A stretch of DNA of 64,000 bases from Bacteroidetes bacterium GWF2_43_63 (GTDB lineage Bacteria > Bacteroidota > Bacteroidia > Bacteroidales > DTU049), in contig MEOQ01000043.1 in the NCBI GenBank assembly GCA_001769275.1, positions 1-64,000 of the forward strand, written 5' to 3'. The stretch's first letter is position 1. The number at the start of each line of letters is the position of its first letter. Below the pieces are notes generated by a model. That model searched no databases. It was not told the origin of the DNA and worked only from the letters and a program-made list of their open reading frames with translations. The translations under genes and the position numbers were made by a program. Below, piece after piece: positions 1 through 64,000 of this stretch.

Positions 1-92
1 CTATAGGGTTTTCGCAGTTACAAAAAGACAATCTCCTTTTGTTACACTTTACAAAGAAAATTTTAAAAACGACTTGCATATGTCTTAGAATT

Positions 93-251
93 CACAGAGT
101 AGATTTAATCAGGCAAAAGCCGGTATCAATTACAGCAAAGTGAATTTGAAAGCACGCTTTCATAATTTGATATGCTGTAATTGATTAACACAACTTCGTT
201 GTGTTCACTGTTAACCGGCTTTTGTTTTTTGTCACTCTGTGGGACTCTGTG
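93..251. repeat. Branched palindromic element at the window start
   Basis: Nested inverted repeats: CACAGAGT (93-100) pairs with ACTCTGTG (234-241); CAAAAGCCGGT (114-124) pairs perfectly with ACCGGCTTTTG (214-224); ATCAATTACAGCA (125-137) pairs perfectly with TGCTGTAATTGAT (173-185); AACACAAC (187-194) pairs with GTTGTGTT (198-205). Together these draw a Y-shaped three-way junction on a long stem. ACTCTGTG is repeated at 244-251. There is no ORF inside and the T-run after 220 is short. It could be a structured RNA, a double-headed terminator or a small mobile palindrome. The rest of 1-368 holds only the promoter of the next gene. Confidence 0.6.
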
Positions 252-356
252 ATCCTACGATTCCTGCAGATTTTTGAGGAGTTTAATGCTTTGGCCCTGT
301 ATAAATGCGCCGGGTAAAATTCATTTTCCGCTTACTTTTCATCTTTCAACAAACAC

Positions 357-364
357 TATCTTTG
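357..364 (+). promoter_or_regulatory. -7 promoter element of the DMT transporter gene (leaderless?)
   Basis: TATCTTTG matches the Bacteroidota -7 consensus TAnnTTTG. It ends only 4 bases before the GTG start codon at 369, so transcription would begin at or next to the start codon. No clear -33 TTG is visible at the usual distance. Confidence 0.5.
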
Positions 365-368
365 CAAC

Positions 369-1298
369 GTGAAAAGCAAACTCTGGGTGTATATCGGGCT
401 TATGTTCGCCATGGCGGTATGGGCTTATTCCTATGTGCTTATCAAAATAGTTTATTCCTACGGAGTTCCGCCCAGCATGCTGGTTTTCATGAGACTTATT
501 CTGGCATCAGCGACATTGCTATTGTTCACGAAAGTTGCAAAAAAACTTCAGCCAATTCAGAAAAAAGACCGCCGGTCATTTCTTGCACTCGCCTTTTTCG
601 AACCCTTTTTGTATTACATTGGCGAGAGCAACGGTTTGGTGCATGTTTCAGCAACAGTAGGCTCCATCATCATTGCCACCATTCCAGTTTTCATTCCTTT
701 TGTACTATACGCATACTTTAAAGAAAAAGTTGATAAAACAAATTTCTTCGGAATTATTATTTCCTTTATTGGAGTATTGCTTGTTATTTTCGAAGACGAC
801 TACACGCTGTCCGCTTCACCGGTTGGGCTGGCATTCATGTTTTTCGCAGTATTCAGCGCATTCGGATATACCATTGTTATAAAAAATCTTACGCAGAAAT
901 ATAATTCCTTTACCATTGTAACTTACCAAACGCTCATTGGAGCCATACTGTATGTTCCGTTGTTTTTATTCTCCGATTTCAGCGTGGTTGCTCAGGTTGA
1001 ATTCACCTGGCAGATGCTGACAGCCACAGCAGTACTGGCCATTTTCGCAACTGCCATTGCCTATATTTTGTTCTCCACCGGTATTCGCGAAATCGGAGCC
1101 ATGCAATCAACCATTTTTGCCAACCTGATACCTGTTCTCACTGCTTTGATGGCGCTGCTATCTGGTATGGAAGAACTTCCGTTGCGTAAACTGGCCGGAG
1201 TCCTCATCGTTATTCTGGGCGTATTTCTCTCCCAAAGCAAAAAACCATTTCTCGGACTTCCGGGTATGGTGTGGAATTATTTTGCGAAAAGAAAATGA
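369..1298 (+). CDS. DMT-superfamily (EamA) membrane transporter
   Basis: A 309-residue, very hydrophobic protein with about ten predicted membrane segments arranged as two EamA repeats (roughly residues 5-140 and 150-290), the usual size and layout of drug/metabolite transporters. It would sit in the inner membrane and move a small metabolite in or out; the substrate cannot be read from the sequence. The start is GTG at 369, which gives the first membrane segment its normal short N-terminus. The -7 promoter element ends 4 bases upstream, so the mRNA may be leaderless. The gene stands alone, with about 230 bases of featureless DNA before the convergent mqnA. Confidence 0.85.
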   Translation: MKSKLWVYIGLMFAMAVWAYSYVLIKIVYSYGVPPSMLVFMRLILASATLLLFTKVAKKLQPIQKKDRRSFLALAFFEPFLYYIGESNGLVHVSATVGSIIIATIPVFIPFVLYAYFKEKVDKTNFFGIIISFIGVLLVIFEDDYTLSASPVGLAFMFFAVFSAFGYTIVIKNLTQKYNSFTIVTYQTLIGAILYVPLFLFSDFSVVAQVEFTWQMLTATAVLAIFATAIAYILFSTGIREIGAMQSTIFANLIPVLTALMALLSGMEELPLRKLAGVLIVILGVFLSQSKKPFLGLPGMVWNYFAKRK

Positions 1299-1530
1299 GT
1301 TGAATCATGAACAATCCGTGCATTCAGACGGATCAAGAAAAACAAGGAAGGAAGAAGTCTGAACGGAGGTGAGAAGTTAGAAGCAAAGTAGGAAGGTAGA
1401 TTTGAATTACGGATTAAAAATTCCACAAATTCAAATTTTATTATTGAATTTCAAAGAAGTTTTCAAATACAAATGGAGGTTGTTTTAAAATCCTTCAAAC
1501 TTCGTACATCCTTGTTCCTTGTTCAGTGTT

Positions 1531-2256
1531 CTAAAGCACTTTTGCCGCCAATGCCAAAAACAACTTCATCCCTTCTTCGGATTCAGCATTCATGCGGTAA
1601 TTGATATTGTCGGTCAGGTACGAAACAGCATCGTCAAACGAAAGTCCGGCTGAACCAAGATGCCTCACTGCGGCTGACGGATCCTGTATTCCCGCTTCCA
1701 GCGCTGCTTTTAGAATCTTCAAGGAATCGTCTTTCACGTCATTGCGTGCAATCCAGACAGCAAACACGAAGGGAAGACCAGACATCTCTTTCCAGGCCTC
1801 ACTCAAATCGTAACAATACTTGTAATCTTTCTGCAGTCCGAACGCTTTGTCGCCAATGGCTATTCGAGCATCGGCCGAAGCATCATCGTGTTTCACAAAG
1901 GCCGGATGTATGTTCCAGTGATTATGACAGAGGATTTTCAGTAACAGATTTGAACTGCGCGAATGACTATCGGGTGAAATGTGCTTTATGTCCAGCAAAG
2001 GCCTGTTACTTAAAAGCAACACAGAGCGTACCGGCCCGTCAGCACTGATGCAATACGGTTTTACAATCTGATAATTCTCCAGATCATTCAGCGATCCAAC
2101 CGGAACGAGCGCAACATCGCTGATCCCTTCTGCAAAATTTTTTGCACAAATTGACGGGTTTACGATGCTAAGCTGCGAAAACAAACCGTCGTCTGCATTC
2201 AATAATCCGAAATGAAAAGGATACGAGTTTAAATAGCTAACAAGTGAAATATTCAT
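1531..2256 (-). CDS. mqnA: Chorismate dehydratase MqnA (futalosine pathway)
   Basis: A 241-residue protein of the MqnA family, a periplasmic-binding-protein-like fold. MqnA removes water from chorismate to give 3-[(1-carboxyvinyl)oxy]benzoate, the first committed step of the futalosine route to menaquinone. The N-terminus (SYLNSYPF) and the segment DVALVPVGSL are typical of the family. Length is slightly short of the usual 250-280 residues but no domain is missing. Transcribed divergently from the acyl-CoA reductase gene, with its own -7 element in the 112-base gap. No other mqn gene is in the window, so the rest of the pathway must lie elsewhere. Confidence 0.85.
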   Translation of the reverse strand: MNISLVSYLNSYPFHFGLLNADDGLFSQLSIVNPSICAKNFAEGISDVALVPVGSLNDLENYQIVKPYCISADGPVRSVLLLSNRPLLDIKHISPDSHSRSSNLLLKILCHNHWNIHPAFVKHDDASADARIAIGDKAFGLQKDYKYCYDLSEAWKEMSGLPFVFAVWIARNDVKDDSLKILKAALEAGIQDPSAAVRHLGSAGLSFDDAVSYLTDNINYRMNAESEEGMKLFLALAAKVL

Positions 2257-2276
2257 ACTATAGTGGAAATCGGATA

Positions 2277-2284
2277 CAAAGGTA
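2277..2284 (-). promoter_or_regulatory. -7 promoter element of mqnA
   Basis: On the minus strand this reads TACCTTTG, a perfect TAnnTTTG match about 20 bases before the mqnA ATG. A weaker TATCTTCG at 2344-2351 on the plus strand probably serves the divergent acyl-CoA reductase gene. Confidence 0.55.
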
Positions 2285-2368
2285 GTCTTTCATTTCAGCA
2301 ATCATGTTAAACGGGATGATGATATTTATCAACAATAAAATATTATCTTCGCAAAGACGAAATACAAA

Positions 2369-3397
2369 ATGAAAACCGATTCTATCATTAGCCGCTTATC
2401 CGCCTGGGCCGACGAATTTCGCACCGGCACAAAACTCTTTTCAACCGAAGATCTGCCCGAAGCCTTTTATCAGACACAAATTCACAATAAGTGGTTTACG
2501 AAAGAAAACATTATTGCTTCCGTAAATGCGCTTGCAGACATGATGTCGGATAAAAATGCCGTTGAAGGCTGGCTGAAAAATTATCCGGAAACGACAGCAA
2601 CTGCAAAAATAATACTGTTGGTTTTACCCGGCAACATTCCCGCTGTTGGCTTCCACGATGTGCTCTGCACCTTACTTTCAGGGCACTCTGCCGAAATAAA
2701 ATTGTCTTCGGATGACAAATTTTTAATTCCATGGATGCTCAGAATCGCAGAAAAATACTTTCCGGAATGGACGGACCGCATTCATTATCACGAAGGGTTG
2801 ATGACCGGTTTTGATGCGGTAATTGCAACGGGGAGTAATCAGTCGGCAAAAACTTTTGACACCTATTTCTCCGGCAAGCCAAACATCATTCGCCACAGCA
2901 GAAGCAGTATTGCAATAGTTCACAACAATGACAGCGACGAGGATCTGCATAATTTGAGCAACGATGTTTTTATGTATTTCGGTCTCGGATGCCGCAATGT
3001 GTCGTTGATTTTTCTGCCACAAGGCTTCGATAAACAAAGACTTTTTGATGCCTTTTTGCCATGGAAAGATCTGGAATATCACAACGCATTTGCCAATAAC
3101 TATGTGTACTACAAAGGCTATTTCAGCCTTTCGAAAGAAGAGCCCCTCGATGGTTCGTTTTATTTGCTGCGCGAAAACAAATCCACAGCCGCTCCTGTGG
3201 CCGTTGTTCATTTTTCTGAATACAGCGATATCAGCGAAGTGAAACAATATATTTCGGAAAATACCGATCATATTCAATGCGTTGTTTCCACACAAAATGA
3301 AATCGAAAACGCTGTAAAACCTGGTCAGGCGCAGTCTCCGCGCATTGATGACTACGCGGATGGAGTTGATACGATGGCGTTTCTTGCTGCGTTATAA
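2369..3397 (+). CDS. Acyl-CoA reductase, LuxC family
   Basis: A 342-residue protein resembling the LuxC/acyl-CoA reductase family (aldehyde dehydrogenase fold), which reduces activated fatty acyl groups to aldehydes with NAD(P)H. The stretch FGLGCRNVS in the C-terminal half carries the cysteine expected to form the thioester; upstream LPGNIPAVG resembles the nucleotide-binding region. It is shorter than the roughly 470-residue LuxC of luminous bacteria but near the usual size in Bacteroidota. No lux partners (LuxD, LuxE, LuxA, LuxB) are nearby, so light production is not implied. An Rrf2 regulator follows after 181 bases. Substrate and physiological role are not evident. Confidence 0.75.
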   Translation: MKTDSIISRLSAWADEFRTGTKLFSTEDLPEAFYQTQIHNKWFTKENIIASVNALADMMSDKNAVEGWLKNYPETTATAKIILLVLPGNIPAVGFHDVLCTLLSGHSAEIKLSSDDKFLIPWMLRIAEKYFPEWTDRIHYHEGLMTGFDAVIATGSNQSAKTFDTYFSGKPNIIRHSRSSIAIVHNNDSDEDLHNLSNDVFMYFGLGCRNVSLIFLPQGFDKQRLFDAFLPWKDLEYHNAFANNYVYYKGYFSLSKEEPLDGSFYLLRENKSTAAPVAVVHFSEYSDISEVKQYISENTDHIQCVVSTQNEIENAVKPGQAQSPRIDDYADGVDTMAFLAAL

Positions 3398-3490
3398 CCC
3401 ATGTCACGGATTATTTACCCGTTAAATTATTTTTAAGGAGTTCATGAGCTCAGCGCTTATAGCGCTTCGGTTACAAATCCGCGCCATGGG
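3398..3490. repeat. Family I imperfect hairpin, long-loop copy
   Basis: CCCATGTCACGGAT (3398-3411) and ATCCGCGCCATGGG (3477-3490) are imperfect inverted repeats starting right at the acyl-CoA reductase stop. The arms keep the same two mismatches (T opposite C, A opposite C) as the shorter copies at 28431-28459 and 53036-53066. The loop contains a further small palindrome, AGCGCTTATAGCGCT. Confidence 0.55.
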
Positions 3491-3554
3491 TAGAGTTCCA
3501 TTTTTTAATTCCATTGCAAATTCTATATCACAAGTCAGGTTTGCGTATTTTTCT

Positions 3555-3562
3555 TACTTTTG
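3555..3562 (+). promoter_or_regulatory. -7 promoter element of the Rrf2 gene
   Basis: TACTTTTG matches TAnnTTTG 16 bases before the ATG at 3579. No convincing -33 TTG at 19-21 bases upstream. Confidence 0.5.
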
Positions 3563-3578
3563 TTTATAATCATTAGCC

Positions 3579-3986
3579 ATGAAACTATCGAGAAAGTGCG
3601 AATATGCCTGTTTAGCCATGATAGAACTGTCGGGTCACAAATCTGACGAATATACTAAAATTGAGTCCATTGCAACTACCTGGAATATTCCAAGAAAATT
3701 TCTCGAACAGATTCTGATCACGCTGAAAAATGCGGGCTACCTCCACAGCCGCAAAGGCGCCGAAGGCGGTTATAAACTTGCGAAAGAATCTTCGAAAATA
3801 TCACTGGCCGAAATCATCCGATTAATTGATGGGGCGCTGGCTCCGGTTGAAAGTGTTTCGACCTATTTCTATGGATCGTCACCCACTGAAAAGCATCCGG
3901 GCTTCATCAACATCATGAAAGATATTCGCGACTATGTGTCCGAAAAGCTTGAAAAGACTACGTTTGCCGATCTTGTCAGAAAGTAG
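3579..3986 (+). CDS. Rrf2-family transcriptional regulator without Fe-S cysteines
   Basis: A 135-residue winged-helix protein of the Rrf2 family. The N-terminal helix-turn-helix (residues 1-60) and the wing with RKGAEGGYKLAK (about residues 57-68) are typical. Where IscR and NsrR carry three cysteines for an iron-sulfur cluster, this protein has a serine-rich stretch (SVSTYFYGSS) and no cysteines; its only two cysteines are near the N-terminus. It is therefore more like the cluster-free CymR branch. It probably binds DNA as a dimer. Target genes are unknown; the upstream acyl-CoA reductase gene is a neighbour but is separated by 181 bases and a promoter. Confidence 0.85.
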   Translation: MKLSRKCEYACLAMIELSGHKSDEYTKIESIATTWNIPRKFLEQILITLKNAGYLHSRKGAEGGYKLAKESSKISLAEIIRLIDGALAPVESVSTYFYGSSPTEKHPGFINIMKDIRDYVSEKLEKTTFADLVRK

Positions 3987-4049
3987 TTTTTCGGCTGACA
4001 ACTACCACTAATCTTACATATCGTCCCTTTTTAAATTCCGTTTTTTTAA

Positions 4050-4266
4050 AGGTGCTTCACGTAAAACGTGACACGTCGCACGCCTTGTTCCTGGGGTGGA
4101 GTTTATCCCGCTGTTGACACTTCGACGGAGTTTATCCTGCGGAACGCAGGGCTCAGTGTGACAGCGGCGGGGCCCGAGGCTATTCTAATTTAACTCCGGA
4201 GTTTACTCCGCAGGAGGCGGAGGAGTATCTGATGGAGCTTCGCAACTCATTTGTACGCCTTCGGCA
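4050..4266 (+). repeat. Composite repeat island: family C fragment, family D copy, family G copy
   Basis: The gap 3987-4277 is filled by three repeat pieces. 4050-4082 is a fragment of family C (CTTCACGTAAAACGTGAC plus CGTCGCACG). 4095-4178 is a family D copy (two GGAGTTTATCC units and GGGCTCAGTGTGACAG). 4190-4266 is a family G copy (GGAGTATCTGATGGAGCTTC, GCCTTCGGCA) also found at 10781-10834. No coding capacity. It lies between convergent genes. Confidence 0.6.
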
Positions 4267-4277
4267 GCCAACAACTG

Positions 4278-5600
4278 CTAAAAATTCTTTTTCAACTTTT
4301 CAACTTTAAGAACTTTCAACTGCCTCGGTTTGGCCAGCGTCATTCCAACGCTTCGTGCTACAAAGAAAGACAAAAATGCGATCCAGAGATTCATTTCAGG
4401 AAAAACGCTTTCAAGCAAAAAATACAAAGGAAAGAATACTCCGAGAACCGCTATCAGCATCACATTGCGCATAGCAGCAGTATGTGTCATTCCGGCAAAA
4501 ATGCCATCCCACATGAATGCAACGAAAGAAACCAGTGGAATCAGCACCACCCAGAAACGCTGCTTCAGAGCGAGATCAAGCAATGTCTGATTATCGGTAA
4601 GCAAACCAAAAATCCATTGTCCGCCCATGAAATAAAGCAAACTAAAAACAAGACTTGTTCCCAATGCCCAACGGAAAAGCGTTCTCACGGTAAGCCGCAA
4701 CAGGCGGATCTTTCCCGCACCCAGATATTTTCCACTGAGACTTTCGCCTGCATATGAAAAGCCATCAATAAAAAACGAGAAGAACATGAAAAACTGCATC
4801 AGCAGAGTGTTTACAGCTAACACATCATTTCCGTACAACGAAGAAGCATAGGTAAACCATGAGAAAACAGTAAGCAAACTAAATGAGCGAAGGAAAATAT
4901 TCGCATTGACAGTCAGCACACGCAGCAGTTTCGAAAAAAGAAATACAACTTTCAAAACCGGCTTCACAAGCAACTTTCGATGTCTTACAAGAATAATGAT
5001 TATCCCAAACACCAACGCACTCCAGCCCGCAATCAATGTTCCAAGCGCCACGCCGTCGGCTTTCATGCCCAATTCGACAACAAAAACAAGATTGAGCACA
5101 ACATTAATTACATTTTCAAAAATAATCATCAACATGGCAGCAGCTGAATCCTGCACGCCAAGCAACCAGCCAAGTATTACAAAATTCAGCAGCGAAGCCG
5201 GAACCACCCAAATACGGATATCATAATACTCAGTGATGATTCCGTCCAACGCAAAATCAGGTTGCAGCATTTCAATGCCAATCCAATAAATCGGATTACG
5301 GAATAGTATAGTCAGAAGCCCGATAAAACCAGCTATTAAAACACTTCTATAAAATGATGCTGAAATTTCACTTGTGTTTTTTGCGCCAAAATTCTGAGCC
5401 GTTATTCCTGTTGTGGACATACGCAAAAAGCTAAAGCTCCACAAAATAAAATTAAAAATTATACCTGCAAGCGACACCGCCGCCAAATATAAAGTAGATT
5501 CAAGATGCGCCAGCACAGCCAGATTCACGGTGACAAGCAGCGGAATACTCAGGTTTGCCAGAATGTTTGGAACAGCCAGTCTCAGAAGTTCTTTGCGCAT
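4278..5600 (-). CDS. MATE-family efflux transporter (DinF-like)
   Basis: A 440-residue polytopic membrane protein with about twelve predicted segments in two homologous halves, as in the MATE/DinF family of cation-coupled exporters. The N-terminus (LLRLAVPNILANLSIPLL) is typical of the first MATE helix. Size is normal. It would export organic cations, dyes or other toxic compounds across the inner membrane; the natural substrate is unknown. The ATG at 5600 lies one base after the yaaA stop, so the two genes are co-transcribed and probably translationally coupled. The C-terminus is basic (RQLKVLKVEKLKKNF). Confidence 0.87.
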   Translation of the reverse strand: MRKELLRLAVPNILANLSIPLLVTVNLAVLAHLESTLYLAAVSLAGIIFNFILWSFSFLRMSTTGITAQNFGAKNTSEISASFYRSVLIAGFIGLLTILFRNPIYWIGIEMLQPDFALDGIITEYYDIRIWVVPASLLNFVILGWLLGVQDSAAAMLMIIFENVINVVLNLVFVVELGMKADGVALGTLIAGWSALVFGIIIILVRHRKLLVKPVLKVVFLFSKLLRVLTVNANIFLRSFSLLTVFSWFTYASSLYGNDVLAVNTLLMQFFMFFSFFIDGFSYAGESLSGKYLGAGKIRLLRLTVRTLFRWALGTSLVFSLLYFMGGQWIFGLLTDNQTLLDLALKQRFWVVLIPLVSFVAFMWDGIFAGMTHTAAMRNVMLIAVLGVFFPLYFLLESVFPEMNLWIAFLSFFVARSVGMTLAKPRQLKVLKVEKLKKNF

Positions 5601-5601
5601 A

Positions 5602-6369
5602 TTATCCCCTCAGAAAAGTAAAATTGTTTTCATCCGAAAGCTTTCGTTCAAAATAATAACCACTCAAATCAAACGCTGTAAGACTTTCAACATCCGTAAT
5701 CCTGTTTTGAATGATAAAACGCGACATCATTCCACGCGCCTTTTTCATCTCAACCACGTTGATGAATGGCTTTCCAGCTTTCATTTCCTTGAAAGCAACA
5801 TTAATAATTCTGACATTGGCAGAAATATGTGGAATGATCATTTTGCCGTATTCATCCGAAGTGAGATTAATCAGAAGATTGCTTTTCAGTTTTCTCAAGT
5901 CAGCTTCAATGTTTTTTGCCGGATGTGAATTCCAGAATGAATACAGATTCCTTTGATCACGCACCGAAACAGGCGTTTGTGCTTCGAGCCGATACGGCAA
6001 TATTTGGTCGTACGGCCGCAACACCCCATAAAGTCCGCTCAGAATGCGCAGATGCAATTGTGCAAATTCCAATTCACCTCTCGAAAAATCGTGCGCGTTT
6101 AAACCCTTGAAGGCAGGCCCGTCGTACATCAAAGCTGCAGCTGAAGCTATCTTCGGGTCATGAGGCCATATCCATTGCTGCATGGTATCATACGCCTGTC
6201 GGGCTAAGCCACCACTTACTTTAAGCAATCTTGAAAAATCAGAAAATGAAAGATTTTTCACTTCATTGCAGATATCTCTGGCTTCCTTTCCAAATACGGG
6301 AACCGTGCTCAACGCAGGAGCAGTGAGCGGAACATGCATTGTTTTTGCCGGAGACAGTATTATTATCAT
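5602..6369 (-). CDS. yaaA: Peroxide stress protein YaaA
   Basis: A 255-residue YaaA (DUF328/UPF0246) protein. In E. coli, YaaA lowers free intracellular iron during hydrogen peroxide stress and has a DNA-binding fold. Family signatures are visible: SPAKTM near the N-terminus, YDGPAFKGL, SGLYGVLRPYDQI and LPYRLE. The frame is open further upstream, but the ATG at 6369 is preferred because the family begins with MIIILSPAKT and because the -7 element lies at 6386-6393. It is the first gene of a two-gene unit with the MATE transporter and is divergent from the hydrolase gene at 6418. Confidence 0.88.
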   Translation of the reverse strand: MIIILSPAKTMHVPLTAPALSTVPVFGKEARDICNEVKNLSFSDFSRLLKVSGGLARQAYDTMQQWIWPHDPKIASAAALMYDGPAFKGLNAHDFSRGELEFAQLHLRILSGLYGVLRPYDQILPYRLEAQTPVSVRDQRNLYSFWNSHPAKNIEADLRKLKSNLLINLTSDEYGKMIIPHISANVRIINVAFKEMKAGKPFINVVEMKKARGMMSRFIIQNRITDVESLTAFDLSGYYFERKLSDENNFTFLRG

Positions 6370-6385
6370 TTTTTTCTTTAATTTG

Positions 6386-6393
6386 CGAAAGTA
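6386..6393 (-). promoter_or_regulatory. -7 promoter element of yaaA, overlapping the divergent promoter
   Basis: Minus-strand TACTTTCG lies 17 bases upstream of the yaaA start. On the plus strand TAATTTGC (6379-6386) resembles the -7 element of the hydrolase gene at 6418. The two elements touch back to back, so the two promoters probably compete. Confidence 0.4.
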
Positions 6394-6417
6394 AAACATT
6401 GTTTCAAAACTATCGCT

Positions 6418-7830
6418 ATGAAAAAGATATTTATCATTTCGCTGATGCTGCTGTCCTTTTTCACATCCACTGCACAATCACCATTCGCAGGAATCTGGCA
6501 GGGAACACTTGAAGAAGACAAATTTGATTTCCTCGTGGTGCTGCGCATTTCGGAGGATGGGGCCAAATTGAAAGGCACCATGGACATACCGCAACAACTG
6601 ATTGTAGATTATAAAAGCATAAAGCTCAAGACGGAAAACGACAGCCTTATAGTGGAATTGGCCGCTTTCAGAGCCACATACAAAGCAGTTAAAAAAGGGG
6701 ACAGCCTGCTTGGCTTCTGGTATCAGTCGGGAACTGAAATCCCTCTGAATATGGCGCTTACACCCGAAGACAAGGCTTTCAGGATGAATCGCCCACAGAC
6801 ACCACAGCCGCCATTTCCATACATCGCAAAGGATGTAACATTCCAAAATAAAAAAGCAAAAATAAAACTGGCAGGCACGCTAACAATTCCCGACACAACC
6901 AATGTTTGGCCCGTTGTGGTGCTGGTTTCAGGCAGTGGCCCTCAGGATCGCAATGAGGAATTATTGAAGCACCAGCCGTTCTTACTCATTGCCGACTATT
7001 TCACCCGAAACGGTATTGCAGTGCTGCGTTACGATGACCGCGGTGTCGGAAAAAGCGAGGGGAAATTCAATGAGGCAACAACAGCGGATCTGAATACTGA
7101 TGCCGGCGCAGCAGTTTCATTCCTGAAAACTTTGCCATATATCGATAAAAAATCGATAGGCATGGTTGGTCACAGCGAAGGCGGAATCATCGTTCTGATG
7201 CAGGCTTCGCAAAATAAATCACTGCGCTTTGTGATATCAATGGCCGGCGTTTCTATTCCCTGTTCGCAATTGCTTGTCATGCAAAACGACAAAATCATGA
7301 AAGGATATGGCGCCGACGAAGACATCAGGGATTTTTTCTGGAATTTCAACACATCGCTCTACGACCTGGTTCTGACAGAGAAAAACGCAGACACTCTACG
7401 CAAAAAAGCATTGATTTTGTTTAAAGAAAAATCTGAACCACTATCCGAAGATCAGAAAAAAGAATTTGGGCTTGGCGAGAGTTATATCACGGCAATGCTG
7501 ATGCAGCTTTCAACACCTTGGTTCAAGTATTTTCTGGCCATCAACCCATCCAATTACATCAAAAAAATAAAGACAAATGTACTGGCGATCAATGGATCAA
7601 AAGACGTTCAGGTGCCTGCAGAGCCCAACATGGAAGCATTCAACACTTATCTGGTTCAGCAATCAGGAATTTACAAAGAGACACATGTGTTTCCCGGACT
7701 GAATCATTTATTTCAGCCATGTACAACGGGACTTACCGGAGAATATGCCATGATAGAAACAACCATCGATCCGCAGGTGCTGGAGTATATGAAGGCATGG
7801 ATAAAAAAAGTGCTGGCAGCCGAAAACTAA
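6418..7830 (+). CDS. Secreted alpha/beta hydrolase
   Basis: A 470-residue exported protein with a signal peptide ending near residue 20 (FFTSTAQ). Residues about 20-125 form a beta-rich N-terminal domain of unknown role (AGIWQGTLE start). Residues about 140-470 are an alpha/beta hydrolase related to the dienelactone hydrolase/S9 peptidase group: oxyanion region VSGSGPQDRNEE, then LRYDDRGVGKSEG, the nucleophile elbow GHSEGG with Ser253, a likely acid in NGSKDVQVP and a likely His in FPGLNHLF. It probably cleaves an ester or peptide bond in the periplasm or outside the cell; the substrate is unknown. The next gene follows after 57 bases. Confidence 0.8.
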   Translation: MKKIFIISLMLLSFFTSTAQSPFAGIWQGTLEEDKFDFLVVLRISEDGAKLKGTMDIPQQLIVDYKSIKLKTENDSLIVELAAFRATYKAVKKGDSLLGFWYQSGTEIPLNMALTPEDKAFRMNRPQTPQPPFPYIAKDVTFQNKKAKIKLAGTLTIPDTTNVWPVVVLVSGSGPQDRNEELLKHQPFLLIADYFTRNGIAVLRYDDRGVGKSEGKFNEATTADLNTDAGAAVSFLKTLPYIDKKSIGMVGHSEGGIIVLMQASQNKSLRFVISMAGVSIPCSQLLVMQNDKIMKGYGADEDIRDFFWNFNTSLYDLVLTEKNADTLRKKALILFKEKSEPLSEDQKKEFGLGESYITAMLMQLSTPWFKYFLAINPSNYIKKIKTNVLAINGSKDVQVPAEPNMEAFNTYLVQQSGIYKETHVFPGLNHLFQPCTTGLTGEYAMIETTIDPQVLEYMKAWIKKVLAAEN

Positions 7831-7887
7831 ACCCTTGAAGAGTTTCCTGATTTTTTATTTCTTTGTATAAACCAAAAAACCACTCGT

Positions 7888-8457
7888 ATGAAAAAAATGC
7901 TTTTCCCAGTGCTGCTGATTTTTCTATCAATGGCAATGAATCTGAATGCGCAGGAATCTACAAAAGAAATCACCATCACTCCCGGCGCAAAAATCAGTTG
8001 GAATCTCAGTCTCGGGTATCCGTTCAACATTACTGTCAATTCTGTTAAGCCTGATTTTTCATTCAAATGGGATATGGGCGGTGATGAGACAGGATCTGTG
8101 ACCCTCACTGCAAAGGCCTTAAAAAAAGCCACCAAAATGTTTGATTATTTCAAAAAAGGCACCGATATAACGAAAGAAGATGAAACAACAGTAATTTTTT
8201 CAAAAGCGCTATTTAAAAAGCTTAAAGCCGGAAAATCCACAGAAATGAGTCTTGACGGGATTAATCAGAATATTCGTTTTGTTCAGAATTCAACAATGAA
8301 AGTTTTAATTGATGGAACAGAATCCTCACTCCCGATTATTTATGCCGAAACTGACAAAGCCTGTAAATTTTGGATCTGGGACAACGCCTCACTCCCCTTG
8401 ATTTTAAAAATGGAAATGGGTTGGACGCTTGAGATTACATCCATCAATTCAAAATAA
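7888..8457 (+). CDS. Small exported protein of unknown function
   Basis: A 189-residue protein with a clear signal peptide (MKKMLFPVLLIFLSMAMNLNAQ). The mature part is short, polar and predicted beta-rich, with many lysines and no cysteine pair, lipobox or sorting domain. I recognise no family. It lies 57 bases downstream of the hydrolase gene on the same strand, with a possible weak -7 element (TTTCTTTG) in the gap, so it may be co-transcribed or have its own promoter. It is likely periplasmic. Confidence 0.6.
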   Translation: MKKMLFPVLLIFLSMAMNLNAQESTKEITITPGAKISWNLSLGYPFNITVNSVKPDFSFKWDMGGDETGSVTLTAKALKKATKMFDYFKKGTDITKEDETTVIFSKALFKKLKAGKSTEMSLDGINQNIRFVQNSTMKVLIDGTESSLPIIYAETDKACKFWIWDNASLPLILKMEMGWTLEITSINSK

Positions 8458-8494
8458 ATGTAAGCATCAGTTTTGAATATTACAAAAGGTTGAT

Positions 8495-9139
8495 TTAATA
8501 AGGCTTTCGTAACACAAATTCATTTACGTTTTCGGTTGGTTTGAATTTCATTCTGTGCAGATATACCGTATGCCGGATATGGAAAGATTCAGCAAAAATT
8601 GTATCGGTATTTAACAGTGCGAAAACATTTTCCCGTTCAAACAAAAGCTTTCCGGGTTTCATGTTGCGGTGCGTGTTTGCAACATAATCTAACACCACGT
8701 TGCAACTGCCATCGTGATTTTTACGAAAGCCCGCAACGCTGATTACCGCTGTTCCTTTCACAATCAGAAAAACGATGTCCTCTTTTTCGAAACGCTGAAA
8801 ATCGGGAAAAAACTTGCGGATATCATTGGCATAATACACCAGAAAACGCTCCAGCATCGGTGCATTCAAATTAGCAGGCAGTACCGCATAATTCCCCTGC
8901 AGTTTATACGCCTGCCAGATGAAATAAGCGTTCACAACCATATTAAAACCATTAAGAACAATGATGGGATATGCACCGATAAGGATGCCGTAAACAATAA
9001 AAATCATATTGCCCGAAAAAATCATCCACCGCATTTTCAGGATGGAAGTCATCAGCATCGAAACTGCAATAATAAGTGATGCGGTGTATCCGATCAGTTC
9101 CGCGATGGTCAATCCTGCAAAAAGTAACTCTGTGTCCAT
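8495..9139 (-). CDS. YgjV-like inner-membrane protein with a C-terminal soluble domain
   Basis: A 214-residue protein. Residues about 5-85 hold three membrane segments with the pattern of the YgjV family (LIGYTASLIIAVSMLMTSILK, then WMIFSGNMIFIVYG). Residues about 95-210 form a soluble region (FPDFQRFEKEDIVFLIVKG, VVLDYVANTHRNMKPGKLLFE) that looks like an acetyltransferase-type fold, although no acetyl-CoA loop is obvious. The ATG at 9139 is chosen; the open frame extends 18 codons upstream but the extension is only a hydrophobic run. Function unknown. It converges on the exported protein gene at 7888. Confidence 0.65.
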   Translation of the reverse strand: MDTELLFAGLTIAELIGYTASLIIAVSMLMTSILKMRWMIFSGNMIFIVYGILIGAYPIIVLNGFNMVVNAYFIWQAYKLQGNYAVLPANLNAPMLERFLVYYANDIRKFFPDFQRFEKEDIVFLIVKGTAVISVAGFRKNHDGSCNVVLDYVANTHRNMKPGKLLFERENVFALLNTDTIFAESFHIRHTVYLHRMKFKPTENVNEFVLRKPY

Positions 9140-9277
9140 TGAAACAATTATCTGCCACAAAAGTACAATGTTATTTACAACCAATAAAACCAAATTTTAT
9201 TCGCTGTTACTAAAACCGCTTGCCCTGAATCAGCATAAGGGCCTCTCTAAAAATGCTTTTTCAACAAAAACAAAACA

Positions 9278-9450
9278 TTGTTACGACATTCCACCGTTCC
9301 GGCCGAATACTATCCCTCGAAGGGTTTTGAACCCTTCGAGGGATTTTTAACCGGTCGGAACATGGAACCGTCGTAACAACAGCAAAAACAACGGGTCCAT
9401 GTACTTCAGCCCCTGCGTCGCTTTTGGACGGTTGAAAGTTGCTTTTGTTC
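9278..9450 (+). repeat. Family A double-hairpin repeat, copy A1
   Basis: Hairpin a: TTGTTACGA (9278-9286) and TCGTAACAA (9371-9379) enclose CATTCCACCG and CATGGAACCG. Its apex is a CCCTCGAAGGGTT/AACCCTTCGAGGG stem (about 9315-9342). Hairpin b starts at AGCAAAAACAA (9381); its right arm (to 9450) has decayed compared with the other copies. The surrounding gap 9140-9572 contains nothing else recognisable apart from the promoter of the next gene. Confidence 0.75.
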
Positions 9451-9539
9451 TGTCTTTCAATATTATAGACAGACGTTAAATATCTGGCAGAATGCAACTA
9501 ATTATGTAAATAATAGTCTTATGCCTGATAAAATATTAT

Positions 9540-9547
9540 TATCTTTG
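9540..9547 (+). promoter_or_regulatory. -7 promoter element of the T9SS cargo gene
   Basis: TATCTTTG, a perfect TAnnTTTG match 25 bases before the ATG at 9573. Confidence 0.5.
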
Positions 9548-9572
9548 ACTTTCTTACTACGAGAATAGAATC

Positions 9573-10631
9573 ATGAGACACCATGTAATTGTCATAGTTG
9601 GTTTTATTGCACTGCATCTTTTTGCCGGCAATGCAACGGCACAGATTACGCTGAGCGCCAGTAACACCCCCAAAGCAGAATACAAGTACACTTTTCAAAA
9701 AATACAATTTAATTATTCCGATTTGTTTCATGCAGGCGCCGACACCGTTTGGGATATTTCGGGTGCTGTGTTTACCGGTGACTCTTCAACCATTCATTAC
9801 ACACAGGATACGGCTTTTGATCCGTTTCCGGGTTGCTGCATGACAAATGAATTGCATGACTATCTTAACAATCTTGATAACTCATTCCTCCAAGTCAACG
9901 GTTATGTCTATCAGATTACAGATACAGCCTTTATAATTGCTTATGAAAGAAGAAGCGATCAATACACTTCGTGCTTTGTGATGGATGACAAATCCTATCC
10001 GATTATATCATTCCCTTTTGGATATGGATCAATTAATGAAAGGCATGACAACATGCAGGAAAAGACTATTGCATGGCAAAAAGAGGGAGACGCCTGGGGA
10101 TCACTGATATGCCCCGACACAACCTATCAGAACGTGTTGAGAATTAAAACCACGGATTCAACTTTCTACCAACCCATACCCAATCATCCGGGTGCTGCCG
10201 GTGGAAACTCAGTCAAATACGAATGGTACAACGCTGATTCTGACGTGCCTGTTCTGTCACTGAGTTTTAATTATTGGTATTACTGGGATAGTGTCTCTGA
10301 TTACTGGGGGCGCGACACAACAGCCTTGCTTTATCAATCAAAAACTTATCTGCCGCTCGATACTCCTTTTCACGTGATAGTTCCCGAAAACAGTATAGTT
10401 TTATATCCGAACCCAGCAACAAATACCATTGCAATTGAAGGAAACGACAGCATTTCGGAATTGGTTATTTATAACACCAGCGGATATGCCGTCATGCATT
10501 TTAACCAGATTACTGCGGGGAAAAAAGTCAGGGTCAATATCTCGACTCTGAGCAAAGGTCTTTATATAGCAGCCGGAAAGTTCACATCCGAAGTCAGTTT
10601 CAGAAAGAAATTTATTGTTACAGAGGACTGA
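9573..10631 (+). CDS. Secreted protein with T9SS type A sorting domain
   Basis: A 352-residue protein with a signal peptide (cleavage near NATAQ, residue 24) and a C-terminal type A sorting domain of about 80 residues beginning at VLYPNPATNT and ending in KFIVTED. It should cross the inner membrane by Sec and the outer membrane by the type IX system, then be attached to the surface or released. The middle part is beta-rich and aromatic, with four cysteines (CC at about residue 90, then two more), and matches no family I recognise. The gene is monocistronic, with its own -7 element and a strong terminator hairpin at 10671-10700. Confidence 0.8.
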   Translation: MRHHVIVIVGFIALHLFAGNATAQITLSASNTPKAEYKYTFQKIQFNYSDLFHAGADTVWDISGAVFTGDSSTIHYTQDTAFDPFPGCCMTNELHDYLNNLDNSFLQVNGYVYQITDTAFIIAYERRSDQYTSCFVMDDKSYPIISFPFGYGSINERHDNMQEKTIAWQKEGDAWGSLICPDTTYQNVLRIKTTDSTFYQPIPNHPGAAGGNSVKYEWYNADSDVPVLSLSFNYWYYWDSVSDYWGRDTTALLYQSKTYLPLDTPFHVIVPENSIVLYPNPATNTIAIEGNDSISELVIYNTSGYAVMHFNQITAGKKVRVNISTLSKGLYIAAGKFTSEVSFRKKFIVTED

Positions 10632-10670
10632 AAAGCATTCTTCATCGGGCTTACTGTATCACTTTTAAAC

Positions 10671-10700
10671 GTTTTTTACTGACAGTTGTCAGTAAAAAAC
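10671..10700. terminator. Bidirectional intrinsic terminator
   Basis: GTTTTTTACTGACA and TGTCAGTAAAAAAC form a perfect 14-bp stem with a 2-base loop, flanked by T and A runs, 40 bases after the T9SS cargo stop. It could stop transcription from both sides. Confidence 0.7.
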
Positions 10701-10780
10701 CACTCAAAACTCATAACCCATCACTCATAACCAACTTGCTCATCCCCGGAGCCCTGGCGGGCATACGGGCTATTAATATT

Positions 10781-10834
10781 TAACTCCTCCGGAGTATCTG
10801 ATGGTGCTTCGCAGCTCCTTTTAAGCCTTCGGCA
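10781..10834 (+). repeat. Family G repeat, second copy
   Basis: CCGGAGTATCTGATGG, then GCTTCGCAGCTC and GCCTTCGGCA, matching the copy ending at 4266. Flanked by imperfect direct repeats of 'CTCATAACC/ACTCATAAC' type. The gap lies between convergent genes and has no ORF. Confidence 0.5.
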
Positions 10835-10886
10835 TTTAACCTCACTCCTAACCATTAACTCATAACTTATCACTGACTACTGTAAA

Positions 10887-12665
10887 TCACATTTTTTCCG
10901 GCATTCCCACACCAAGCAGTCCCATGGCAAAATTCAGCGTTTCGGCCGTGCGCTGCGCAAGCAACAAACGATTGTTGCGCAAAGTCTCATCCGGCTCGCG
11001 CAGAATCGATATTTCCTGATACATGCTGTTGAACATCTGCGCCAACTCGAAGCTGTAATTGGCCACCACTGCCGGACTTTCGTTGGTTGCCGCTTTTTCA
11101 ATCATCTGCGGAAGTGTGAGCAACTGATACAATAAATGTTTTTCATGCTCTTTCAAATCAGCAGCAGCAGACCATTTCAGCGTATCAACATCAATTCCCG
11201 CTTCGCGGCCTTTGTTCAAAACAGAACAGATCCGTGCGTGCGTATATTGAATGAAAGGGCCTGTGTTGCCGTTAAAATCAATACTTTCGGAAGGATTGAA
11301 CAGCATGTTCTTTTTTGGATCTACACGCAAAATAAAATATTTCAATGCCCCCTGCCCAATCATTTCATGCAGTTTGTCCTGCTCTACGGCAGGCAGATCC
11401 TGGGCTTTGCCAGCTTCTTTCGAAATATCGGCAGCGGTTTGTTTCATTTCATCCAGCAAATCATCAGCATCAACCACAGTCCCCTCGCGCGATTTAATCT
11501 TTCCTTCGGGAAGTTCCACCATGCCATAACTGTAATGGAGTATGTTGTCAGCCCAGTCGTAGCCTAATCTTTTCAGCGTTTTTTTCAAAACATCGAAATG
11601 ATAAATCTGTTCGTTGCCCACCACATAGACCATGCGATCGGCATTAAAATCGGCGTGACGCGCCACAGCGGTACCGATATCCTGCGTCATGTAAACAGTG
11701 GTGCCGTCGCTGCGAAGCAGAATTTTACGGTCGAGTCCTTCATCGGTCAGATCGATCCACACCGATCCATCCGGATCCTGCTGCAGATGGCCTTCCGCAA
11801 GTCCTTTCTGTACAATATCTTTTCCACTCAGATAGGTTTCCGATTCGCGGTACACCTTGTCGAAATCAACACCCAGCCTCGAATATGTATCAGTGAAACC
11901 GTCAATCACCCAGCTATTGAGTTTGTTCCATAAAGCCATCACATGCGGCTCGCCTTTTTCCCAGTCGCGCAACATAGCCCGAGCATCCTGCATAAGCGGT
12001 GTGTCGCCATCTTCGGGCTTTTCAATGCCTAGTCCGGCGGCTTCATCCTTGTTGGCTTTATCGAACAGCACGTAATATTTTCCAATCAGATGATCGCCCT
12101 TTACACCCGCAGATTCAGGTGTTTCATTGTTACCCCACATGCTGTAAGCCACCATGGTTTTGCAGATGTGAATGCCCCTGTCGTTGATGAGATTGGCTTT
12201 GATCACATTATGCCCGGCAGCTTTGTACACTTCGGCCAGCGACCAGCCCAGCAGATTGTTACGGATATGTCCAAGATGCAGTGGTTTGTTGGTATTGGGA
12301 GAGCTGTATTCAACGACAATGGTTTTGGGCGCAATGCCGGACGGACGGCTGTATTCAGCCACCGGAGCGGCCTCCGCAATTTGAGAAAGCCAAAATGAAG
12401 GTTTGAATGAAATATTTAGAAAACCCTTGACCACATTGAACTGGTCGATTTCGGAAAATCTTTCTGAAAGCGCTTTTCCAATTGCATCAGCCGTGTCTTC
12501 CGGTTTCAGACGGGCCATCTTGACAAAGGGAAAAACCACTATGGTGACATCGCCTGCAAAATGCGGCGGCGTTTTCTCCATTTGAATGGATTCGGGCGCC
12601 ACCTGCTGATTCCAGAGTCCGAATGCAATATCCGATGTGGCCTGCGCCAGAAGCTGAGTGAACAT
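10887..12665 (-). CDS. argS: Arginyl-tRNA synthetase
   Basis: A 592-residue class I aminoacyl-tRNA synthetase that charges tRNA-Arg with arginine in the cytosol. The N-terminal Add1 tRNA-recognition domain covers about residues 1-110, the catalytic Rossmann domain follows with the HIGH motif as HLGH at residues 130-133 (context NTNKPLHLGH), and the helical DALR anticodon-binding domain lies at the C-terminus. The KMSKS loop is degenerate (GKIKSREG), as is usual for ArgS. The ATG at 12665 is chosen over the longer open frame because the upstream extension runs into a family B repeat and is unlike ArgS. A -7 element lies 15 bases upstream. Confidence 0.95.
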   Translation of the reverse strand: MFTQLLAQATSDIAFGLWNQQVAPESIQMEKTPPHFAGDVTIVVFPFVKMARLKPEDTADAIGKALSERFSEIDQFNVVKGFLNISFKPSFWLSQIAEAAPVAEYSRPSGIAPKTIVVEYSSPNTNKPLHLGHIRNNLLGWSLAEVYKAAGHNVIKANLINDRGIHICKTMVAYSMWGNNETPESAGVKGDHLIGKYYVLFDKANKDEAAGLGIEKPEDGDTPLMQDARAMLRDWEKGEPHVMALWNKLNSWVIDGFTDTYSRLGVDFDKVYRESETYLSGKDIVQKGLAEGHLQQDPDGSVWIDLTDEGLDRKILLRSDGTTVYMTQDIGTAVARHADFNADRMVYVVGNEQIYHFDVLKKTLKRLGYDWADNILHYSYGMVELPEGKIKSREGTVVDADDLLDEMKQTAADISKEAGKAQDLPAVEQDKLHEMIGQGALKYFILRVDPKKNMLFNPSESIDFNGNTGPFIQYTHARICSVLNKGREAGIDVDTLKWSAAADLKEHEKHLLYQLLTLPQMIEKAATNESPAVVANYSFELAQMFNSMYQEISILREPDETLRNNRLLLAQRTAETLNFAMGLLGVGMPEKM

Positions 12666-12679
12666 CTTTTTTTTGTTTG

Positions 12680-12687
12680 CAAAAGTA
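12680..12687 (-). promoter_or_regulatory. -7 promoter element of argS
   Basis: Minus-strand TACTTTTG, a perfect TAnnTTTG match 15 bases before the argS ATG; it supports the shorter start. Confidence 0.5.
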
Positions 12688-12729
12688 GTAATAATTGACG
12701 GAACGTGGCAGCTGTAAGCTATGTGCTCT

Positions 12730-13072
12730 CCCCGACATTTTAGCGCCAGCCTGAATGGAGTAACAACCAGACATTGCTGACCTGGAATCGTCGGAAAGAG
12801 CCTTAAGCACCCAACAGCTTGTCCGCCCACCGGCGGAATTCCGGGACCGCGCCTCTACTCAAAGCATGTATGGCGGACGCCAAAATGTTGGGTGCATTGG
12901 GCGTTGAATTTCCCGACATTTTAGCGTCAGCGGGAAAAGGTTGACCATGCAGCCTGCTGACCTGGAATCGTCGGAAAGAGTCTTAAGATCCAACGATTCC
13001 GGGACCGCGCCTCTACTCAAAGCATGTCTGTCGGGGAGATTATCCTGCCGCGGCAGGATCAAAATGTTGGGT
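12730..13072 (+). repeat. Family B double-hairpin repeat, two tandem copies (B1, B2)
   Basis: B1 (12730-12893) and B2 (12911-13072) each have hairpin a, CCGACATTTTAGCG to GACCTGGAATCGTCGG, followed by hairpin b, CCAAC to GTTGGGT. In B1 hairpin b has gained a TCCGCC/GGCGGA sub-hairpin; in B2 its loop carries the palindrome ATCCTGCCGCGGCAGGAT (13042-13059). The copies share the spacer (GGAAAGAG, CTTAAG). The gap 12666-13195 holds only these and the two promoters. Confidence 0.75.
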
Positions 13073-13137
13073 ACCCTACGCCCACACGCTTATAGCGTTT
13101 CTTAACAATTGTCAAAAAAATTATTCTATCTAATAAT

Positions 13138-13167
13138 TTGATAGTTCTGTTTAAAAATGTAATTTTG
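13138..13167 (+). promoter_or_regulatory. Promoter of the GTPase gene
   Basis: TTG at 13138-13140 and TAATTTTG at 13160-13167 are separated by 19 bases, the classical Bacteroidota -33/-7 arrangement. The ATG follows 28 bases later. Confidence 0.65.
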
Positions 13168-13195
13168 CAACAAATTCAAAACAAAACGTTGAACG

Positions 13196-14539
13196 ATGAA
13201 AAGAAATGTTATTATCATTGGAGCAGCTGGACGTGATTTCCACAACTTCAACACTTATTTCAGAACAAATGCTGATTACAATGTTGTAGCCTTCACTGCT
13301 GCACAGATTCCTGACATTGATGGTCGTAAATACCCTTCACAATTAGCCGGAGAATTATATCCGCAGGGTATTCCTATTTATGCTGAACAGGACCTTCCTA
13401 AACTTATAAAAGAACTGAATGTAACTGATTGCGTTTTCGCATACAGTGATGTTCCTTACGCTCGCGTTATGAACGTAAGTGCTCTTGTTAACGCTTGCGG
13501 TGCAAACTTCATGCTTCTTGGACCTGGCGAAACCCAGGTTAAATCAACCAAACCGGTGATCGCCGTTGGCGCTACCCGCACAGGTTGCGGAAAAAGCCAG
13601 ACTTCACGCCGCATTATTGAAATTCTGACCAAAAAAGGTCTCAAGGTTGTGGCTGTACGTCACCCGATGCCTTACGGCGACCTCGTTGCACAGAAAGTTC
13701 AGCGCTTCGCTACTGTCGAAGATCTGAAAAAACACAAATGCACCATTGAAGAAATGGAAGAATACGAACCACACGTAGTGACCAAAAGAAACGTCATTTA
13801 TGCTGGTGTTGATTATGAAGCAATCCTCCGCGAAGCTGAAAAAGATCCAGATGGATGCGACATTATTCTTTGGGATGGTGGAAACAACGACTTCCCATTC
13901 TACAAACCAGATCTCCTCGTAGGTGTTGCTGACCCCCTCCGTCCGGGTGCAGAAGTTAGCTACTATCCTGGTGAAGTAGTTGCCCGCATGTCAGACGTTA
14001 TTGTTATCAATAAAATCGACAGCGCTTCTCTCGAAAACATCAATACTGTACGTGCTAACCTTCTCCGCATTAACCCTAATGCAAAGATTATTGACGGTGC
14101 TTCATATCTGACCGTTGACAAACCTGAGCTTATTAAAGGTAAACGCGTATTGGTTGTCGAAGACGGCCCAACACTCACCCACGGTGAAATGAAAATTGGT
14201 GCCGGTACTGTTGCAGCCATGAAATTTGGTGCAGCCGAACTGGTTGACCCACGTCAATATGCCGTTGGTAAATTAGCCGAAACTTTCAGAATCTATCCTA
14301 ACATTGGAACATTACTTCCTGCTATGGGCTATGGTGACCAGCAGATCATGGACCTCGAGAAAACAATCGAGAACACTCCTTGCGACGCAGTTGTAATTGC
14401 TACCCCGATCGATCTGAACCGCATCGTCAAAATCAGCAAGCCCACTGTTAAAGTTGGCTACGAACTTCAGGAAATCGGCAAACCCGATCTCGAAGAAGTA
14501 CTTGACGAGTTCATTGCCAAACACAATTTGAAGAAATAA
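13196..14539 (+). CDS. Cyclic 2,3-diphosphoglycerate synthetase-like P-loop GTPase
   Basis: A 447-residue cytosolic P-loop protein resembling the archaeal cyclic 2,3-diphosphoglycerate synthetase family. Residues 1-118 are a Rossmann-like N-terminal domain (VIIIGAAGRDFHNFN). The P-loop GATRTGCGKS is at residues 125-134, an acidic DGGNND motif at 227-232, and NKID (guanine specificity) at 272-275. The archaeal enzyme uses ATP to close 2,3-diphosphoglycerate into a ring; whether bacterial relatives do so is not established, so the product name is tentative. Codon use (many GGT, CGT, AAC, TAC codons) is more biased than in neighbouring genes, suggesting high expression. It has a good promoter and its own terminator, then pyrB. 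Confidence 0.7.
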   Translation: MKRNVIIIGAAGRDFHNFNTYFRTNADYNVVAFTAAQIPDIDGRKYPSQLAGELYPQGIPIYAEQDLPKLIKELNVTDCVFAYSDVPYARVMNVSALVNACGANFMLLGPGETQVKSTKPVIAVGATRTGCGKSQTSRRIIEILTKKGLKVVAVRHPMPYGDLVAQKVQRFATVEDLKKHKCTIEEMEEYEPHVVTKRNVIYAGVDYEAILREAEKDPDGCDIILWDGGNNDFPFYKPDLLVGVADPLRPGAEVSYYPGEVVARMSDVIVINKIDSASLENINTVRANLLRINPNAKIIDGASYLTVDKPELIKGKRVLVVEDGPTLTHGEMKIGAGTVAAMKFGAAELVDPRQYAVGKLAETFRIYPNIGTLLPAMGYGDQQIMDLEKTIENTPCDAVVIATPIDLNRIVKISKPTVKVGYELQEIGKPDLEEVLDEFIAKHNLKK

Positions 14540-14546
14540 TTGTTTT

Positions 14547-14577
14547 AAAAGCGACTTTTTTAAGTCGCTTTTTTTTT
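14547..14577 (+). terminator. Intrinsic terminator after the GTPase gene
   Basis: AAAAGCGACTT/AAGTCGCTTTT stem (11 bp) with a 4-base loop, followed by a long T-run. It separates the GTPase transcript from pyrB, 38 bases before the pyrB start. Confidence 0.8.
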
Positions 14578-14614
14578 GACTTTACAAACCAAAATAAACA
14601 GTAAATATAAATCC

Positions 14615-15526
14615 ATGAAGCGAAAAAGTCTGGTATCCATCAATGACTACTCGAAGGACGAGATTCTTGAAATCCTTGAGCTGGCCAAAAAATTCGAAGA
14701 AAACCCCAACCGCAGAATTCTTGACGGTGTGGTGGTCGGCGTTCTGTTTTTCGAACCATCGACCCGCACCCGTTTGAGTTTCGAAGCAGCCATCAACCGC
14801 ATGGGCGGCCGTGTCGTCGGATTTTCCGATTCCTCGAGCACCAGTACGCAGAAAGGCGAATCGCTGAAAGACACCATTCAGACCGTGAATCAGTATGCCG
14901 ATCTGATTGTGATGCGTCATCCTGTCGAAGGCAGTGCACGCTACGCCAGCGAAGTGGCCACCTGCCCCATCATCAATGCCGGCGATGGTGCCAACCAGCA
15001 CCCGACCCAATGCCTGCTTGACCTCTACACCATTCTCCAGACCCAGAACACCCTCGACAATCTGAATATGACCTTCGTTGGTGATTTGAAATATGGACGT
15101 ACCGTTCATAGTCTGAGTATTGCCATGACCATGTTCAACACCACATTCCACCTCGTTTCTCCTTTTGAGCTAAAATTGCCCAGTGCCGTTAAACTCCACA
15201 TCAAGGATAAAAAACTGCCCTATCATCAATACACCGATCTCACCCAGGCCATCCCATTGAGCGACATTATTTACATGACCCGCATACAGGCCGAACGCTT
15301 CTCGGATCCGATGGAATACGAAAAAGTGAAAAACAGCTACGTGCTCAACCGCGAGCTGTTGACCAACGCCAAGCCCGGAATGAAAGTGCTGCACCCGCTA
15401 CCAAGAGTAAACGAAATTGCCCTCGATGTGGATGACAGCCCACAGGCATATTATTTCAAACAGGCACAAAACGGAATGTTTGTGCGCGAAGCACTGATTG
15501 CACACATGTTAGGACTTAAAGTATAA
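14615..15526 (+). CDS. pyrB: Aspartate carbamoyltransferase catalytic subunit
   Basis: A 303-residue catalytic chain of aspartate transcarbamoylase, which joins carbamoyl phosphate and aspartate to make N-carbamoyl-aspartate, the first committed step of pyrimidine synthesis. The carbamoyl phosphate loop FFEPSTRTRLSFE (about residues 45-57), RHPVEGSARY, GDGANQHPTQ and the late HPLPRVNEI are all present. The ATG at 14615 is chosen over an upstream ATG at 14576 because it gives the family length and the upstream one lies within the terminator T-run. The stop overlaps the Shine-Dalgarno of pyrI 12 bases further on, so the two chains are made together. PyrG, later in the same pathway, is encoded about 34 kb away. 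Confidence 0.96.
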   Translation: MKRKSLVSINDYSKDEILEILELAKKFEENPNRRILDGVVVGVLFFEPSTRTRLSFEAAINRMGGRVVGFSDSSSTSTQKGESLKDTIQTVNQYADLIVMRHPVEGSARYASEVATCPIINAGDGANQHPTQCLLDLYTILQTQNTLDNLNMTFVGDLKYGRTVHSLSIAMTMFNTTFHLVSPFELKLPSAVKLHIKDKKLPYHQYTDLTQAIPLSDIIYMTRIQAERFSDPMEYEKVKNSYVLNRELLTNAKPGMKVLHPLPRVNEIALDVDDSPQAYYFKQAQNGMFVREALIAHMLGLKV

Positions 15527-15538
15527 GGAGAAACCATC

Positions 15539-16003
15539 ATGACAAAAAACGATAATCATTCATTACAGGTAAAAGCCCTTGAAAACGGAACCGTCATTGA
15601 TCATATCCCGCAGGGCGTTGTGCAGCGAGTGCTGAGCATTCTCGGACTCGAAGACTTCACTGAACAGATTTACATGGGAGCCAATCTCGAAAGCCAGAAA
15701 ATGGGTCGCAAAGGCATCATCAAAGTTTCCAATCATTTTTTCAAACAAGAAGAAATAGATAAGATCGGACTCATTGCACCCACCGCCACGGTAATCGAAA
15801 TCCGCGACTACGAAGTGAAAAGCAAAACCAAAGTGCATATTCCGGACGAAGTGCATAAGATGGTGAAATGTTTCAATCCTAAATGCATCACCAACAAAGA
15901 AGCGGTTCCTACGCGCTTTTACGTGATTGACAAGGAAGATCTGAAACTCCGCTGCCACTATTGCGAAAAGATCACCGGGAAAAAGAATATGGAGTATAAA
16001 TAA
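15539..16003 (+). CDS. pyrI: Aspartate carbamoyltransferase regulatory subunit
   Basis: A 154-residue regulatory chain of aspartate transcarbamoylase. The N-terminal domain binds effector nucleotides (ATP, CTP) and the C-terminal domain holds a zinc ion that contacts the catalytic chain. The four zinc ligands are visible as Cys111, Cys116, Cys139 and Cys142 (CFNPKC and CHYC). The effector-binding N-terminal region is complete (ENGTVIDHIPQG). A strong Shine-Dalgarno AAGGAG (15525-15530), unusual for this phylum, overlaps the pyrB stop and fixes the start. Allosteric feedback by CTP is expected from the family. A terminator hairpin follows the stop. Confidence 0.96.
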   Translation: MTKNDNHSLQVKALENGTVIDHIPQGVVQRVLSILGLEDFTEQIYMGANLESQKMGRKGIIKVSNHFFKQEEIDKIGLIAPTATVIEIRDYEVKSKTKVHIPDEVHKMVKCFNPKCITNKEAVPTRFYVIDKEDLKLRCHYCEKITGKKNMEYK

Positions 16004-16022
16004 CCTTTCAAAACGTCCAATT

Positions 16023-16060
16023 AAAAAAGCTTTGCTTCATTTCGGGGCGAAGCTTTTTTT
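16023..16060. terminator. Bidirectional intrinsic terminator
   Basis: AAAAAAGCTT with a mirrored AAGCTTTTTTT stem (inner part TTGC...GCGA), between the convergent ends of pyrI and the LytTR gene; A/T runs on both sides allow use from either strand. Confidence 0.75.
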
Positions 16061-16062
16061 AT

Positions 16063-18156
16063 TTATTCATCAATCGATGACCCAGCGTCGACTGAAAAGC
16101 GGTTAAACGCCTCATTAAATTCACTGATGAAACTTTTTGAAACCGTTACAGGTTCTTCGATTGGAGGCACCGACAATTTGTATCCATGCGAATTTCCCTT
16201 CACCTTTTTCACGCGTGTCAGATTCACTATATTGGATTTATGACAACGGATAAATTCCCTGTAATCCTGCAGCTGGCTCTCAGCCTGCTTTAACGTCATA
16301 AGCAACAACGTTGTTTTCAGTGAACCATTTGCGATGAAATAAAACTTGGTGTAGTTGCTCTGCCCTTCCACGAGCAACAAATCCGTTGAGTCACTTTCAA
16401 ACACATCTTTCGATTTATCTGAAACGATGCGGATTTTTTTCGCACTTGGTTTTTCTAGTTGTGCGCTTTCGCGAATTCTTGTATTCATAAGTCCGGCCTC
16501 ATGAATATGTTTGCGCAACATCACCTTTTCAATATAAATAACCATAAAAAACAAAGGAACCACAATAAGCCCGGTGAAAGTGAAAACGGCATTCAGTATG
16601 GCAAACAAGCTAAATTCAATTAATCCGAATGATAGCAAATACACAACTACTGAAATATTAATTATCAACAACCCTGAAAAAGCAACGGTTGAAAATGATC
16701 GGTTGTTTTTCGGTGCATTGGACCATTTGGCCGGGAAAGAAGCCATGCCAAAAGTAGCAATTATTGATGGGATGGCCGACAATAAGGCAAGATGCAAATA
16801 AGGTGAAAATCCGGGAAGCGCAAATAAATCAGGGCTGTTGAAGAAAGCAAGCAAAAGAAAAAAATACAATTCAAACGCTAGAAAGAATACTGGCAGCGGC
16901 ATCAGATCGCTCATGTAATCACGAAAGAGAAACAACCTGAACTGCAGTTTTTTCAAATTTCCTATTGTCACAATCAACAACACAAGAAGCGCAATGACAA
17001 AAAAGAAAATCATATTCCGCTGACCGTTTCTTATTCTTTCGTTGAGTCTCTCTTGTGTATTCAGATTCTCAATGCGAATATTCATCCGATCAGTAAAAAC
17101 CTTCAGTGTCATTTCTGCTATTCGCTGCTCACTGGCCATGCCATAAACATTTTTATATGTATCAAGATATTTCTGCATATAAAAGAGCGCCCTGTCGGCA
17201 TCGTGTCCAGTATTCGCATTCACGAGCAACGAATAAAACACACCTTCGTGAAATAAATATTTTGTTTTTGAAATACTATCAAGCGCATCTTCAGCAATTG
17301 TAATCGCTACATTAATATCAAAAAAACCGGTAGCAAAAGCTTTGTAATAAACCATTTCGAAATATCCGCCGGTGTTTTTATTGCGGGTGTTATATTCAAC
17401 GCCCTTTTCACTCCATTGAATGGCGGCTTGGTAATCACCTGTGCCAATGCAATTCTCGGCCAAAAACCCCAGGATTTTCGACGCGTTAAGAACATCATTG
17501 TTATTCTTAAATATTTTCCATGCGTTTTCATAGTAGATAATTGCAGAATCTGGTTGCTCGAAAGAAGAAAGTAGCGCAGCCCTGGCCGTAAAATAATGAG
17601 CTTTTACAGCGCTGAGTTCTACCGATGCAGCCAATAGCTGAAGACTTTCCACACCCTTTTTTGCAGCAACGGTATCACCCATGGCGAGTTCAGATTCAAC
17701 AAGAAGTTGTAAAACCCCTGCAACACGCTGAAAATTCAAAGCCCTCATGAAATACCTAAGGGACTCAAAATAGAAAGCTTCGGATCTTTTTTCCATGAAC
17801 CGGAAATAATAAATTTCTCCGATCGTTTCCAGACATTCGCCCATAAGCAAGTCTGAAACAGCATCCTGTTGCAGATGAATGGTTATTATTTCCCGCGCAT
17901 AAAACAATTTAAAAAGGGCTTCATCAAAATTCCCCTGCAGTTTATACGCTCGTGCAACTGAAATCAAATCCGTTGCTGCCTGAAAATAATCTTCGGATTG
18001 AACACTTGATGCTATTGAATTATTGAGTCTTTCAACGTCTGCACCTGGCGATGAATAGGATAGTGTTTCAGCTTTTCCATCTGGATTCTGAGCATAAAGA
18101 CAATTTGAAGTCAGAAATAGCAGTAAAAATAATATCCGGATTTTCAGCATTTTCAT
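16063..18156 (-). CDS. TPR sensor protein with membrane segments and LytTR DNA-binding domain
   Basis: A 697-residue protein from the ATG at 18156. A signal peptide ends near residue 23 (SNCLYAQ). Residues about 40-370 are tetratricopeptide-type helical repeats, presumably periplasmic. About five membrane segments follow between residues 380 and 560. The C-terminal 100 residues are a LytTR DNA-binding domain (LLVEGQSNYTKFYF, then FIRCHKSNIVNLTRVKKV). It looks like a one-component membrane regulator: outside TPRs sense a signal and the inside LytTR domain binds DNA. It lies downstream of the 1543-residue cargo gene, separated by a weak hairpin, and could regulate surface proteins; that link is inference. 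Confidence 0.75.
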   Translation of the reverse strand: MKMLKIRILFLLLFLTSNCLYAQNPDGKAETLSYSSPGADVERLNNSIASSVQSEDYFQAATDLISVARAYKLQGNFDEALFKLFYAREIITIHLQQDAVSDLLMGECLETIGEIYYFRFMEKRSEAFYFESLRYFMRALNFQRVAGVLQLLVESELAMGDTVAAKKGVESLQLLAASVELSAVKAHYFTARAALLSSFEQPDSAIIYYENAWKIFKNNNDVLNASKILGFLAENCIGTGDYQAAIQWSEKGVEYNTRNKNTGGYFEMVYYKAFATGFFDINVAITIAEDALDSISKTKYLFHEGVFYSLLVNANTGHDADRALFYMQKYLDTYKNVYGMASEQRIAEMTLKVFTDRMNIRIENLNTQERLNERIRNGQRNMIFFFVIALLVLLIVTIGNLKKLQFRLFLFRDYMSDLMPLPVFFLAFELYFFLLLAFFNSPDLFALPGFSPYLHLALLSAIPSIIATFGMASFPAKWSNAPKNNRSFSTVAFSGLLIINISVVVYLLSFGLIEFSLFAILNAVFTFTGLIVVPLFFMVIYIEKVMLRKHIHEAGLMNTRIRESAQLEKPSAKKIRIVSDKSKDVFESDSTDLLLVEGQSNYTKFYFIANGSLKTTLLLMTLKQAESQLQDYREFIRCHKSNIVNLTRVKKVKGNSHGYKLSVPPIEEPVTVSKSFISEFNEAFNRFSVDAGSSIDE

Positions 18157-18214
18157 TTGCTCATATTTGGCGCAATAAAAATAAATCATTTTTTCCAGCT
18201 TTACAACAAAAGAC

Positions 18215-18243
18215 AAAACCCCTGCATTAGCAACAGAGGTTTT
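18215..18243 (-). terminator. Possible weak terminator after the large T9SS cargo gene
   Basis: AAAACC/GGTTTT and CTG/CAG arms with an unpaired C and a loop of about 9 bases; on the minus strand an interrupted T-run follows. Partial read-through into the LytTR gene is plausible. Confidence 0.35.
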
Positions 18244-18279
18244 ACCGTCAGGAATCAATATGTGTTTTCAGAAGAGAAG

Positions 18280-21200
18280 CTATTCAATTATTATTTTTTG
18301 ATTTCCCGATTCATTTTCCGATTCAACCTTAATCAGATACATTCCTGACATGAGATTTTCGGCCGGTACTTTTAATTCAACAGTTTCATCGGCTCCGGCA
18401 ATATACAATTCTGAATACACTCTTTTTCCTGCCATATCAAACAGACTGACCACATACTGCTTGCCATTCATTCCATCAAAGCGTACAAAAACCTGGCTGT
18501 TGCTGTAACTTCCAGCAACGGCAAATGGAACACTGTTGTTCTCGCACTGAGCTGTCATCACCTGCGAATAATTAGTTTTCCCATCAATATCGACCTGCCG
18601 GATCCGATAGTAATTGATGTGTGTAGTCACATTGTCGTCTTTTACGGAATAATTCAAGACTGAATTGGAATTGCCGGCGCAGTGAATGGTCCGAATGTCA
18701 ATGAAAGACTGTCCGTCAACCGATTTTTCAACTACAAAGTAATCACAGTTAATCTGCGATGCCGTACTCCAGTTTACCCGGACAAACTCCCCGTTGCATA
18801 CGGCGTCCATCGAAAGATACGCTACCGGCAATGCACTGTTGATAAAAACAATGGCTTCATCGGTACCGTTGGAAGGGCATAAAGGATTCCCACCCGTTAC
18901 TGAAACGGTATAAGTAGTCTGCACAGTTGGACAAACCGAAATAGTTTGTTGGGTGGTTTCGGCCGGCGACAGGCTGGGATCGGCCGGGTTGGCAGACCAC
19001 GCATAACTGGTACCGCCCGATGCCGACAAAGTGGCGCAATCAGGAGGCGTTATGCTTTGATCAATTCCGGCATCGGGGATCATGACGCCGGATCCTGAAC
19101 CGGCTCCGATCACATAGTCACAGATATCTCCCGAATAACCATCAATCATGAGATAATATTTCTGCCCAGGAGTCAATCCCGTGCCTGTAACTGTTCCATC
19201 AACCATAACGCCTGGATTCCAGCAATTCGAAAACGATGTATAAGTATTGCAATCTGAAGAGCCGTAAATTTCCATCTGAATTCCCCAGTTGTTGAGGCAA
19301 TTCATTACCCAGATATTAAGAGTGACGGTAGATTCTTCAGCAACAAAGGACAACCACGAGTTGTTTTCAATGGTGCCACAGAAAAGCGAACCAAGGTTTC
19401 CCGGTGCATCAACTGTGTAGTCACCACTTGTATTTCCGCAATAGCCATTCAGATTACAGATGGGTGTTGCTGTCAGACATAAATCACCGGCCGCAGGATT
19501 GGTGGCACAACTTGGGATGGCCGGAGGATTGGTCGCGCATATGCCGAATGTGCCATTATTATCATTACCAGCTTCCCAGCAGCGAACCCAGATGGTTGAT
19601 CCAGGTGTCTGATTGTGAAGAACGATTTTTGGCATCAGACCGTTTTCGCTGTCATCGACATCGCAGTCAAGCAAGGTCAGGCTGTTGCAGTCCGGACCTG
19701 TATACACCGCCATTGATCCATCAAGTACTGTTCCGGGCTCTGTATCAAAAGCTACCGAACCTGAAGCAGGTACAATGGCTTTAAACCAGACATCGCCGCC
19801 GGAGAAAGTCCCGCAAACCGGTGCTGGGACAGAGGTTGTAGTACCAGCACAAGCATTGGTAACCGGCGAAAAAGAACAGGAAGATCCGACGGATAACATG
19901 GTTGCTCCACAAGGATCATCATTGGCAAGTCCGGCTGCAATGCCACTGATGTTAAGCGTATATGGATAGCAGGCACCTGTTGATGAATTGTCGAGAATCA
20001 GATAATAGGTATGCCCCGCTATAACTCCGACACACATGTTTTTATCACCCGAAGAACTTTGCTGATAGCCTACGCAGGTTCCGCTGAACGGACAACCGTC
20101 GAAGAGCATCATTCCGGTGTAAGTCCCGGTTGAGGCAAGGTTAAACGTAACAGAACCACTTGAGGCAGCCGTAAAACTATAAACAACTTCTTCGCCGGCA
20201 TAGTAACTCGTGCTGCCGCAAAGGCTCGCAATTTCTGATCCAGCAACATCGTTTACAGCACCACAGGTAGTCGAAGTCTGTGAATATGGCAATGAAATGC
20301 CGGAGATAACTCCTGTCCCTAAGCCTGCGGGACATTTCTGAGCTTCAAGTGCGCAGATAGAAAATGCGCCGGTGAGGTTGCCATCAAGATCCCAAATGCG
20401 GATCCAGACCGAAGAACCCGGGGTGAGCCCGGAGCGGCTGATTTTAGGCATGTATCCATTATCGCTGTCATCGTCGTCGCATTCGAGAAAAGTAAGATTT
20501 GAGCAATCGGGACCAGTGTACAGCGCCATGGCTGCGTCGGTCAGATCGCCCGTCTGCGTATCAATAGTTATTGCGCCATCAGCCGGAACTACAACCCGAA
20601 ACCAGACATCCGCACCTGCATAATTGCCGCATGTCGGAGCTGGTACACTCAGTGAGTTTCCCGCGCAAAGATTTGTTTGTACACTATAAGTACAGGTTGT
20701 TGCCGATGCAAGTAATGTGGCCCCACACGGATCATCATTGGCCAAAGCCGCAGCCGGTGCAGAAATACTTAATGAATATGTTACTGCTGTAGCTGTTGAA
20801 TTATCTAGCAACAAATAATAAACGTGACCAGCTGTAACTGCAACACACATTGATTTATTTCCGGTTGCGCTTTGTGAATACGAAACACAAGAACCGCCCA
20901 TTCCAACAATCGGGCAGCCATCGTAAAGAACCAACGCCGTGTTGGTTCCGGCCGAAGTCAGCGTAATGGTAACATTTCCGGATGTGGCCGGAGTGAATTT
21001 ATAAACGACATCGAGGCCGGCATAATAGGACGAAGAGCCGCAAACCGATGCAGTGGTTGAAGTGAGATTGTTTGCCATTCCGCTTGTAGTCTGACTTGCA
21101 ACCGAATAAGGCAAAGCAGCCACGGTTACATAACCTGTTCCAATGCCGGATGTGCAGAGATCTTTAATTTGTCGTCGTCCCGCTGGAGCTGTCACTGCAG

Positions 21201-22911
21201 GCGTGCAAGCAATGCCACCGATTGTAATGCTGGTGCATTCGGCATCAACATAATTATTAACGACTGCAGTGGGTGTAACATCATAGGTCAACCAGAAATA
21301 ATTGGTACCATTAACTAAAGTAAACGGCATATTGGCCCCTGCGTTTATAGTGAAAGTTCCGGCAGGAGATGCTTCTGTGTTGCCCACCATTACGCTGGTT
21401 GCGAAAACAGAAGAATTTCCGGTGCTCCACAATCGCGCATTGCAGATATCGGCCGCTGAAGTTGTTCCGGTAATATTGAAGGTAAATGATGAAGCACTCA
21501 GAGGACTGCTTGATCCGGTCGTGACTATCTGAACACCGATGATTTGCTGGTAAAGCGCACCAACACCAATGTCTGAAGTTACCGTCTGCGTGGTGGTACA
21601 CGATGAATATGCCATGGGAACGGGACCGGTAATATTGATGGTGTAATCTTCCGTTTCGCCATAAGCGGCCGTTTGGCAAGGACCCGGATCGTCATATTCA
21701 TAAGTCATAATGCGCATTCGTGTGTTGCCCAGTGCCGCCGATGAAGGGACATTGACCGTGATGGTGTTCGTTGTCGGAGCCGTAATATTATCGGCCAACT
21801 GATATTGTTCACCGGCATCGGTAAAATCGCCGTCCTGGTTCCAGTCGAACCAGGCAAAAACATCCTGCGTATAGGACGAAACAAATGTTACGGATAGAGA
21901 ATAACTGTTTCCCTGATTCACAGTAGTGCTCAAACCTGTATAATTTCCATAGCTGGTAGCGCCTGCCTGCCCGGTTGTATTATTGATGGTGTTGAACGTT
22001 ACATTCGAAATCCATTCATCGGTCATGTTCGTAAAAGTCGAGGTGCAATAACATGAAGCTACCGGATTCAAAGTTACCTGAACGCTGGTCGAAGGGCTGC
22101 TCTGACTGTTGTCGGAACAGGTAGTAATTCTTCTGAAATAGGTAGTTGCCGACAAAGTAGTTGAATAGGACATTCCGGTTGCACCTGGTATGTCAGTCCA
22201 ATTTGTATTATCAGTTGATGACTGCCATTGATACACAAGACCGCAACCCACCGACGCACCGGTAACGGAAAGCAATGTGGAGATATTGGGACAAACATTT
22301 GAAAGAGAGGCTGCAACTGTTCCCCCAGTCGGAGTACCGGAGCAACCTACAGTTGATGGCCCTATGGTCATTTGAATGTTGGGGCGCGCACTACCGACAG
22401 TTCCGCTACCGGCCGGGGCACTGGCATCAGAGGTCAGCGTCATGTGCATATTGGTACTGGTGGTGTATCTGAATTTCGGGTAACAGGCAGTTCCCACATT
22501 TGATTCACACAGGACCAACAAATTGTCAATGCAATAATTAAAATCTGTTATATCTATGGTTTTCCAACCGGTCGATCCGAAATTGGCTGTTCCGTCATAC
22601 ACCAGTGTGGCACCGGAAATCATGGTTGCCCAGGTACTGGATGTTATTGAAGTTGCCGTGGTGGTTTTCAGATATATTTTTATCGGTACACTTCCTGTCC
22701 ATGAGGTACTTACATACCATGCAAGTGACTGAATACTGCCATAACTTCCTATTTCAGCAGCCGTATATAAAGATGCGCTGCGTACATATTTCCAGTTGGC
22801 AGTGAATGGATATTGCCCTTCACTTGTACCTGTTCCAATGGTAACCTGCGAAAAAGCGGTATTGCCGGACAGCAGCAATATAGCGACAATAAAAATGAAT
22901 TTTGCTTTCAT
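18280..22911 (-). CDS. Large multidomain T9SS-secreted cell-surface protein
   Basis: A 1543-residue exported protein with a signal peptide (cleavage near NTAFSQ). In order: an N-terminal beta domain; an Ig-like segment (YQWQSSTDNTNW); a GEVED domain with WFDWNQDGDFTDAGE and ending GETEDYTINI; a BNR-type domain (NARLWSTGNSSVFA); two copies of a roughly 250-residue module (YYAGLDVVYKFTPATSG with NDDPCGATLL, and YYAGEEVVYSFTAASSG with NDDPCGATML), each a PPC-like domain plus a lectin-like beta domain; a third related region; a PKD-like segment; a fibronectin-like stretch; and a type A sorting domain ending NQKIIIE. Many conserved cysteines suggest disulfides. It is probably a surface adhesin or matrix protein; no catalytic site is seen. 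Start lies one base after the upstream gene's stop. Confidence 0.85.
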   Translation of the reverse strand: MKAKFIFIVAILLLSGNTAFSQVTIGTGTSEGQYPFTANWKYVRSASLYTAAEIGSYGSIQSLAWYVSTSWTGSVPIKIYLKTTTATSITSSTWATMISGATLVYDGTANFGSTGWKTIDITDFNYCIDNLLVLCESNVGTACYPKFRYTTSTNMHMTLTSDASAPAGSGTVGSARPNIQMTIGPSTVGCSGTPTGGTVAASLSNVCPNISTLLSVTGASVGCGLVYQWQSSTDNTNWTDIPGATGMSYSTTLSATTYFRRITTCSDNSQSSPSTSVQVTLNPVASCYCTSTFTNMTDEWISNVTFNTINNTTGQAGATSYGNYTGLSTTVNQGNSYSLSVTFVSSYTQDVFAWFDWNQDGDFTDAGEQYQLADNITAPTTNTITVNVPSSAALGNTRMRIMTYEYDDPGPCQTAAYGETEDYTINITGPVPMAYSSCTTTQTVTSDIGVGALYQQIIGVQIVTTGSSSPLSASSFTFNITGTTSAADICNARLWSTGNSSVFATSVMVGNTEASPAGTFTINAGANMPFTLVNGTNYFWLTYDVTPTAVVNNYVDAECTSITIGGIACTPAVTAPAGRRQIKDLCTSGIGTGYVTVAALPYSVASQTTSGMANNLTSTTASVCGSSSYYAGLDVVYKFTPATSGNVTITLTSAGTNTALVLYDGCPIVGMGGSCVSYSQSATGNKSMCVAVTAGHVYYLLLDNSTATAVTYSLSISAPAAALANDDPCGATLLASATTCTYSVQTNLCAGNSLSVPAPTCGNYAGADVWFRVVVPADGAITIDTQTGDLTDAAMALYTGPDCSNLTFLECDDDDSDNGYMPKISRSGLTPGSSVWIRIWDLDGNLTGAFSICALEAQKCPAGLGTGVISGISLPYSQTSTTCGAVNDVAGSEIASLCGSTSYYAGEEVVYSFTAASSGSVTFNLASTGTYTGMMLFDGCPFSGTCVGYQQSSSGDKNMCVGVIAGHTYYLILDNSSTGACYPYTLNISGIAAGLANDDPCGATMLSVGSSCSFSPVTNACAGTTTSVPAPVCGTFSGGDVWFKAIVPASGSVAFDTEPGTVLDGSMAVYTGPDCNSLTLLDCDVDDSENGLMPKIVLHNQTPGSTIWVRCWEAGNDNNGTFGICATNPPAIPSCATNPAAGDLCLTATPICNLNGYCGNTSGDYTVDAPGNLGSLFCGTIENNSWLSFVAEESTVTLNIWVMNCLNNWGIQMEIYGSSDCNTYTSFSNCWNPGVMVDGTVTGTGLTPGQKYYLMIDGYSGDICDYVIGAGSGSGVMIPDAGIDQSITPPDCATLSASGGTSYAWSANPADPSLSPAETTQQTISVCPTVQTTYTVSVTGGNPLCPSNGTDEAIVFINSALPVAYLSMDAVCNGEFVRVNWSTASQINCDYFVVEKSVDGQSFIDIRTIHCAGNSNSVLNYSVKDDNVTTHINYYRIRQVDIDGKTNYSQVMTAQCENNSVPFAVAGSYSNSQVFVRFDGMNGKQYVVSLFDMAGKRVYSELYIAGADETVELKVPAENLMSGMYLIKVESENESGNQKIIIE

Positions 22912-22912
22912 G

Positions 22913-23518
22913 TTACTTACCCTCCTTTAGTTTCAGTAATTCATCCGATTCGCGAACCAGCGGCTCAATGATCAGGAATTTTTCAAACGAATACAACCTT
23001 ATCCATTCCTGAACCGCATCGTTGTATAGTTCCCGATCCAGATTTTCATCGCCCGAGTTTTCCATTCGGGGAAAAGATTCGAAGAGAATACTGAAATCAT
23101 CATTCGCAAAATCGGTCGGATTGTACGAGTCAGATAATTCAACCATGCGCTGTTCATTTTTTTCCATCCAGAATTCTCTGGACTTTTTAAACCGCACCGT
23201 ATCGGATGCAGCATTGCCAGATGATAAAAAACGAGGAAAATAATTCTTGTTGTTCAGTAACCATTGCTCCAGCTGTTTATCATAATCTCCGTCTCCGGGC
23301 AATGGGAACAAATGAGCAGATAAATAATCTACATAGGCAGAGTCGGTGAAAGTCTTGTTCGCAACCTGAGCAATTGGAAAATCGGGATCAAACATACTTT
23401 CAGAGACATAGACATATTCACCCTTATAGGTGACCCATTCACTATGTGTCTGGGCAAATGATTGTTTCAGCAATAATGCAGACAAAATCAGCATGCTGGT
23501 TACAATTAATCTTTTCAT
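22913..23518 (-). CDS. Small exported protein in operon with the large T9SS cargo
   Basis: A 201-residue protein with a signal peptide (MKRLIVTSMLILSALLLKQSFAQ). The mature part is acidic and helix-rich (SDTVRFKKSREFWMEKNEQR, then ENSGDENLDRELYND) without cysteines or a sorting domain, so it probably stays in the periplasm. I recognise no family. Its TAA stop is followed by one base and the ATG of the 1543-residue cargo gene, so they are translationally coupled. A role in handling, folding or anchoring that cargo is a reasonable guess but only from position. Confidence 0.6.
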   Translation of the reverse strand: MKRLIVTSMLILSALLLKQSFAQTHSEWVTYKGEYVYVSESMFDPDFPIAQVANKTFTDSAYVDYLSAHLFPLPGDGDYDKQLEQWLLNNKNYFPRFLSSGNAASDTVRFKKSREFWMEKNEQRMVELSDSYNPTDFANDDFSILFESFPRMENSGDENLDRELYNDAVQEWIRLYSFEKFLIIEPLVRESDELLKLKEGK

Positions 23519-24353
23519 TGGCTGTCGGTTTAATATTTTCGTCCATGCAATTGCCGAAGGGCTCTGACACAGAACATAAACAAAGGTATTTTCTCAAATA
23601 AGTACAGCCAAAAGAACTACACCCGCCATCAGCAGACTACGCAAAAATTCAGCATCATGGATAAACCAACACATACTCTTGGCAAACCGACAGGCTGAGA
23701 AATTTCAGATTCTTTGTGAAAAATATTTCGATAATGAAAAATAATTTTGAAATCAGGTTTACATTGTGGTGCTGAACACAAAACTCAAATTGCTTGTTTT
23801 CAAATTACTGCTGATATTTTTCGGGGAAATTTGAACAATCTCAGGTTAGCATAATATGATTTTATGATTACTTGTTTTTTTATTTAACCACTTCTGGCTT
23901 CTTCGAAATTGCCTGATGGATAAAAATGTCTGACGATGCGATAATTATTGGCAATCGGCATGTCTCAGCAGATTTGAACTACTGATGCTTATACCGGAAT
24001 ATCCGAACTTTTTTTGTAAAAAAATCCCATTGACTTTCATCAATGGGATTCAGGCCTATCTGCCGTATAATTAAGGGGGGTATAAAGTGAACAGACAAGC
24101 ACAGATTTGCGGTAATTTTCAAGCTGTTATCTGAATTCGCAAATCCGAGGCAAAAATACTACGCTTTGAGTATCGATTCCAAATAGATTACACCAATGAC
24201 CAGTTTCAATTATGAATAAACAGAATTTCCAACATAATTTGAAAATTACATTCAAAAAAATCAGCAAGTACATCCCATATGCCGAATTCAAAAACATCCT
24301 ATGCCGGAATAACCCCATCGGCTTTTCTATAAAAGTAGTGTTCCTAGATTTTA
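23519..24353. other. 835-base intergenic stretch without genes
   Basis: AT-rich, with no ORF I can support and none of the repeat families seen in the other long gaps. It contains the upstream region of the 201-residue gene and the minus-strand hairpin at 24023-24050. A 63-codon minus-strand frame at 24127-24318 has no gene-like features. Confidence 0.5.
24010..24050 (-). terminator. Intrinsic terminator about 300 bases after the permease gene
   Basis: AATCCCATTGA (24023-24033) and TCAATGGGATT (24040-24050) form a perfect 11-bp stem with a 6-base loop; on the minus strand a run of T follows. The nearest minus-strand gene end is the permease stop at 24354, which leaves an unusually long untranslated trailer. 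Confidence 0.6.
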
Positions 24354-25427
24354 CTACAGCTTAACCCGTGGATCGAGCGCGCGGTAGCACAAGTCGAGCA
24401 AAATGTTGATGATGACAAACATGACTGCAATAATGAGCAGACAGCCCATTAATACGGGCAGATCGTATTTTTCGAGGCTTTGTACCACCAGATAACCAAC
24501 CCCTTTCCAGTCGAAGACATATTCAACAAACACAGCGCCAGCAAGCAATGAAGCAAACCAGCCACTGGCCGATGTCACAACGGGGTTGAGCGAATTTTTC
24601 AGAACGTGTCGCAGAAAAACTTTATTTGCTGAAAGCCCCTTAGCTTTAGCAGTGCGCACATATTCACTCTGCTGAACTTCGAGAATGGAGTTGCGCGAAA
24701 GGCTGATAAATACTGCCAGTGGGCGAATCGACAATGTGAAAGCAGGCAGAATTAAATTTTTCAAGGACATATATTCACCCCGACCTAGGTCATCGGCTTC
24801 GTATAAACTGCCGAACATATTCAGTCCTGTGATATCGCCCAGCACCCACGCAAAGAGCCATGCAATGAGCACCGAGGCAAAAAACGACGGCACCGACATT
24901 CCAAGTACCGATGTCACCATCAGAAATTTGTCCATGAATTTTCCTTTATATCTAGCCGAAACTGCACCAAGAAATACACCGGCCACAAAAGCAAGAATGA
25001 TGGAAACAAAGGCCAGCAGCGCCGTTGCGGGGAATGCAGATTTGAGCATGGAACTCACCGTCATTTGCGTTTGATATGAACGCCGCAGCCAGGGCGCTTT
25101 CAGGAAGATTCCCGATTCGCCTGCAAACGGAATCAGCTTTACCATTTTGCCTTGTTCTTCCTTGCGTAGGAACGCACTTTCCCCGGAATCAGAAAAATAT
25201 CCAATGGGAGAAAGGTCGTTCAGATACATGCAATACTGCACCATGAGCGGCTTGTCGAGGCCCAACTCTTTACGGATCGCCTGTTCTGATGAAATGTCGC
25301 TGCGCTGTCCCAGCATCATGCGCGCCGGATCGGAAGGCAACGCATGAAAAATAAAAAACAGCAAAGTAACGACTCCCCACAGAATGAGAATACCATTTCC
25401 AATGCGGGAGAGCAGAAATCGCAGCAC
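24354..25427 (-). CDS. OppB/DppB-type ABC transporter permease, solitary
   Basis: A 357-residue inner-membrane permease of the peptide/nickel ABC transporter group. The first membrane helix (residues 8-30, with HALPSDPARMMLG following) and the cytoplasmic coupling loop with SEYVRTAKAKGLSANKV are typical; the C-terminus RALDPRVKL matches the family. An insertion of about 60 residues between helices 1 and 2 (YFSDSGESAFLRKEEQGKM) is longer than in E. coli OppB. The partner permease, binding protein and ATPases that such a system needs are not adjacent and must be encoded elsewhere or lost. It follows the DoxX-like gene by 2 bases, an odd operon partner. Confidence 0.85.
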   Translation of the reverse strand: MLRFLLSRIGNGILILWGVVTLLFFIFHALPSDPARMMLGQRSDISSEQAIRKELGLDKPLMVQYCMYLNDLSPIGYFSDSGESAFLRKEEQGKMVKLIPFAGESGIFLKAPWLRRSYQTQMTVSSMLKSAFPATALLAFVSIILAFVAGVFLGAVSARYKGKFMDKFLMVTSVLGMSVPSFFASVLIAWLFAWVLGDITGLNMFGSLYEADDLGRGEYMSLKNLILPAFTLSIRPLAVFISLSRNSILEVQQSEYVRTAKAKGLSANKVFLRHVLKNSLNPVVTSASGWFASLLAGAVFVEYVFDWKGVGYLVVQSLEKYDLPVLMGCLLIIAVMFVIINILLDLCYRALDPRVKL

Positions 25428-25429
25428 AG

Positions 25430-26551
25430 TTACTTCTTAAGAAATTTTTGTTCAAGCCCTTTCAGATCAATGTCCTTCAAGGCCGGCAGATCGCGCCAGG
25501 CCCAACGATCGAGAATTGACCCGTCTTTCATCAAAACAAATCCAGGGTTGTTCCGGATAAACATTTTCAAAGAAATATCATCTGAGAAATAAACATCAAC
25601 CGGAATCTGTCTCTCGTGCCGGACTTTCTCGGCAACTTCGGCTGTAGAACCGGTGAGCAAAGCAATGGCAATACTGTCTTTTGCGCATTCTGCAGCCAGA
25701 ATATTAAGTTTCTCAATCGCTCTGTCAGACATGTTTTCAATATCGTAAGCTACAACAAGAAACTGAAACTCAGGATTTAGAATTACATTTTTTGTGACAT
25801 CAATACCTTCCGCGTCAAAAGCCACAATCAGGTTGGCCGGCTTCGGACCCGGCTCTATGCGCTGATTTACAAATTCATTATTGGCTGCCCAGGTTGAATC
25901 GTCCCACGGAAAATCATCGGCCGGGTACTCTTTGATTTCGCCTGATGTTTTATCTTTATAGGAAACAAAGTATTTGTCCTTCATGGTTGAATCAGGCTTC
26001 ATTGAGAGACCTGGCTTGTATGGGAGAAAATCAATTACAGGAAGGTGGCGCATTCCATAAAAAGAGGTGACGACAATTCCGGCTGCAAAGATGAAAGCCG
26101 GCACCCACTCGAGCTTGCAGCTCATGTAATGACCGAATTTTTTTCGATACAAAAAAACAGGAAGCAATAAAATAAGTATGGCAATGTTTTTATAAAATGT
26201 TTCCCAATTGGTCAAAATTAGGGCATCGCCGAAGCAGCCGCAGTCAGAGACAGCATTTGAGAGGGCAAGCCAGAGTGTAAGTGGTGTGAAAACAGCCATG
26301 AATGCAACAGCTGACCAGATGCTGAGTTTGGGCTTAATGGCAAAAAGAAAAGCTGCACCAATCAAAAACTCAGCGGCACTCAATAATATAGCAAACGTAA
26401 GAGCAAGCGGAATCAGCCACTCCATGCCGAACGCAATAAAATAATCCTCAAACTTGAATTGAGATCCCCATGGATCAACCGCTTTGACGAAGCCGGAATA
26501 AATGAACACTATTCCGAGCAGAAACCGGGAGATGTATGCAGTGATTTTCAT
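25430..26551 (-). CDS. DoxX/MauE-type membrane protein with thioredoxin-like tail (BT_3928 type)
   Basis: A 373-residue protein. Residues about 1-175 hold four to five membrane helices of the DoxX/MauE group, opening with FIYSGFVKAVDPWGS and including the DCGCFGDA motif with a cysteine pair (about residues 105-112). Residues about 190-373 are a periplasmic part whose last 110 residues look like a thioredoxin fold (VVAYDIEN, then NPGFVLMKDGSILDRW) but lack a CxxC active site. MauE-type proteins support disulfide chemistry or electron transfer in the periplasm; the exact role here is unknown. A -7 element (minus-strand TATATTTG, 26572-26579) lies upstream. The permease gene follows after 2 bases. 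Confidence 0.8.
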   Translation of the reverse strand: MKITAYISRFLLGIVFIYSGFVKAVDPWGSQFKFEDYFIAFGMEWLIPLALTFAILLSAAEFLIGAAFLFAIKPKLSIWSAVAFMAVFTPLTLWLALSNAVSDCGCFGDALILTNWETFYKNIAILILLLPVFLYRKKFGHYMSCKLEWVPAFIFAAGIVVTSFYGMRHLPVIDFLPYKPGLSMKPDSTMKDKYFVSYKDKTSGEIKEYPADDFPWDDSTWAANNEFVNQRIEPGPKPANLIVAFDAEGIDVTKNVILNPEFQFLVVAYDIENMSDRAIEKLNILAAECAKDSIAIALLTGSTAEVAEKVRHERQIPVDVYFSDDISLKMFIRNNPGFVLMKDGSILDRWAWRDLPALKDIDLKGLEQKFLKK

Positions 26552-26652
26552 AGTTAAAGAGTTTTACGAAACAAATATATCTATTTTTATTAAATCAGCT
26601 GTCAGCAATCAGCAATCAGCAGAATGTACCGACCAAGTCGTCGGTGCGCTGA

Positions 26653-26750
26653 GACTCCCTTTGGCGTAGTCTGTTCAACAAATTCAGTTGGTATTGGTCT
26701 CCAGACTAATACCAGCAAATTATACTATAATGACTACGCCAAACGAAGCT
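26653..26750. repeat. Family F long palindrome, degenerate copy F1
   Basis: TTTGGCGTAGTC (26660-26671) pairs with GACTACGCCAAA (26732-26743). Inside, TGGTATTGGTCT (26689-26700) pairs with AGACTAATACCA (26703-26714), one G-T wobble. Same layout as the better copy at 48250-48349. Confidence 0.65.
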
Positions 26751-26760
26751 AATAATTGTG

Positions 26761-26843
26761 CTTCTTCAACGCTCACGATAGCAATCGTGACAGGTCGCTT
26801 CACGTGAAACGTGACAAAGTCGCGACGCAGAGAGGTTGAAGAA
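26761..26843. repeat. Family C branched repeat, copy C1
   Basis: Outer arms CTTCTTCAAC and GGTTGAAGAA. Inside are a TCACGAT/ATCGTGA hairpin, a TCACGT/ACGTGA hairpin and a GTCGC/GCGAC pairing. The predicted shape is a three-armed cruciform. The gap 26552-26862 contains F1 and C1 and no gene. Confidence 0.65.
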
Positions 26844-26862
26844 AACCTTCAACGTTGCAGCA

Positions 26863-28164
26863 CTATTTCGAATTATACCTGACATAATAAATATCGACGC
26901 AATTCCCGCCGCCAACGCCAGGGTGGGCCTGCGAAGTGGAAATGAGCAGATAATTATTTTTTCGCAATGCAAGTCCGACCGGATATGAATCGCCCTGGAC
27001 TTCGCACACCTTCACCATATCCTTTGCGCGAATTACCACGACGGCACTTGCATTATTGCAGGCAGCAAAAATATATTTCTCATCGTCGCTCACTTCAATA
27101 GTGCGCGCACCAGCTCCGGCAAAGCATTCCTGCCAGTCGGTGTAATTTTTTCCTTTGTTATCTGCGTTAACAGCAAATGCTATAAAATCAGTAATCGAAG
27201 TTTTCTGCACATAACCGCTCTTGTTGCTGCTCAGATACAAATAACTTTTTGTAACAACAAGGTGTCGTACATTAGTGCGCATGCCAAACACCGTGCTTTT
27301 AAAACTGAAATCCTTCATGTCGAAAACCGAAATTCCACCTCCACCCATGCGACCGACAAGCAGATATTTACTGTCCGAAGTAAATGCAGTTCCACGCAGA
27401 CACAGCCCGCAATGCGTGTCGCGATCGATGCCCCCATGATTCTGCGATGCAGAAAACTTTTGCTGATAATCAACGACCAGATGTTTTACATATTTGAATT
27501 TACTTGCATCGCCCGATGAAACATCAATAATTCCGACGGTATTGTCACCCCAATGCGTTACAGCAACATACTTCCCATCGGGTGAGGCGGCAATCATTTT
27601 CGGCAGCGGACCTGTGGGCATCACGCGAACGATTTCATCCTTGTCAGTATCGATAATAGCTACAGCAGAGGGTTCCATGGCATTCGGGTCGTAGCTGCGA
27701 CGATAATATGTCACCCACAAATATTTTTTATTATTCGAAAGACAGCATTCGACCGGCTTTCCCTTAAAGGTGTTTGGCTCATCGCGCTTTGTAAGAAAAT
27801 CATATCCAAGAACCGTTGTTTCCTTAAACAGATTTGCATTTGATTTATTGAAATCATGATGAATGCTTTTTGTTTTTGTAAAAGTCTTCATATCGAACAC
27901 CACAGTCATAAAACCTTCGAGACTGTTGATGTAAAACTTGTTTTTCTCTTCGAGAAATATGGCGGACTTTGGCGAAATAATATCCTTTTCGTAGCGTTCC
28001 ATATTGTCTGTCACCTTCGGAGAGTGGCTATGAATGCGCGATATAAGCGTGAGTTTGATTTCGGCATCGCCCGGTTTCGAAGTAGTTCCGATGGGCGGAT
28101 GAATTACCTGCGCAAATGAAACAGATGAAATAAAGGAAATCAATAACAGAAGGAGTGCTCTCAT
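26863..28164 (-). CDS. Secreted YncE-like beta-propeller protein
   Basis: A 433-residue exported protein from the ATG at 28164, with a signal peptide ending near FISSVSFAQ. Repeated blades such as MIAASPDGKYVAVTHWGDNTVGI, FTSDSKYLLVGRMGGGG and IEVSDDEKYIFAACNNASAVVV are typical of YncE/lactonase-type WD40-like propellers. A CGLC pair in the middle (DTHCGLCLRG) is unusual for the family and could form a disulfide or bind a cofactor. Likely a periplasmic or surface scaffold or binding protein; no enzyme activity is evident. A six-residue-longer ATG start exists but is less likely, because the chosen start gives a normal signal peptide and has a -7 element 16 bases upstream. Confidence 0.75.
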   Translation of the reverse strand: MRALLLLLISFISSVSFAQVIHPPIGTTSKPGDAEIKLTLISRIHSHSPKVTDNMERYEKDIISPKSAIFLEEKNKFYINSLEGFMTVVFDMKTFTKTKSIHHDFNKSNANLFKETTVLGYDFLTKRDEPNTFKGKPVECCLSNNKKYLWVTYYRRSYDPNAMEPSAVAIIDTDKDEIVRVMPTGPLPKMIAASPDGKYVAVTHWGDNTVGIIDVSSGDASKFKYVKHLVVDYQQKFSASQNHGGIDRDTHCGLCLRGTAFTSDSKYLLVGRMGGGGISVFDMKDFSFKSTVFGMRTNVRHLVVTKSYLYLSSNKSGYVQKTSITDFIAFAVNADNKGKNYTDWQECFAGAGARTIEVSDDEKYIFAACNNASAVVVIRAKDMVKVCEVQGDSYPVGLALRKNNYLLISTSQAHPGVGGGNCVDIYYVRYNSK

Positions 28165-28179
28165 CGGTGAATTTTTTGG

Positions 28180-28187
28180 CAAAAGTA
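28180..28187 (-). promoter_or_regulatory. -7 promoter element of the propeller gene
   Basis: Minus-strand TACTTTTG, 16 bases before the ATG at 28164. Confidence 0.5.
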
Positions 28188-28248
28188 AGAATTCCTGTCA
28201 CACGGACATTTTACGACTTATTTTTCGAGGATGTCTCAAAATAGCGGG

Positions 28249-28419
28249 TTGTTACCACATTCCACCGTTCCGGCCACAATTAACCCTCGAAGAGTTACGA
28301 ACTCTTCGAGGGTTTTCTAAACAGGCCGGAACATGGAACCGTCGTAACAATAGCAAAAACAACGGTTCCATGTCCTTCAGCTCCTACGTCGCATCGGACG
28401 GTGGAATGTTGTTTTTGCT
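28249..28419 (+). repeat. Family A double-hairpin repeat, copy A2
   Basis: Nearly complete copy. Hairpin a runs from TTGTTACCA (28249) to TCGTAACAA with inner segments CATTCCACCG and CATGGAACCG. Its apex is CCCTCGAAGAGTT/AACTCTTCGAGGG, which differs from A1 and A4 by paired compensatory changes. Hairpin b runs from AGCAAAAACAA to TTGTTTTTGCT (ends 28419) with inner segments CGGTTCCATG and CGGTGGAATG. Upstream GATGTCTCAAAA resembles the terminal repeat seen with copy A3. Confidence 0.8.
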
Positions 28420-28430
28420 CCCAGTTTCTT

Positions 28431-28459
28431 CCTGTCACGGATAACATATCCGCGCCAGG
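28431..28459. repeat. Family I imperfect hairpin, short-loop copy
   Basis: CCTGTCACGGAT and ATCCGCGCCAGG with a short AACAT loop. The arms show the same two mismatches as the copies at 3398-3490 and 53036-53066. Confidence 0.6.
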
Positions 28460-28470
28460 AAAAGCCAGCA

Positions 28471-28600
28471 CTCAACAGCTTGTCCGCCTGCCGGCGGAAT
28501 TCCGGGTCTGCACCAATACACAGAGCAGGACAAGCAGACGCCAGAATGTTGGGTCTCCCGACATTCTATCGTCCGCTGCTGCGGACATGGAATCGTCGGG
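28471..28600 (+). repeat. Family B double-hairpin repeat, copy B3 (hairpin b before a)
   Basis: Hairpin b (CTCAAC at 28471 to GTTGGGT ending 28554, with the TCCGCC/GGCGGA insertion also seen in B1) is followed by hairpin a (CCCGAC at 28557 to GTCGGG ending 28600). With A2 and the family I hairpin it fills most of the 28165-28773 gap. A TAGCTTTG at about 28692 may be the -7 element of the next gene. Confidence 0.7.
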
Positions 28601-28773
28601 AAAATATGCACTATACTTTCTGAAAACTTGTTATCACGAGCCATTTTCAGCGCGTTTAACAAAATTAAATTTGGCCGGTTCCGGAAAAAACCCTAGCTTT
28701 GTTTTTCGCAATAATCCTGAAACCGGGTCTTAACACTTCTGCCGGTTTCTTTTTTTTCAACTAAATCCCGCAC

Positions 28774-29352
28774 ATGAAGCTATTTTTCGGATTTCTTTTT
28801 TCTTTGACATTTTTGTTTTGCATGTCTGCTTTTGCACAGGACGAACTTGCGATGCTGTCGAACCCTGACTCCATCAGTGAAATTCATCCTGACAGTACAA
28901 AAATAACACGTCCCGCTGATAGTCTTTCCTTACGTACTTTTGTACGCGACAGTCTTATAAACGAGCTCATCACTTACTCGAAAACATTTCTTGGCGTTCC
29001 GTATCGTTACGGCGGAAAATCGCGTGCAGGCTTCGATTGCAGCGGTTATGTAAGCACCATGTTTTCGCACCTCGGCGTTACACTTTCACCAAGTTCATAT
29101 GGCATGGCCGGCTCTGGACGCGTAGTTCCGGACAGCACACTGCAGCCGGGCGACATTTTGTTTTTTGTAAACACACAGCGTCGCCGCGTTGGCATTGGTC
29201 ATGTTGGAATGGTTGTAGAAGTCAAAGACGGACAGGTTGTGTTTTTACACTCAGCCTGCAACGGCGGAGTTCGTTACGATTATCTCAGCAGCGCTTATTA
29301 CAAGTCGCATTACTACAGGGCTGAGCGCATTCCATTGTTCGACGTTGAATAG
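28774..29352 (+). CDS. NlpC/P60 family peptidoglycan hydrolase
   Basis: A 192-residue exported protein with a signal peptide (MSAFAQ, cleavage near residue 22) and a C-terminal NlpC/P60 papain-like domain. The catalytic set is complete: Cys89 in AGFDCSGYVS, His143 in GIGHVGMV and His159 in FLHSAC. Such enzymes cut cell-wall stem peptides, usually between D-gamma-glutamyl and diaminopimelate residues. There is no SH3 or LysM targeting domain, so the roughly 45-residue linker after the signal peptide must serve for placement. rsmG starts 14 bases after the stop, so the two are probably one operon. Confidence 0.88.
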   Translation: MKLFFGFLFSLTFLFCMSAFAQDELAMLSNPDSISEIHPDSTKITRPADSLSLRTFVRDSLINELITYSKTFLGVPYRYGGKSRAGFDCSGYVSTMFSHLGVTLSPSSYGMAGSGRVVPDSTLQPGDILFFVNTQRRRVGIGHVGMVVEVKDGQVVFLHSACNGGVRYDYLSSAYYKSHYYRAERIPLFDVE

Positions 29353-29366
29353 TTTTATCAGCGCAC

Positions 29367-29981
29367 ATGGAACTCATTAAAAAATATTTTCCCGGTCTTA
29401 CAGATTTGCAGATTTCTCAATTCGAGCAGCTGGAGCCGCTTTACAACGATTGGAACAGCAAAATCAATGTAATCTCACGCAAAGACATGGAGCTTTTTTA
29501 TCTGCATCATGTGCTGCATTCGCTGGCCATTGCGAAGGTTTTTCCGTTCACTCCGGGAATGCGCATTCTCGATGTCGGCACTGGTGGCGGTTTTCCGGGA
29601 ATTCCACTGGCAATTTTTTATCCGGAAGTACAATTCACGCTTGTTGATTCCACCGGAAAAAAAATTAAGGTTGTCAACGAAGTTGTTTCAGCGCTGGATT
29701 TAAAAAATGTTGAAGCCATTCAGGTTCGCGCCGAAGAAATGAAAGGTCAGTGGGACATTGTTGTAAGCCGCGCTGTGACCGATTTACCAAAATTCATGGA
29801 GCTCGTTCGCAATCGCGTCACCCGAAAGCCCAAAGGAAATCAACCCAAGATTATTTATCTCAAGGGCGGAGATATCGATGCGGAGATGTCCGGATCACGT
29901 TACCCATATAGCGTTGCGCCAATTTCGGGTTTCTTCAGCGAGGAGTATTTTTCAACCAAGCTGGTGGTGAAGATTTTTTAA
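29367..29981 (+). CDS. rsmG: 16S rRNA (guanine527-N7)-methyltransferase RsmG
   Basis: A 204-residue cytosolic methyltransferase that uses S-adenosylmethionine to methylate N7 of G527 in 16S rRNA. The SAM loop DVGTGGGFPG is at residues 69-78, and the downstream VVSRAVTDLPKF segment is typical of the GidB/RsmG family. Length is normal. Loss of RsmG elsewhere gives low-level streptomycin resistance. The start 14 bases after the NlpC/P60 stop suggests co-transcription; the pairing has no obvious functional logic. Confidence 0.93.
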   Translation: MELIKKYFPGLTDLQISQFEQLEPLYNDWNSKINVISRKDMELFYLHHVLHSLAIAKVFPFTPGMRILDVGTGGGFPGIPLAIFYPEVQFTLVDSTGKKIKVVNEVVSALDLKNVEAIQVRAEEMKGQWDIVVSRAVTDLPKFMELVRNRVTRKPKGNQPKIIYLKGGDIDAEMSGSRYPYSVAPISGFFSEEYFSTKLVVKIF

Positions 29982-30147
29982 GCTAAACTCTTTTGCGTTT
30001 TATCAACACAGCTTGACCATTAATCAATAAACATTGACTTTTTTACCATTGTCTTATGTTGATAACATTTGACAGACAGGGCAACTTTTTAAGCCCTTGC
30101 ATTGGTATTTTTAATAATTTGGCCGCTCAAAATAAAAACTACTACAA

Positions 30148-31809
30148 ATGGTTGAAAGTACACAAAAAACTCTGAGAGACAATCCGGCAATCCGATGGAC
30201 GGCATTGGTATTACTGGCATTCGCCATGTTTTGTTCATATATTTTTATGGACATTCTATCACCAATCAAAGACCTGATGCAATCCACCCGCGGCTGGGAC
30301 TCTACCGCCTTTGGCACCATGCAGGGATCGGAAACATTTTTAAATGTCTTTATCTTCTTCCTGATTTTTGCAGGTATTATTCTTGACAGAATGGGTGTGC
30401 GTTTCACTGCCATTTTATCTGGCCTGGTAATGATTGCAGGAGCAGCTATAAACTGGTATGCCGTCACAGAGTCATTTATGGGAAGTGGCCTGGAGACCTG
30501 GTTTACAAATAATCTCAATTACATTCCCGGATTTAATGAACTGGGAATTGCTCCGTTTTACGAAGGAATGCCGGCCTCTGCAAAATTTGCCGCTGTTGGC
30601 TTCATGATTTTCGGCTGCGGTGTTGAAATGGCTGGTATTACTGTTTCCCGCGGTATTGTAAAATGGTTTAAAGGCAAAGAACTGGCAATGGCAATGGGTT
30701 CGGAAATGGCCCTGGCTCGTCTGGGCGTAGCTACCGTTATGATTTTCTCACCCGTTTTTGCGAACCTCGGTGGAAAAGTTGATGTGTCGCGTTCAGTGGC
30801 TTTTGGTGTTCTCTTACTGATGATTGCTCTGATCATGTTTATCGTTTATTTCTTTTTGGATAAGAAATTAGATGCACAAACAAAAGAATCTGAAGAAAAG
30901 GATGAGCCATTCAAAATCAAGGATATTGGAAAAATTTTATCAAGCACCGGTTTCTGGTTAGTCGCTCTGCTATGCGTTCTCTATTATTCTGCCATTTTCC
31001 CATTCCAGAAATACGCGGTTAATATGCTCCAATGCAATTTAACCTTTTCCGGAATAGAAGAAGGGTCTTTTTGGGCCTCAAATACCATCACCGTTATTCA
31101 ATATGGCATTATGCTGGTGGTTGCTGCTGCTGCTTTCGCAAGCAACTTCAGCAAAGGCGCATTAAAATATACGTTGCTGATAATTTCGATAGTCAGTCTT
31201 ATTATTTTCTGTTACATGGGCTACATGCGTCAATCGGCTGAAACCATTTTTGCCGTATTTCCTCTTCTGGCTGTTGGCATCACCCCTATTCTCGGAAAAT
31301 ATATCGATACAAAAGGGAAAGCCGCTTCTATGCTGATGATCGGCTCTCTTTTATTAATTGCCTGCCATTTGACTTTCGCCTTTATTTTACCCATGTTTGC
31401 TGGAAATGCCATTGGCGGTGTTTTGATTGCTTATCTCACAATTTTAGTTCTCGGCGCTTCATTTTCGTTGGTGCCTGCTTCATTGTGGCCCAGTGTGCCG
31501 AAATTGGTTGATCAGAAAGTGATTGGGTCTGCTTATGCACTTATTTTCTGGATCCAAAATATCGGCTTATGGCTATTCCCAATGCTGATTGGAAAAATCC
31601 TTGACAGCTCAAATCCACAGGTGGTTGCCGATCTTGATGCCGGGGTAATTACTGCTGAACAAGCTGCCGTATCCTATGACTACACCATGCCTTTGATTAT
31701 GCTGGCATGTTTGGGTGTAGCTGCATTTTTCCTCGGCCTTTTACTGAAAAGGGTTGACAGGGTAAAAGGTCTTGGACTTGAGTTGCCCAATATTGTGAAG
31801 AAAGATTAA
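30148..31809 (+). CDS. Major facilitator superfamily transporter
   Basis: A 553-residue inner-membrane protein with about twelve to fourteen predicted helices. The loop after helix 2 reads GIILDRMGVRFTAI, which matches the MFS A-motif pattern, and a second-half repeat of it is GKYIDTKGKAASM. The extra length comes from a roughly 60-residue extracytoplasmic loop early in the protein (residues about 105-150) and a central charged loop (DKKLDAQTKESEEKDEP). Substrate not predictable from the sequence. The gene is alone, with a strong terminator after it. Confidence 0.83.
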   Translation: MVESTQKTLRDNPAIRWTALVLLAFAMFCSYIFMDILSPIKDLMQSTRGWDSTAFGTMQGSETFLNVFIFFLIFAGIILDRMGVRFTAILSGLVMIAGAAINWYAVTESFMGSGLETWFTNNLNYIPGFNELGIAPFYEGMPASAKFAAVGFMIFGCGVEMAGITVSRGIVKWFKGKELAMAMGSEMALARLGVATVMIFSPVFANLGGKVDVSRSVAFGVLLLMIALIMFIVYFFLDKKLDAQTKESEEKDEPFKIKDIGKILSSTGFWLVALLCVLYYSAIFPFQKYAVNMLQCNLTFSGIEEGSFWASNTITVIQYGIMLVVAAAAFASNFSKGALKYTLLIISIVSLIIFCYMGYMRQSAETIFAVFPLLAVGITPILGKYIDTKGKAASMLMIGSLLLIACHLTFAFILPMFAGNAIGGVLIAYLTILVLGASFSLVPASLWPSVPKLVDQKVIGSAYALIFWIQNIGLWLFPMLIGKILDSSNPQVVADLDAGVITAEQAAVSYDYTMPLIMLACLGVAAFFLGLLLKRVDRVKGLGLELPNIVKKD

Positions 31810-31835
31810 GTTGTAACAACTTCTTAAATATTTTT

Positions 31836-31867
31836 AAACGGCTGAATGAATTATCATTCAGCCGTTT
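31836..31867. terminator. Intrinsic terminator after the MFS gene
   Basis: AAACGGCTGAATGA / TCATTCAGCCGTTT, a perfect 14-bp stem with a 4-base ATTA loop, followed by T residues. Confidence 0.85.
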
Positions 31868-31958
31868 TTCTTTTCAGATTCACTTGTTTATAAATCAATT
31901 ACGAAGTCCAACTTCCAGCATTCAATAATTTTGTACTTTTACTTCAAATTCTGCATCC

Positions 31959-32966
31959 ATGAAAATTAAAACATTATTGCTTACAGCTGTTATCCTTTCT
32001 GCATTTATTGTGTCCTGTGTTCCTGCCCGACAGATGCAGGATGAAAAAGCCAGACGTGAAAAAGCAGAGTCGGAGCTCGCAACCATGCGTGCCGATTTCG
32101 ATAAAATGAGCGCAACAAGCACGGAACTCAACGAGAAGATTGCCACCATGAACAAGCAGCTCACTGCGTTGGAACGCGATACTACCATCACCGGCATCTC
32201 GCTCCGCAAAATGACCAGTCAATACGATAAAGTCAATAGCTTGTATGAAGAGCTGAACAGCAAATACGAACAACTTCTGCGTATGAATGCTTCGGAAACA
32301 CAGAAAATAAGCACCGAACTGCAGCTCACTCAAGAACAGCTTTCCATCAAAGAAGCCGAACTGAAAAAACTGGAAAACGAACTTAATCTGCGTAAGCAGA
32401 ACCTCGACCAGATGCAGGCCGATTTGTTGTTGAAAGAAAAAAGGATTACAGAACTGGAATCCATCATCAATAAAAAAGACAGCGTGATGAAAGAGCTGCG
32501 CAACAAGCTCACTATTGCGCTCAAAGGTTTCGAAAACAATGGTCTCACGATCATTGAAAAAGACGGAAAAATCTATGTTTCTCTTGACGAGTCACTATTG
32601 TTTGCTTCCGGCAGCTGGACAGTGAATGCCAAAGGTAAAGATGCCATCATGAAACTGTCGAATGTATTGGCTGACAATCCGGATATCTACATCATGGTAG
32701 AAGGTCATACCGACAATGTTCCTTACAAAGGCAGCGGCCAGGTCAAAGACAACTGGGATCTCAGTGTAATGCGTGCCACCAGCGTTACAAAAATAATTCT
32801 CGACAATAAAGGAGTAAATCCACAGCGCATTACTTCTGCTGGTCGTGGCGAATATTTCCCGATCGATCCTGCAAGCAACAGCGAGGCAAGACAGAAAAAC
32901 CGCCGCACCGAAATTATTCTGACTCCGAATATGGATGAGTTCATGAAGATTCTGAATAATCAGTAG
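31959..32966 (+). CDS. OmpA-family lipoprotein with long coiled coil
   Basis: A 335-residue outer-membrane-associated lipoprotein. The lipobox is AFIVSC with the acylated cysteine at residue 20. Residues about 28-185 are a nearly unbroken coiled coil rich in E, K, L and Q. Residues about 210-325 are an OmpA-type peptidoglycan-binding domain (SLLFASGSWTVNAKG, then VEGHTDNVPY and RRTEIILTP). It would tether the outer membrane to the cell wall, the coiled coil acting as a spacer. A -7-like TACTTTTA lies at 31934-31941. Monocistronic. Confidence 0.88.
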   Translation: MKIKTLLLTAVILSAFIVSCVPARQMQDEKARREKAESELATMRADFDKMSATSTELNEKIATMNKQLTALERDTTITGISLRKMTSQYDKVNSLYEELNSKYEQLLRMNASETQKISTELQLTQEQLSIKEAELKKLENELNLRKQNLDQMQADLLLKEKRITELESIINKKDSVMKELRNKLTIALKGFENNGLTIIEKDGKIYVSLDESLLFASGSWTVNAKGKDAIMKLSNVLADNPDIYIMVEGHTDNVPYKGSGQVKDNWDLSVMRATSVTKIILDNKGVNPQRITSAGRGEYFPIDPASNSEARQKNRRTEIILTPNMDEFMKILNNQ

Positions 32967-32993
32967 CGTTAAGGTCACAGGATTAATTTAAGC

Positions 32994-33150
32994 TGTCATC
33001 CTGAGCCCTGCCTGCTGTCACACTGAGCCCTGCGGTCCGCAGAATAAACTCCGTCGAAGTGTCAACAGCAGGATAAACTCCGACGAAGAATACAGCTATT
33101 TAGTAATTATCGTGTTTTTTGCTCATATTTCGACTCCGCTCAATATGACA
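32994..33150 (-). repeat. Family D repeat, copy D2
   Basis: Inverted copy: GATAAACTCCG units, AATAAACTCCGTCGAAGTG, and a terminal TTTCGACTCCGCTCAATATG (33128-33147). Fills the gap before rarA, so rarA has no clean promoter in view. Confidence 0.55.
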
Positions 33151-33168
33151 AAAAAGGAAATGTAAAAT

Positions 33169-34431
33169 ATGGATTCGCGCCCGCTGGCAGAAATATTGAG
33201 ACCGCTGAATGCCGACGATTATGTCGGTCAGGAAAAACTTATGGGGCCTGAAGGCATCATCAGTCGCATGCTCGACAACAATGCCATCAGCTCCATGATT
33301 CTCTGGGGACCGCCCGGGGTGGGCAAAACCACACTTGCATTGCTGATCGCAAACGTGCTGAAACGCAAATATTATCAGCTCAGCGCCATCAGCAGCGGCG
33401 TGAAGGAAGTACGCGAAGTGATTGCTGCAGCTGCAAACGAGCAAAGTCCAATATTGTTCATTGATGAAATTCATCGCTTCAGCAAATCACAGCAGGACAG
33501 TCTGCTGGCGGCCGTTGAACGTGGCACTGTCACTCTGATTGGTGCAACCACCGAGAATCCTTCGTTCGAAGTCATCAGCCCCCTGCTCTCTCGTTGTCAG
33601 GTGTATGTACTTGAATCACTGTCGAAGGAACATTTGAATATTTTGCTGGAAAAAGCAATTGAATATTACAAGAGTCAAGGCATTTCACTCACAGTAAAAG
33701 AAACAGATACGCTGTATCGCTTTTCGGGTGGTGATGCGCGAAAGCTGTACAACGCGCTGCAACTGGTTGTTGAAAATAGTTTGAAAAACAATACGGCTGA
33801 AATTTCCAACGACAAAGTTGCAAGTGTAATTCAAAACAATCTGGCGCGCTTCGATAAGTCGGGAGAAATGCACTACGACATTATTTCAGCATTCATCAAA
33901 TCGGTGCGTGGCAGCGATCCGAATGCTGCATTGTATTGGATGGCGCGACTGATTGAGGGCGGCGAAGAACCCAAATTTATTGCCCGCCGTATGCTTATTT
34001 TAGCAGCGGAAGATATCGGACTTGCCAATCCCAATGCACTGTTGATGGCCAATGCCTGCTTCGATGCAGTTCATAAAATTGGGTGGCCCGAATCGAGAAT
34101 TATCCTTGCCGAATGTGCTGTATATCTTGCTTCTTCGGCAAAAAGCAATGCAACGTACCTGGGAATTGATGCGGCTCTTGAGCATGTGCGAAAAACCGGA
34201 GATCTTCCGGTGCCGCTCCATTTGCGCAATGCACCAACCAAACTGATGAAAGAACTGAACTACGGAAAAGAATATCAGTACGCCCACGACTTTGAGAATA
34301 ACTTCGTAAATCAGGAATTTCTTCCTGAAAAAATAAAAGGAACTAAATTTTATGCTCCCGGTAAAACCGCACGGGAAGAGGATTTGCGTAAGTTTCTACA
34401 ATCGCGCTGGAAAGATAAATACGGATATTGA
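33169..34431 (+). CDS. rarA: Replication-associated recombination protein RarA (MgsA)
   Basis: A 420-residue AAA+ ATPase of the RarA/MgsA/WRNIP1 family, related to clamp-loader subunits and active at stalled replication forks. Walker A is GPPGVGKTT with Lys53; Walker B is [10 protein letters not shown] (about residues 94-103), followed by sensor 1 in [12 protein letters not shown]. The C-terminal MgsA domain ([24 protein letters not shown] through [19 protein letters not shown]) is complete and drives tetramer formation. Length is normal. It stands alone behind a family D repeat. Confidence 0.93.
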
Positions 34432-34534
34432 TTTTTGAGTGCAGCAATCTCAGAATTCAGCGTTATACATCAGAAACAAAAAGCAGATATCCAAAAAAAC
34501 AATTAGGTTTGCAAAATAAAGTCCGGAACACCCA

Positions 34535-35251
34535 ATGACACTTTCAGTAATCATACCTGCCTTCAACGAAGAAAAGTACATTGCAGATACACTTTCCGAA
34601 GTGTACGCACTGAAGTTTCCTGCCGAAATTGCGAAAGCTGAAGTAATTGTTGTTGATGATTGCTCAAAAGATCACACCCCGTATATTCTGAAAGATTTGA
34701 AGACAACCTATCCCGATTTGATTGTCCACCGGAATGAAAAAAATATGGGAAAGGGCGCATCGGTAAAAAAAGGATTTGAACTGAGTCACGGCGATCTGAT
34801 TTTTATTCAGGATGCCGATTCAGAGCTGTCGCCAAGCGATATCCCGCGCATGCTTGATGCTCTGATTGAACTGAAAATTGAATTTGTAAACGGATCGCGC
34901 TACCTGCCGGGAATCGTACGGCCGGTGATCAGCTACAAACGGTATTTTGCCAATCGCTTTTTTACGTTTCTGGTTTCATTTCTTTCGAACGCAAAACTCA
35001 CCGACATCGCTTGTGGTCATAAGCTGATACACCGAAACCTGCTTGAGAAAATACCCATCCGATCAAAACGTTTCGGTTTCGAAGCCGAGGTAATGATAAA
35101 AGCATTGAAAATAAAAAAGAACAACATTGCGGAAGTGCCGGTCATGTATCGTCCACGCAGTGTGCGTGAAGGCAAAAAACTAAAGTCGTCCGACGGTTTC
35201 AAAATCCTTTTTACCATTCTGAGATATGAATTTTTCTGGCGCCCTTCATGA
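34535..35251 (+). CDS. Family 2 glycosyltransferase, DPM1-like
   Basis: A 238-residue GT-A fold glycosyltransferase of family GT2, closest in pattern to dolichyl/polyprenyl-phosphate mannose or glucose synthases. Key parts: SVIIPAFNEEKYI at the N-terminus, the VVDDCS motif with Asp41-Asp42, the metal-binding QDADSELSP (DAD at 93-95) and GSRYLPG. It has no C-terminal membrane helices, so it is a soluble or peripheral form. The product would be a lipid-linked sugar. The last 26 bases overlap the start of the next gene, a polytopic membrane protein that may use that lipid-linked sugar; this link is inference. Confidence 0.85.
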   Translation: MTLSVIIPAFNEEKYIADTLSEVYALKFPAEIAKAEVIVVDDCSKDHTPYILKDLKTTYPDLIVHRNEKNMGKGASVKKGFELSHGDLIFIQDADSELSPSDIPRMLDALIELKIEFVNGSRYLPGIVRPVISYKRYFANRFFTFLVSFLSNAKLTDIACGHKLIHRNLLEKIPIRSKRFGFEAEVMIKALKIKKNNIAEVPVMYRPRSVREGKKLKSSDGFKILFTILRYEFFWRPS

Positions 35252-37037
35252 AAAGCCAAAGCTTAGCTGGTTTCCCAATGCAGTTATTATTTTTACTATT
35301 GCTGCAGCCATGGGATTCAAATTCTGGACGACAGCCTGGCAAAAGAGAGTCATCGAAAATGATGTAATTTCTTATTATGCCTATCTCCCGGCAACCTTCA
35401 TTCACCACGATATTTCGTTGGATTTCATGAACGATACCAGTCAGAATTATTCTGACCGGTTCTGGCCTGTAAAGCTCGACAACGGGAATTATGTTATTAA
35501 AACAACGATGGGCATGTCCATTTTGTACAGCCCATTTTTCTTTGCAGCACACGGTTTTGAGCTGGCCTCGGGAGGTAAGGCCGATGGATATTCATCGGCA
35601 TACCGCAGCGCCATTTCGTTTGCTGCCATTGTGTTTTTATTGCTCGGGCTTATCATGACGCGAAAATTGCTGCGTCAGTATTTTTCTCCGCTGATAACAG
35701 GTCTTTGTCTTTTACTGATTGTTTTTGCAACGAACCTCTTCTACTATTCCACACTGGAACCAGGCATGTCGCATGTGTACAATTTCGCGCTCATTGCACT
35801 TTTTTTGTATGTAAATGACCGATGGCTGAAAAAACCTGACTTGGGGAACACAGTGCTGATCGGGCTTATATACGGCATTATCACACTGGTGAGACCCCCG
35901 AACGGACTAATTATCCTCTTCCCTTTTCTGTGGAACATTCTGTCGTGGTCTGATTTCAAAACCCGGATTCAGCTATTCATCCGTATATGGCCAAAACTTT
36001 TAATTATTGCGCTGTGCGGTCTGGTGGTGTGGGCACCGCAGCTGCTGTACTGGAAAATGCAGAGTGGCAGTTTCTTTATCAATTCATACGATGAGAAGTT
36101 CTATTTTGGAAATTTTCATTTTGCCGAAGCTCTTTTTGGCTTCCGTAAGGGTTGGTATATCTATTCTCCAATAATGCTCCTGGCAACAACAGGAATATTT
36201 TTTATGAGAAAAGAATTGCGCAGCTTGCAATTGTCGGTTCTTGCATTTCTGCTGGTGTTCATGTATATCGCTTTTTCCTGGTGGTGCTGGTGGTATGGCG
36301 GGGGTTACGGTATCCGCGCTATGATTGATATTTTTGCACTTATGGCCATTCCTCTCGCAGCAATTATTTCCTACTTTTTCCGACAGGGAAAAGCATTGAA
36401 ATGGATTTGTATTGCGGCATGTCTGGTTTTTATTGCTCATGGATATTTTCAGACATTGCAATACAGATACGGAGCCATTCATTGGGATTCGATGACCAAA
36501 AAATCCTACCTATTTTCATTCGGGCACCTGCACCCTCAGCCGGCATATTGGCTATTGCTGCAACAACCCGATTACGAAAACGCCATAAAAGGTCTGCCAG
36601 AGCGCATTCCAGAGAAGCCCACTGCAATAAATACTGATGAAGATGATTTTGTTTATACTGAAAAAAACATCCAGCCAGCTGATGGGGCCGAGTTTCATAA
36701 TTTGTTTGAAATAAATATTCCGGATACCGCATTCCCCTTTTCCGGCGAGGTGCTGTTCAAAGCCTCTGCGAGCAACCGTTTCCCGAACGATCTGATGATC
36801 TGTGCTTCACTGATGTCAGGAGAAAATGTTTTGGTCAACGCATCGATGAATGTAGAGCCGATTACATCGGGCGGCAAGGAAACTTTCGTGTGGACATTCG
36901 AGCTTATTCCGCCCGATCTAAATGCAAAAGACTTAAGCATAAAAGTGTTTTTCTGGGCAAGAAAAAAGCGATCTTTTTATGTACAAAACATTGAAGTGGT
37001 ATTTCATGATTTGAAGCCATACTGCGGGAAGGAGTGA
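35226..37037 (+). CDS. Polytopic membrane protein, possible GT-C glycosyltransferase
   Basis: A 603-residue protein with about ten to eleven membrane helices over residues 15-430 and a C-terminal soluble region of about 170 residues that looks beta-rich. The first loop carries VIENDVISYYAYLPATF, which recalls the acidic first-loop motif of GT-C type transferases that take sugars from lipid carriers, but I cannot assign a family firmly. It overlaps the GT2 gene by 26 bases, arguing for coupled expression. Likely function: transfer of a sugar from polyprenyl phosphate to a surface glycan or protein. A later start at codon 29 would remove the overlap but cut into the first helix. Confidence 0.6.
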   Translation: MNFSGALHEKPKLSWFPNAVIIFTIAAAMGFKFWTTAWQKRVIENDVISYYAYLPATFIHHDISLDFMNDTSQNYSDRFWPVKLDNGNYVIKTTMGMSILYSPFFFAAHGFELASGGKADGYSSAYRSAISFAAIVFLLLGLIMTRKLLRQYFSPLITGLCLLLIVFATNLFYYSTLEPGMSHVYNFALIALFLYVNDRWLKKPDLGNTVLIGLIYGIITLVRPPNGLIILFPFLWNILSWSDFKTRIQLFIRIWPKLLIIALCGLVVWAPQLLYWKMQSGSFFINSYDEKFYFGNFHFAEALFGFRKGWYIYSPIMLLATTGIFFMRKELRSLQLSVLAFLLVFMYIAFSWWCWWYGGGYGIRAMIDIFALMAIPLAAIISYFFRQGKALKWICIAACLVFIAHGYFQTLQYRYGAIHWDSMTKKSYLFSFGHLHPQPAYWLLLQQPDYENAIKGLPERIPEKPTAINTDEDDFVYTEKNIQPADGAEFHNLFEINIPDTAFPFSGEVLFKASASNRFPNDLMICASLMSGENVLVNASMNVEPITSGGKETFVWTFELIPPDLNAKDLSIKVFFWARKKRSFYVQNIEVVFHDLKPYCGKE

Positions 37038-37102
37038 GGAATAAGTGGTAAGGAATAAGTGGTAAGGAGTAAGAAGTGAGGAGTAAGAGTGGTGAGTAGT
37101 GA

Positions 37103-37212
37103 CCTTCGGCGGGGTTTATCCCGCCATTTTACGCTTCGACGGAGTTTATCCCGCTGCCGACATTTCGACTCCGCTCAATGTGACAGCTGCGGGGCTCAGC
37201 GTGACAGTTCAA
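37103..37212 (+). repeat. Family D repeat, copy D3
   Basis: GGGGTTTATCCCGCC, then CTTCGACGGAGTTTATCC, TTTCGACTCCGCTCAATGTG and GGGGCTCAGCGTGACAG. Same orientation and order relative to a family C copy as at 52909-53195. Preceded by short tandem variants of 'GGAATAAGTGGTAA' right after the membrane protein stop. Confidence 0.6.
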
Positions 37213-37242
37213 TGGTGAGAAGTTAAGGCCTTATGCGTTGTG

Positions 37243-37490
37243 CTTCTTCAACGCACTCGATAGTAATCACGACAGAAGGCTGTCTCGAAATACCGGTTTG
37301 TTACGACATTCCACCGTTACGGCCGGTGATTTGGAATTCTTCCATGCTTTTGAGCCGGAACATGGAACCGTCGTAACAATAGCAAAAACAACGGTTCCAT
37401 GTCCTTCAGCTCCTTCGTCGCATCGGACGGTGGAATGTTGTTTTTGCTCTGAAGTAAAATTTTGAGACAGCCTCGCAGAGAGGTTGAATA
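37243..37490. repeat. Family C repeat split by a family A element (C3 with A3)
   Basis: Left family C half 37243-37275 (CTTCTTCAACGC, hairpin TCGAT...ATCACGA) and right half about 37473-37490 (CGCAGAGAGGTTGAA). The middle of the C element, present in copies C1 and C2, is missing and replaced by the A3 element. Confidence 0.65.
37277..37473 (+). mobile_element. Family A double-hairpin element A3 with terminal inverted repeats
   Basis: AGGCTGTCTC (37277-37286) and GAGACAGCCT (37464-37473) are perfect terminal inverted repeats bounding 197 bases. Inside: TTGTTACGA (37298-37306) pairs TCGTAACAA (37371-37379); AGCAAAAACAA (37381-37391) pairs TTGTTTTTGCT (37438-37448). Inner segments: CATTCCACCG (37307-37316) is the exact reverse complement of CGGTGGAATG (37428-37437), and CATGGAACCG (37361-37370) of CGGTTCCATG (37392-37401). 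Non-coding, so any transposase acts in trans. Confidence 0.7.
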
Positions 37491-37563
37491 AGACGCTACC
37501 ATGCTATATTCATTGTACGTTGTGCAATAACACAATTAACACCCAGTGCAACATCTAATTGAT

Positions 37564-37571
37564 TATCTTTG
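37564..37571 (+). promoter_or_regulatory. -7 promoter element of the four-gene envelope operon
   Basis: TATCTTTG, a perfect TAnnTTTG match 20 bases before the ATG at 37592. Confidence 0.55.
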
Positions 37572-37591
37572 TCTATCAGTAAAATTATCTC

Positions 37592-39154
37592 ATGAAGTTT
37601 TCAATCCGGCAACTGGTATTGATTTTTTGCGTGGCAGGCATTGTTGCTTCCTGTGCCAAAGATCCTTCATGGGATGTGGATGTGCGCACACCGGTATTTC
37701 GCACTTCGCTTGGAGTGAATGATTTCATTGCCGACAGCATGTTGATTGAAAATCCAGATACCAGTCTCACATTTGTCCTTGATTTTGATCTTTTCAATAT
37801 CACTACTGACACCTTTGTCAACATGCCGGATTCGCTCTATTACTCGCATTACATAATGCCTATCGGAGTGACTGTCCCGCCAGGTACATTGGTAATAGAA
37901 AAAACCGAAAGCAAATACTATGACCTCGGAGGTGCGTTGCTGACCGACATGCGCATCAAGAGCGGCACATTAAATATCCGTGCCTACAATTATGTGGGTG
38001 ATGCTGCATATATTGAATATTCACTTGACAATTCCCTCCTGAATGGCGCTCCTGTTGTTGTTAGCGGTACAGTTCCCAGTTATCCGGTGACCGGTGAATT
38101 TCTCGAAACACAATTCGACGTAAGCGGGATGTACCTCGATCTGCGACAGTCATATATGCACTGCAACTCCCTTAAATCAACCATTAAAATCTACGCCAAT
38201 CCACTCGCAACTTCCAACGTGGTGGTAAATTTCAACGACAGTATTGACATTCTTGTTGAGTTCAAAGACATTGTGATTGATTATGCCAGAGGGTATTTCG
38301 GACAGCATGTTGTGAGCTCAACTTCCACTGAAAATTTCCCATTCATGGAGGACCTTGGTATTGACTATCTCGACATGAGCAACATTGCCATGACACTCAC
38401 AATGGAAAATTATCTCGGTGCCGATGCTACATTCACAATCAATGAACTCAGCGGTCACGGACTCACCGACATTGCTCTCACATCAGATTGGATCGGGGAA
38501 CCCATCAACCTGACGCGTGCCACGGAAAATCCGATATATTCCGGGAACGTGACCCCATCTACCTTTTCAATGAACTTTAATACATCCAATGTTGAAGCTT
38601 TTTTCGAAAATCTTCCGGAGGAAATCACTTATAGTTTGAGCGGAACCATGAATCCGCTTGGGAATGTGTCGACCGGAAATGATTTCGTTTATTACGGGCA
38701 GGGACTCCGCGGCAGAATACACGCCGAAATACCGATGAATATTGCCATTCAGGGACTAACGCTTTCCGACACCATCGATTATGAACTGAATAAATCCGAA
38801 AGTTTTATCACGCAATCCGAATTGTTTCTCGACATAAGCAACGGTTTCCCATTATCAGCGTCGTTTAAAATTTTTCTTGCAGATGCAGCCGGCAACACAG
38901 TTGACAGCATAGTACCCGACACGGAGATTCCTTCGGGAATTGTTGATGCAGGCGGGAAAGTTATATCGCCTTCGGTTCTTAAAATGAAAATTATTCTGGA
39001 TGAAAGTCAGACTTCACATCTGTATGAATGCAAAACAGCCGTGATTTATGCACAGCTTAATACAGGCGGCACTGCTGGCCAGAAAGTAAAATTTTATCCA
39101 TGGTACAAATTCGATGTAATTGTTACCGGATTGTTTAATTTGTATCTTGAATGA
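37592..39154 (+). CDS. Large lipoprotein of unknown function
   Basis: A 520-residue lipoprotein: signal sequence with lipobox GIVASC, acylated Cys21. The rest is predicted mostly beta, with repeated patterns such as 'TLTMENYLGADATFTINEL' and 'SLSGTMNPLGNVS' suggesting stacked beta-sandwich domains. I recognise no family. It opens a tight operon: the next gene overlaps it by 4 bases (ATGA), followed by a beta-barrel-like protein, a T9SS cargo protein and a CapA protein. It is probably at the outer membrane and may pair with the barrel protein downstream. Confidence 0.7.
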   Translation: MKFSIRQLVLIFCVAGIVASCAKDPSWDVDVRTPVFRTSLGVNDFIADSMLIENPDTSLTFVLDFDLFNITTDTFVNMPDSLYYSHYIMPIGVTVPPGTLVIEKTESKYYDLGGALLTDMRIKSGTLNIRAYNYVGDAAYIEYSLDNSLLNGAPVVVSGTVPSYPVTGEFLETQFDVSGMYLDLRQSYMHCNSLKSTIKIYANPLATSNVVVNFNDSIDILVEFKDIVIDYARGYFGQHVVSSTSTENFPFMEDLGIDYLDMSNIAMTLTMENYLGADATFTINELSGHGLTDIALTSDWIGEPINLTRATENPIYSGNVTPSTFSMNFNTSNVEAFFENLPEEITYSLSGTMNPLGNVSTGNDFVYYGQGLRGRIHAEIPMNIAIQGLTLSDTIDYELNKSESFITQSELFLDISNGFPLSASFKIFLADAAGNTVDSIVPDTEIPSGIVDAGGKVISPSVLKMKIILDESQTSHLYECKTAVIYAQLNTGGTAGQKVKFYPWYKFDVIVTGLFNLYLE

Positions 39155-40353
39155 AAAGTGCATTGCTTTTATTTTTTTCGTTTTGGATAATGAGTGTTTC
39201 GTTCGCGCAAAACGACAAACATCCCGAAATCCGCATCAGTTCTGATAATGCACTTGGAAGCAAAACACTGTTAACCGAATTCTTTGGAAAATTTTATTTT
39301 GGAAAATATATTGATTCCACTACAAAATGGGATGAGTTGAATTTTCTTGACACTGATAATCATCTTGGATTTTTCAGCAACAACAGAATTGAGGTCAGAT
39401 TACCTTCCAAAAAAAAGTATTCTTTTTATATAGCAGGATCACACCAATCGTTATTTGCAATCGGCTTCAGCAAAGAGCTTTTTCAACTTGTGTTTACCGG
39501 CAACAATTCTCTTGTTGGACAGCAGGTCATCGCCGATCCGGCAACCATGGACAAATATAATTTCTCGACGTTATCTGGCGGAATTGTTTATAAAATCAAC
39601 GATGACATGAAAATACATGCAGCTGTCGGACCGGTTGCCATGTATTCCTGTGCCGGTTTTGATTTTTCGGGATCGGATTTTTTTACATCGCAGGCCGCCG
39701 ACAGCCTTGCTTTGAATCTCAATGGTGATTACATGCGTGCAGGCGGACCAACGTTCGTGAAAGGTGTCGGATTTAGCTCTGAGCTAGGAATAGAAGGAAG
39801 CAACGGAGGGTTTGAATGGAGCGTGTCTGCAGCCAATATCGGTCGCGTGTGGCTGAATAAAAACACCATTAATTCGCATCGCGACACCCTGATGTATTTT
39901 ACAGGCGTTGAAGTATCAGACCTTTCCAATTTCAGCGCAGTTGTTGATCAGGAACTTGAAAATTTCGAGCAGGGATTCAGCTTGAAAGGCGACACAGCAA
40001 ACTCCGCAATTTCGCTCCCACTGCTTATTACAGGTGAATGCAGCAAAGAAACAGGAAAACTCAGAACAGACCTGAATGTACTTTATTACAATCTGCCCGG
40101 GTTTTTCCCATACATGCAATTGCGGCCATCATGGCCCATTTCAACGGGATTCAGAATTTCGCTGCCAATGAAATACGGCGGATACAGTTCATTCAATGCG
40201 GGACTCGGGCTGGAGTTTGTGTTGGCCGATCATTTTTCGGTGCAACTTGATTTCCCTTCCATGTTGTCTGTTTTAAATATCAGCAGGAATCTGTCGTATA
40301 ATGTCACTGGAAAAATAATTTATAAATTCACCAATCATGCGAGTCTATTGTAG
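39151..40353 (+). CDS. DUF5723-like outer-membrane protein
   Basis: A 400-residue exported protein with a signal peptide ending at VSFAQ (residue 20). The sequence alternates hydrophobic and polar residues and ends in a beta-strand-rich region (GLGLEFVLADHFSVQLDFPSM), as in outer-membrane beta-barrels. It resembles DUF5723 proteins, which are common in Bacteroidota and of unknown function. Overlaps the upstream lipoprotein gene by 4 bases and the downstream cargo gene by 17, so all three are translated together. Confidence 0.65.
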   Translation: MKSALLLFFSFWIMSVSFAQNDKHPEIRISSDNALGSKTLLTEFFGKFYFGKYIDSTTKWDELNFLDTDNHLGFFSNNRIEVRLPSKKKYSFYIAGSHQSLFAIGFSKELFQLVFTGNNSLVGQQVIADPATMDKYNFSTLSGGIVYKINDDMKIHAAVGPVAMYSCAGFDFSGSDFFTSQAADSLALNLNGDYMRAGGPTFVKGVGFSSELGIEGSNGGFEWSVSAANIGRVWLNKNTINSHRDTLMYFTGVEVSDLSNFSAVVDQELENFEQGFSLKGDTANSAISLPLLITGECSKETGKLRTDLNVLYYNLPGFFPYMQLRPSWPISTGFRISLPMKYGGYSSFNAGLGLEFVLADHFSVQLDFPSMLSVLNISRNLSYNVTGKIIYKFTNHASLL

Positions 40354-41770
40354 CATCTTATTGTTACTGGTTGCTGCAACTGCTTTTTGTCAGAGTGCTT
40401 TCATCCGGACGTATGGCATGGAGGGCACATTCAATGAAGGAAAAGGAATTGTTGCCTTCAGTGATTCCACCTACATCCTGCTTGGAAACAGACAAACCAT
40501 CGGTGGTCAATCCTCGGCCTGGCTGTTTAAAGTCGATTCGGCAGGAACTATTTTATGGGAAAAATATTTTCTCAACTACACATTGTCTTCGGCCGAAAAT
40601 CTCGCCAGACACGACGACACTTCTGTTGTGATTACTGGTACTGCTTTGCAGGGAACCGACTATTCTGCTTTTGCTGCCCGCGTCAGTTTATCGGGCAACC
40701 TGCTTTGGGAAAAGACTTTCGGTACAAATGTCTGGGACGCTGGCTATTGTTCTGTTTCGGACAATGATGGAAATGTCTGGGTTACCGGATTATCCATGGG
40801 TTACGACACTCTCGGCCAGGATGTAATGCTTTATAAATTAAACGGCAGCACCGGTGATTCCATACAGTACCGTCGCATTGACTGCGGGTTCAACGACAAA
40901 GGCGTTTATCTTGACACCGCTTCAAACAACAATATTCTGCTGGCTACGCATAGTTATTCAGCCGCTGCAGACAGCAATATGAGCCGGATCTGGCGCTTTG
41001 ACTACAATATGGACACTGTATGGACGTGGGCTCCTGTGATCGATTCAGCAGATTTTCTCATCAATTGTCTGTTCGAAGACATCTATCAGCGCATTGTTTA
41101 TTCAGGCGACATGAAACCCGATACGGGCTCTGTATACCGGCTCTGGTACGGGTTTCTTTCATCTGCAGGATCGTTTATGTGGGAATTGTTTCAGCCACCC
41201 TATTATCTTAAAAATATTCGCAGAGGAATAATTGACAGCAGTAACAATTACTATTTTACCGGAGGAATTTTTCCATACTATTTTGGTTTCGGAAACAGCG
41301 ATGTCGGCTTCTGGCGCGATAGTGCCGGCTGGGTGAATTACAGATATTTTGGAGCCCTGCAGGATGAAGAAGGAATGGATCTTGACTTTGCGGCCGACGG
41401 AGGTCTGGCTTTTATTGGTACAACAAAAAGTTTCGGGCCTGGTGTAAATAATATTTTTCTTGTGAAGATCAGCGCAGATGGCACTTTCAATGATGCCGAC
41501 TATATTCACTACACCCCAGCTCTATCCGCAGAATCCGTTGATGCAAAACTTTATCCGAATCCATGCCGGGGTTCTTTCCGCATTGAAATTCCCGATGAAT
41601 ATGAATGCCGGATTGATATTTTTAATCTGCAGGGAATGCATGTTGTTTCGGACCGTTACCAATCAGGTGAGACCTACACGCTGCGCGGCCTCAACAATGG
41701 GGTGTACCTGATAAAAGTCACTTCGGAACATCAATCTTATAATTTCAGATTACTTTTGCAGCAGGATTAA
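40337..41770 (+). CDS. Secreted propeller-like protein with T9SS sorting domain
   Basis: A 477-residue protein with a signal peptide (LLLVAATAFCQ) and a C-terminal type A sorting domain starting at KLYPNPCRGSF and ending RLLLQQD. The body has repeats of the form 'SAWLFKVDSAGTILWEKYF' and 'AARVSLSGNLLWEKTFG', typical of beta-propeller proteins common among T9SS cargo. It should be delivered to the cell surface. The start lies within the last 17 bases of the DUF5723-like gene, and the CapA gene begins one base after the stop. Confidence 0.8.
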   Translation: MRVYCSILLLLVAATAFCQSAFIRTYGMEGTFNEGKGIVAFSDSTYILLGNRQTIGGQSSAWLFKVDSAGTILWEKYFLNYTLSSAENLARHDDTSVVITGTALQGTDYSAFAARVSLSGNLLWEKTFGTNVWDAGYCSVSDNDGNVWVTGLSMGYDTLGQDVMLYKLNGSTGDSIQYRRIDCGFNDKGVYLDTASNNNILLATHSYSAAADSNMSRIWRFDYNMDTVWTWAPVIDSADFLINCLFEDIYQRIVYSGDMKPDTGSVYRLWYGFLSSAGSFMWELFQPPYYLKNIRRGIIDSSNNYYFTGGIFPYYFGFGNSDVGFWRDSAGWVNYRYFGALQDEEGMDLDFAADGGLAFIGTTKSFGPGVNNIFLVKISADGTFNDADYIHYTPALSAESVDAKLYPNPCRGSFRIEIPDEYECRIDIFNLQGMHVVSDRYQSGETYTLRGLNNGVYLIKVTSEHQSYNFRLLLQQD

Positions 41771-41771
41771 C

Positions 41772-42935
41772 ATGAATATGAAGCAAAAAAAGATACTGGT
41801 TTTTGCCGCTCCGGTTTTTCTGGTGGCACTTGTGGTAATACTGATCAAGCCATTCGGATCTACATCGGCCGAATATGGAAAATTGTCACCCATTGCGGAG
41901 AGCGATTCGGTCACTTTTTGGGTCACCGGCGACGCTATGATGCACATGCCGCAATACAAAGCCGCCTATTGTGAAGGCACAGGCCTGTGTGAGTTCGACT
42001 CCTGCTACAATTTCATAAGACCTATTCTGCAAAGCGCAGACGTTCGTCTGGTGAATTTCGAAACTACACTCGCAGGCGAGCCCTACAGCGGATATCCGCG
42101 ATTCAGCGCGCCCGAAGAGTTTCCGGATGCCTTGCGCAGAGCGGGCTTCAACTTCTTCGTATTTGCGAACAATCACACTTGCGATCGCAGTGGCGAAGGA
42201 ATCGAAGGCAACATCGACTATGCCGACAGCGTGAAACTGTGGCATACCGGCATTTTCCGCAATCCAACCGAACGGCTTGCCCGCTATCCATACATGCTTG
42301 AAATTAAAGGATGGAAACTTGCCATACTGAATTATACCTATGGTACCAACGGAATCCCTGAGCCAGAGCCATACGTAGTGAACCGCATCGATTCGGCGCA
42401 AATTCTGTCCGACATCAGAAAAGCAAAATCACAAAGCGCCGATGCCATCCTGGTTTCCATACACTGGGGCGAAGAATATCAACATAAGCAGAATGCAAAT
42501 CAAAAAGCCCTTGCAAATTTTCTGCTTGAAAGCGGCGTAGATGTCATCATCGGCAGTCACCCGCATGTGGTGCAACCCATGGAATTGGTGACGCCCATCG
42601 GAAGTATGAAGGAAAGACTGATAATCTGGTCGCTCGGCAATTTCATTTCGAATCAGAAGGATCCGCTCACCGATGCCGGTCTGCTGGTGGGTTTCACACT
42701 CAAACGCACGCCATACGGCAAACCCGAAGTGTGCAACGTGAAATTCATTCCGCTTTACCGCATGAAACTCGAAGGCAAAAAACCCGGCTATTACATGATG
42801 CCCGGCATGATGACCGAAAAGAATATCGATGCCCTCATTCCCGGCGATGAAAATAAGGAAGATTTCCGCTCAGTAATGAAAGACACCCGCCGCAAAGTCA
42901 ATACTGATCCACGAATCAGAGAGGTGGAGAAATAA
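41772..42935 (+). CDS. CapA-family protein (poly-gamma-glutamate capsule type)
   Basis: A 387-residue protein with one N-terminal membrane anchor (residues 8-26) and a CapA/PgsA domain with a calcineurin-like metallophosphatase fold. Visible motifs are VTGDAMMH (Gly53-Asp54), NFETTLAG, FANNHTCDRSGEG, SIHWGEEY and IGSHPHVVQPME, the expected metal ligands. In Bacillus, CapA/PgsA takes part in poly-gamma-glutamate capsule assembly; here capB and capC partners are absent, so its substrate is unknown. ATG at 41772 follows the cargo stop by one base; a second ATG two codons later is possible. Confidence 0.85.
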   Translation: MNMKQKKILVFAAPVFLVALVVILIKPFGSTSAEYGKLSPIAESDSVTFWVTGDAMMHMPQYKAAYCEGTGLCEFDSCYNFIRPILQSADVRLVNFETTLAGEPYSGYPRFSAPEEFPDALRRAGFNFFVFANNHTCDRSGEGIEGNIDYADSVKLWHTGIFRNPTERLARYPYMLEIKGWKLAILNYTYGTNGIPEPEPYVVNRIDSAQILSDIRKAKSQSADAILVSIHWGEEYQHKQNANQKALANFLLESGVDVIIGSHPHVVQPMELVTPIGSMKERLIIWSLGNFISNQKDPLTDAGLLVGFTLKRTPYGKPEVCNVKFIPLYRMKLEGKKPGYYMMPGMMTEKNIDALIPGDENKEDFRSVMKDTRRKVNTDPRIREVEK

Positions 42936-43026
42936 TATCAATGTTGAATTATGGGCAACTACCGTTTCGGATTCAATGGTCAGGAGAATAAAAGTGAGTG
43001 AAAAGAGTGATTGCGAAAAACATCAC

Positions 43027-43240
43027 ACCCAACGATTCCGTGTCCGCTCCTCTTCTCAAATCAATGTCTGGCGAACGACAGAATGTTGGGTGCTCCCCGA
43101 CATTCTACCGTCAGCTTGAAGGGGGTTGACAATACTGCATTGCTGACGTGGAATCGTCGGGGAGAAAGATGCTTGCACCCAACGATTCCGTGTCCGCTCC
43201 TCTATAAAATCAATGTCTGGCGGACGACAGAATGTAGGGT
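43027..43240 (+). repeat. Family B double-hairpin repeats in b-a-b order (B4, B5)
   Basis: Hairpin b: ACCCAAC (43027-43033) to GTTGGGT (43085-43091). Hairpin a: CCCCGAC (43095-43101) to GTCGGGG (43156-43162). Second hairpin b: ACCCAAC (43177-43183) to GTAGGGT (43234-43240). Inner segments cross-match between a and b (AGAATGT with ACATTCT; CGATTCC with GGAATCG). This is all that the 42936-43334 gap holds, apart from a small GCGCGCGCAGCGC-type palindrome near 43266. Confidence 0.75.
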
Positions 43241-43334
43241 GCATCGCTATTCCGGGATGCGAAAACGCGCGCGCAGCGCGGATCACACAAACAAATTATT
43301 CAACGGCATAGGTTAAAAAGAATACTGCAAAAAT

Positions 43335-44948
43335 TTAAAACGAAGGACATGCCATAGAACGAACACGCCTTTTCTCCACACGCTGATTTTTCGGGTACTT
43401 GATTGAATAATTTAAAATCAGTTGTTTTGTTTCGCCCGGTTGCAGTGTGAGTTTCCAGGTGATGATTCCGCTGAGCGGATCAAGTGTCCCACCAGAAACA
43501 TCCATAACATCAACCGTGATATCGCTGTTTTGCGAAACCGGCACCTGATCATGCAGAGTAATGTTCATCGCACTTTCCTTGTTATTGCGCACAACAATTT
43601 CATACATGAAAGTTTCTTTAATCGAACTGCCGATGACCTGACTTTTCGAATCTTCCATTTTCTGCGCACGTTTGATAATGATGCGCTTGTCGCGTCCCAG
43701 CGAAATTATCATGGTGTCGGCCACCGTAGCGGTATTGATGTAGCTTTGTCCTACAAATGTTCCCGCATAAAAAACGGAAGCATGTCCACTCACCAGATTC
43801 AGCTTGGTCCAATCAGTGATTCGCGCAACAAGAAAAGCATCGCGGTCCATTTTCGGCACCGCCGAATAATCAAATTTTGCAGGCAGGTCATAGGATGCAA
43901 CATCAACCGTGTAAGCTTTGGAATCGGACAAAATCGTATAAGGCATCGCAATATCAAATTCCTGACTTAGCTCTTCAACCGTCACATTTTCGACTCCAAT
44001 CTGGTCATCGCCCACTTCTTTATCAATGGTTGCTCTTTGCTCATTGTTGATAAAATTGCTCTCCGACATATCCTGAACATCGTATCCATAATTGAGCGCC
44101 CACTTCTCGAGAATAGGTCTGGTAGCGCTTTTGCCGGGTTCGGCGGTAGAGAGTTTTATTTTAACATCGTTCCAGTCAACCCCTGAATTATTAAACAAAT
44201 TCGCACGATAAACCATCTGAATCGGTTTGTCGATGCCATCAGCACGAATATCATATTTCGGCGCCCAGCCACAGCCATTCACCATGTATGAAAAATCGAA
44301 CTTTACTTTTCCTTCGCGCTGATTCAGCACTGTAAGTTCGATTTCGGAGGATGGCGGATTGTAGGTTGCATTCAGCTCATCGAGTTCTGCCTGCAGTCTA
44401 TAAAGTGTTTCGCGATATTTCGCTTCATTTTTTGTCAGCAGAAAAAGTTCATCGTTTATCTGATTACTGCGCAGTCTGAAGAAATCGGCCGAGCGCTGAA
44501 TTTCCTCCACCTTCACGCCATTCTCGGTGCCGCCGATGCTTTGGTTTTTGAAAAGAAGATCTTTTTCCTTTATGAAAGTTTCGCGGCTCATGGCAATGCG
44601 CGTAAGCTGATCAGTAATAAGCTCTACAGAGTCTTTGAGCAATCGGATCTGCTTGTTGTCGCCCTGACCGTTGAGATAATTTGTGCGCGAAGTAACGCTG
44701 AGTATTGTCGCGTCGCCGTTTTCAATGCTAAAGCGGATGCTGCCGGCATTTAGCTGCGGGCTCAAACCCGGAAGCACAACGGTGCATTTTCCTTTAGGCA
44801 AGACGGTTTCGGCCGAGCAATGCAACTCTGCACCGAGCATGTACACTGTTACTGCATATACCTGCGGCTTAGCCGTGATGTTTTGCGCATCAGACAGATT
44901 GAATAAAAAGACACAGAATATCAACGTGAAAATCCGGACTGTTTTCAT
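43335..44948 (-). CDS. MuiA-family protein (DUF4140/DUF4139)
   Basis: A 537-residue exported protein with a signal peptide ending near NLSDAQ (residue 22). The N-terminal DUF4140 domain (residues about 30-130: VTVYMLGAELHCSAE) is followed by a coiled-coil stretch (about 140-215, RLQAELDELNATYN) and the C-terminal DUF4139 domain (about 215-530: GCGWAPKYDIRADG, then PGETKQLILNYSIKYPKNQ). The family is named for a mucoidy inhibitor and its biochemical role is unclear; in Bacteroidota it is usually periplasmic. Length is normal. Monocistronic, divergent from the dehydrogenase gene. Confidence 0.82.
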   Translation of the reverse strand: MKTVRIFTLIFCVFLFNLSDAQNITAKPQVYAVTVYMLGAELHCSAETVLPKGKCTVVLPGLSPQLNAGSIRFSIENGDATILSVTSRTNYLNGQGDNKQIRLLKDSVELITDQLTRIAMSRETFIKEKDLLFKNQSIGGTENGVKVEEIQRSADFFRLRSNQINDELFLLTKNEAKYRETLYRLQAELDELNATYNPPSSEIELTVLNQREGKVKFDFSYMVNGCGWAPKYDIRADGIDKPIQMVYRANLFNNSGVDWNDVKIKLSTAEPGKSATRPILEKWALNYGYDVQDMSESNFINNEQRATIDKEVGDDQIGVENVTVEELSQEFDIAMPYTILSDSKAYTVDVASYDLPAKFDYSAVPKMDRDAFLVARITDWTKLNLVSGHASVFYAGTFVGQSYINTATVADTMIISLGRDKRIIIKRAQKMEDSKSQVIGSSIKETFMYEIVVRNNKESAMNITLHDQVPVSQNSDITVDVMDVSGGTLDPLSGIITWKLTLQPGETKQLILNYSIKYPKNQRVEKRRVRSMACPSF

Positions 44949-45053
44949 AGACTTTGGGTTTTAAGATATAAAGCTACTAAAAAATAATTTGATGCATATT
45001 TAAAATATCATCTTTCAATGCTGCGCAGTTCTATTGTGGCCCCGGGACGCACA

Positions 45054-45232
45054 TTGGGCGCGCGTCTCTGGGCGCGCGTCTCCTGACGCGTGACTCTGAC
45101 GCGTGACCATGACCTAAACCTTGACCTTGACCTCGACCTTGACCTCGCCTCTTGTTCTTGTTCTTGACCTCGACCTGGGCGCGCGTCTCCCGACGCGTGA
45201 CCTTGACCTTGATCTTGACCTCAACCTTAATC
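45054..45232. repeat. Low-complexity tandem repeats (hexamer TTGACC/TCGACC plus GGCGCGCGTCTC modules)
   Basis: Runs of TTGACC, TCGACC and TTGTTC hexamers (about 45113-45175 and 45201-45227) are interleaved with three GGGCGCGCGTCTC units and three GACGCGTGAC units. This fills the 44949-45280 gap between two divergent genes together with the -7 element TATTTTTG (45252-45259) of the dehydrogenase gene. The minus-strand open frame across it (RSRSRS, EVKVEVKV) is an artefact of the repeat. Confidence 0.75.
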
Positions 45233-45280
45233 TGTATTCATTGATTATTCGTATTTTTGAAGCATAAACATTTGCTTTCG

Positions 45281-48220
45281 ATGCCACACAATATAGAAAA
45301 ACATCTCGCACAACTCAAAACGCAGCTTTCAGGCGAGCTACATTACGACAAAGCCCATCGAATTATGTATGCTACGGATGCTTCGGCTTACCGCGAGTTT
45401 CCTGTTGCAGTTGCATTTCCAAAAGACAAGGATGATCTGAAAATCCTGATCCGTTTTGCACGCGACAATGACATTACACTGATCCCCCGCGCAGCAGGAA
45501 CATCGCTCGCAGGGCAGGTTGTCGGGAATGGGCTGGTGGTGGATATGTCAAAGCACTTCACTCAAATTCTTGAGATAAATGAAAGACAGCATTGGGTAAA
45601 GGTTGAACCCGGTGTAATTCTCGACGAGCTAAACCGCGAACTGGCAAAATGCGGATTGTTTTTTGGCCCCGAAACCAGCACTTCATCGCGCTGCAACATT
45701 GGCGGAATGGTTGGAAATAATTCATGCGGCGCACACAGTCTGGTATATGGGTCCACCCGCGATCATCTGCTTGCCGTTAAAGCATTGCTGAGTGATGGAT
45801 CCGAAGTCGAATTCAGGGAATTGTGCCGTGAAGGATTCTGGGAAAAAATGACGCTGGAAAATCTGGAAGGCGACATTTACCGCAATATTCGCGAGATTCT
45901 ATCAGACCAGGACAATCAGTTCAGCATCGTTCAGGAATTTCCGGATCCAGCAATTAAACGACGCAACACAGGTTATGCCATTGACCTGCTGATGCGGGCA
46001 GAGCCATTCACTGGAGGCGAGCCATTCAATTTCTGCAAAATCATTGCCGGCTCCGAAGGCACACTGGCACTCATTACCGAGATAAAACTAAACCTTGTTC
46101 CGCTGCCGCCCAAAGAAAAAGCATTGGTCTGTGTGCATTGCAAAACGCTCGAAGACTCTCTCAAGGCCAATCTCACAGCACTCCAATTCAATCCTGTTTC
46201 GGTTGAACTAATGGATAAAGCCATTCTGGATCTGACAAAAGAGAACATCAATCAGAATAAAAACCGCTTTTTTGTTTATGGCGAACCCGCATCCATACTC
46301 ATTGTTGAGTTTGCCGAAGAAACCGAAGACGAGATCAAAAGAAAAACCGAAGCCATGGAAGCCGCTATCAGAGCGGAAAAGCTGGGTTATCATTTTCCTG
46401 TAATCACGGGCGGTGACATCAAAAAAGTTTGGGATCTTCGCAAAGCAGGACTGGGAGTGCTGAGCAACATGCCCGGCGATGCTAAACCCGTCCCGGTAAT
46501 CGAAGACACCGCAGTCAATCCGGAGGTTCTGCCGCAATACATTGATGAATTCAATGCACTTTTGCGGGATTACAATCTCAGTTGCGTGTATTACGCACAC
46601 ATCGGTACCGGCGAATTACATTTGCGCCCGATTCTGAATTTGCGGGATCCGAAAGATGTTATGCTGTTTCACACCATTGCCCTTGAAACTGCAAGGCTTG
46701 TAAAAAAATACAAGGGATCGCTCAGCGGAGAACATGGCGACGGCCGGTTGCGCGGTGAGTTTATTCCACTTATGATTGGTGAGAAAAACTACTCGCTGCT
46801 TACGAAAATCAAGCATACATGGGATCCATACGGGATTTTCAACAAAGGGAAAATCACCGACACTCCCCCTATGAATACCATGCTGCGGTTTGAGCCGAGC
46901 GCACAAGTGAGGGAAATTGAGACCTATTACGACTTCAGCCACGATCACGGAATTCTGCGTGCCGTTGAAAAATGCAACGGGTCAGGAGATTGCCGAAAGC
47001 CCCATCTGGCCTCAGGAGGCATGTGCCCAAGCTATCAGGCGTCGCTGGATGAAAATAATACAACCCGTGCAAGAGCAAATATTCTGCGCGAATATCTCAC
47101 CAATAGTCCAAAATCTAATCCTTTCAATCACCGCGATATTTACAAGGCGCTGGATCTATGTCTTGGCTGCAAGTTGTGCAAATCGGAGTGCCCATCGTCG
47201 GTTGACATGGCCAAATACAAAACAGAATTTTTGCAGCACTGGTACAACACGCATCCCGTGCGGATCCGCACGCTGGCTATTGCATACATTGATGGCATTA
47301 ACCGAATGGCGCTGCCGTTCAGCGGCGTGTATAATCTGTTTGCAAAAAGTTATTTTCTGTCCTGGCCCATAAAAAAAATACTTGGATTTGCACCAGGCAG
47401 AAGCTTACCCGAACTTCACGGAAAATCGCTCCGGCGCTGGGCCCGAAAAAATCTGCCGGAACTAAACAAACTCACCGGACACAACGGTACCGTTCATGTT
47501 TTTGTGGATGAATTTACCGATACCAATGATATTTACATTGGTGTAAAAGCCCTCAGTCTGCTTTGTATGTTAGGTTACCGTGTTGAACTGCCGGAGCACA
47601 ACCTCAGTGCACGCACGTTTATTTCGAAAGGATTGCTGAAAAAAGCACGAAAAATTATTGACAAAAACATTGAGTCAATTTCCGGAAGAGTCTCGGAAGA
47701 GCAGCCACTGATTGGCATAGAGCCATCTGCTATACTTGGATTCAGAGATGAGTACCCCGAACTGTGCAGTGCCAACCTGCGGGAAAAAGCAAAAGATCTC
47801 GCTCCATTTACAATGCTCATTGATGAATTTATTATGCGTGAATTCGAAAAAGGGAAAATCAAAAGAATACAATTCACGACAGAGAAAAAAGACATTTTGT
47901 ATCACGGCCATTGCCAGCAGAAATCGCTTTTGGGAACTGAAGCTACAAAAAAGATGATGACCATTCCATCGCATTACAGTGTAAAGGAAATCCCGTCGGG
48001 TTGCTGCGGAATGGCTGGCTCGTTCGGATTTGAAAAAGAACATTTTGAACTCAGCATGAAAGTAGGCGAACTGGTTTTACTGCCGACTGTACGCAACGCA
48101 CCTGAGGGAGCGTTAATTGCTGCATCTGGCACCAGTTGCCGCCATCAGATAAAAGACGGTACCGGGAAAATAGCCTTGCATCCGGTTGAGATTTTGTTTG
48201 ATGCTGTGAGAAACGCGTAG
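45281..48220 (+). CDS. FAD-binding and (Fe-S)-binding dehydrogenase, D-lactate/glycolate type
   Basis: A 979-residue fusion of a GlcD-type flavoprotein and a GlpC-type iron-sulfur protein (the YdiJ/Dld-III architecture). The FAD PCMH domain covers about residues 20-260 (PRAAGTSLAGQVVGNG) and the FAD-oxidase C domain about 270-530 (HIGTGELHLRP, LSGEHGDGRLRGEF). Two 4Fe-4S sites follow: Cys565, Cys571, Cys582 and CLGCKLCKSEC at 627-637. A CCG domain lies near the end (GHCQQKS, PSGCCGMAGSFG). It probably oxidises a 2-hydroxyacid such as D-lactate at the membrane and passes electrons to menaquinone. ATG at 45281 is preferred to the upstream TTG in the same frame. Confidence 0.88.
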   Translation: MPHNIEKHLAQLKTQLSGELHYDKAHRIMYATDASAYREFPVAVAFPKDKDDLKILIRFARDNDITLIPRAAGTSLAGQVVGNGLVVDMSKHFTQILEINERQHWVKVEPGVILDELNRELAKCGLFFGPETSTSSRCNIGGMVGNNSCGAHSLVYGSTRDHLLAVKALLSDGSEVEFRELCREGFWEKMTLENLEGDIYRNIREILSDQDNQFSIVQEFPDPAIKRRNTGYAIDLLMRAEPFTGGEPFNFCKIIAGSEGTLALITEIKLNLVPLPPKEKALVCVHCKTLEDSLKANLTALQFNPVSVELMDKAILDLTKENINQNKNRFFVYGEPASILIVEFAEETEDEIKRKTEAMEAAIRAEKLGYHFPVITGGDIKKVWDLRKAGLGVLSNMPGDAKPVPVIEDTAVNPEVLPQYIDEFNALLRDYNLSCVYYAHIGTGELHLRPILNLRDPKDVMLFHTIALETARLVKKYKGSLSGEHGDGRLRGEFIPLMIGEKNYSLLTKIKHTWDPYGIFNKGKITDTPPMNTMLRFEPSAQVREIETYYDFSHDHGILRAVEKCNGSGDCRKPHLASGGMCPSYQASLDENNTTRARANILREYLTNSPKSNPFNHRDIYKALDLCLGCKLCKSECPSSVDMAKYKTEFLQHWYNTHPVRIRTLAIAYIDGINRMALPFSGVYNLFAKSYFLSWPIKKILGFAPGRSLPELHGKSLRRWARKNLPELNKLTGHNGTVHVFVDEFTDTNDIYIGVKALSLLCMLGYRVELPEHNLSARTFISKGLLKKARKIIDKNIESISGRVSEEQPLIGIEPSAILGFRDEYPELCSANLREKAKDLAPFTMLIDEFIMREFEKGKIKRIQFTTEKKDILYHGHCQQKSLLGTEATKKMMTIPSHYSVKEIPSGCCGMAGSFGFEKEHFELSMKVGELVLLPTVRNAPEGALIAASGTSCRHQIKDGTGKIALHPVEILFDAVRNA

Positions 48221-48249
48221 AATACAATTTGAGAATTTGAAAGTGTGTT

Positions 48250-48349
48250 ACTTAGTTCGGCGTAGTCTGAAAAGTATAATCTGCTGGCTGGCATTAGTCT
48301 GGAGACTAATGCCAACCAAATATTTTTAAAAGACTACGCCGAACTAAGT
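48250..48349. repeat. Family F long palindrome, perfect copy F2
   Basis: ACTTAGTTCGGCGTAGTCT (48250-48268) and AGACTACGCCGAACTAAGT (48331-48349) are perfect 19-base inverted repeats. Inside, TGGCATTAGTCT (48289-48300) and AGACTAATGCCA (48303-48314) form a perfect 12-bp hairpin with a GG loop. GTAGTCT/AGACTAC and TTAGTCT/AGACTAA share the same core, so inner and outer arms are related. Confidence 0.8.
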
Positions 48350-48358
48350 CTGTCACCT

Positions 48359-48409
48359 TGTAACGATTGTAACGACCGTAACGCGTAACGTCTGTAACGT
48401 GTAACGAAA
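48359..48409 (+). repeat. Family E GTAACG tandem array, short copy E1
   Basis: Six GTAACG units (one of them CGTAACG) spaced 7-9 bases apart (TGTAACGAT, TGTAACGAC, CGTAACGCG...), ending in GAAAAC directly before the stop codon of the 167-residue gene. A longer copy is at 63041-63135. Confidence 0.75.
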
Positions 48410-48410
48410 A

Positions 48411-48914
48411 CTATTTCAAAAGTTCTCTTATCAGTTCAATGCTTCGATTGGTCGGGTCGGTTTTTTTCAGTGTGAAATCAACGCCTTCGACGCGCACCTT
48501 GTGATATCCCGGGCCATAGCATTCCTTTCGTGTGGTGTCAATAAAAAACATGTCATGCACTTCCCCGCCCTGCCATGGACGCTGCTGTCTAAGCGCCAGT
48601 TCAACAGTTTCCTCGCTGAATCCATCCTGGGAAAGAAAAATTGAAACAATATTGGGAACCACAAAGCGCATGGCTTTTGGCATTTTGTACTGATCATTCA
48701 CATGCTTTCTGGCCGCCTCGTGCATCGCCAAACATTTTTCAGCGCTAAAATTCACATAGTTCCCTTCGTGAATAAAATAATAATCGCGGCCCATCATGTT
48801 AAAGCGGCGATATCCATAAAGGCCAGCCTTAAATATTTCGAAAGAATAGTTCTTCTCTGTCAGAAAAGATTTTTTCTGCGACTCAAGAAAGCGTGAAATA
48901 GCAGTGATATCCAT
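48411..48914 (-). CDS. Conserved-looking cytosolic protein of unknown function
   Basis: A 167-residue soluble protein, mixed alpha/beta, without signal peptide or membrane helix. Features include FNMMGRDYYFIHEGNY in the middle and RRQ/QRPWQGGEVHDMFFIDT, followed by a C-terminal KKTDPTNRSIELIRELL. I recognise no domain. The gene has its own -7 element (minus-strand TAACTTTG, 48941-48948), and it ends directly against the E1 and F2 repeats. Divergent from pyrG. Codon use is like that of neighbouring genes, so a real gene is likely. Confidence 0.6.
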   Translation of the reverse strand: MDITAISRFLESQKKSFLTEKNYSFEIFKAGLYGYRRFNMMGRDYYFIHEGNYVNFSAEKCLAMHEAARKHVNDQYKMPKAMRFVVPNIVSIFLSQDGFSEETVELALRQQRPWQGGEVHDMFFIDTTRKECYGPGYHKVRVEGVDFTLKKTDPTNRSIELIRELLK

Positions 48915-48940
48915 AATTTCTGTTTTTTAAGATGGTTTGC

Positions 48941-50645
<1,705 letters not shown>

Positions 50646-50677
50646 ATTGCCGATTCGGAGCAATTTACAATAATCAT

Positions 50678-50685
50678 TACCTTTG
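50678..50685 (+). promoter_or_regulatory. -7 promoter element of yidC
   Basis: TACCTTTG, a perfect TAnnTTTG match 22 bases before the yidC ATG; yidC may thus be transcribed independently of pyrG. Confidence 0.5.
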
Positions 50686-50707
50686 CACCCCAATTTACGC
50701 TCTCACT

Positions 50708-52660
50708 ATGAAATATAATCAGATTCTCGGATTTGTCCTTATTTTTGCAATCCTCATAGGTTTTTCCATCTGGAATGCCCCTTCCAAAGAGGAACGCGCC
50801 AGGGAACAAGCCAAAAAAGATTCCATTGCCAATGTCAAAACGCAGCAAGATTCACTCAATGCTGTAGCCATGGCTCAGGCCAAGGACTCCACTGCAACTC
50901 AGACCGACAGTACGGCAAAACAAACCAAGCCTGCAAATGTAGTTGCTGCAAACGATACAGCCACCGCTGATTCGGCAGCATTGTTCACTTACGAGAAGGA
51001 TGGGTTCTTCTATACATCACTCGAAGGAACTGATTCAAACTATGTTGTTGAAACTCCGCTGATGCGTGTTACAATAGCATCGAAAGGCGCATCAATCAAG
51101 CAAATTGAATTAAAAAACTTTCTCACCTGGGACAAAAAGCCCATGGAAATGTTTTACAAAGGCAACAGCTATTTCGACATTTCTTTTCACACAACCAAAT
51201 CGCTGGCGAAAACATCTGCATTGTATTTTGAACCTGTAAAAGGGTTTAAGAATAATCAGTACAGCACTGTTGTAAGTGGCGATTCCACCGTTATCACTTT
51301 CCGCGCACCGGCCATGAACAACGATGGAACCGAAGCCGGGGCGGTGCTTTTTAATTATACTTTTTACAAAGATTCGTATTTATTCAAGTTCAGCATCGCT
51401 TTAGAAAACAGCGAAAGCATTATTGGAGCTGGCAACCACTTCATGACTATTGACTGGAATGCCGATCTCGGGACAAAAGAAAAAAGTCTGGATAACGAAC
51501 GAAATGTTAGTACCGTTCATTATGCTGATAATGATCTTGAAACCGACTACCTGAGCGAAACAAAGGATGATCAGGAAAGCATCAAAACATCGTTGAAATG
51601 GATTTCGTTCAAGCAACAATTCTTTGCAACCACATTCATCGCTGAAGATAAATTCAATTCGGCTGACATCAAGTCGTACACACGTGAACTCAGCGACAGT
51701 GCGTATCTGAAGACAATGCAATCGACCATGAATCTGGAATTTAATGCCGACAAAAACAACTCGGTTGATTTCAGCATTTATGCAGGGCCACTGAAATACA
51801 AAACACTTCGTCAGTATGATCTGTCACTCGAAAGACAAATACCGCTGGGTTGGAGCTTCGCTCCGCTGGCATGGATAAACAGGTTTGCAGTTATTCCGGT
51901 GTTCAACTGGCTCGAAAGTTATGCATTGAATTACGGAATCATCATTCTGATTTTGACAATAATGCTCAAAACAGTGCTGTTCCCGATAGCATTGAGAACT
52001 TATAAAAGTTCGGCAAAAATGCGCATTCTGAAACCTGAGGTAGATGTGATTGCTGCTAAGTTTCCGAAGAAAGAAGACGCTATGAAAAAGCAACAGGCCA
52101 CCATGGAGCTTTATAAAAAAGCCGGTGCCAGTCCGCTCTCAGGATGTCTCCCGATGTTACTACAGTTCCCGATTCTGATTGCATTGTTCCGTTTTTTCCC
52201 TGCTTCGATTGAGCTTCGTCAGCAACCTTTCCTGTGGGCAGATGATCTTTCAGCATACGACTCCATTTTCGATTTGGGCTTCACCATTCCGTTCTATGGC
52301 GATCACGTGAGTCTTTTCACGCTGCTCATGACAATCTCAACGGTTATTTATACCCGACTGAACGAAAAGATGATGGGAAGCACGAACACAATGCCTGGCA
52401 TGCGAACAATGATGTATTTAATGCCCATTATGTTCCTTGGTTTCTTCAACAGCTATTCTTCCGGATTGAGCTACTATTATTTGCTCGCCAATATCATTAC
52501 TTTCATTCAGATTTTTGCCATCCGCTATTTCATTGATGAAAACAAGGTTCGTGCAAGAATCGAAGAAAATAAAAAGAAACCGGTGAAAAAATCGAGCTGG
52601 CAGAAACGTCTTGAAGACGCACAGAAAATGAGCGCCGCCCGTCAGACAAAAAAGAAATAG
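50708..52660 (+). CDS. yidC: Membrane protein insertase YidC
   Basis: A 650-residue inner-membrane insertase of the long, Gram-negative type. One N-terminal helix (residues 6-24), a low-complexity Asp/Thr/Ala/Lys linker (about 30-95), a large periplasmic domain (about 100-370), then the conserved five-helix core (GIIILILTIMLKTVLFPI, GCLPMLLQFPILIALFRFFP, GLSYYYLLANIITFIQ) and a basic C-terminal tail for ribosome contact (KKKPVKKSSWQKRL). It inserts and folds inner-membrane proteins alone or with SecYEG. A terminator follows. rpmH, its usual neighbour in Proteobacteria and Firmicutes, lies about 8 kb away here. Confidence 0.96.
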   Translation: MKYNQILGFVLIFAILIGFSIWNAPSKEERAREQAKKDSIANVKTQQDSLNAVAMAQAKDSTATQTDSTAKQTKPANVVAANDTATADSAALFTYEKDGFFYTSLEGTDSNYVVETPLMRVTIASKGASIKQIELKNFLTWDKKPMEMFYKGNSYFDISFHTTKSLAKTSALYFEPVKGFKNNQYSTVVSGDSTVITFRAPAMNNDGTEAGAVLFNYTFYKDSYLFKFSIALENSESIIGAGNHFMTIDWNADLGTKEKSLDNERNVSTVHYADNDLETDYLSETKDDQESIKTSLKWISFKQQFFATTFIAEDKFNSADIKSYTRELSDSAYLKTMQSTMNLEFNADKNNSVDFSIYAGPLKYKTLRQYDLSLERQIPLGWSFAPLAWINRFAVIPVFNWLESYALNYGIIILILTIMLKTVLFPIALRTYKSSAKMRILKPEVDVIAAKFPKKEDAMKKQQATMELYKKAGASPLSGCLPMLLQFPILIALFRFFPASIELRQQPFLWADDLSAYDSIFDLGFTIPFYGDHVSLFTLLMTISTVIYTRLNEKMMGSTNTMPGMRTMMYLMPIMFLGFFNSYSSGLSYYYLLANIITFIQIFAIRYFIDENKVRARIEENKKKPVKKSSWQKRLEDAQKMSAARQTKKK

Positions 52661-52706
52661 AATTCAGTCCGCCGCAGCGGATGATTTAGAATATTTGATG
52701 AAATAG

Positions 52707-52740
52707 AAATGGCTGGGAATCCTTCCGGCCATTTTTTTAT
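52707..52740 (+). terminator. Intrinsic terminator after yidC
   Basis: AAATGGC / GCCATTT arms with inner GAA/TTC pairing (AATCC loop region) followed by a T-run, about 50 bases after the yidC stop. Confidence 0.7.
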
Positions 52741-52908
52741 TTTTTGTATTCACTGAAATGAATCTTTTAACTGAAAATCAACGGAAGGAGTACTGAGCTC
52801 CCGGGCAAGCCTGAATCAGCTTCGAAAAGCTAACGCCTGCGCGCCGCGCCACGTTTGACGTGGACCCGGGATCTCATTCTATACTACAGACTTTTTTTTG
52901 TTGATTTT

Positions 52909-53195
52909 CGCTGCCGACTCTTCGACGGAGTTTATCCTGCTGTCGACTCTTCGACGGAGTTTACCCCGCTGCAGACATTTCGACTCCGCTCAATGTGACA
53001 GCGGCGGGGCTCAGTGTGACAATGGCGGGGCGCATCACTGGCGCGGATATGTTATCCGTGACAGTGTCCAATCCCATACACAATGTGATGCGCGTTGCGC
53101 GACTGGTTGAGCTCTTCTTCAACGCTTGCGATAGCTATCGCAACAGGTCGCTTCACGTGAAACGTGACTAGGTGCGACGCAGAGAGGTTGAAGAA
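52909..53195 (+). repeat. Composite repeat island: family D (D4), family I hairpin, family C (C2)
   Basis: 52909-53030 is family D with two CTTCGACGGAGTTTA units and GGCTCAGTGTGACA. 53036-53066 is a family I hairpin (CACTGGCGCGGAT / ATCCGTGACAGTG) in the orientation opposite to 28431-28459. 53114-53195 is a full family C copy with outer arms CTTCTTCAAC/GGTTGAAGAA and inner hairpins TTGCGATAGCTATCGCAA and TCACGT/ACGTGA. These fill most of the 52661-53322 gap; no gene is present. Confidence 0.7.
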
Positions 53196-53322
53196 ATCAG
53201 AGCGAGTGCGAAGTGACATCATGCTTTATGCCTTGACCGCTGTGCGTTACGCATTCTGCCCCATGCGCTTGGTGCAGCCGCAATTCAAAAATCAAAAATC
53301 TACTTTCTCATATCGTAAATCC

Positions 53323-54018
53323 CTACTTCTTCCCCATCTGGCTTGCGACGGCGAGAATGACACCGAGAACCACGCCGAGTAAAGCTGCAAACAGCACCTG
53401 GAATTCGCCGGGCAAAATAAAAGTGATTGTATGCGCGGGTATCCAGAAAAAAGGAATGGTTTTTTTGAAAACAAAGCCCCACTGCACTTTCCAGTTGATA
53501 TCGGTCATGATTTGTCCCATGGGGATGCACTTTGCAAAACATGACAAACGGCCACCATTACGCTCGATGTGGGTGTCGGTGATTTTATGAAAGGTCATCA
53601 TGACCGGAGCAAAAATTACATTCAGGAAAAAACTTATAAAAAATGATGTGAGCAGTTTTGTGGTGGTAAAATCGCCTTTCAGCGCAGCTACAGCGCCCTC
53701 GACACCAAATACATTTTCGAGCATGGCCGAAACTCCGGTCTTGAAAATGAAAAATGCGAAGAAAATAAACATGCCCAGAAATCCCCACACGAAAGCCCTT
53801 GGAAGAATTCCGAATCCTTTGTGATAATAATTTCCGGTTTTAATTCTCAATCCCAGACATTCCCCAAGCGTAGCCAGAATGGCGAATTTCAGAACACTCA
53901 TTATAACTCCGTGTTCTTTTGTCATGGTCTTAAACCATTCGAATGCTTCAGGAAAAATAAAAAACGGAATAAAAATGATTACAAATATTCCGGCAAAAAC
54001 GAGGTCTTTAATTTTCAT
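53323..54018 (-). CDS. Polytopic membrane protein, possibly Mpv17/PMP22-like
   Basis: A 231-residue protein with about five to six membrane helices. The second half contains TDINWKVQWGFVFKKTIPFFWIP, whose W-x3-W-x2-F spacing with a following proline recalls the Mpv17/PMP22 signature of eukaryotic organelle membrane proteins, but this match is by eye only. Function unknown. The stop lies 30 bases from the composite repeat side of the gap, and its ATG is 6 bases after the outer-membrane protein gene, so the two form an operon. Confidence 0.55.
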   Translation of the reverse strand: MKIKDLVFAGIFVIIFIPFFIFPEAFEWFKTMTKEHGVIMSVLKFAILATLGECLGLRIKTGNYYHKGFGILPRAFVWGFLGMFIFFAFFIFKTGVSAMLENVFGVEGAVAALKGDFTTTKLLTSFFISFFLNVIFAPVMMTFHKITDTHIERNGGRLSCFAKCIPMGQIMTDINWKVQWGFVFKKTIPFFWIPAHTITFILPGEFQVLFAALLGVVLGVILAVASQMGKK

Positions 54019-54024
54019 TTGAAA

Positions 54025-54693
54025 TTATTTTTTCTTTTTAACTCCGGTGAAACTACCGCCCAAAGTTACTGCAATTATATTTGATTGAACAATATGATCG
54101 TAGGGTTTTAAATCAATGCCGTTCACATTGTCGGTGAAATCACGATTCATAAAGTTTTCGAAATAATACTGCACCTTGAGACTCATTTTATTTCGGAACG
54201 TGAATCCGACAAATGCCGATGGCTGCAATAAAGTACTGCGGCTACTGAACCATTCTTTGAATACAAGATCCCTTTTGTCGTTGTGGAAAATCTTCTCCTT
54301 GAAATGAAACGGTACTGAAACTGCTCCACCCGCAAAAAAGAAAGTGGGTTTTTTCTCACTGAAGTTCCCGATTTTAAAACCGATGGGTATAGTTGCCATA
54401 TAGCTCCGATACTTCACTTTTGTGTTTAACGAATCATTGAATTGTGCAATGTATCCAATATTCTCAACACCAATTCCAACAAAAAAACCAAAAGATTTTG
54501 CAACATCGAAATGAAAATACTCATTGAAGTTGAACCAAACGGTGAACCGGGGAATCTGTGTTGCGTTTAGCGAATCATTGAGCAAAACTCCGGTCAGCTT
54601 CAGGTCGGAACCGGTTGTAGTGTATGTTTTTACCTGCGACTGGGCCAGCATAAAAAGCATTAGACCTGCGCAGAAGAAAATCAATTTTTTCAT
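54025..54693 (-). CDS. Outer-membrane beta-barrel protein
   Basis: A 222-residue exported protein with a signal peptide (MLFMLAQSQ, cleavage near residue 19). The mature part has alternating amphipathic beta-strands (KVKYRSYMATIPIGFKIGNF, TFFFAGGAVSVPFHFKEKI, MSLKVQYYFENFMN) typical of small porin-like barrels of the OprF/PorT type, and ends in a strand followed by KKKK. It probably spans the outer membrane with eight to ten strands. Function unknown. First gene of a two-gene operon with the membrane protein downstream (6-base gap). Confidence 0.72.
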   Translation of the reverse strand: MKKLIFFCAGLMLFMLAQSQVKTYTTTGSDLKLTGVLLNDSLNATQIPRFTVWFNFNEYFHFDVAKSFGFFVGIGVENIGYIAQFNDSLNTKVKYRSYMATIPIGFKIGNFSEKKPTFFFAGGAVSVPFHFKEKIFHNDKRDLVFKEWFSSRSTLLQPSAFVGFTFRNKMSLKVQYYFENFMNRDFTDNVNGIDLKPYDHIVQSNIIAVTLGGSFTGVKKKK

Positions 54694-54779
54694 AGCGGTG
54701 ATTTATAAAGTTTCAACATGGATATTCCGACAGGTAGCAAGCCGACAATCAATACCTGAGACTTAAAAAACCCAGCAGG

Positions 54780-56834
54780 CTACTTCATAATATTGATACG
54801 TGCGTCGACAGCAACTATCTTCGATCCATCGCCCAGCAGCGGATTGATGTCCATTTCTGCAATTTCGGGAGCTGCCTGAAGCATCGCAGATAAACGGGTA
54901 AGAATATCGGCAAATTTATCCTTATCCACTGCTTTTTGACCACGAACGCCTTCCAGAATTTTCTTTCCGCGCAGGCCTTCAATCATCATCAAAGCTTCAG
55001 TTTTTCCAAGCGGAGTAAGGCCCGAAGTAACATCTTTGAGTACCTCAACAAAAATTCCACCGAGACCGCTGAGAATCAGATGACCAAAATCGCCTTCGCG
55101 GGAGGCGCCGGCAAACAACTCAACACCGCTCAGCATAGGCTGAATCAGTATGGCCGTAGTGTCTTTTATCTGCATCATGCGGCGGAATTCCTCTACCAGT
55201 TTTTCCTTGGTTTTCACATTCAGCACAACACCGCCCACATCGCTTTTGTGAACTGGCCCTACAACTTTCATCACCAGCGGATATCCGATTTTTTCGGCTG
55301 CAGCCACAAGCACATCCTCATTGTCGGAAGTTGCTTCACCAGCGCGCGGAATGCCGGCTGCATCGAGCATTGCCGATACATCTTCGGGAAGCAGATAACC
55401 ATCTTTAGCATTATCAACTACTTTTCGGATCGCTGCGGTATCAACTGTTGGTCTGCCATCCGCTTCGAGCGGAGCCGGTGTATTGAGCACACGTGCAAGC
55501 GCACGGCCGAACACAACCTCATCAGGGAAAAACACATTTCCTTTATCAACGAAATACTGGACTTCGTTTTTTGCATTAACAATAGACGGAAGAATCGGGA
55601 AAATCGGTTTTTTCGAAGTCTGCAAATGGTTGTGAAGCACATCATACACATCGAAAACCTCAAACAGACCCGGACTTCCGAAAATTACAGCGATGGAGTC
55701 AATTTCATCAAATTTATTTTCGCAGGTATTGAGAATTTCATCGAGCTGCTGTGCTGTTCCGGTGGCCAGAAAATCGATGGGGTTGGCAACCGAAGATCCT
55801 GCAAAAAGTTTCGTCAGCAATTCTTTCGAAGCATCGTTTTCGATATGCGGCACATTCAATCCATTTGAAGAAAGTGCGTCGGTAAGCATTACAGAAGGGC
55901 CACCGGCATGAGTGACTATCGCAACATTTTTGCCGGCAGGTCTTGGAAAATTAAATACCGAAGAAACAGCGGCCAATTCTTCACGGCCATAGCAGCGCAC
56001 GATTCCAGCCTTGCGGAAAAGCGCATCGACAGCCACATCGCTCGACGCCATTGCGCCGGTATGAGATGAAGCGGCCCGACTTCCGGCATCGGAAGAACCC
56101 GCTTTGACAGCGGCAATCCGGCAACCTTTGCTGATCAGCGATTTCGCATGTTTCAGCAGTTTCTGCGGCTTATTTACACTTTCAATATACAATACTTTCA
56201 TCAGGGAGCTTTCGCCCAGAACGAAAGAATGGTCGAGATATTCAAGAACTTCTTCAACGCCAATCTGGGCGCTGTTTCCAACACTCCAAACAGACCCGAA
56301 TGTAACCCCTTTCATCATGCAGCTTTCCATAATGAATACAGCGGTTGCGCCACTGCCACTAATGAAATCAATCCCTTTGGGCTCAAGTTTCGGAATGGGA
56401 TTGGTAAACACAGAGGTATGCCATGGGTTCATCATTCCAACGCAGTTTGGCCCGATCAGACATGCGCCGGCATCGTTGATGATTTTCACTACCTTTTGCT
56501 CCAGTTCTTTGCCGGCAGCATTTTCTTCGCTGAATCCGGCACTGAGAATTATAAAAGCTTTGGTTCCTTTTTGAGAAGCAAGTACTTCAACCGTTTCAGG
56601 ACAAAAGCGAGCTGCGATGGCCAGAATTGCCAGATCGACCTGCGGCAGATCCTTAACGTCGGCATGGCATTTTATTCCTTGGATTTCAGATTCTTTAGGG
56701 TTTACAACGTAGAGTGAACCTTTAAAGTGATTGTCAATTATGTTTTTTAGAATTTTGCCGCCGGGCTTTTTTATATCCTGCGATGCTCCAACAACTACAA
56801 TACTCTGCGGGCGAATGAGTTCCTTCGTAATCAT
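54780..56834 (-). CDS. ADP-forming acetate-CoA ligase (fused alpha-beta)
   Basis: A 684-residue enzyme of the ADP-forming acyl-CoA synthetase family, with alpha and beta subunits fused. Order: CoA-binding domain (VVVGASQDIKKPGGKIL, residues about 10-130), succinyl-CoA ligase-like domain (about 150-300), a second flavodoxin-like domain with THAGGPSVM, probably the phosphorylated histidine site, then an ATP-grasp domain (about 470-684: PLVMKVVGPVHKSDVGGV). It turns acetyl-CoA plus ADP and phosphate into acetate plus ATP, so it saves energy in fermentation, or runs in reverse on other acyl-CoAs. Monocistronic with a -7-like TACTTTAG upstream. Confidence 0.9.
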   Translation of the reverse strand: MITKELIRPQSIVVVGASQDIKKPGGKILKNIIDNHFKGSLYVVNPKESEIQGIKCHADVKDLPQVDLAILAIAARFCPETVEVLASQKGTKAFIILSAGFSEENAAGKELEQKVVKIINDAGACLIGPNCVGMMNPWHTSVFTNPIPKLEPKGIDFISGSGATAVFIMESCMMKGVTFGSVWSVGNSAQIGVEEVLEYLDHSFVLGESSLMKVLYIESVNKPQKLLKHAKSLISKGCRIAAVKAGSSDAGSRAASSHTGAMASSDVAVDALFRKAGIVRCYGREELAAVSSVFNFPRPAGKNVAIVTHAGGPSVMLTDALSSNGLNVPHIENDASKELLTKLFAGSSVANPIDFLATGTAQQLDEILNTCENKFDEIDSIAVIFGSPGLFEVFDVYDVLHNHLQTSKKPIFPILPSIVNAKNEVQYFVDKGNVFFPDEVVFGRALARVLNTPAPLEADGRPTVDTAAIRKVVDNAKDGYLLPEDVSAMLDAAGIPRAGEATSDNEDVLVAAAEKIGYPLVMKVVGPVHKSDVGGVVLNVKTKEKLVEEFRRMMQIKDTTAILIQPMLSGVELFAGASREGDFGHLILSGLGGIFVEVLKDVTSGLTPLGKTEALMMIEGLRGKKILEGVRGQKAVDKDKFADILTRLSAMLQAAPEIAEMDINPLLGDGSKIVAVDARINIMK

Positions 56835-56983
56835 AAGTACTTTTTTTTGCTAAAGTAGTTAAATATTCCGGATCAACTGGCTGGTTTTCCAACGAAAAAA
56901 TGATTTTTTGATTATTTGTGACAAAAAAAGTACTACGAATAAGATACATTTTGTATTTTAGCTGATTATTTAAAACCTAATTT

Positions 56984-58039
56984 ATGAAACGTCTGATTTT
57001 GATTCTTTTGCTCTGTGGAACCGGTTGGGGCTTACAAGCCCAGATCGACACCATCAGAATCCCGGTTGATGACCCCCAGAAAGCCGAGCGTTTATACAAT
57101 GAAGGGACCGTGCTGTACGACAATGGTCAGCTTACTCAAGCCCTCAACAAATTCAATGAATCAATCAATCTTAAATCCGACTTTGCCAAAGCCTATTACA
57201 ATCGCGGCATCGTAAAAGTTGATCTGAAGGACAAGACCGGAGCCATGTCTGATTTTGACAAAGCAATAGAACTTGGACCTACAGCCAACGCTTATTTTCA
57301 AAGAGGCAAAATGAAATATGATGACAACAAGCCGGAAGAAGCCAGGGCAGATTTGAATAAAGCTGTTGAGCTTGACGCCATGCACGTTCAGTCATATTAT
57401 TATCTCGGAAGTCTTCAGTACGACAACAAGGATTATGAAGGCGCCATTGAGACTTACAAAAAAGCACTTATTGAAAAAGATAGTTATACCTATGCGTATG
57501 CATATAATGACATGGGCAGCTGTTACAAAATGATGGAAAACTATGACGAGTCCATCCGCTGCTATAAAGAAGCAACGAAAGCCAATCCAAAACTGGCTTT
57601 TGCTTTTAATAACACCGGCAGCGTTTACCGCAAGCTGGAAAAATACGACGATGCCATTTATGAATATTCAAAAGCCATTGACGCTGATCCCGACTATTAT
57701 GTTGCCTACAACAACCGTGGTCTGGCCAAAATGGATAAAGGCGATTTTGAAGGTGCTATTGCCGATTTCACCAAAGCTATTGAAAAAAATGCCGACTATG
57801 CCTATGCATACAACAATCGCGGTTCAGCACGATACAAAGCCGAACAATATGCAACTGCCATTGAGGATTTCAACAAAGCAATTACGCTGAACAGCAATTA
57901 CTCTACAGCATTTCTGAATCGTGGCAATGCAAAGGAAATGAACCGCGATATCAACGGTGCCTGCGAAGACTGGAAAAAAGCGCGCGACGGAGGCATTAAA
58001 AATGCTGAATTCTACATTAAACAAATGTGCAAACAATAA
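56984..58039 (+). CDS. Exported TPR-repeat protein
   Basis: A 351-residue protein with a signal peptide (GWGLQAQ, cleavage near residue 20) followed by about eight tetratricopeptide repeats from residue 35 to the end (AKAYYNRGIVKVDLKDKTGA, YVAYNNRGLAKMDKGDFEGA, YAYAYNNRGSARYKAEQYA). It forms a superhelical scaffold in the periplasm. The next gene, a PorE-like OmpA protein, starts 20 bases after the stop, so the pair may act together, for example in the T9SS or in envelope tethering; this is inference. A -7-like TATTTTAG is upstream. Confidence 0.82.
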   Translation: MKRLILILLLCGTGWGLQAQIDTIRIPVDDPQKAERLYNEGTVLYDNGQLTQALNKFNESINLKSDFAKAYYNRGIVKVDLKDKTGAMSDFDKAIELGPTANAYFQRGKMKYDDNKPEEARADLNKAVELDAMHVQSYYYLGSLQYDNKDYEGAIETYKKALIEKDSYTYAYAYNDMGSCYKMMENYDESIRCYKEATKANPKLAFAFNNTGSVYRKLEKYDDAIYEYSKAIDADPDYYVAYNNRGLAKMDKGDFEGAIADFTKAIEKNADYAYAYNNRGSARYKAEQYATAIEDFNKAITLNSNYSTAFLNRGNAKEMNRDINGACEDWKKARDGGIKNAEFYIKQMCKQ

Positions 58040-58059
58040 TTAATTCAGAAAAAACAGCT

Positions 58060-60096
58060 ATGAAAAACATTATTATATCACTCGTTTGCCTCTTGTTCTC
58101 TGTTACTCTTGGTGCGCAGAATGTCGAATTCAACAAAGCCAATTTTTCGGACAAGAAAGTTTTGAAAGAAGCTTTGAAAAACATTGAACAAGGTGACAAT
58201 TATTTCGGTCAGGGAGTTGGCGCTCGAAAAAATGCGCTCGAAAGCTATCTGAAAGCGCAGAACGTTAACCCAAATAACGCAATGCTGAATTACAAAATCG
58301 GAATTTGTTACCGAAAAATGAATATCGAGAAATCGCTGGAGCATCTGCAGAAAGCTGAGTCATTGAACCCAAATTGCGATGATTCGCTCTATTACTGGCT
58401 TGGAACAGCATATCAGGGAAATTACAAGTTTAACGAAGCCATTGAATCGTATAAAACTTTTAAAAACAAACTCTCTCCCAAACAATACAGTGATGTGGCT
58501 CCGGCTCTAAACAAAAGAATCCAGGAATGTGAAACCGGAATTACCATGGTTGCCAATCCTGTCAAGGTTTTTATCGACAACCTGGGTGCATCCATCAACA
58601 CCGCCAACCGCGAATATTCGCCATTCATCAATGCTGACGAATCTGTCCTTACGTTTACCAGTCGTCGACCGAACACCATTGGAGGCAAACTTGACGCACA
58701 GGATCAAATGTATTACGAAGACATTTATATTGCAGAAAGCGCTTCCGAAGACTGGAAAGTCATCAATCCGGGGAAACCACTTAACAGCAAAGTGCATGAT
58801 GCAACTGCAGGTCTGAGCGGTGACGGACAAACGCTGTTCATTTACAAAGACGTTCACAATGGTGATATTTACCAATGTAAACTCAAAGGTGACAAATGGG
58901 ACAAACCCGTCGCTTTGCCAAAAACAATCAACACCAAATTTCACGAAAGCTCTGTCAGTCTTAGCCCCGATGGGCGCACACTCTATTTCATCAGCGACAA
59001 AGAAGGTTCTGCTGGTGGCCGTGACATCTGGGTTTCAACACTCGACAAAAAAGGGAAATGGGGAAAAGCCACCAATCTGAAAGATTTAAATACCATTTAC
59101 GATGAAGAATCCATCTTCATGCATCCTGACGGCAAGACCTTGTATTTCAGCTCACAGGGACATAAAACCATGGGCGGATTCGACATTTTCAAAGCTACCT
59201 TCGAAAACGGAAAATGGAGTGAGCCCCAAAACCTCGGATATCCAATCAATACGCCGGACGATGACTTGTTTTTCACTATTGCTGCCAGTGGACTCCACGC
59301 CTATATGATGAGCGATACCCGCAAAGATGGCTATGGCGACCGCGACCTGTACCGCGTAACATTTATTCTCGAAAAACCAGTTCTCACCAATTCCGAAGAC
59401 AATCTGATTGCATGGCGTACAGAGCCGGTGAGCGAGAAAGTTATTGAATCGACACTTGCGGTCAACACAGCCTCGCTAACACTGCTTAAAGGCCGTGTTT
59501 TGGATGAAGCAACCAAACAACCCATTGAAGCCAGCCTCATTCTGACCGACAATACCATTAATGAAGAACTGGCAACCTTCACTTCCAACAGTGCCACCGG
59601 CAAGTATCTTGTTTCGCTCCCGAGCGGAAAAAACTACGGTCTTGCTGTAAAAGCCGACGGATATTTATTCCATTCCGAAAACTTCGACATCCCCAATGCC
59701 GCGGCTTATCAGGAAATTGAGAAAGACATCTATTTGAAGAAAGTTGAAGTTGGTAAAGAAATCGTGCTCAAAAACATTTTCTTCGACTTTAATAAATCAA
59801 CGCTGCGTCCTGAATCAAAGAACGAACTTGCTAACCTGACACAGCTGATGAAAGAAAACCCGACTTTGAAAATTGAAATCTCAGGTCACACCGACAATGT
59901 TGGTTCGGCTGCTTATAACAAAACGCTGTCGCAATCGCGCGCCAAAGCGGTGGTCGATTATCTGATCGCTGCCGGTATTGCGTCTGATCGCATGACCAGT
60001 GTTGGTTATGGATTCGACAAGCCGATTGCACCCAACGACACCGACGAAGGACGTCAGCTTAACCGCCGCACGGAATTCAAAATTATAAGTCTGTAA
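58060..60096 (+). CDS. PorE-like OmpA-family protein (TPR, propeller, CRD, OmpA)
   Basis: A 678-residue exported protein from the ATG at 58060 (signal peptide ending TLGAQ). Order: TPR-like helices (residues about 25-150), WD40-like PD40 propeller (about 165-400, with repeated LSPDGRTLYFISDKEG and MHPDGKTLYFSSQGH), a carboxypeptidase regulatory-like domain (about 480-565, GRVLDEATKQPIEASL) and a C-terminal OmpA peptidoglycan-binding domain (FFDFNKSTLRPESKNEL, SGHTDNVG, RRTEFKI). This is the domain order of PorE, which anchors the T9SS to peptidoglycan in Porphyromonas; PorE is a lipoprotein whereas this one lacks a lipobox cysteine. Bacteroidota carry many paralogues, so the T9SS role is only likely. 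Confidence 0.82.
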   Translation: MKNIIISLVCLLFSVTLGAQNVEFNKANFSDKKVLKEALKNIEQGDNYFGQGVGARKNALESYLKAQNVNPNNAMLNYKIGICYRKMNIEKSLEHLQKAESLNPNCDDSLYYWLGTAYQGNYKFNEAIESYKTFKNKLSPKQYSDVAPALNKRIQECETGITMVANPVKVFIDNLGASINTANREYSPFINADESVLTFTSRRPNTIGGKLDAQDQMYYEDIYIAESASEDWKVINPGKPLNSKVHDATAGLSGDGQTLFIYKDVHNGDIYQCKLKGDKWDKPVALPKTINTKFHESSVSLSPDGRTLYFISDKEGSAGGRDIWVSTLDKKGKWGKATNLKDLNTIYDEESIFMHPDGKTLYFSSQGHKTMGGFDIFKATFENGKWSEPQNLGYPINTPDDDLFFTIAASGLHAYMMSDTRKDGYGDRDLYRVTFILEKPVLTNSEDNLIAWRTEPVSEKVIESTLAVNTASLTLLKGRVLDEATKQPIEASLILTDNTINEELATFTSNSATGKYLVSLPSGKNYGLAVKADGYLFHSENFDIPNAAAYQEIEKDIYLKKVEVGKEIVLKNIFFDFNKSTLRPESKNELANLTQLMKENPTLKIEISGHTDNVGSAAYNKTLSQSRAKAVVDYLIAAGIASDRMTSVGYGFDKPIAPNDTDEGRQLNRRTEFKIISL

Positions 60097-60115
60097 GAAA
60101 TACTCAGGTAATATT

Positions 60116-60143
60116 AAACCGCCCTCAAAAGGGGCGGTTTTTT
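60116..60143 (+). terminator. Intrinsic terminator after the PorE-like gene
   Basis: AAACCGCCC / GGGCGGTTT stem (9 bp) with a short loop and T-run, 20 bases after the stop; it may also end the convergent lipoprotein gene. Confidence 0.85.
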
Positions 60144-60178
60144 TAATTTAACAAAATCAGGAGCGATAATAAGACAAA

Positions 60179-60511
60179 TCAATTTTTCCAGATAGTCCGC
60201 TGATAATCAGCGCCAGAGAAACTATCGCCATTGATGATCGTATTGCCCGCTATGCCGCCCAGATATCCGAGCGTTTCGCAGCCCTCATCCATAACTTCCG
60301 ATGTCATATCAGCTCCACAGGTGCCTGGATCGAAAACATACACCAATTGATTCTGAAAAAGATATTCCTTCACATTGGCACCCTCATCACAGGCAGTGGT
60401 GGAGCGAAATCCACGGATGCTATGCTTGATGCAGTCGGGTGCATCAGGATCTATATCGGAACAGGACATCAAAGCAAGGCTGCAAGCCAGTAAACCAATA
60501 ATCAGTTTCAT
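60179..60511 (-). CDS. Small lipoprotein, possibly DUF6970-like
   Basis: A 110-residue lipoprotein: signal sequence with lipobox LALMSC and acylated Cys17. The mature part has five cysteines (DCIKHSIR, TACDEG, GTCGAD, EGCETL among them), and the pattern 'EYLFQNQLVYVFDPGTCGAD' followed by 'DEGCETLGYLGGIAG' resembles small Bacteroidota lipoproteins of the DUF6970 type; this assignment is by eye. Cysteines may form disulfides. Function unknown. It is divergent from rpmH. Confidence 0.6.
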   Translation of the reverse strand: MKLIIGLLACSLALMSCSDIDPDAPDCIKHSIRGFRSTTACDEGANVKEYLFQNQLVYVFDPGTCGADMTSEVMDEGCETLGYLGGIAGNTIINGDSFSGADYQRTIWKN

Positions 60512-60594
60512 AATTCATCATCATTTGTTGTAAAGAAACGGGTCAAATACCATAATATTGAATCTGAACAAATTATTTTAAATCGAGAAAAGTT

Positions 60595-60648
60595 TTGTTT
60601 ATCCAAAAAGATTTTCTAATTTTGCACTCCCAAATTTCAAAAAAGGAG
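60595..60648 (+). promoter_or_regulatory. Promoter and strong ribosome-binding site of rpmH
   Basis: TTG at 60595-60597 and TAATTTTG at 60617-60624 with 19 bases between them, then AGGAG (60644-60648) 7 bases before the ATG. A strong Shine-Dalgarno is exceptional in this window and fits a highly expressed ribosomal gene. Confidence 0.75.
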
Positions 60649-60655
60649 AGTTGTC

Positions 60656-60814
60656 ATGAAGCGTACTTTTCAGCCATCGAACCGCAAGAGAAGAAACAAA
60701 CACGGATTTCGCCACAGAATGGAAACAGCCAATGGACGCAAGGTTCTTGCCCGCCGCAGAGCTAAAGGTCGTCACAGACTGACTGTTTCAGACGAGAAAA
60801 TGCACAAGCGCTAG
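60656..60814 (+). CDS. rpmH: Ribosomal protein L34
   Basis: A 52-residue, highly basic protein, [20 protein letters not shown] at the N-terminus and ending EKMHKR. The N-terminal half is the universal L34 signature; the C-terminal extension of about six residues is common in Bacteroidota. It is part of the 50S subunit. Its length falls below usual ORF cut-offs, so automated calls can miss it. A good promoter, an AGGAG ribosome-binding site and a terminator directly downstream mark a self-contained, highly expressed gene. It is not next to rnpA, yidC or dnaA as in many bacteria. Confidence 0.97.
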
Positions 60815-60836
60815 TCCGTAGCAAAATATTTCGAGC

Positions 60837-60864
60837 ACCTCGCCGTCGAAAGCGGGGTTTTTTT
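60837..60864 (+). terminator. Intrinsic terminator after rpmH
   Basis: ACCTCGC / GCGGGGT stem (7 bp with one wobble) followed by seven T residues, 22 bases after the rpmH stop. Confidence 0.8.
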
Positions 60865-60890
60865 GTTTATTTTGGACTTTTATTTCTTAT

Positions 60891-61838
60891 ATGCAAGCTT
60901 TAAACGACATTCTGTTTGCCCGCCTTCTGCTGAAACACAAGAGTATTGTGCTTCCAGGTATCGGGACATTTACCCTATCCGAAACTCCGGCAACATCGCA
61001 ACGCATGGGGCGCGACTTTCAGCCTCCGCATACTGATGTGTCTTTTGCAGAGCATGAGGAACAGGAAAACCGGCTTGGCGATATTTTGCTCAGAGATAGT
61101 GACTTTAACATTACGCTTGAATCCGATGCCATAGAAATTTGCAATAATTATATTGTGGGCATTAAATTCCAGCTCGAGAAAATCGGGAATTATCATTTCC
61201 CCGGACTTGGAAAACTTCAGGTTACAGAATCCGGTCAGCTTCAGTTTACTTCTGAACCCGACTCGTTTAACCACGGGTTGCCGGCATTCACAGCCAATGT
61301 TGTCACCAAACAAGTGGCCGCTGCTCCGGTCATCAAACCGAAACGAAAAAAACGCGTGCGCGTATGGCTCATTCTGCTGATTTTACTTATCGGTGGCGGC
61401 GTTGCATCCTGGTTTTTCGTTCCACAGGTTCCCGAAAACATTCTTCCCCTTTGGGAAAAGGCCATTTCAATCTTCGACAAGAAAGAAGCAGTCTCGGATT
61501 CAACAACTACAAATCTGACTGACACCACCCAAAATATGGTTGTCCCATCCGACACCATGGTTCAGGACTCAGCCGCAGCTGATACAATCATTGAAGAAGG
61601 TCCCCTCACCTATTTTGTGATTGCTGGGAGTTTTGCTGACAAAGTCGAAGCCGAAAACTTCTGCAACAACCTTAAAGCAAAGGGCTATTCCGGAGCCGTT
61701 GTGGTTGTATCCGAAGCCGACAGGCGGATCAGGGTAGCTTATCAGGGCTTTGCAAGCCGCGAATCAGCGCTTGATTTTCTAAACAAAACCAAACTTTCTG
61801 AGAATAAAAACGATATCTGGCTTTTGCATCAGAATTAA
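60891..61838 (+). CDS. HU-like domain, single membrane helix and SPOR domain protein
   Basis: A 315-residue protein that joins two functions across the inner membrane. Residues 1-140 are two HU-CCDC81-type bacterial domains (ARLLLKHKSIVLPGIGTFTL; IGNYHFPGLGKLQV), related to the nucleoid protein HU. A basic stop (PKRKKRVR) precedes one membrane helix at about 159-176. A Thr/Asp/Ala linker follows, and a SPOR domain (about 238-312, YFVIAGSFADKVEAENFCNN) ends the protein; SPOR domains bind denuded septal peptidoglycan. It could tie DNA or a partner to the division site. trmB starts 5 bases later. Confidence 0.85.
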   Translation: MQALNDILFARLLLKHKSIVLPGIGTFTLSETPATSQRMGRDFQPPHTDVSFAEHEEQENRLGDILLRDSDFNITLESDAIEICNNYIVGIKFQLEKIGNYHFPGLGKLQVTESGQLQFTSEPDSFNHGLPAFTANVVTKQVAAAPVIKPKRKKRVRVWLILLILLIGGGVASWFFVPQVPENILPLWEKAISIFDKKEAVSDSTTTNLTDTTQNMVVPSDTMVQDSAAADTIIEEGPLTYFVIAGSFADKVEAENFCNNLKAKGYSGAVVVVSEADRRIRVAYQGFASRESALDFLNKTKLSENKNDIWLLHQN

Positions 61839-61843
61839 CAGGT

Positions 61844-62506
61844 ATGGCGAAGAAAAAGCTTCAGCATTTTGCCGAAAACAAAACTTTTGCGCATTATTTC
61901 GAAATGCCATTCGAACAGCTATCACCCAATGGGCACCCCATGCGGGGAAACTGGAAAACTGAATTCTTCAAAAACGATAATCCGCTCATAATCGAGATTG
62001 GCTGTGGCAAAGGCGAATACACTGTCGGTCAGGCCAAATATTTTCCGCACAAAAACTTTATCGGGGTCGATGTCAAAGGAGCCCGCATCTGGCGCGGTGC
62101 GAAAACTATTGAAGACGAAAAAATAAAAAACGCCGCATTTGTGCGCTCTCAGGCTGGCTTGCTGCAATTGTGGTTTGCCCCCGGCGAAGTGGATGAAATC
62201 TGGATTACTTTTCCTGATCCGCAGCCCGGCTGTCGCCAGAACAAGCGCCTGACCTCGATGCGCTATTTAAACATGTTCAAAGTTTTTCTGAAAGAAAATG
62301 GCATTGTACATTTAAAGACCGATAGCAGAGAATTATTTGATTACACGATGGAAGTAATTTCCGACAACAAGCTAACAATCATAGAACGAATTGACGACTT
62401 GTATGCTGTTCCCGGCGACGACCCCTTGCACAACATTCAGACATTTTATGAAAAAATGTGGCTGGAAATGGGCAAGAAAATCAGCTATGTAGCTTTCCAA
62501 CTTTAA
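61844..62506 (+). CDS. trmB: tRNA (guanine46-N7)-methyltransferase
   Basis: A 220-residue cytosolic enzyme that methylates G46 in the variable loop of tRNAs with S-adenosylmethionine. SAM-binding motif EIGCGKGEY at 51-59; the family signature WITFPDPQP lies around residue 125; KTDSRELFDYT is also present. Length is normal. It forms an operon with the HU-SPOR gene upstream (5-base gap) and the alkyltransferase-like gene downstream (2-base gap). Confidence 0.94.
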   Translation: MAKKKLQHFAENKTFAHYFEMPFEQLSPNGHPMRGNWKTEFFKNDNPLIIEIGCGKGEYTVGQAKYFPHKNFIGVDVKGARIWRGAKTIEDEKIKNAAFVRSQAGLLQLWFAPGEVDEIWITFPDPQPGCRQNKRLTSMRYLNMFKVFLKENGIVHLKTDSRELFDYTMEVISDNKLTIIERIDDLYAVPGDDPLHNIQTFYEKMWLEMGKKISYVAFQL

Positions 62507-62508
62507 TC

Positions 62509-62844
62509 ATGAAAAAGAAAAGCGACTTTTTCGAACAGGTCTGGCAGGTAGTGGAGCTTATCCCAAGCGGCAAAGTCACATCGTATGGAGCCATTGCCCG
62601 ATATCTTGGATCGCCGCAGGCATCGCGAACTGTGGGCTACGCCATGAATGCCTCGCATGCAAGTACTGTTAAGATTCCTGCACACCGCGTGGTGAACCGT
62701 AATGGCCTGCTTACCGGCAAGCACTGGTTTGGCGGACCGGATGTAATGCAGCAACTGCTCGAAAACGAAGGCATCAAAGTGATTGATGATAAAATCATTG
62801 GTTTTGAAAAGCATTTCTGGGATCCGGGCAAAGAACTCGAATGA
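62509..62844 (+). CDS. Alkyltransferase-like (ATL) DNA repair protein
   Basis: A 111-residue protein homologous to the DNA-binding domain of O6-methylguanine-DNA methyltransferase. The active-site motif is IPAHRVVN: alanine at residue 58 replaces the alkyl-accepting cysteine of PCHR, which is the hallmark of ATL proteins. These bind O6-alkylguanine, flip it out and hand the lesion to nucleotide excision repair rather than repairing it. The winged-helix part (GKVTSYGAIARYLGSPQASR, GYAMNAS) is intact. ATG at 62509 is chosen over a start inside trmB because it follows the trmB stop by 2 bases and matches the family length. Confidence 0.88.
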   Translation: MKKKSDFFEQVWQVVELIPSGKVTSYGAIARYLGSPQASRTVGYAMNASHASTVKIPAHRVVNRNGLLTGKHWFGGPDVMQQLLENEGIKVIDDKIIGFEKHFWDPGKELE

Positions 62845-62934
62845 TTTAAGATATCTGATTTTTGATTTTAGATTTGAAGCATTGATGTGATAATGTATTG
62901 ATTTGAAAATAAAAAAACAATTCAGCTCCTGCTG

Positions 62935-63135
62935 CAACCTCTCTGCGTCGCGACTGTGTCACGTTCTACGTGAAGCGCGACCTGAGTGCGTTGAAGCAGT
63001 AAAACCTTCAAAGCTCCTCCTGCGAGCTGAAAGCTAGCATGTAACGACTGTAACGTGTAACGACTGTAACTTGTAACGATTGTAACGATTGTAACGTCTG
63101 TAACGCGTAACGTCTGTAACGTTTGTAACGAAAAC
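62935..63135. repeat. Composite island: inverted family C fragment and long GTAACG array (E2)
   Basis: 62935-62998 is an inverted family C copy (CAACCTCTCTGCGTCGCGAC, ACGTTCTACGT hairpin, GCGTTGAAGCA) lacking the inner CGATAGC hairpin. 63041-63135 is family E, about eleven TAAC(G/T) units with spacings of 7-9 bases, again ending in GAAAAC. The gap 62845-63205 contains nothing else but the TATTTTTG element (63182-63189) of nadD. Confidence 0.75.
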
Positions 63136-63205
63136 ATTCAAAGCATTTCCCCCAATCCGACACCAAGTTTCAGGATTATTGTATTTTTGAAAAAGAAACC
63201 AGCGC

Positions 63206-63793
63206 ATGAATTCAAAAAAACAAATCGGTTTATATTTCGGATCATTCAATCCGCCGCACATTGGGCATATGGCCATTGCAAACTATTTGCTTGCGTTTGG
63301 GAACATCGATGAAATCTGGTTTGTAGTATCGCCACAAAACCCCTTAAAAGAAAAACAGTCGCTCATCCAAGGGCGCACAAGGCTGGAGATGGTACGGCGC
63401 GCCATTGGCAACTGCCCCGGCATGCGCGTGAGTGATGTTGAATTCGGCCTGCCTACGCCCAATTACACCATAAACACTTTGGTAAACCTTGAGGAGAAGT
63501 TCCCGGATCATGCATTCTGCCTCATCATGGGTATGGACAATATTCAGACCTTCCACAAATGGAAATCGTGGGAAACGATTCTTGAACAAAACAGGATACT
63601 CGTTTATCCGCGCCCCGGCTTTGATGGAAAGCCACATATAGGCCATCCGCATGTAGAAGTGATAAATGCCCCACTGATGGAAATCAGTTCCAGTTTTATT
63701 CGCGATGCTATAAGTGAAGGCAGGAACATGCGTTTCTTTTTACCGGAAGCGGTAGCAATGATGATTGAAAATGAAGGTTTGTACAAGAGCTGA
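63206..63793 (+). CDS. nadD: Nicotinate-nucleotide adenylyltransferase
   Basis: A 195-residue cytosolic nucleotidyltransferase that joins nicotinate mononucleotide and ATP to make deamido-NAD, in NAD synthesis. The nucleotidyltransferase signature FGSFNPPHIGHMAIA carries HIGH at 18-21; the second conserved region SSSFIRDAISEGRN (about residues 167-180) matches ISSTxIR. Length is normal. A -7 element TATTTTTG lies 17 bases upstream of the ATG. Monocistronic in this window. Confidence 0.94.
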   Translation: MNSKKQIGLYFGSFNPPHIGHMAIANYLLAFGNIDEIWFVVSPQNPLKEKQSLIQGRTRLEMVRRAIGNCPGMRVSDVEFGLPTPNYTINTLVNLEEKFPDHAFCLIMGMDNIQTFHKWKSWETILEQNRILVYPRPGFDGKPHIGHPHVEVINAPLMEISSSFIRDAISEGRNMRFFLPEAVAMMIENEGLYKS

Positions 63794-63860
63794 TATTTAC
63801 CTTCCGACACAAATTATTCAGATTACAGGATATATTAAATGACTGTCTAAAAACAGTTCA

Positions 63861-64000
63861 TTGTTACGACATTCCACCGTTGCGGCCGGTTTTAAATCCC
63901 TCGAAGGGTTTCAAACCCTTCGAGGGATGACTTTCGGCCGGAACATGGAACCGTCGTAACAACTACAAAAACAACGGTCCCATGTCCTTCAGCTCCTACG
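63861..64000 (+). repeat. Family A double-hairpin repeat, copy A4 (cut by the window end)
   Basis: TTGTTACGA (63861-63869) to TCGTAACAA with inner segments CATTCCACCG and CATGGAACCG. Its apex is CCCTCGAAGGGTTT/AACCCTTCGAGGG. Hairpin b begins with CAAAAACAACGG and is cut at 64000. GACTGTCTAAAA at 63841 resembles the terminal repeat of A3. Confidence 0.75.

Follow-up and report, generated by a model that had tools for sequence, protein, structure and literature searches.

The window, by which we mean the whole 64-kb stretch of DNA that was analysed, contains several copies of a repeat element, and we describe it here from the copy we call A3. The full element is about 200 bp long and has 15-bp terminal inverted repeats (TIRs) that enclose two abutting hairpins. 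The first TIR (most commonly GAGGCTGTCTCAAAA in this genome) is followed by a short spacer and hairpin a; 2-4 nt separate this from hairpin b, after which come another spacer and the second TIR. The two TIRs of A3 are imperfect inverted repeats of each other. An earlier note on this DNA had placed the unit at 37277-37473; the hairpins do lie there, and the actual unit, which includes the TIRs, has the bounds given in Table 1.

Both hairpins carry the frame AC-G-N7-GT on both arms, on the bottom strand in hairpin a and on the top strand in hairpin b. The 10-base segments inside each hairpin form a 7-bp helix that is flanked by two extrahelical G's, and this extrahelical G is conserved in 220 of 224 arms. 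When we read the sequence, the outer stems that had been described were exact (37298-37306 pairs with 37371-37379, and 37381-37391 with 37438-37448). The same is true of the reverse complements between the two hairpins (37307-37316 with 37428-37437, and 37361-37370 with 37392-37401), which are far above chance. It had also been claimed that these inner segments pair poorly within their own hairpin. This turned out to be wrong, as the minimum-energy fold of the A3 core is two hairpins with small bulges and pairs the segments as the 7-bp helix between the extrahelical bases.

Folded as DNA, the A3 core reaches -36 kcal/mol (z = -6.8), and none of 200 shuffles was equally good. For the whole element we obtained -47 kcal/mol (z = -7.5) and a predicted three-stem fold in which the TIRs are the outer stem. 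The loop of hairpin a varies between copies, and there is often another palindrome inside it. In many copies a further palindrome in this loop is of the kind CCCTCGAAG...CTTCGAGGG, for example within 28249-28350 and 63861-63960 of the window.

Table 1. Element A3, its copies and its relatives in the window, with one palindrome of the T type.
Feature	Positions	Strand	Description
A3, complete element	37276..37474	+	199 bp; order TIR, hairpin a, hairpin b, TIR
A3 left TIR	37276..37290	+	AAGGCTGTCTCGAAA; the commonest form in the genome is GAGGCTGTCTCAAAA
A3 hairpin a	37298..37379	+	10-bp foot, 5-bp core TTCCA/TGGAA, tip stem; bottom strand reads AC-G-N7-GT on both arms
A3 hairpin b	37381..37448	+	AT-rich foot; frame AC-G-GTTCCAT-GT / AC-G-GTGGAAT-GT; loop TTCAGCTCCTTCGTCGC
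A3 right TIR	37460..37474	+	TTTTGAGACAGCCTC
A1	9278..9448	+	both hairpins; b decayed
A2	28227..28418	+	left TIR and both hairpins; right TIR unrecognisable
A4	63839..64000	+	cut by the window end; the full copy (L138) extends to contig position 64077
P-type relative	43025..43250	+	array b-a-b
Degenerate Q-type relatives of P	12727..12987	+	
Lone single hairpin	28556..28601	+	same class
T-type (GTAG) palindrome	48257..48342	+	family whose centre holds some element copies elsewhere in the genome

Copies and subfamilies

Copies A1, A2 and A4 are present where they had been reported, and two arm probes (at most 3 mismatches) found 4 places each in the window, with 0.02 and 0.00 expected. The family extends well beyond these copies. 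When the genome that the window comes from (G000, a 3.98-Mb draft in 51 contigs) was searched at the nucleotide level, 40 of 105 candidates were scored and there were at least 50 match rows, of which 40 had E 3e-28 or better. Nucleotide and pattern searches together found 62 places in G000 where all four arms were readable. A genome of the same genus (G002) has 7 distinct arm sets. We built a covariance model from 41 cores and searched 392 related genomes with it, using stricter filters and scoring 7 candidates per genome. There were matches in 6 of the 392 at E <=0.001, and these were strong only in G000 and G002.

Searches in other kinds of DNA were negative: the element had no match in plasmids at E 1e-5, and two exact element patterns had 0 matches in viral contigs. 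A pattern scan of genome contigs returned 74 stretches. One of them (L099, titled Bacteroidales) has no hairpin pair by eye, and the remaining 73 are the background for the strict hairpin count given below. There is also an isolated 29-base match in another genome (G059).

Most copies (28 of 30 checked) are outside simple ORF calls of at least 120 aa. The strands of the neighbouring genes around 30 loci were -- in 11 cases, +- in 7, ++ in 6 and -+ in 5, with one open. Two copies (L001 and L002) have 94% identity and flanks that are apparently unrelated by eye. A flank-pattern search for an empty orthologous site in 4 genomes gave 0 matches, and we saw no excision product.

The copies form two subfamilies. 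In subfamily M, N7 is usually GTTCCAT/GTGGAAT; in subfamily N it is usually ATTCCAT/ATGGAAT, and the base that follows it is A, not G. Among 49 distinct arm sets in G000, 40 are pure (26 M and 14 N), which means that eight positions over four arms switched together. P-type hairpins are arranged as tandem a-b arrays that repeat roughly every 149 bp (43025-43250 in the window, L277 and L281), and a RAYT-like gene adjoins the array at L277. One protein of the window carries a T9SS sorting domain, and this fits Bacteroidota, the phylum with which T9SS is linked.

Terminal repeats and nested palindromes

TIRs are not known to be usual in REPs, and their presence brings up the possibility that the element is a MITE, with the 15-bp TIRs as ends read by the DDE transposase of some IS and the hairpins as passengers or regulators. 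GAGGCTGTCTCAAAA is found at both ends of many copies, and by eye the two ends of one copy often carry the same variant, CTGTCTC/GAGACAG or CTGTCTA/TAGACAG. The TIR-only units of 41-64 bp also fit a MITE, as does a weak excess of 3-bp flanking repeats (7 where 2.5 were expected in 60 elements). However, there was no longer target duplication over the 60 elements, and the hairpins are better conserved than the TIRs by eye. The TIR has 61 matches in the genome with at most 1 mismatch (2 for a control pattern), yet we found no transposase-sized TIR unit among the places read in this 51-contig draft, in which a multi-copy IS can be lost. A DDE transposase with the same ends, which had been put forward as something to look for, was thus absent from the TIR places that we read. 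We consider a MITE unlikely.

The TIR-only units are palindromes without hairpins (45 bp at L110, 64 bp at L127 and 41 bp at L130) and are perhaps deletion remnants. In four other genomes (G001, G003, G005 and G059), each of the TIR matches that we read is either a terminator-like hairpin or the end of a repeat at a contig terminus. In G005, eight contigs (L163, L168, L172, L175, L177, L181, L185 and L187) end in GAGGCTGTCTCAAAAGGGATAGCCTC plus about 50 bases, which may be the end of a multi-copy IS.

Some element copies lie inside another palindrome, of the T family, in which GCTGGGCGTAGTCT and AGACTACGCCCAGC stand at the left and right ends and an inner hairpin, with a spacer on each side, in the middle. 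This family is itself nested, with one motif shared by the outer and inner arms (also at L218, L228, L232 and L240). We measured 11 T pairs, which were 82 bp (7 pairs), 81 bp (2 pairs), 74 bp and 86 bp. At L003 the T arms are 258 bp apart and the 24-nt inner hairpin is replaced by a 200-nt element (258 = 82 - 24 + 200). In 104 element flanks from G000, a T arm (at most 2 mismatches in 10) starts 26-28 nt outside the element end 12 times and once elsewhere between -75 and -10; there was no T arm in 16 element flanks from G002. For 7 of 60 elements, where 1.1 would be expected, the left flank matches the right one as an inverted repeat beyond the 99% level set by mismatched pairs. At L130, the T arms enclose the 41-bp TIR palindrome. 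The palindromes here are layered, and what makes this matter is that some copies of the element occupy the exact place of the centre of a different palindrome, one that bears GTAG.

For five of the six 2.6-like RAYT genes that we read, there is a GTAG-containing palindrome within 260 nt (the exception is L033, and L197 and L208 are near-identical genes); the label "2.6-like" is our own assignment from motifs in a table of PMC6006769. It follows that T looks like the repeat of these genes and the present element does not. We rejected the 2.6-like RAYT as the enzyme of the element because the adjoining GTAG palindromes differ from it, and we rejected two 1.2-like Y1 genes (L031 and L032) because other palindromes adjoin them. 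These two are short Y1 genes (DH[IV]H, YVxNQxEHH) beside clusters of different short palindromes. The subclass that they resemble is generally without such structures, going by the sections of PMC6006769 that we used.

Two hairpins and cross pairing

We compared the two possible folds on 41 distinct cores with five measures and 500 shuffles. The two-hairpin fold (42 pairs, 93.8% paired cells) was above all 500 shuffles on all five measures, with double-sided changes in 19 pairs, where the shuffles gave 8.0. Covariation supports this fold. The cross fold, in which a1 pairs with b2 and a2 with b1 (24 pairs, 97.9% paired cells), was above all 500 shuffles on three measures, namely paired cells, double-change cells (51 vs 20.9) and covariation score. 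On the other two it was at the level of the shuffles, with 4 pairs showing double-sided changes (3.8 in shuffles, 387 of 500 reaching 4) and 11 pair types (11.0 in shuffles).

Those three measures would fit a cross-paired fold that is under selection in its own right, for instance because transposition passes through a junction-like state. A fold-switching element of this kind would also fit with RNAalifold, which prefers and, unaided, chooses the cross fold, and with the P and Q types, which retain several cross pairs at the expense of intra pairs (116 of 140 cross cells and 99 of 140 intra cells are paired in 10 P-type composites). In addition, four cross pairs change from C-G to T-A together between M and N. 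However, these four are all of the double-changed cross pairs, so the signal amounts to a single M/N switch. We do not take the concerted switch as proof of pairing, because one factor reading all four arms would give the same change. DNA energies are also against fold switching, as they prefer the two hairpins in 36 of the 41 cores, and there are copies that break the cross fold.

The exceptions are of several kinds. In two copies from G002 (L158 and L159), hairpin b now has TGCCA/TGGCA in place of TTCCA/TGGAA, which is compensated within b while hairpin a is unchanged, and the cross fold is broken. Two others (L118 and L124) are hybrids of a type N hairpin a and a type M hairpin b. In another genome (G173), the two hairpins have the cores TTCGA/TCGAA and TCCAA/TTGGA, which are complementary only within each hairpin. 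One copy (L126) has compensated feet in both hairpins. With all of this, we find it highly doubtful that the element is a fold switcher.

The earlier note had gone further and proposed a reciprocal two-hairpin code. As a strict rule we rejected it, on the basis of L158 and L159, the hybrids, the G173 cores and the cross-fold statistics that are at shuffle level. In these copies the inner segments do vary without matching changes across the hairpins; the 40 pure arm sets in G000 speak on the other side. That both folds are usable, as it had suggested, is improbable: the two hairpins are backed by covariation, and the cross fold exceeds the shuffles on three of five measures but breaks in the sister species (G002). 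The inner arms of a and b are reciprocally complementary because the hairpins are an inverted pair, so that a on the bottom strand is the same object as b on the top strand. The odd complementarity is therefore mostly what an inverted hairpin pair gives by itself, as in REPINs.

The strong predicted fold and the covariation would also suit a structured non-coding RNA family with two hairpins that is not mobile, but this is extremely improbable given 0 Rfam matches in the window at the gathering score, an inconstant gene context over the 30 loci, dozens of copies in one genome with 6 of 392 related genomes matched, and some copies nested in other palindromes.

RAYT-like genes and known repeat systems

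We compared all ORFs near hairpins against each other (79 loci, some overlapping). Among the best 40 of 581 pairs there was one protein family at three unlinked loci: L277 (G000:C9, 210 aa), L288 (G000:C42, 216 aa) and L263 (G173:C75, 225 aa). These loci came from looking beside hairpins, a search that would have missed unlinked genes. The three proteins are 37-61% identical to one another, and their genes have class hairpins on both sides, about 25-90 nt away. At L277 the covariance model matched on either side of the gene. It did so at L263 too, with the upstream match reaching only E 0.008, and at L288 it matched downstream. The upstream arm of L288, to which the model gave no support, is visible when the sequence is read and also shows up as a 54-nt repeat (93%). 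The other twelve Y1 loci that we gave to the model had no match at E <=0.01, and L213 had one at 0.25.

A strict hairpin finder made 5 matches in L263, one of which joins the arms of neighbouring hairpins, compared with 1 in 552 kb of unrelated DNA. It made 0 matches at L277, L288 and L213; at the P-type loci this is because the P-type helices hold one or two C.A mismatches. Other repeated protein pairs are found near hairpins, such as L007/L278, L287/L304 and L013/L286 among the same best 40 of 581.

The linked proteins are RAYT-like and divergent. All 13 Y1 proteins in our alignment have N-H-x-H and the tyrosine without variation, and the profile of these 13 matches E. coli TnpArep 4er8 at E 1.6e-11; the L277 protein alone matched no solved structure. 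Linked proteins score 30-50 bits against NF047646, below its cut-off of 80. Against PF01797 (cut-off 23) two of them score 19.6 and 16.8 bits and L288 has no match, and neither the L277 nor the L288 protein was among those listed when G000 was searched with PF01797. From the HuH strand to the next helix there are 46-49 residues in L277, L288, L263 and L213 and 17-28 in six other NHFH proteins. The linked protein has distant matches in 5 plasmid records, and there were none in phages (query L263) or viral contigs (query L277). L213, a RAYT-like gene in G001 whose protein is 43% identical to that of L277, has a different palindromic repeat on both sides (1332-1410, 2199-2277 and 2316-2391).

The genes at these three loci adjoin the divergent P/Q and G173 types. 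No gene of this RAYT group was found beside M/N copies, either at 30 loci of their own, most with 1.5 kb on each side, or in the window. The kinship to REPs and RAYTs that had been suspected thus holds for divergent relatives of the element at three loci, and we did not find it for the M/N copies. M-type elements are also present in G002; the closest protein that we saw there is L250 (34% to L277), and beside it the model had no match at E <=0.5.

We believe that the element is probably mobile but non-autonomous, a REP pair (REPIN/BIME-like) that belongs to a divergent RAYT group. Each hairpin is one imperfect palindrome, AC-G-N7-GT ... AC-G-N7'-GT, with the two hairpins inverted. If TnpA-REP enzymes are a guide, the hairpins are likely to be bound in single-stranded DNA by a divergent Y1 HuH transposase that moves the pair in trans, and the 15-bp TIRs of M/N could close the pair into the modelled three-stem fold. 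We infer that a RAYT-like enzyme acts on the class hairpins, that the M/N copies are likewise substrates of this enzyme or of one related to it, and that the elements move as single strands. This gives a RAYT group that scores below curated cut-offs a candidate substrate, for which the rule is clear: a variable 7-bp helix bracketed by two extrahelical G's. Integron attC sites, which are also a folded single strand with extrahelical bases, resemble the element in this respect.

A more far-reaching version would make this a new REP-pair class with its own Bacteroidota RAYT group, in which two extrahelical G's mark each hairpin symmetrically, on either side of a 7-bp helix whose sequence is free to vary. 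M/N would then use both folds, the hairpins for recognition and a cross-paired four-arm junction as the working intermediate, and a switch of specificity would have to take place in all four arms at once. We think this version quite unlikely.

In the open-access literature, including the portions of PMC3116915, PMC6006769, PMC3733652 and PMC12306157 that we consulted, we came across no account of hairpin pairs that have two extrahelical G's; subscription journals were mostly outside this search. The linked proteins share NH[YF]H and YIHNNP (YINNNP in L213) with TnpA Y1 subclasses 2.1, 2.3, 2.4 and 2.6, and the hosts of 2.4 and 2.6 include Bacteroidetes (PMC6006769, in part). Unlike what is seen at the linked genes, no REP-like sequences were found for 2.1 and 2.3, and most 2.4 genes have canonical GT[AG]G REPs, as far as the same sections of that paper go. 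In the alignment and the flanks read, we saw no GT[AG]G by eye where the foot of hairpin a or b lies.

The GTAG- and CGTC-tagged REPs and TIR-flanked tyrosine transposases of PMC3733652 (from the parts of it used here) are similar in that they are small palindromes, often in head-head dimers, and some Y1 genes there are flanked by repeated TIRs. The CGTC repeats differ in having 8-9 bp stems and mostly 4-5 nt loops, and they are unlinked to transposase genes.

The closest comparison is with REPINs, the inverted REP doublets of Pseudomonas fluorescens, and their RAYTs, as described in the portion of PMC3116915 that we used. In a REPIN, one long hairpin arises from pairing between the conserved bases of the two REPs, whereas in the present element each unit is a complete hairpin, the feet differ, and M/N carry TIRs. 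Both have two inverted imperfect palindromes in one extragenic high-copy unit, a predicted single-stranded DNA hairpin with compensatory changes, and RAYT genes near the repeats, which in the present class holds for the P/Q and G173 types.
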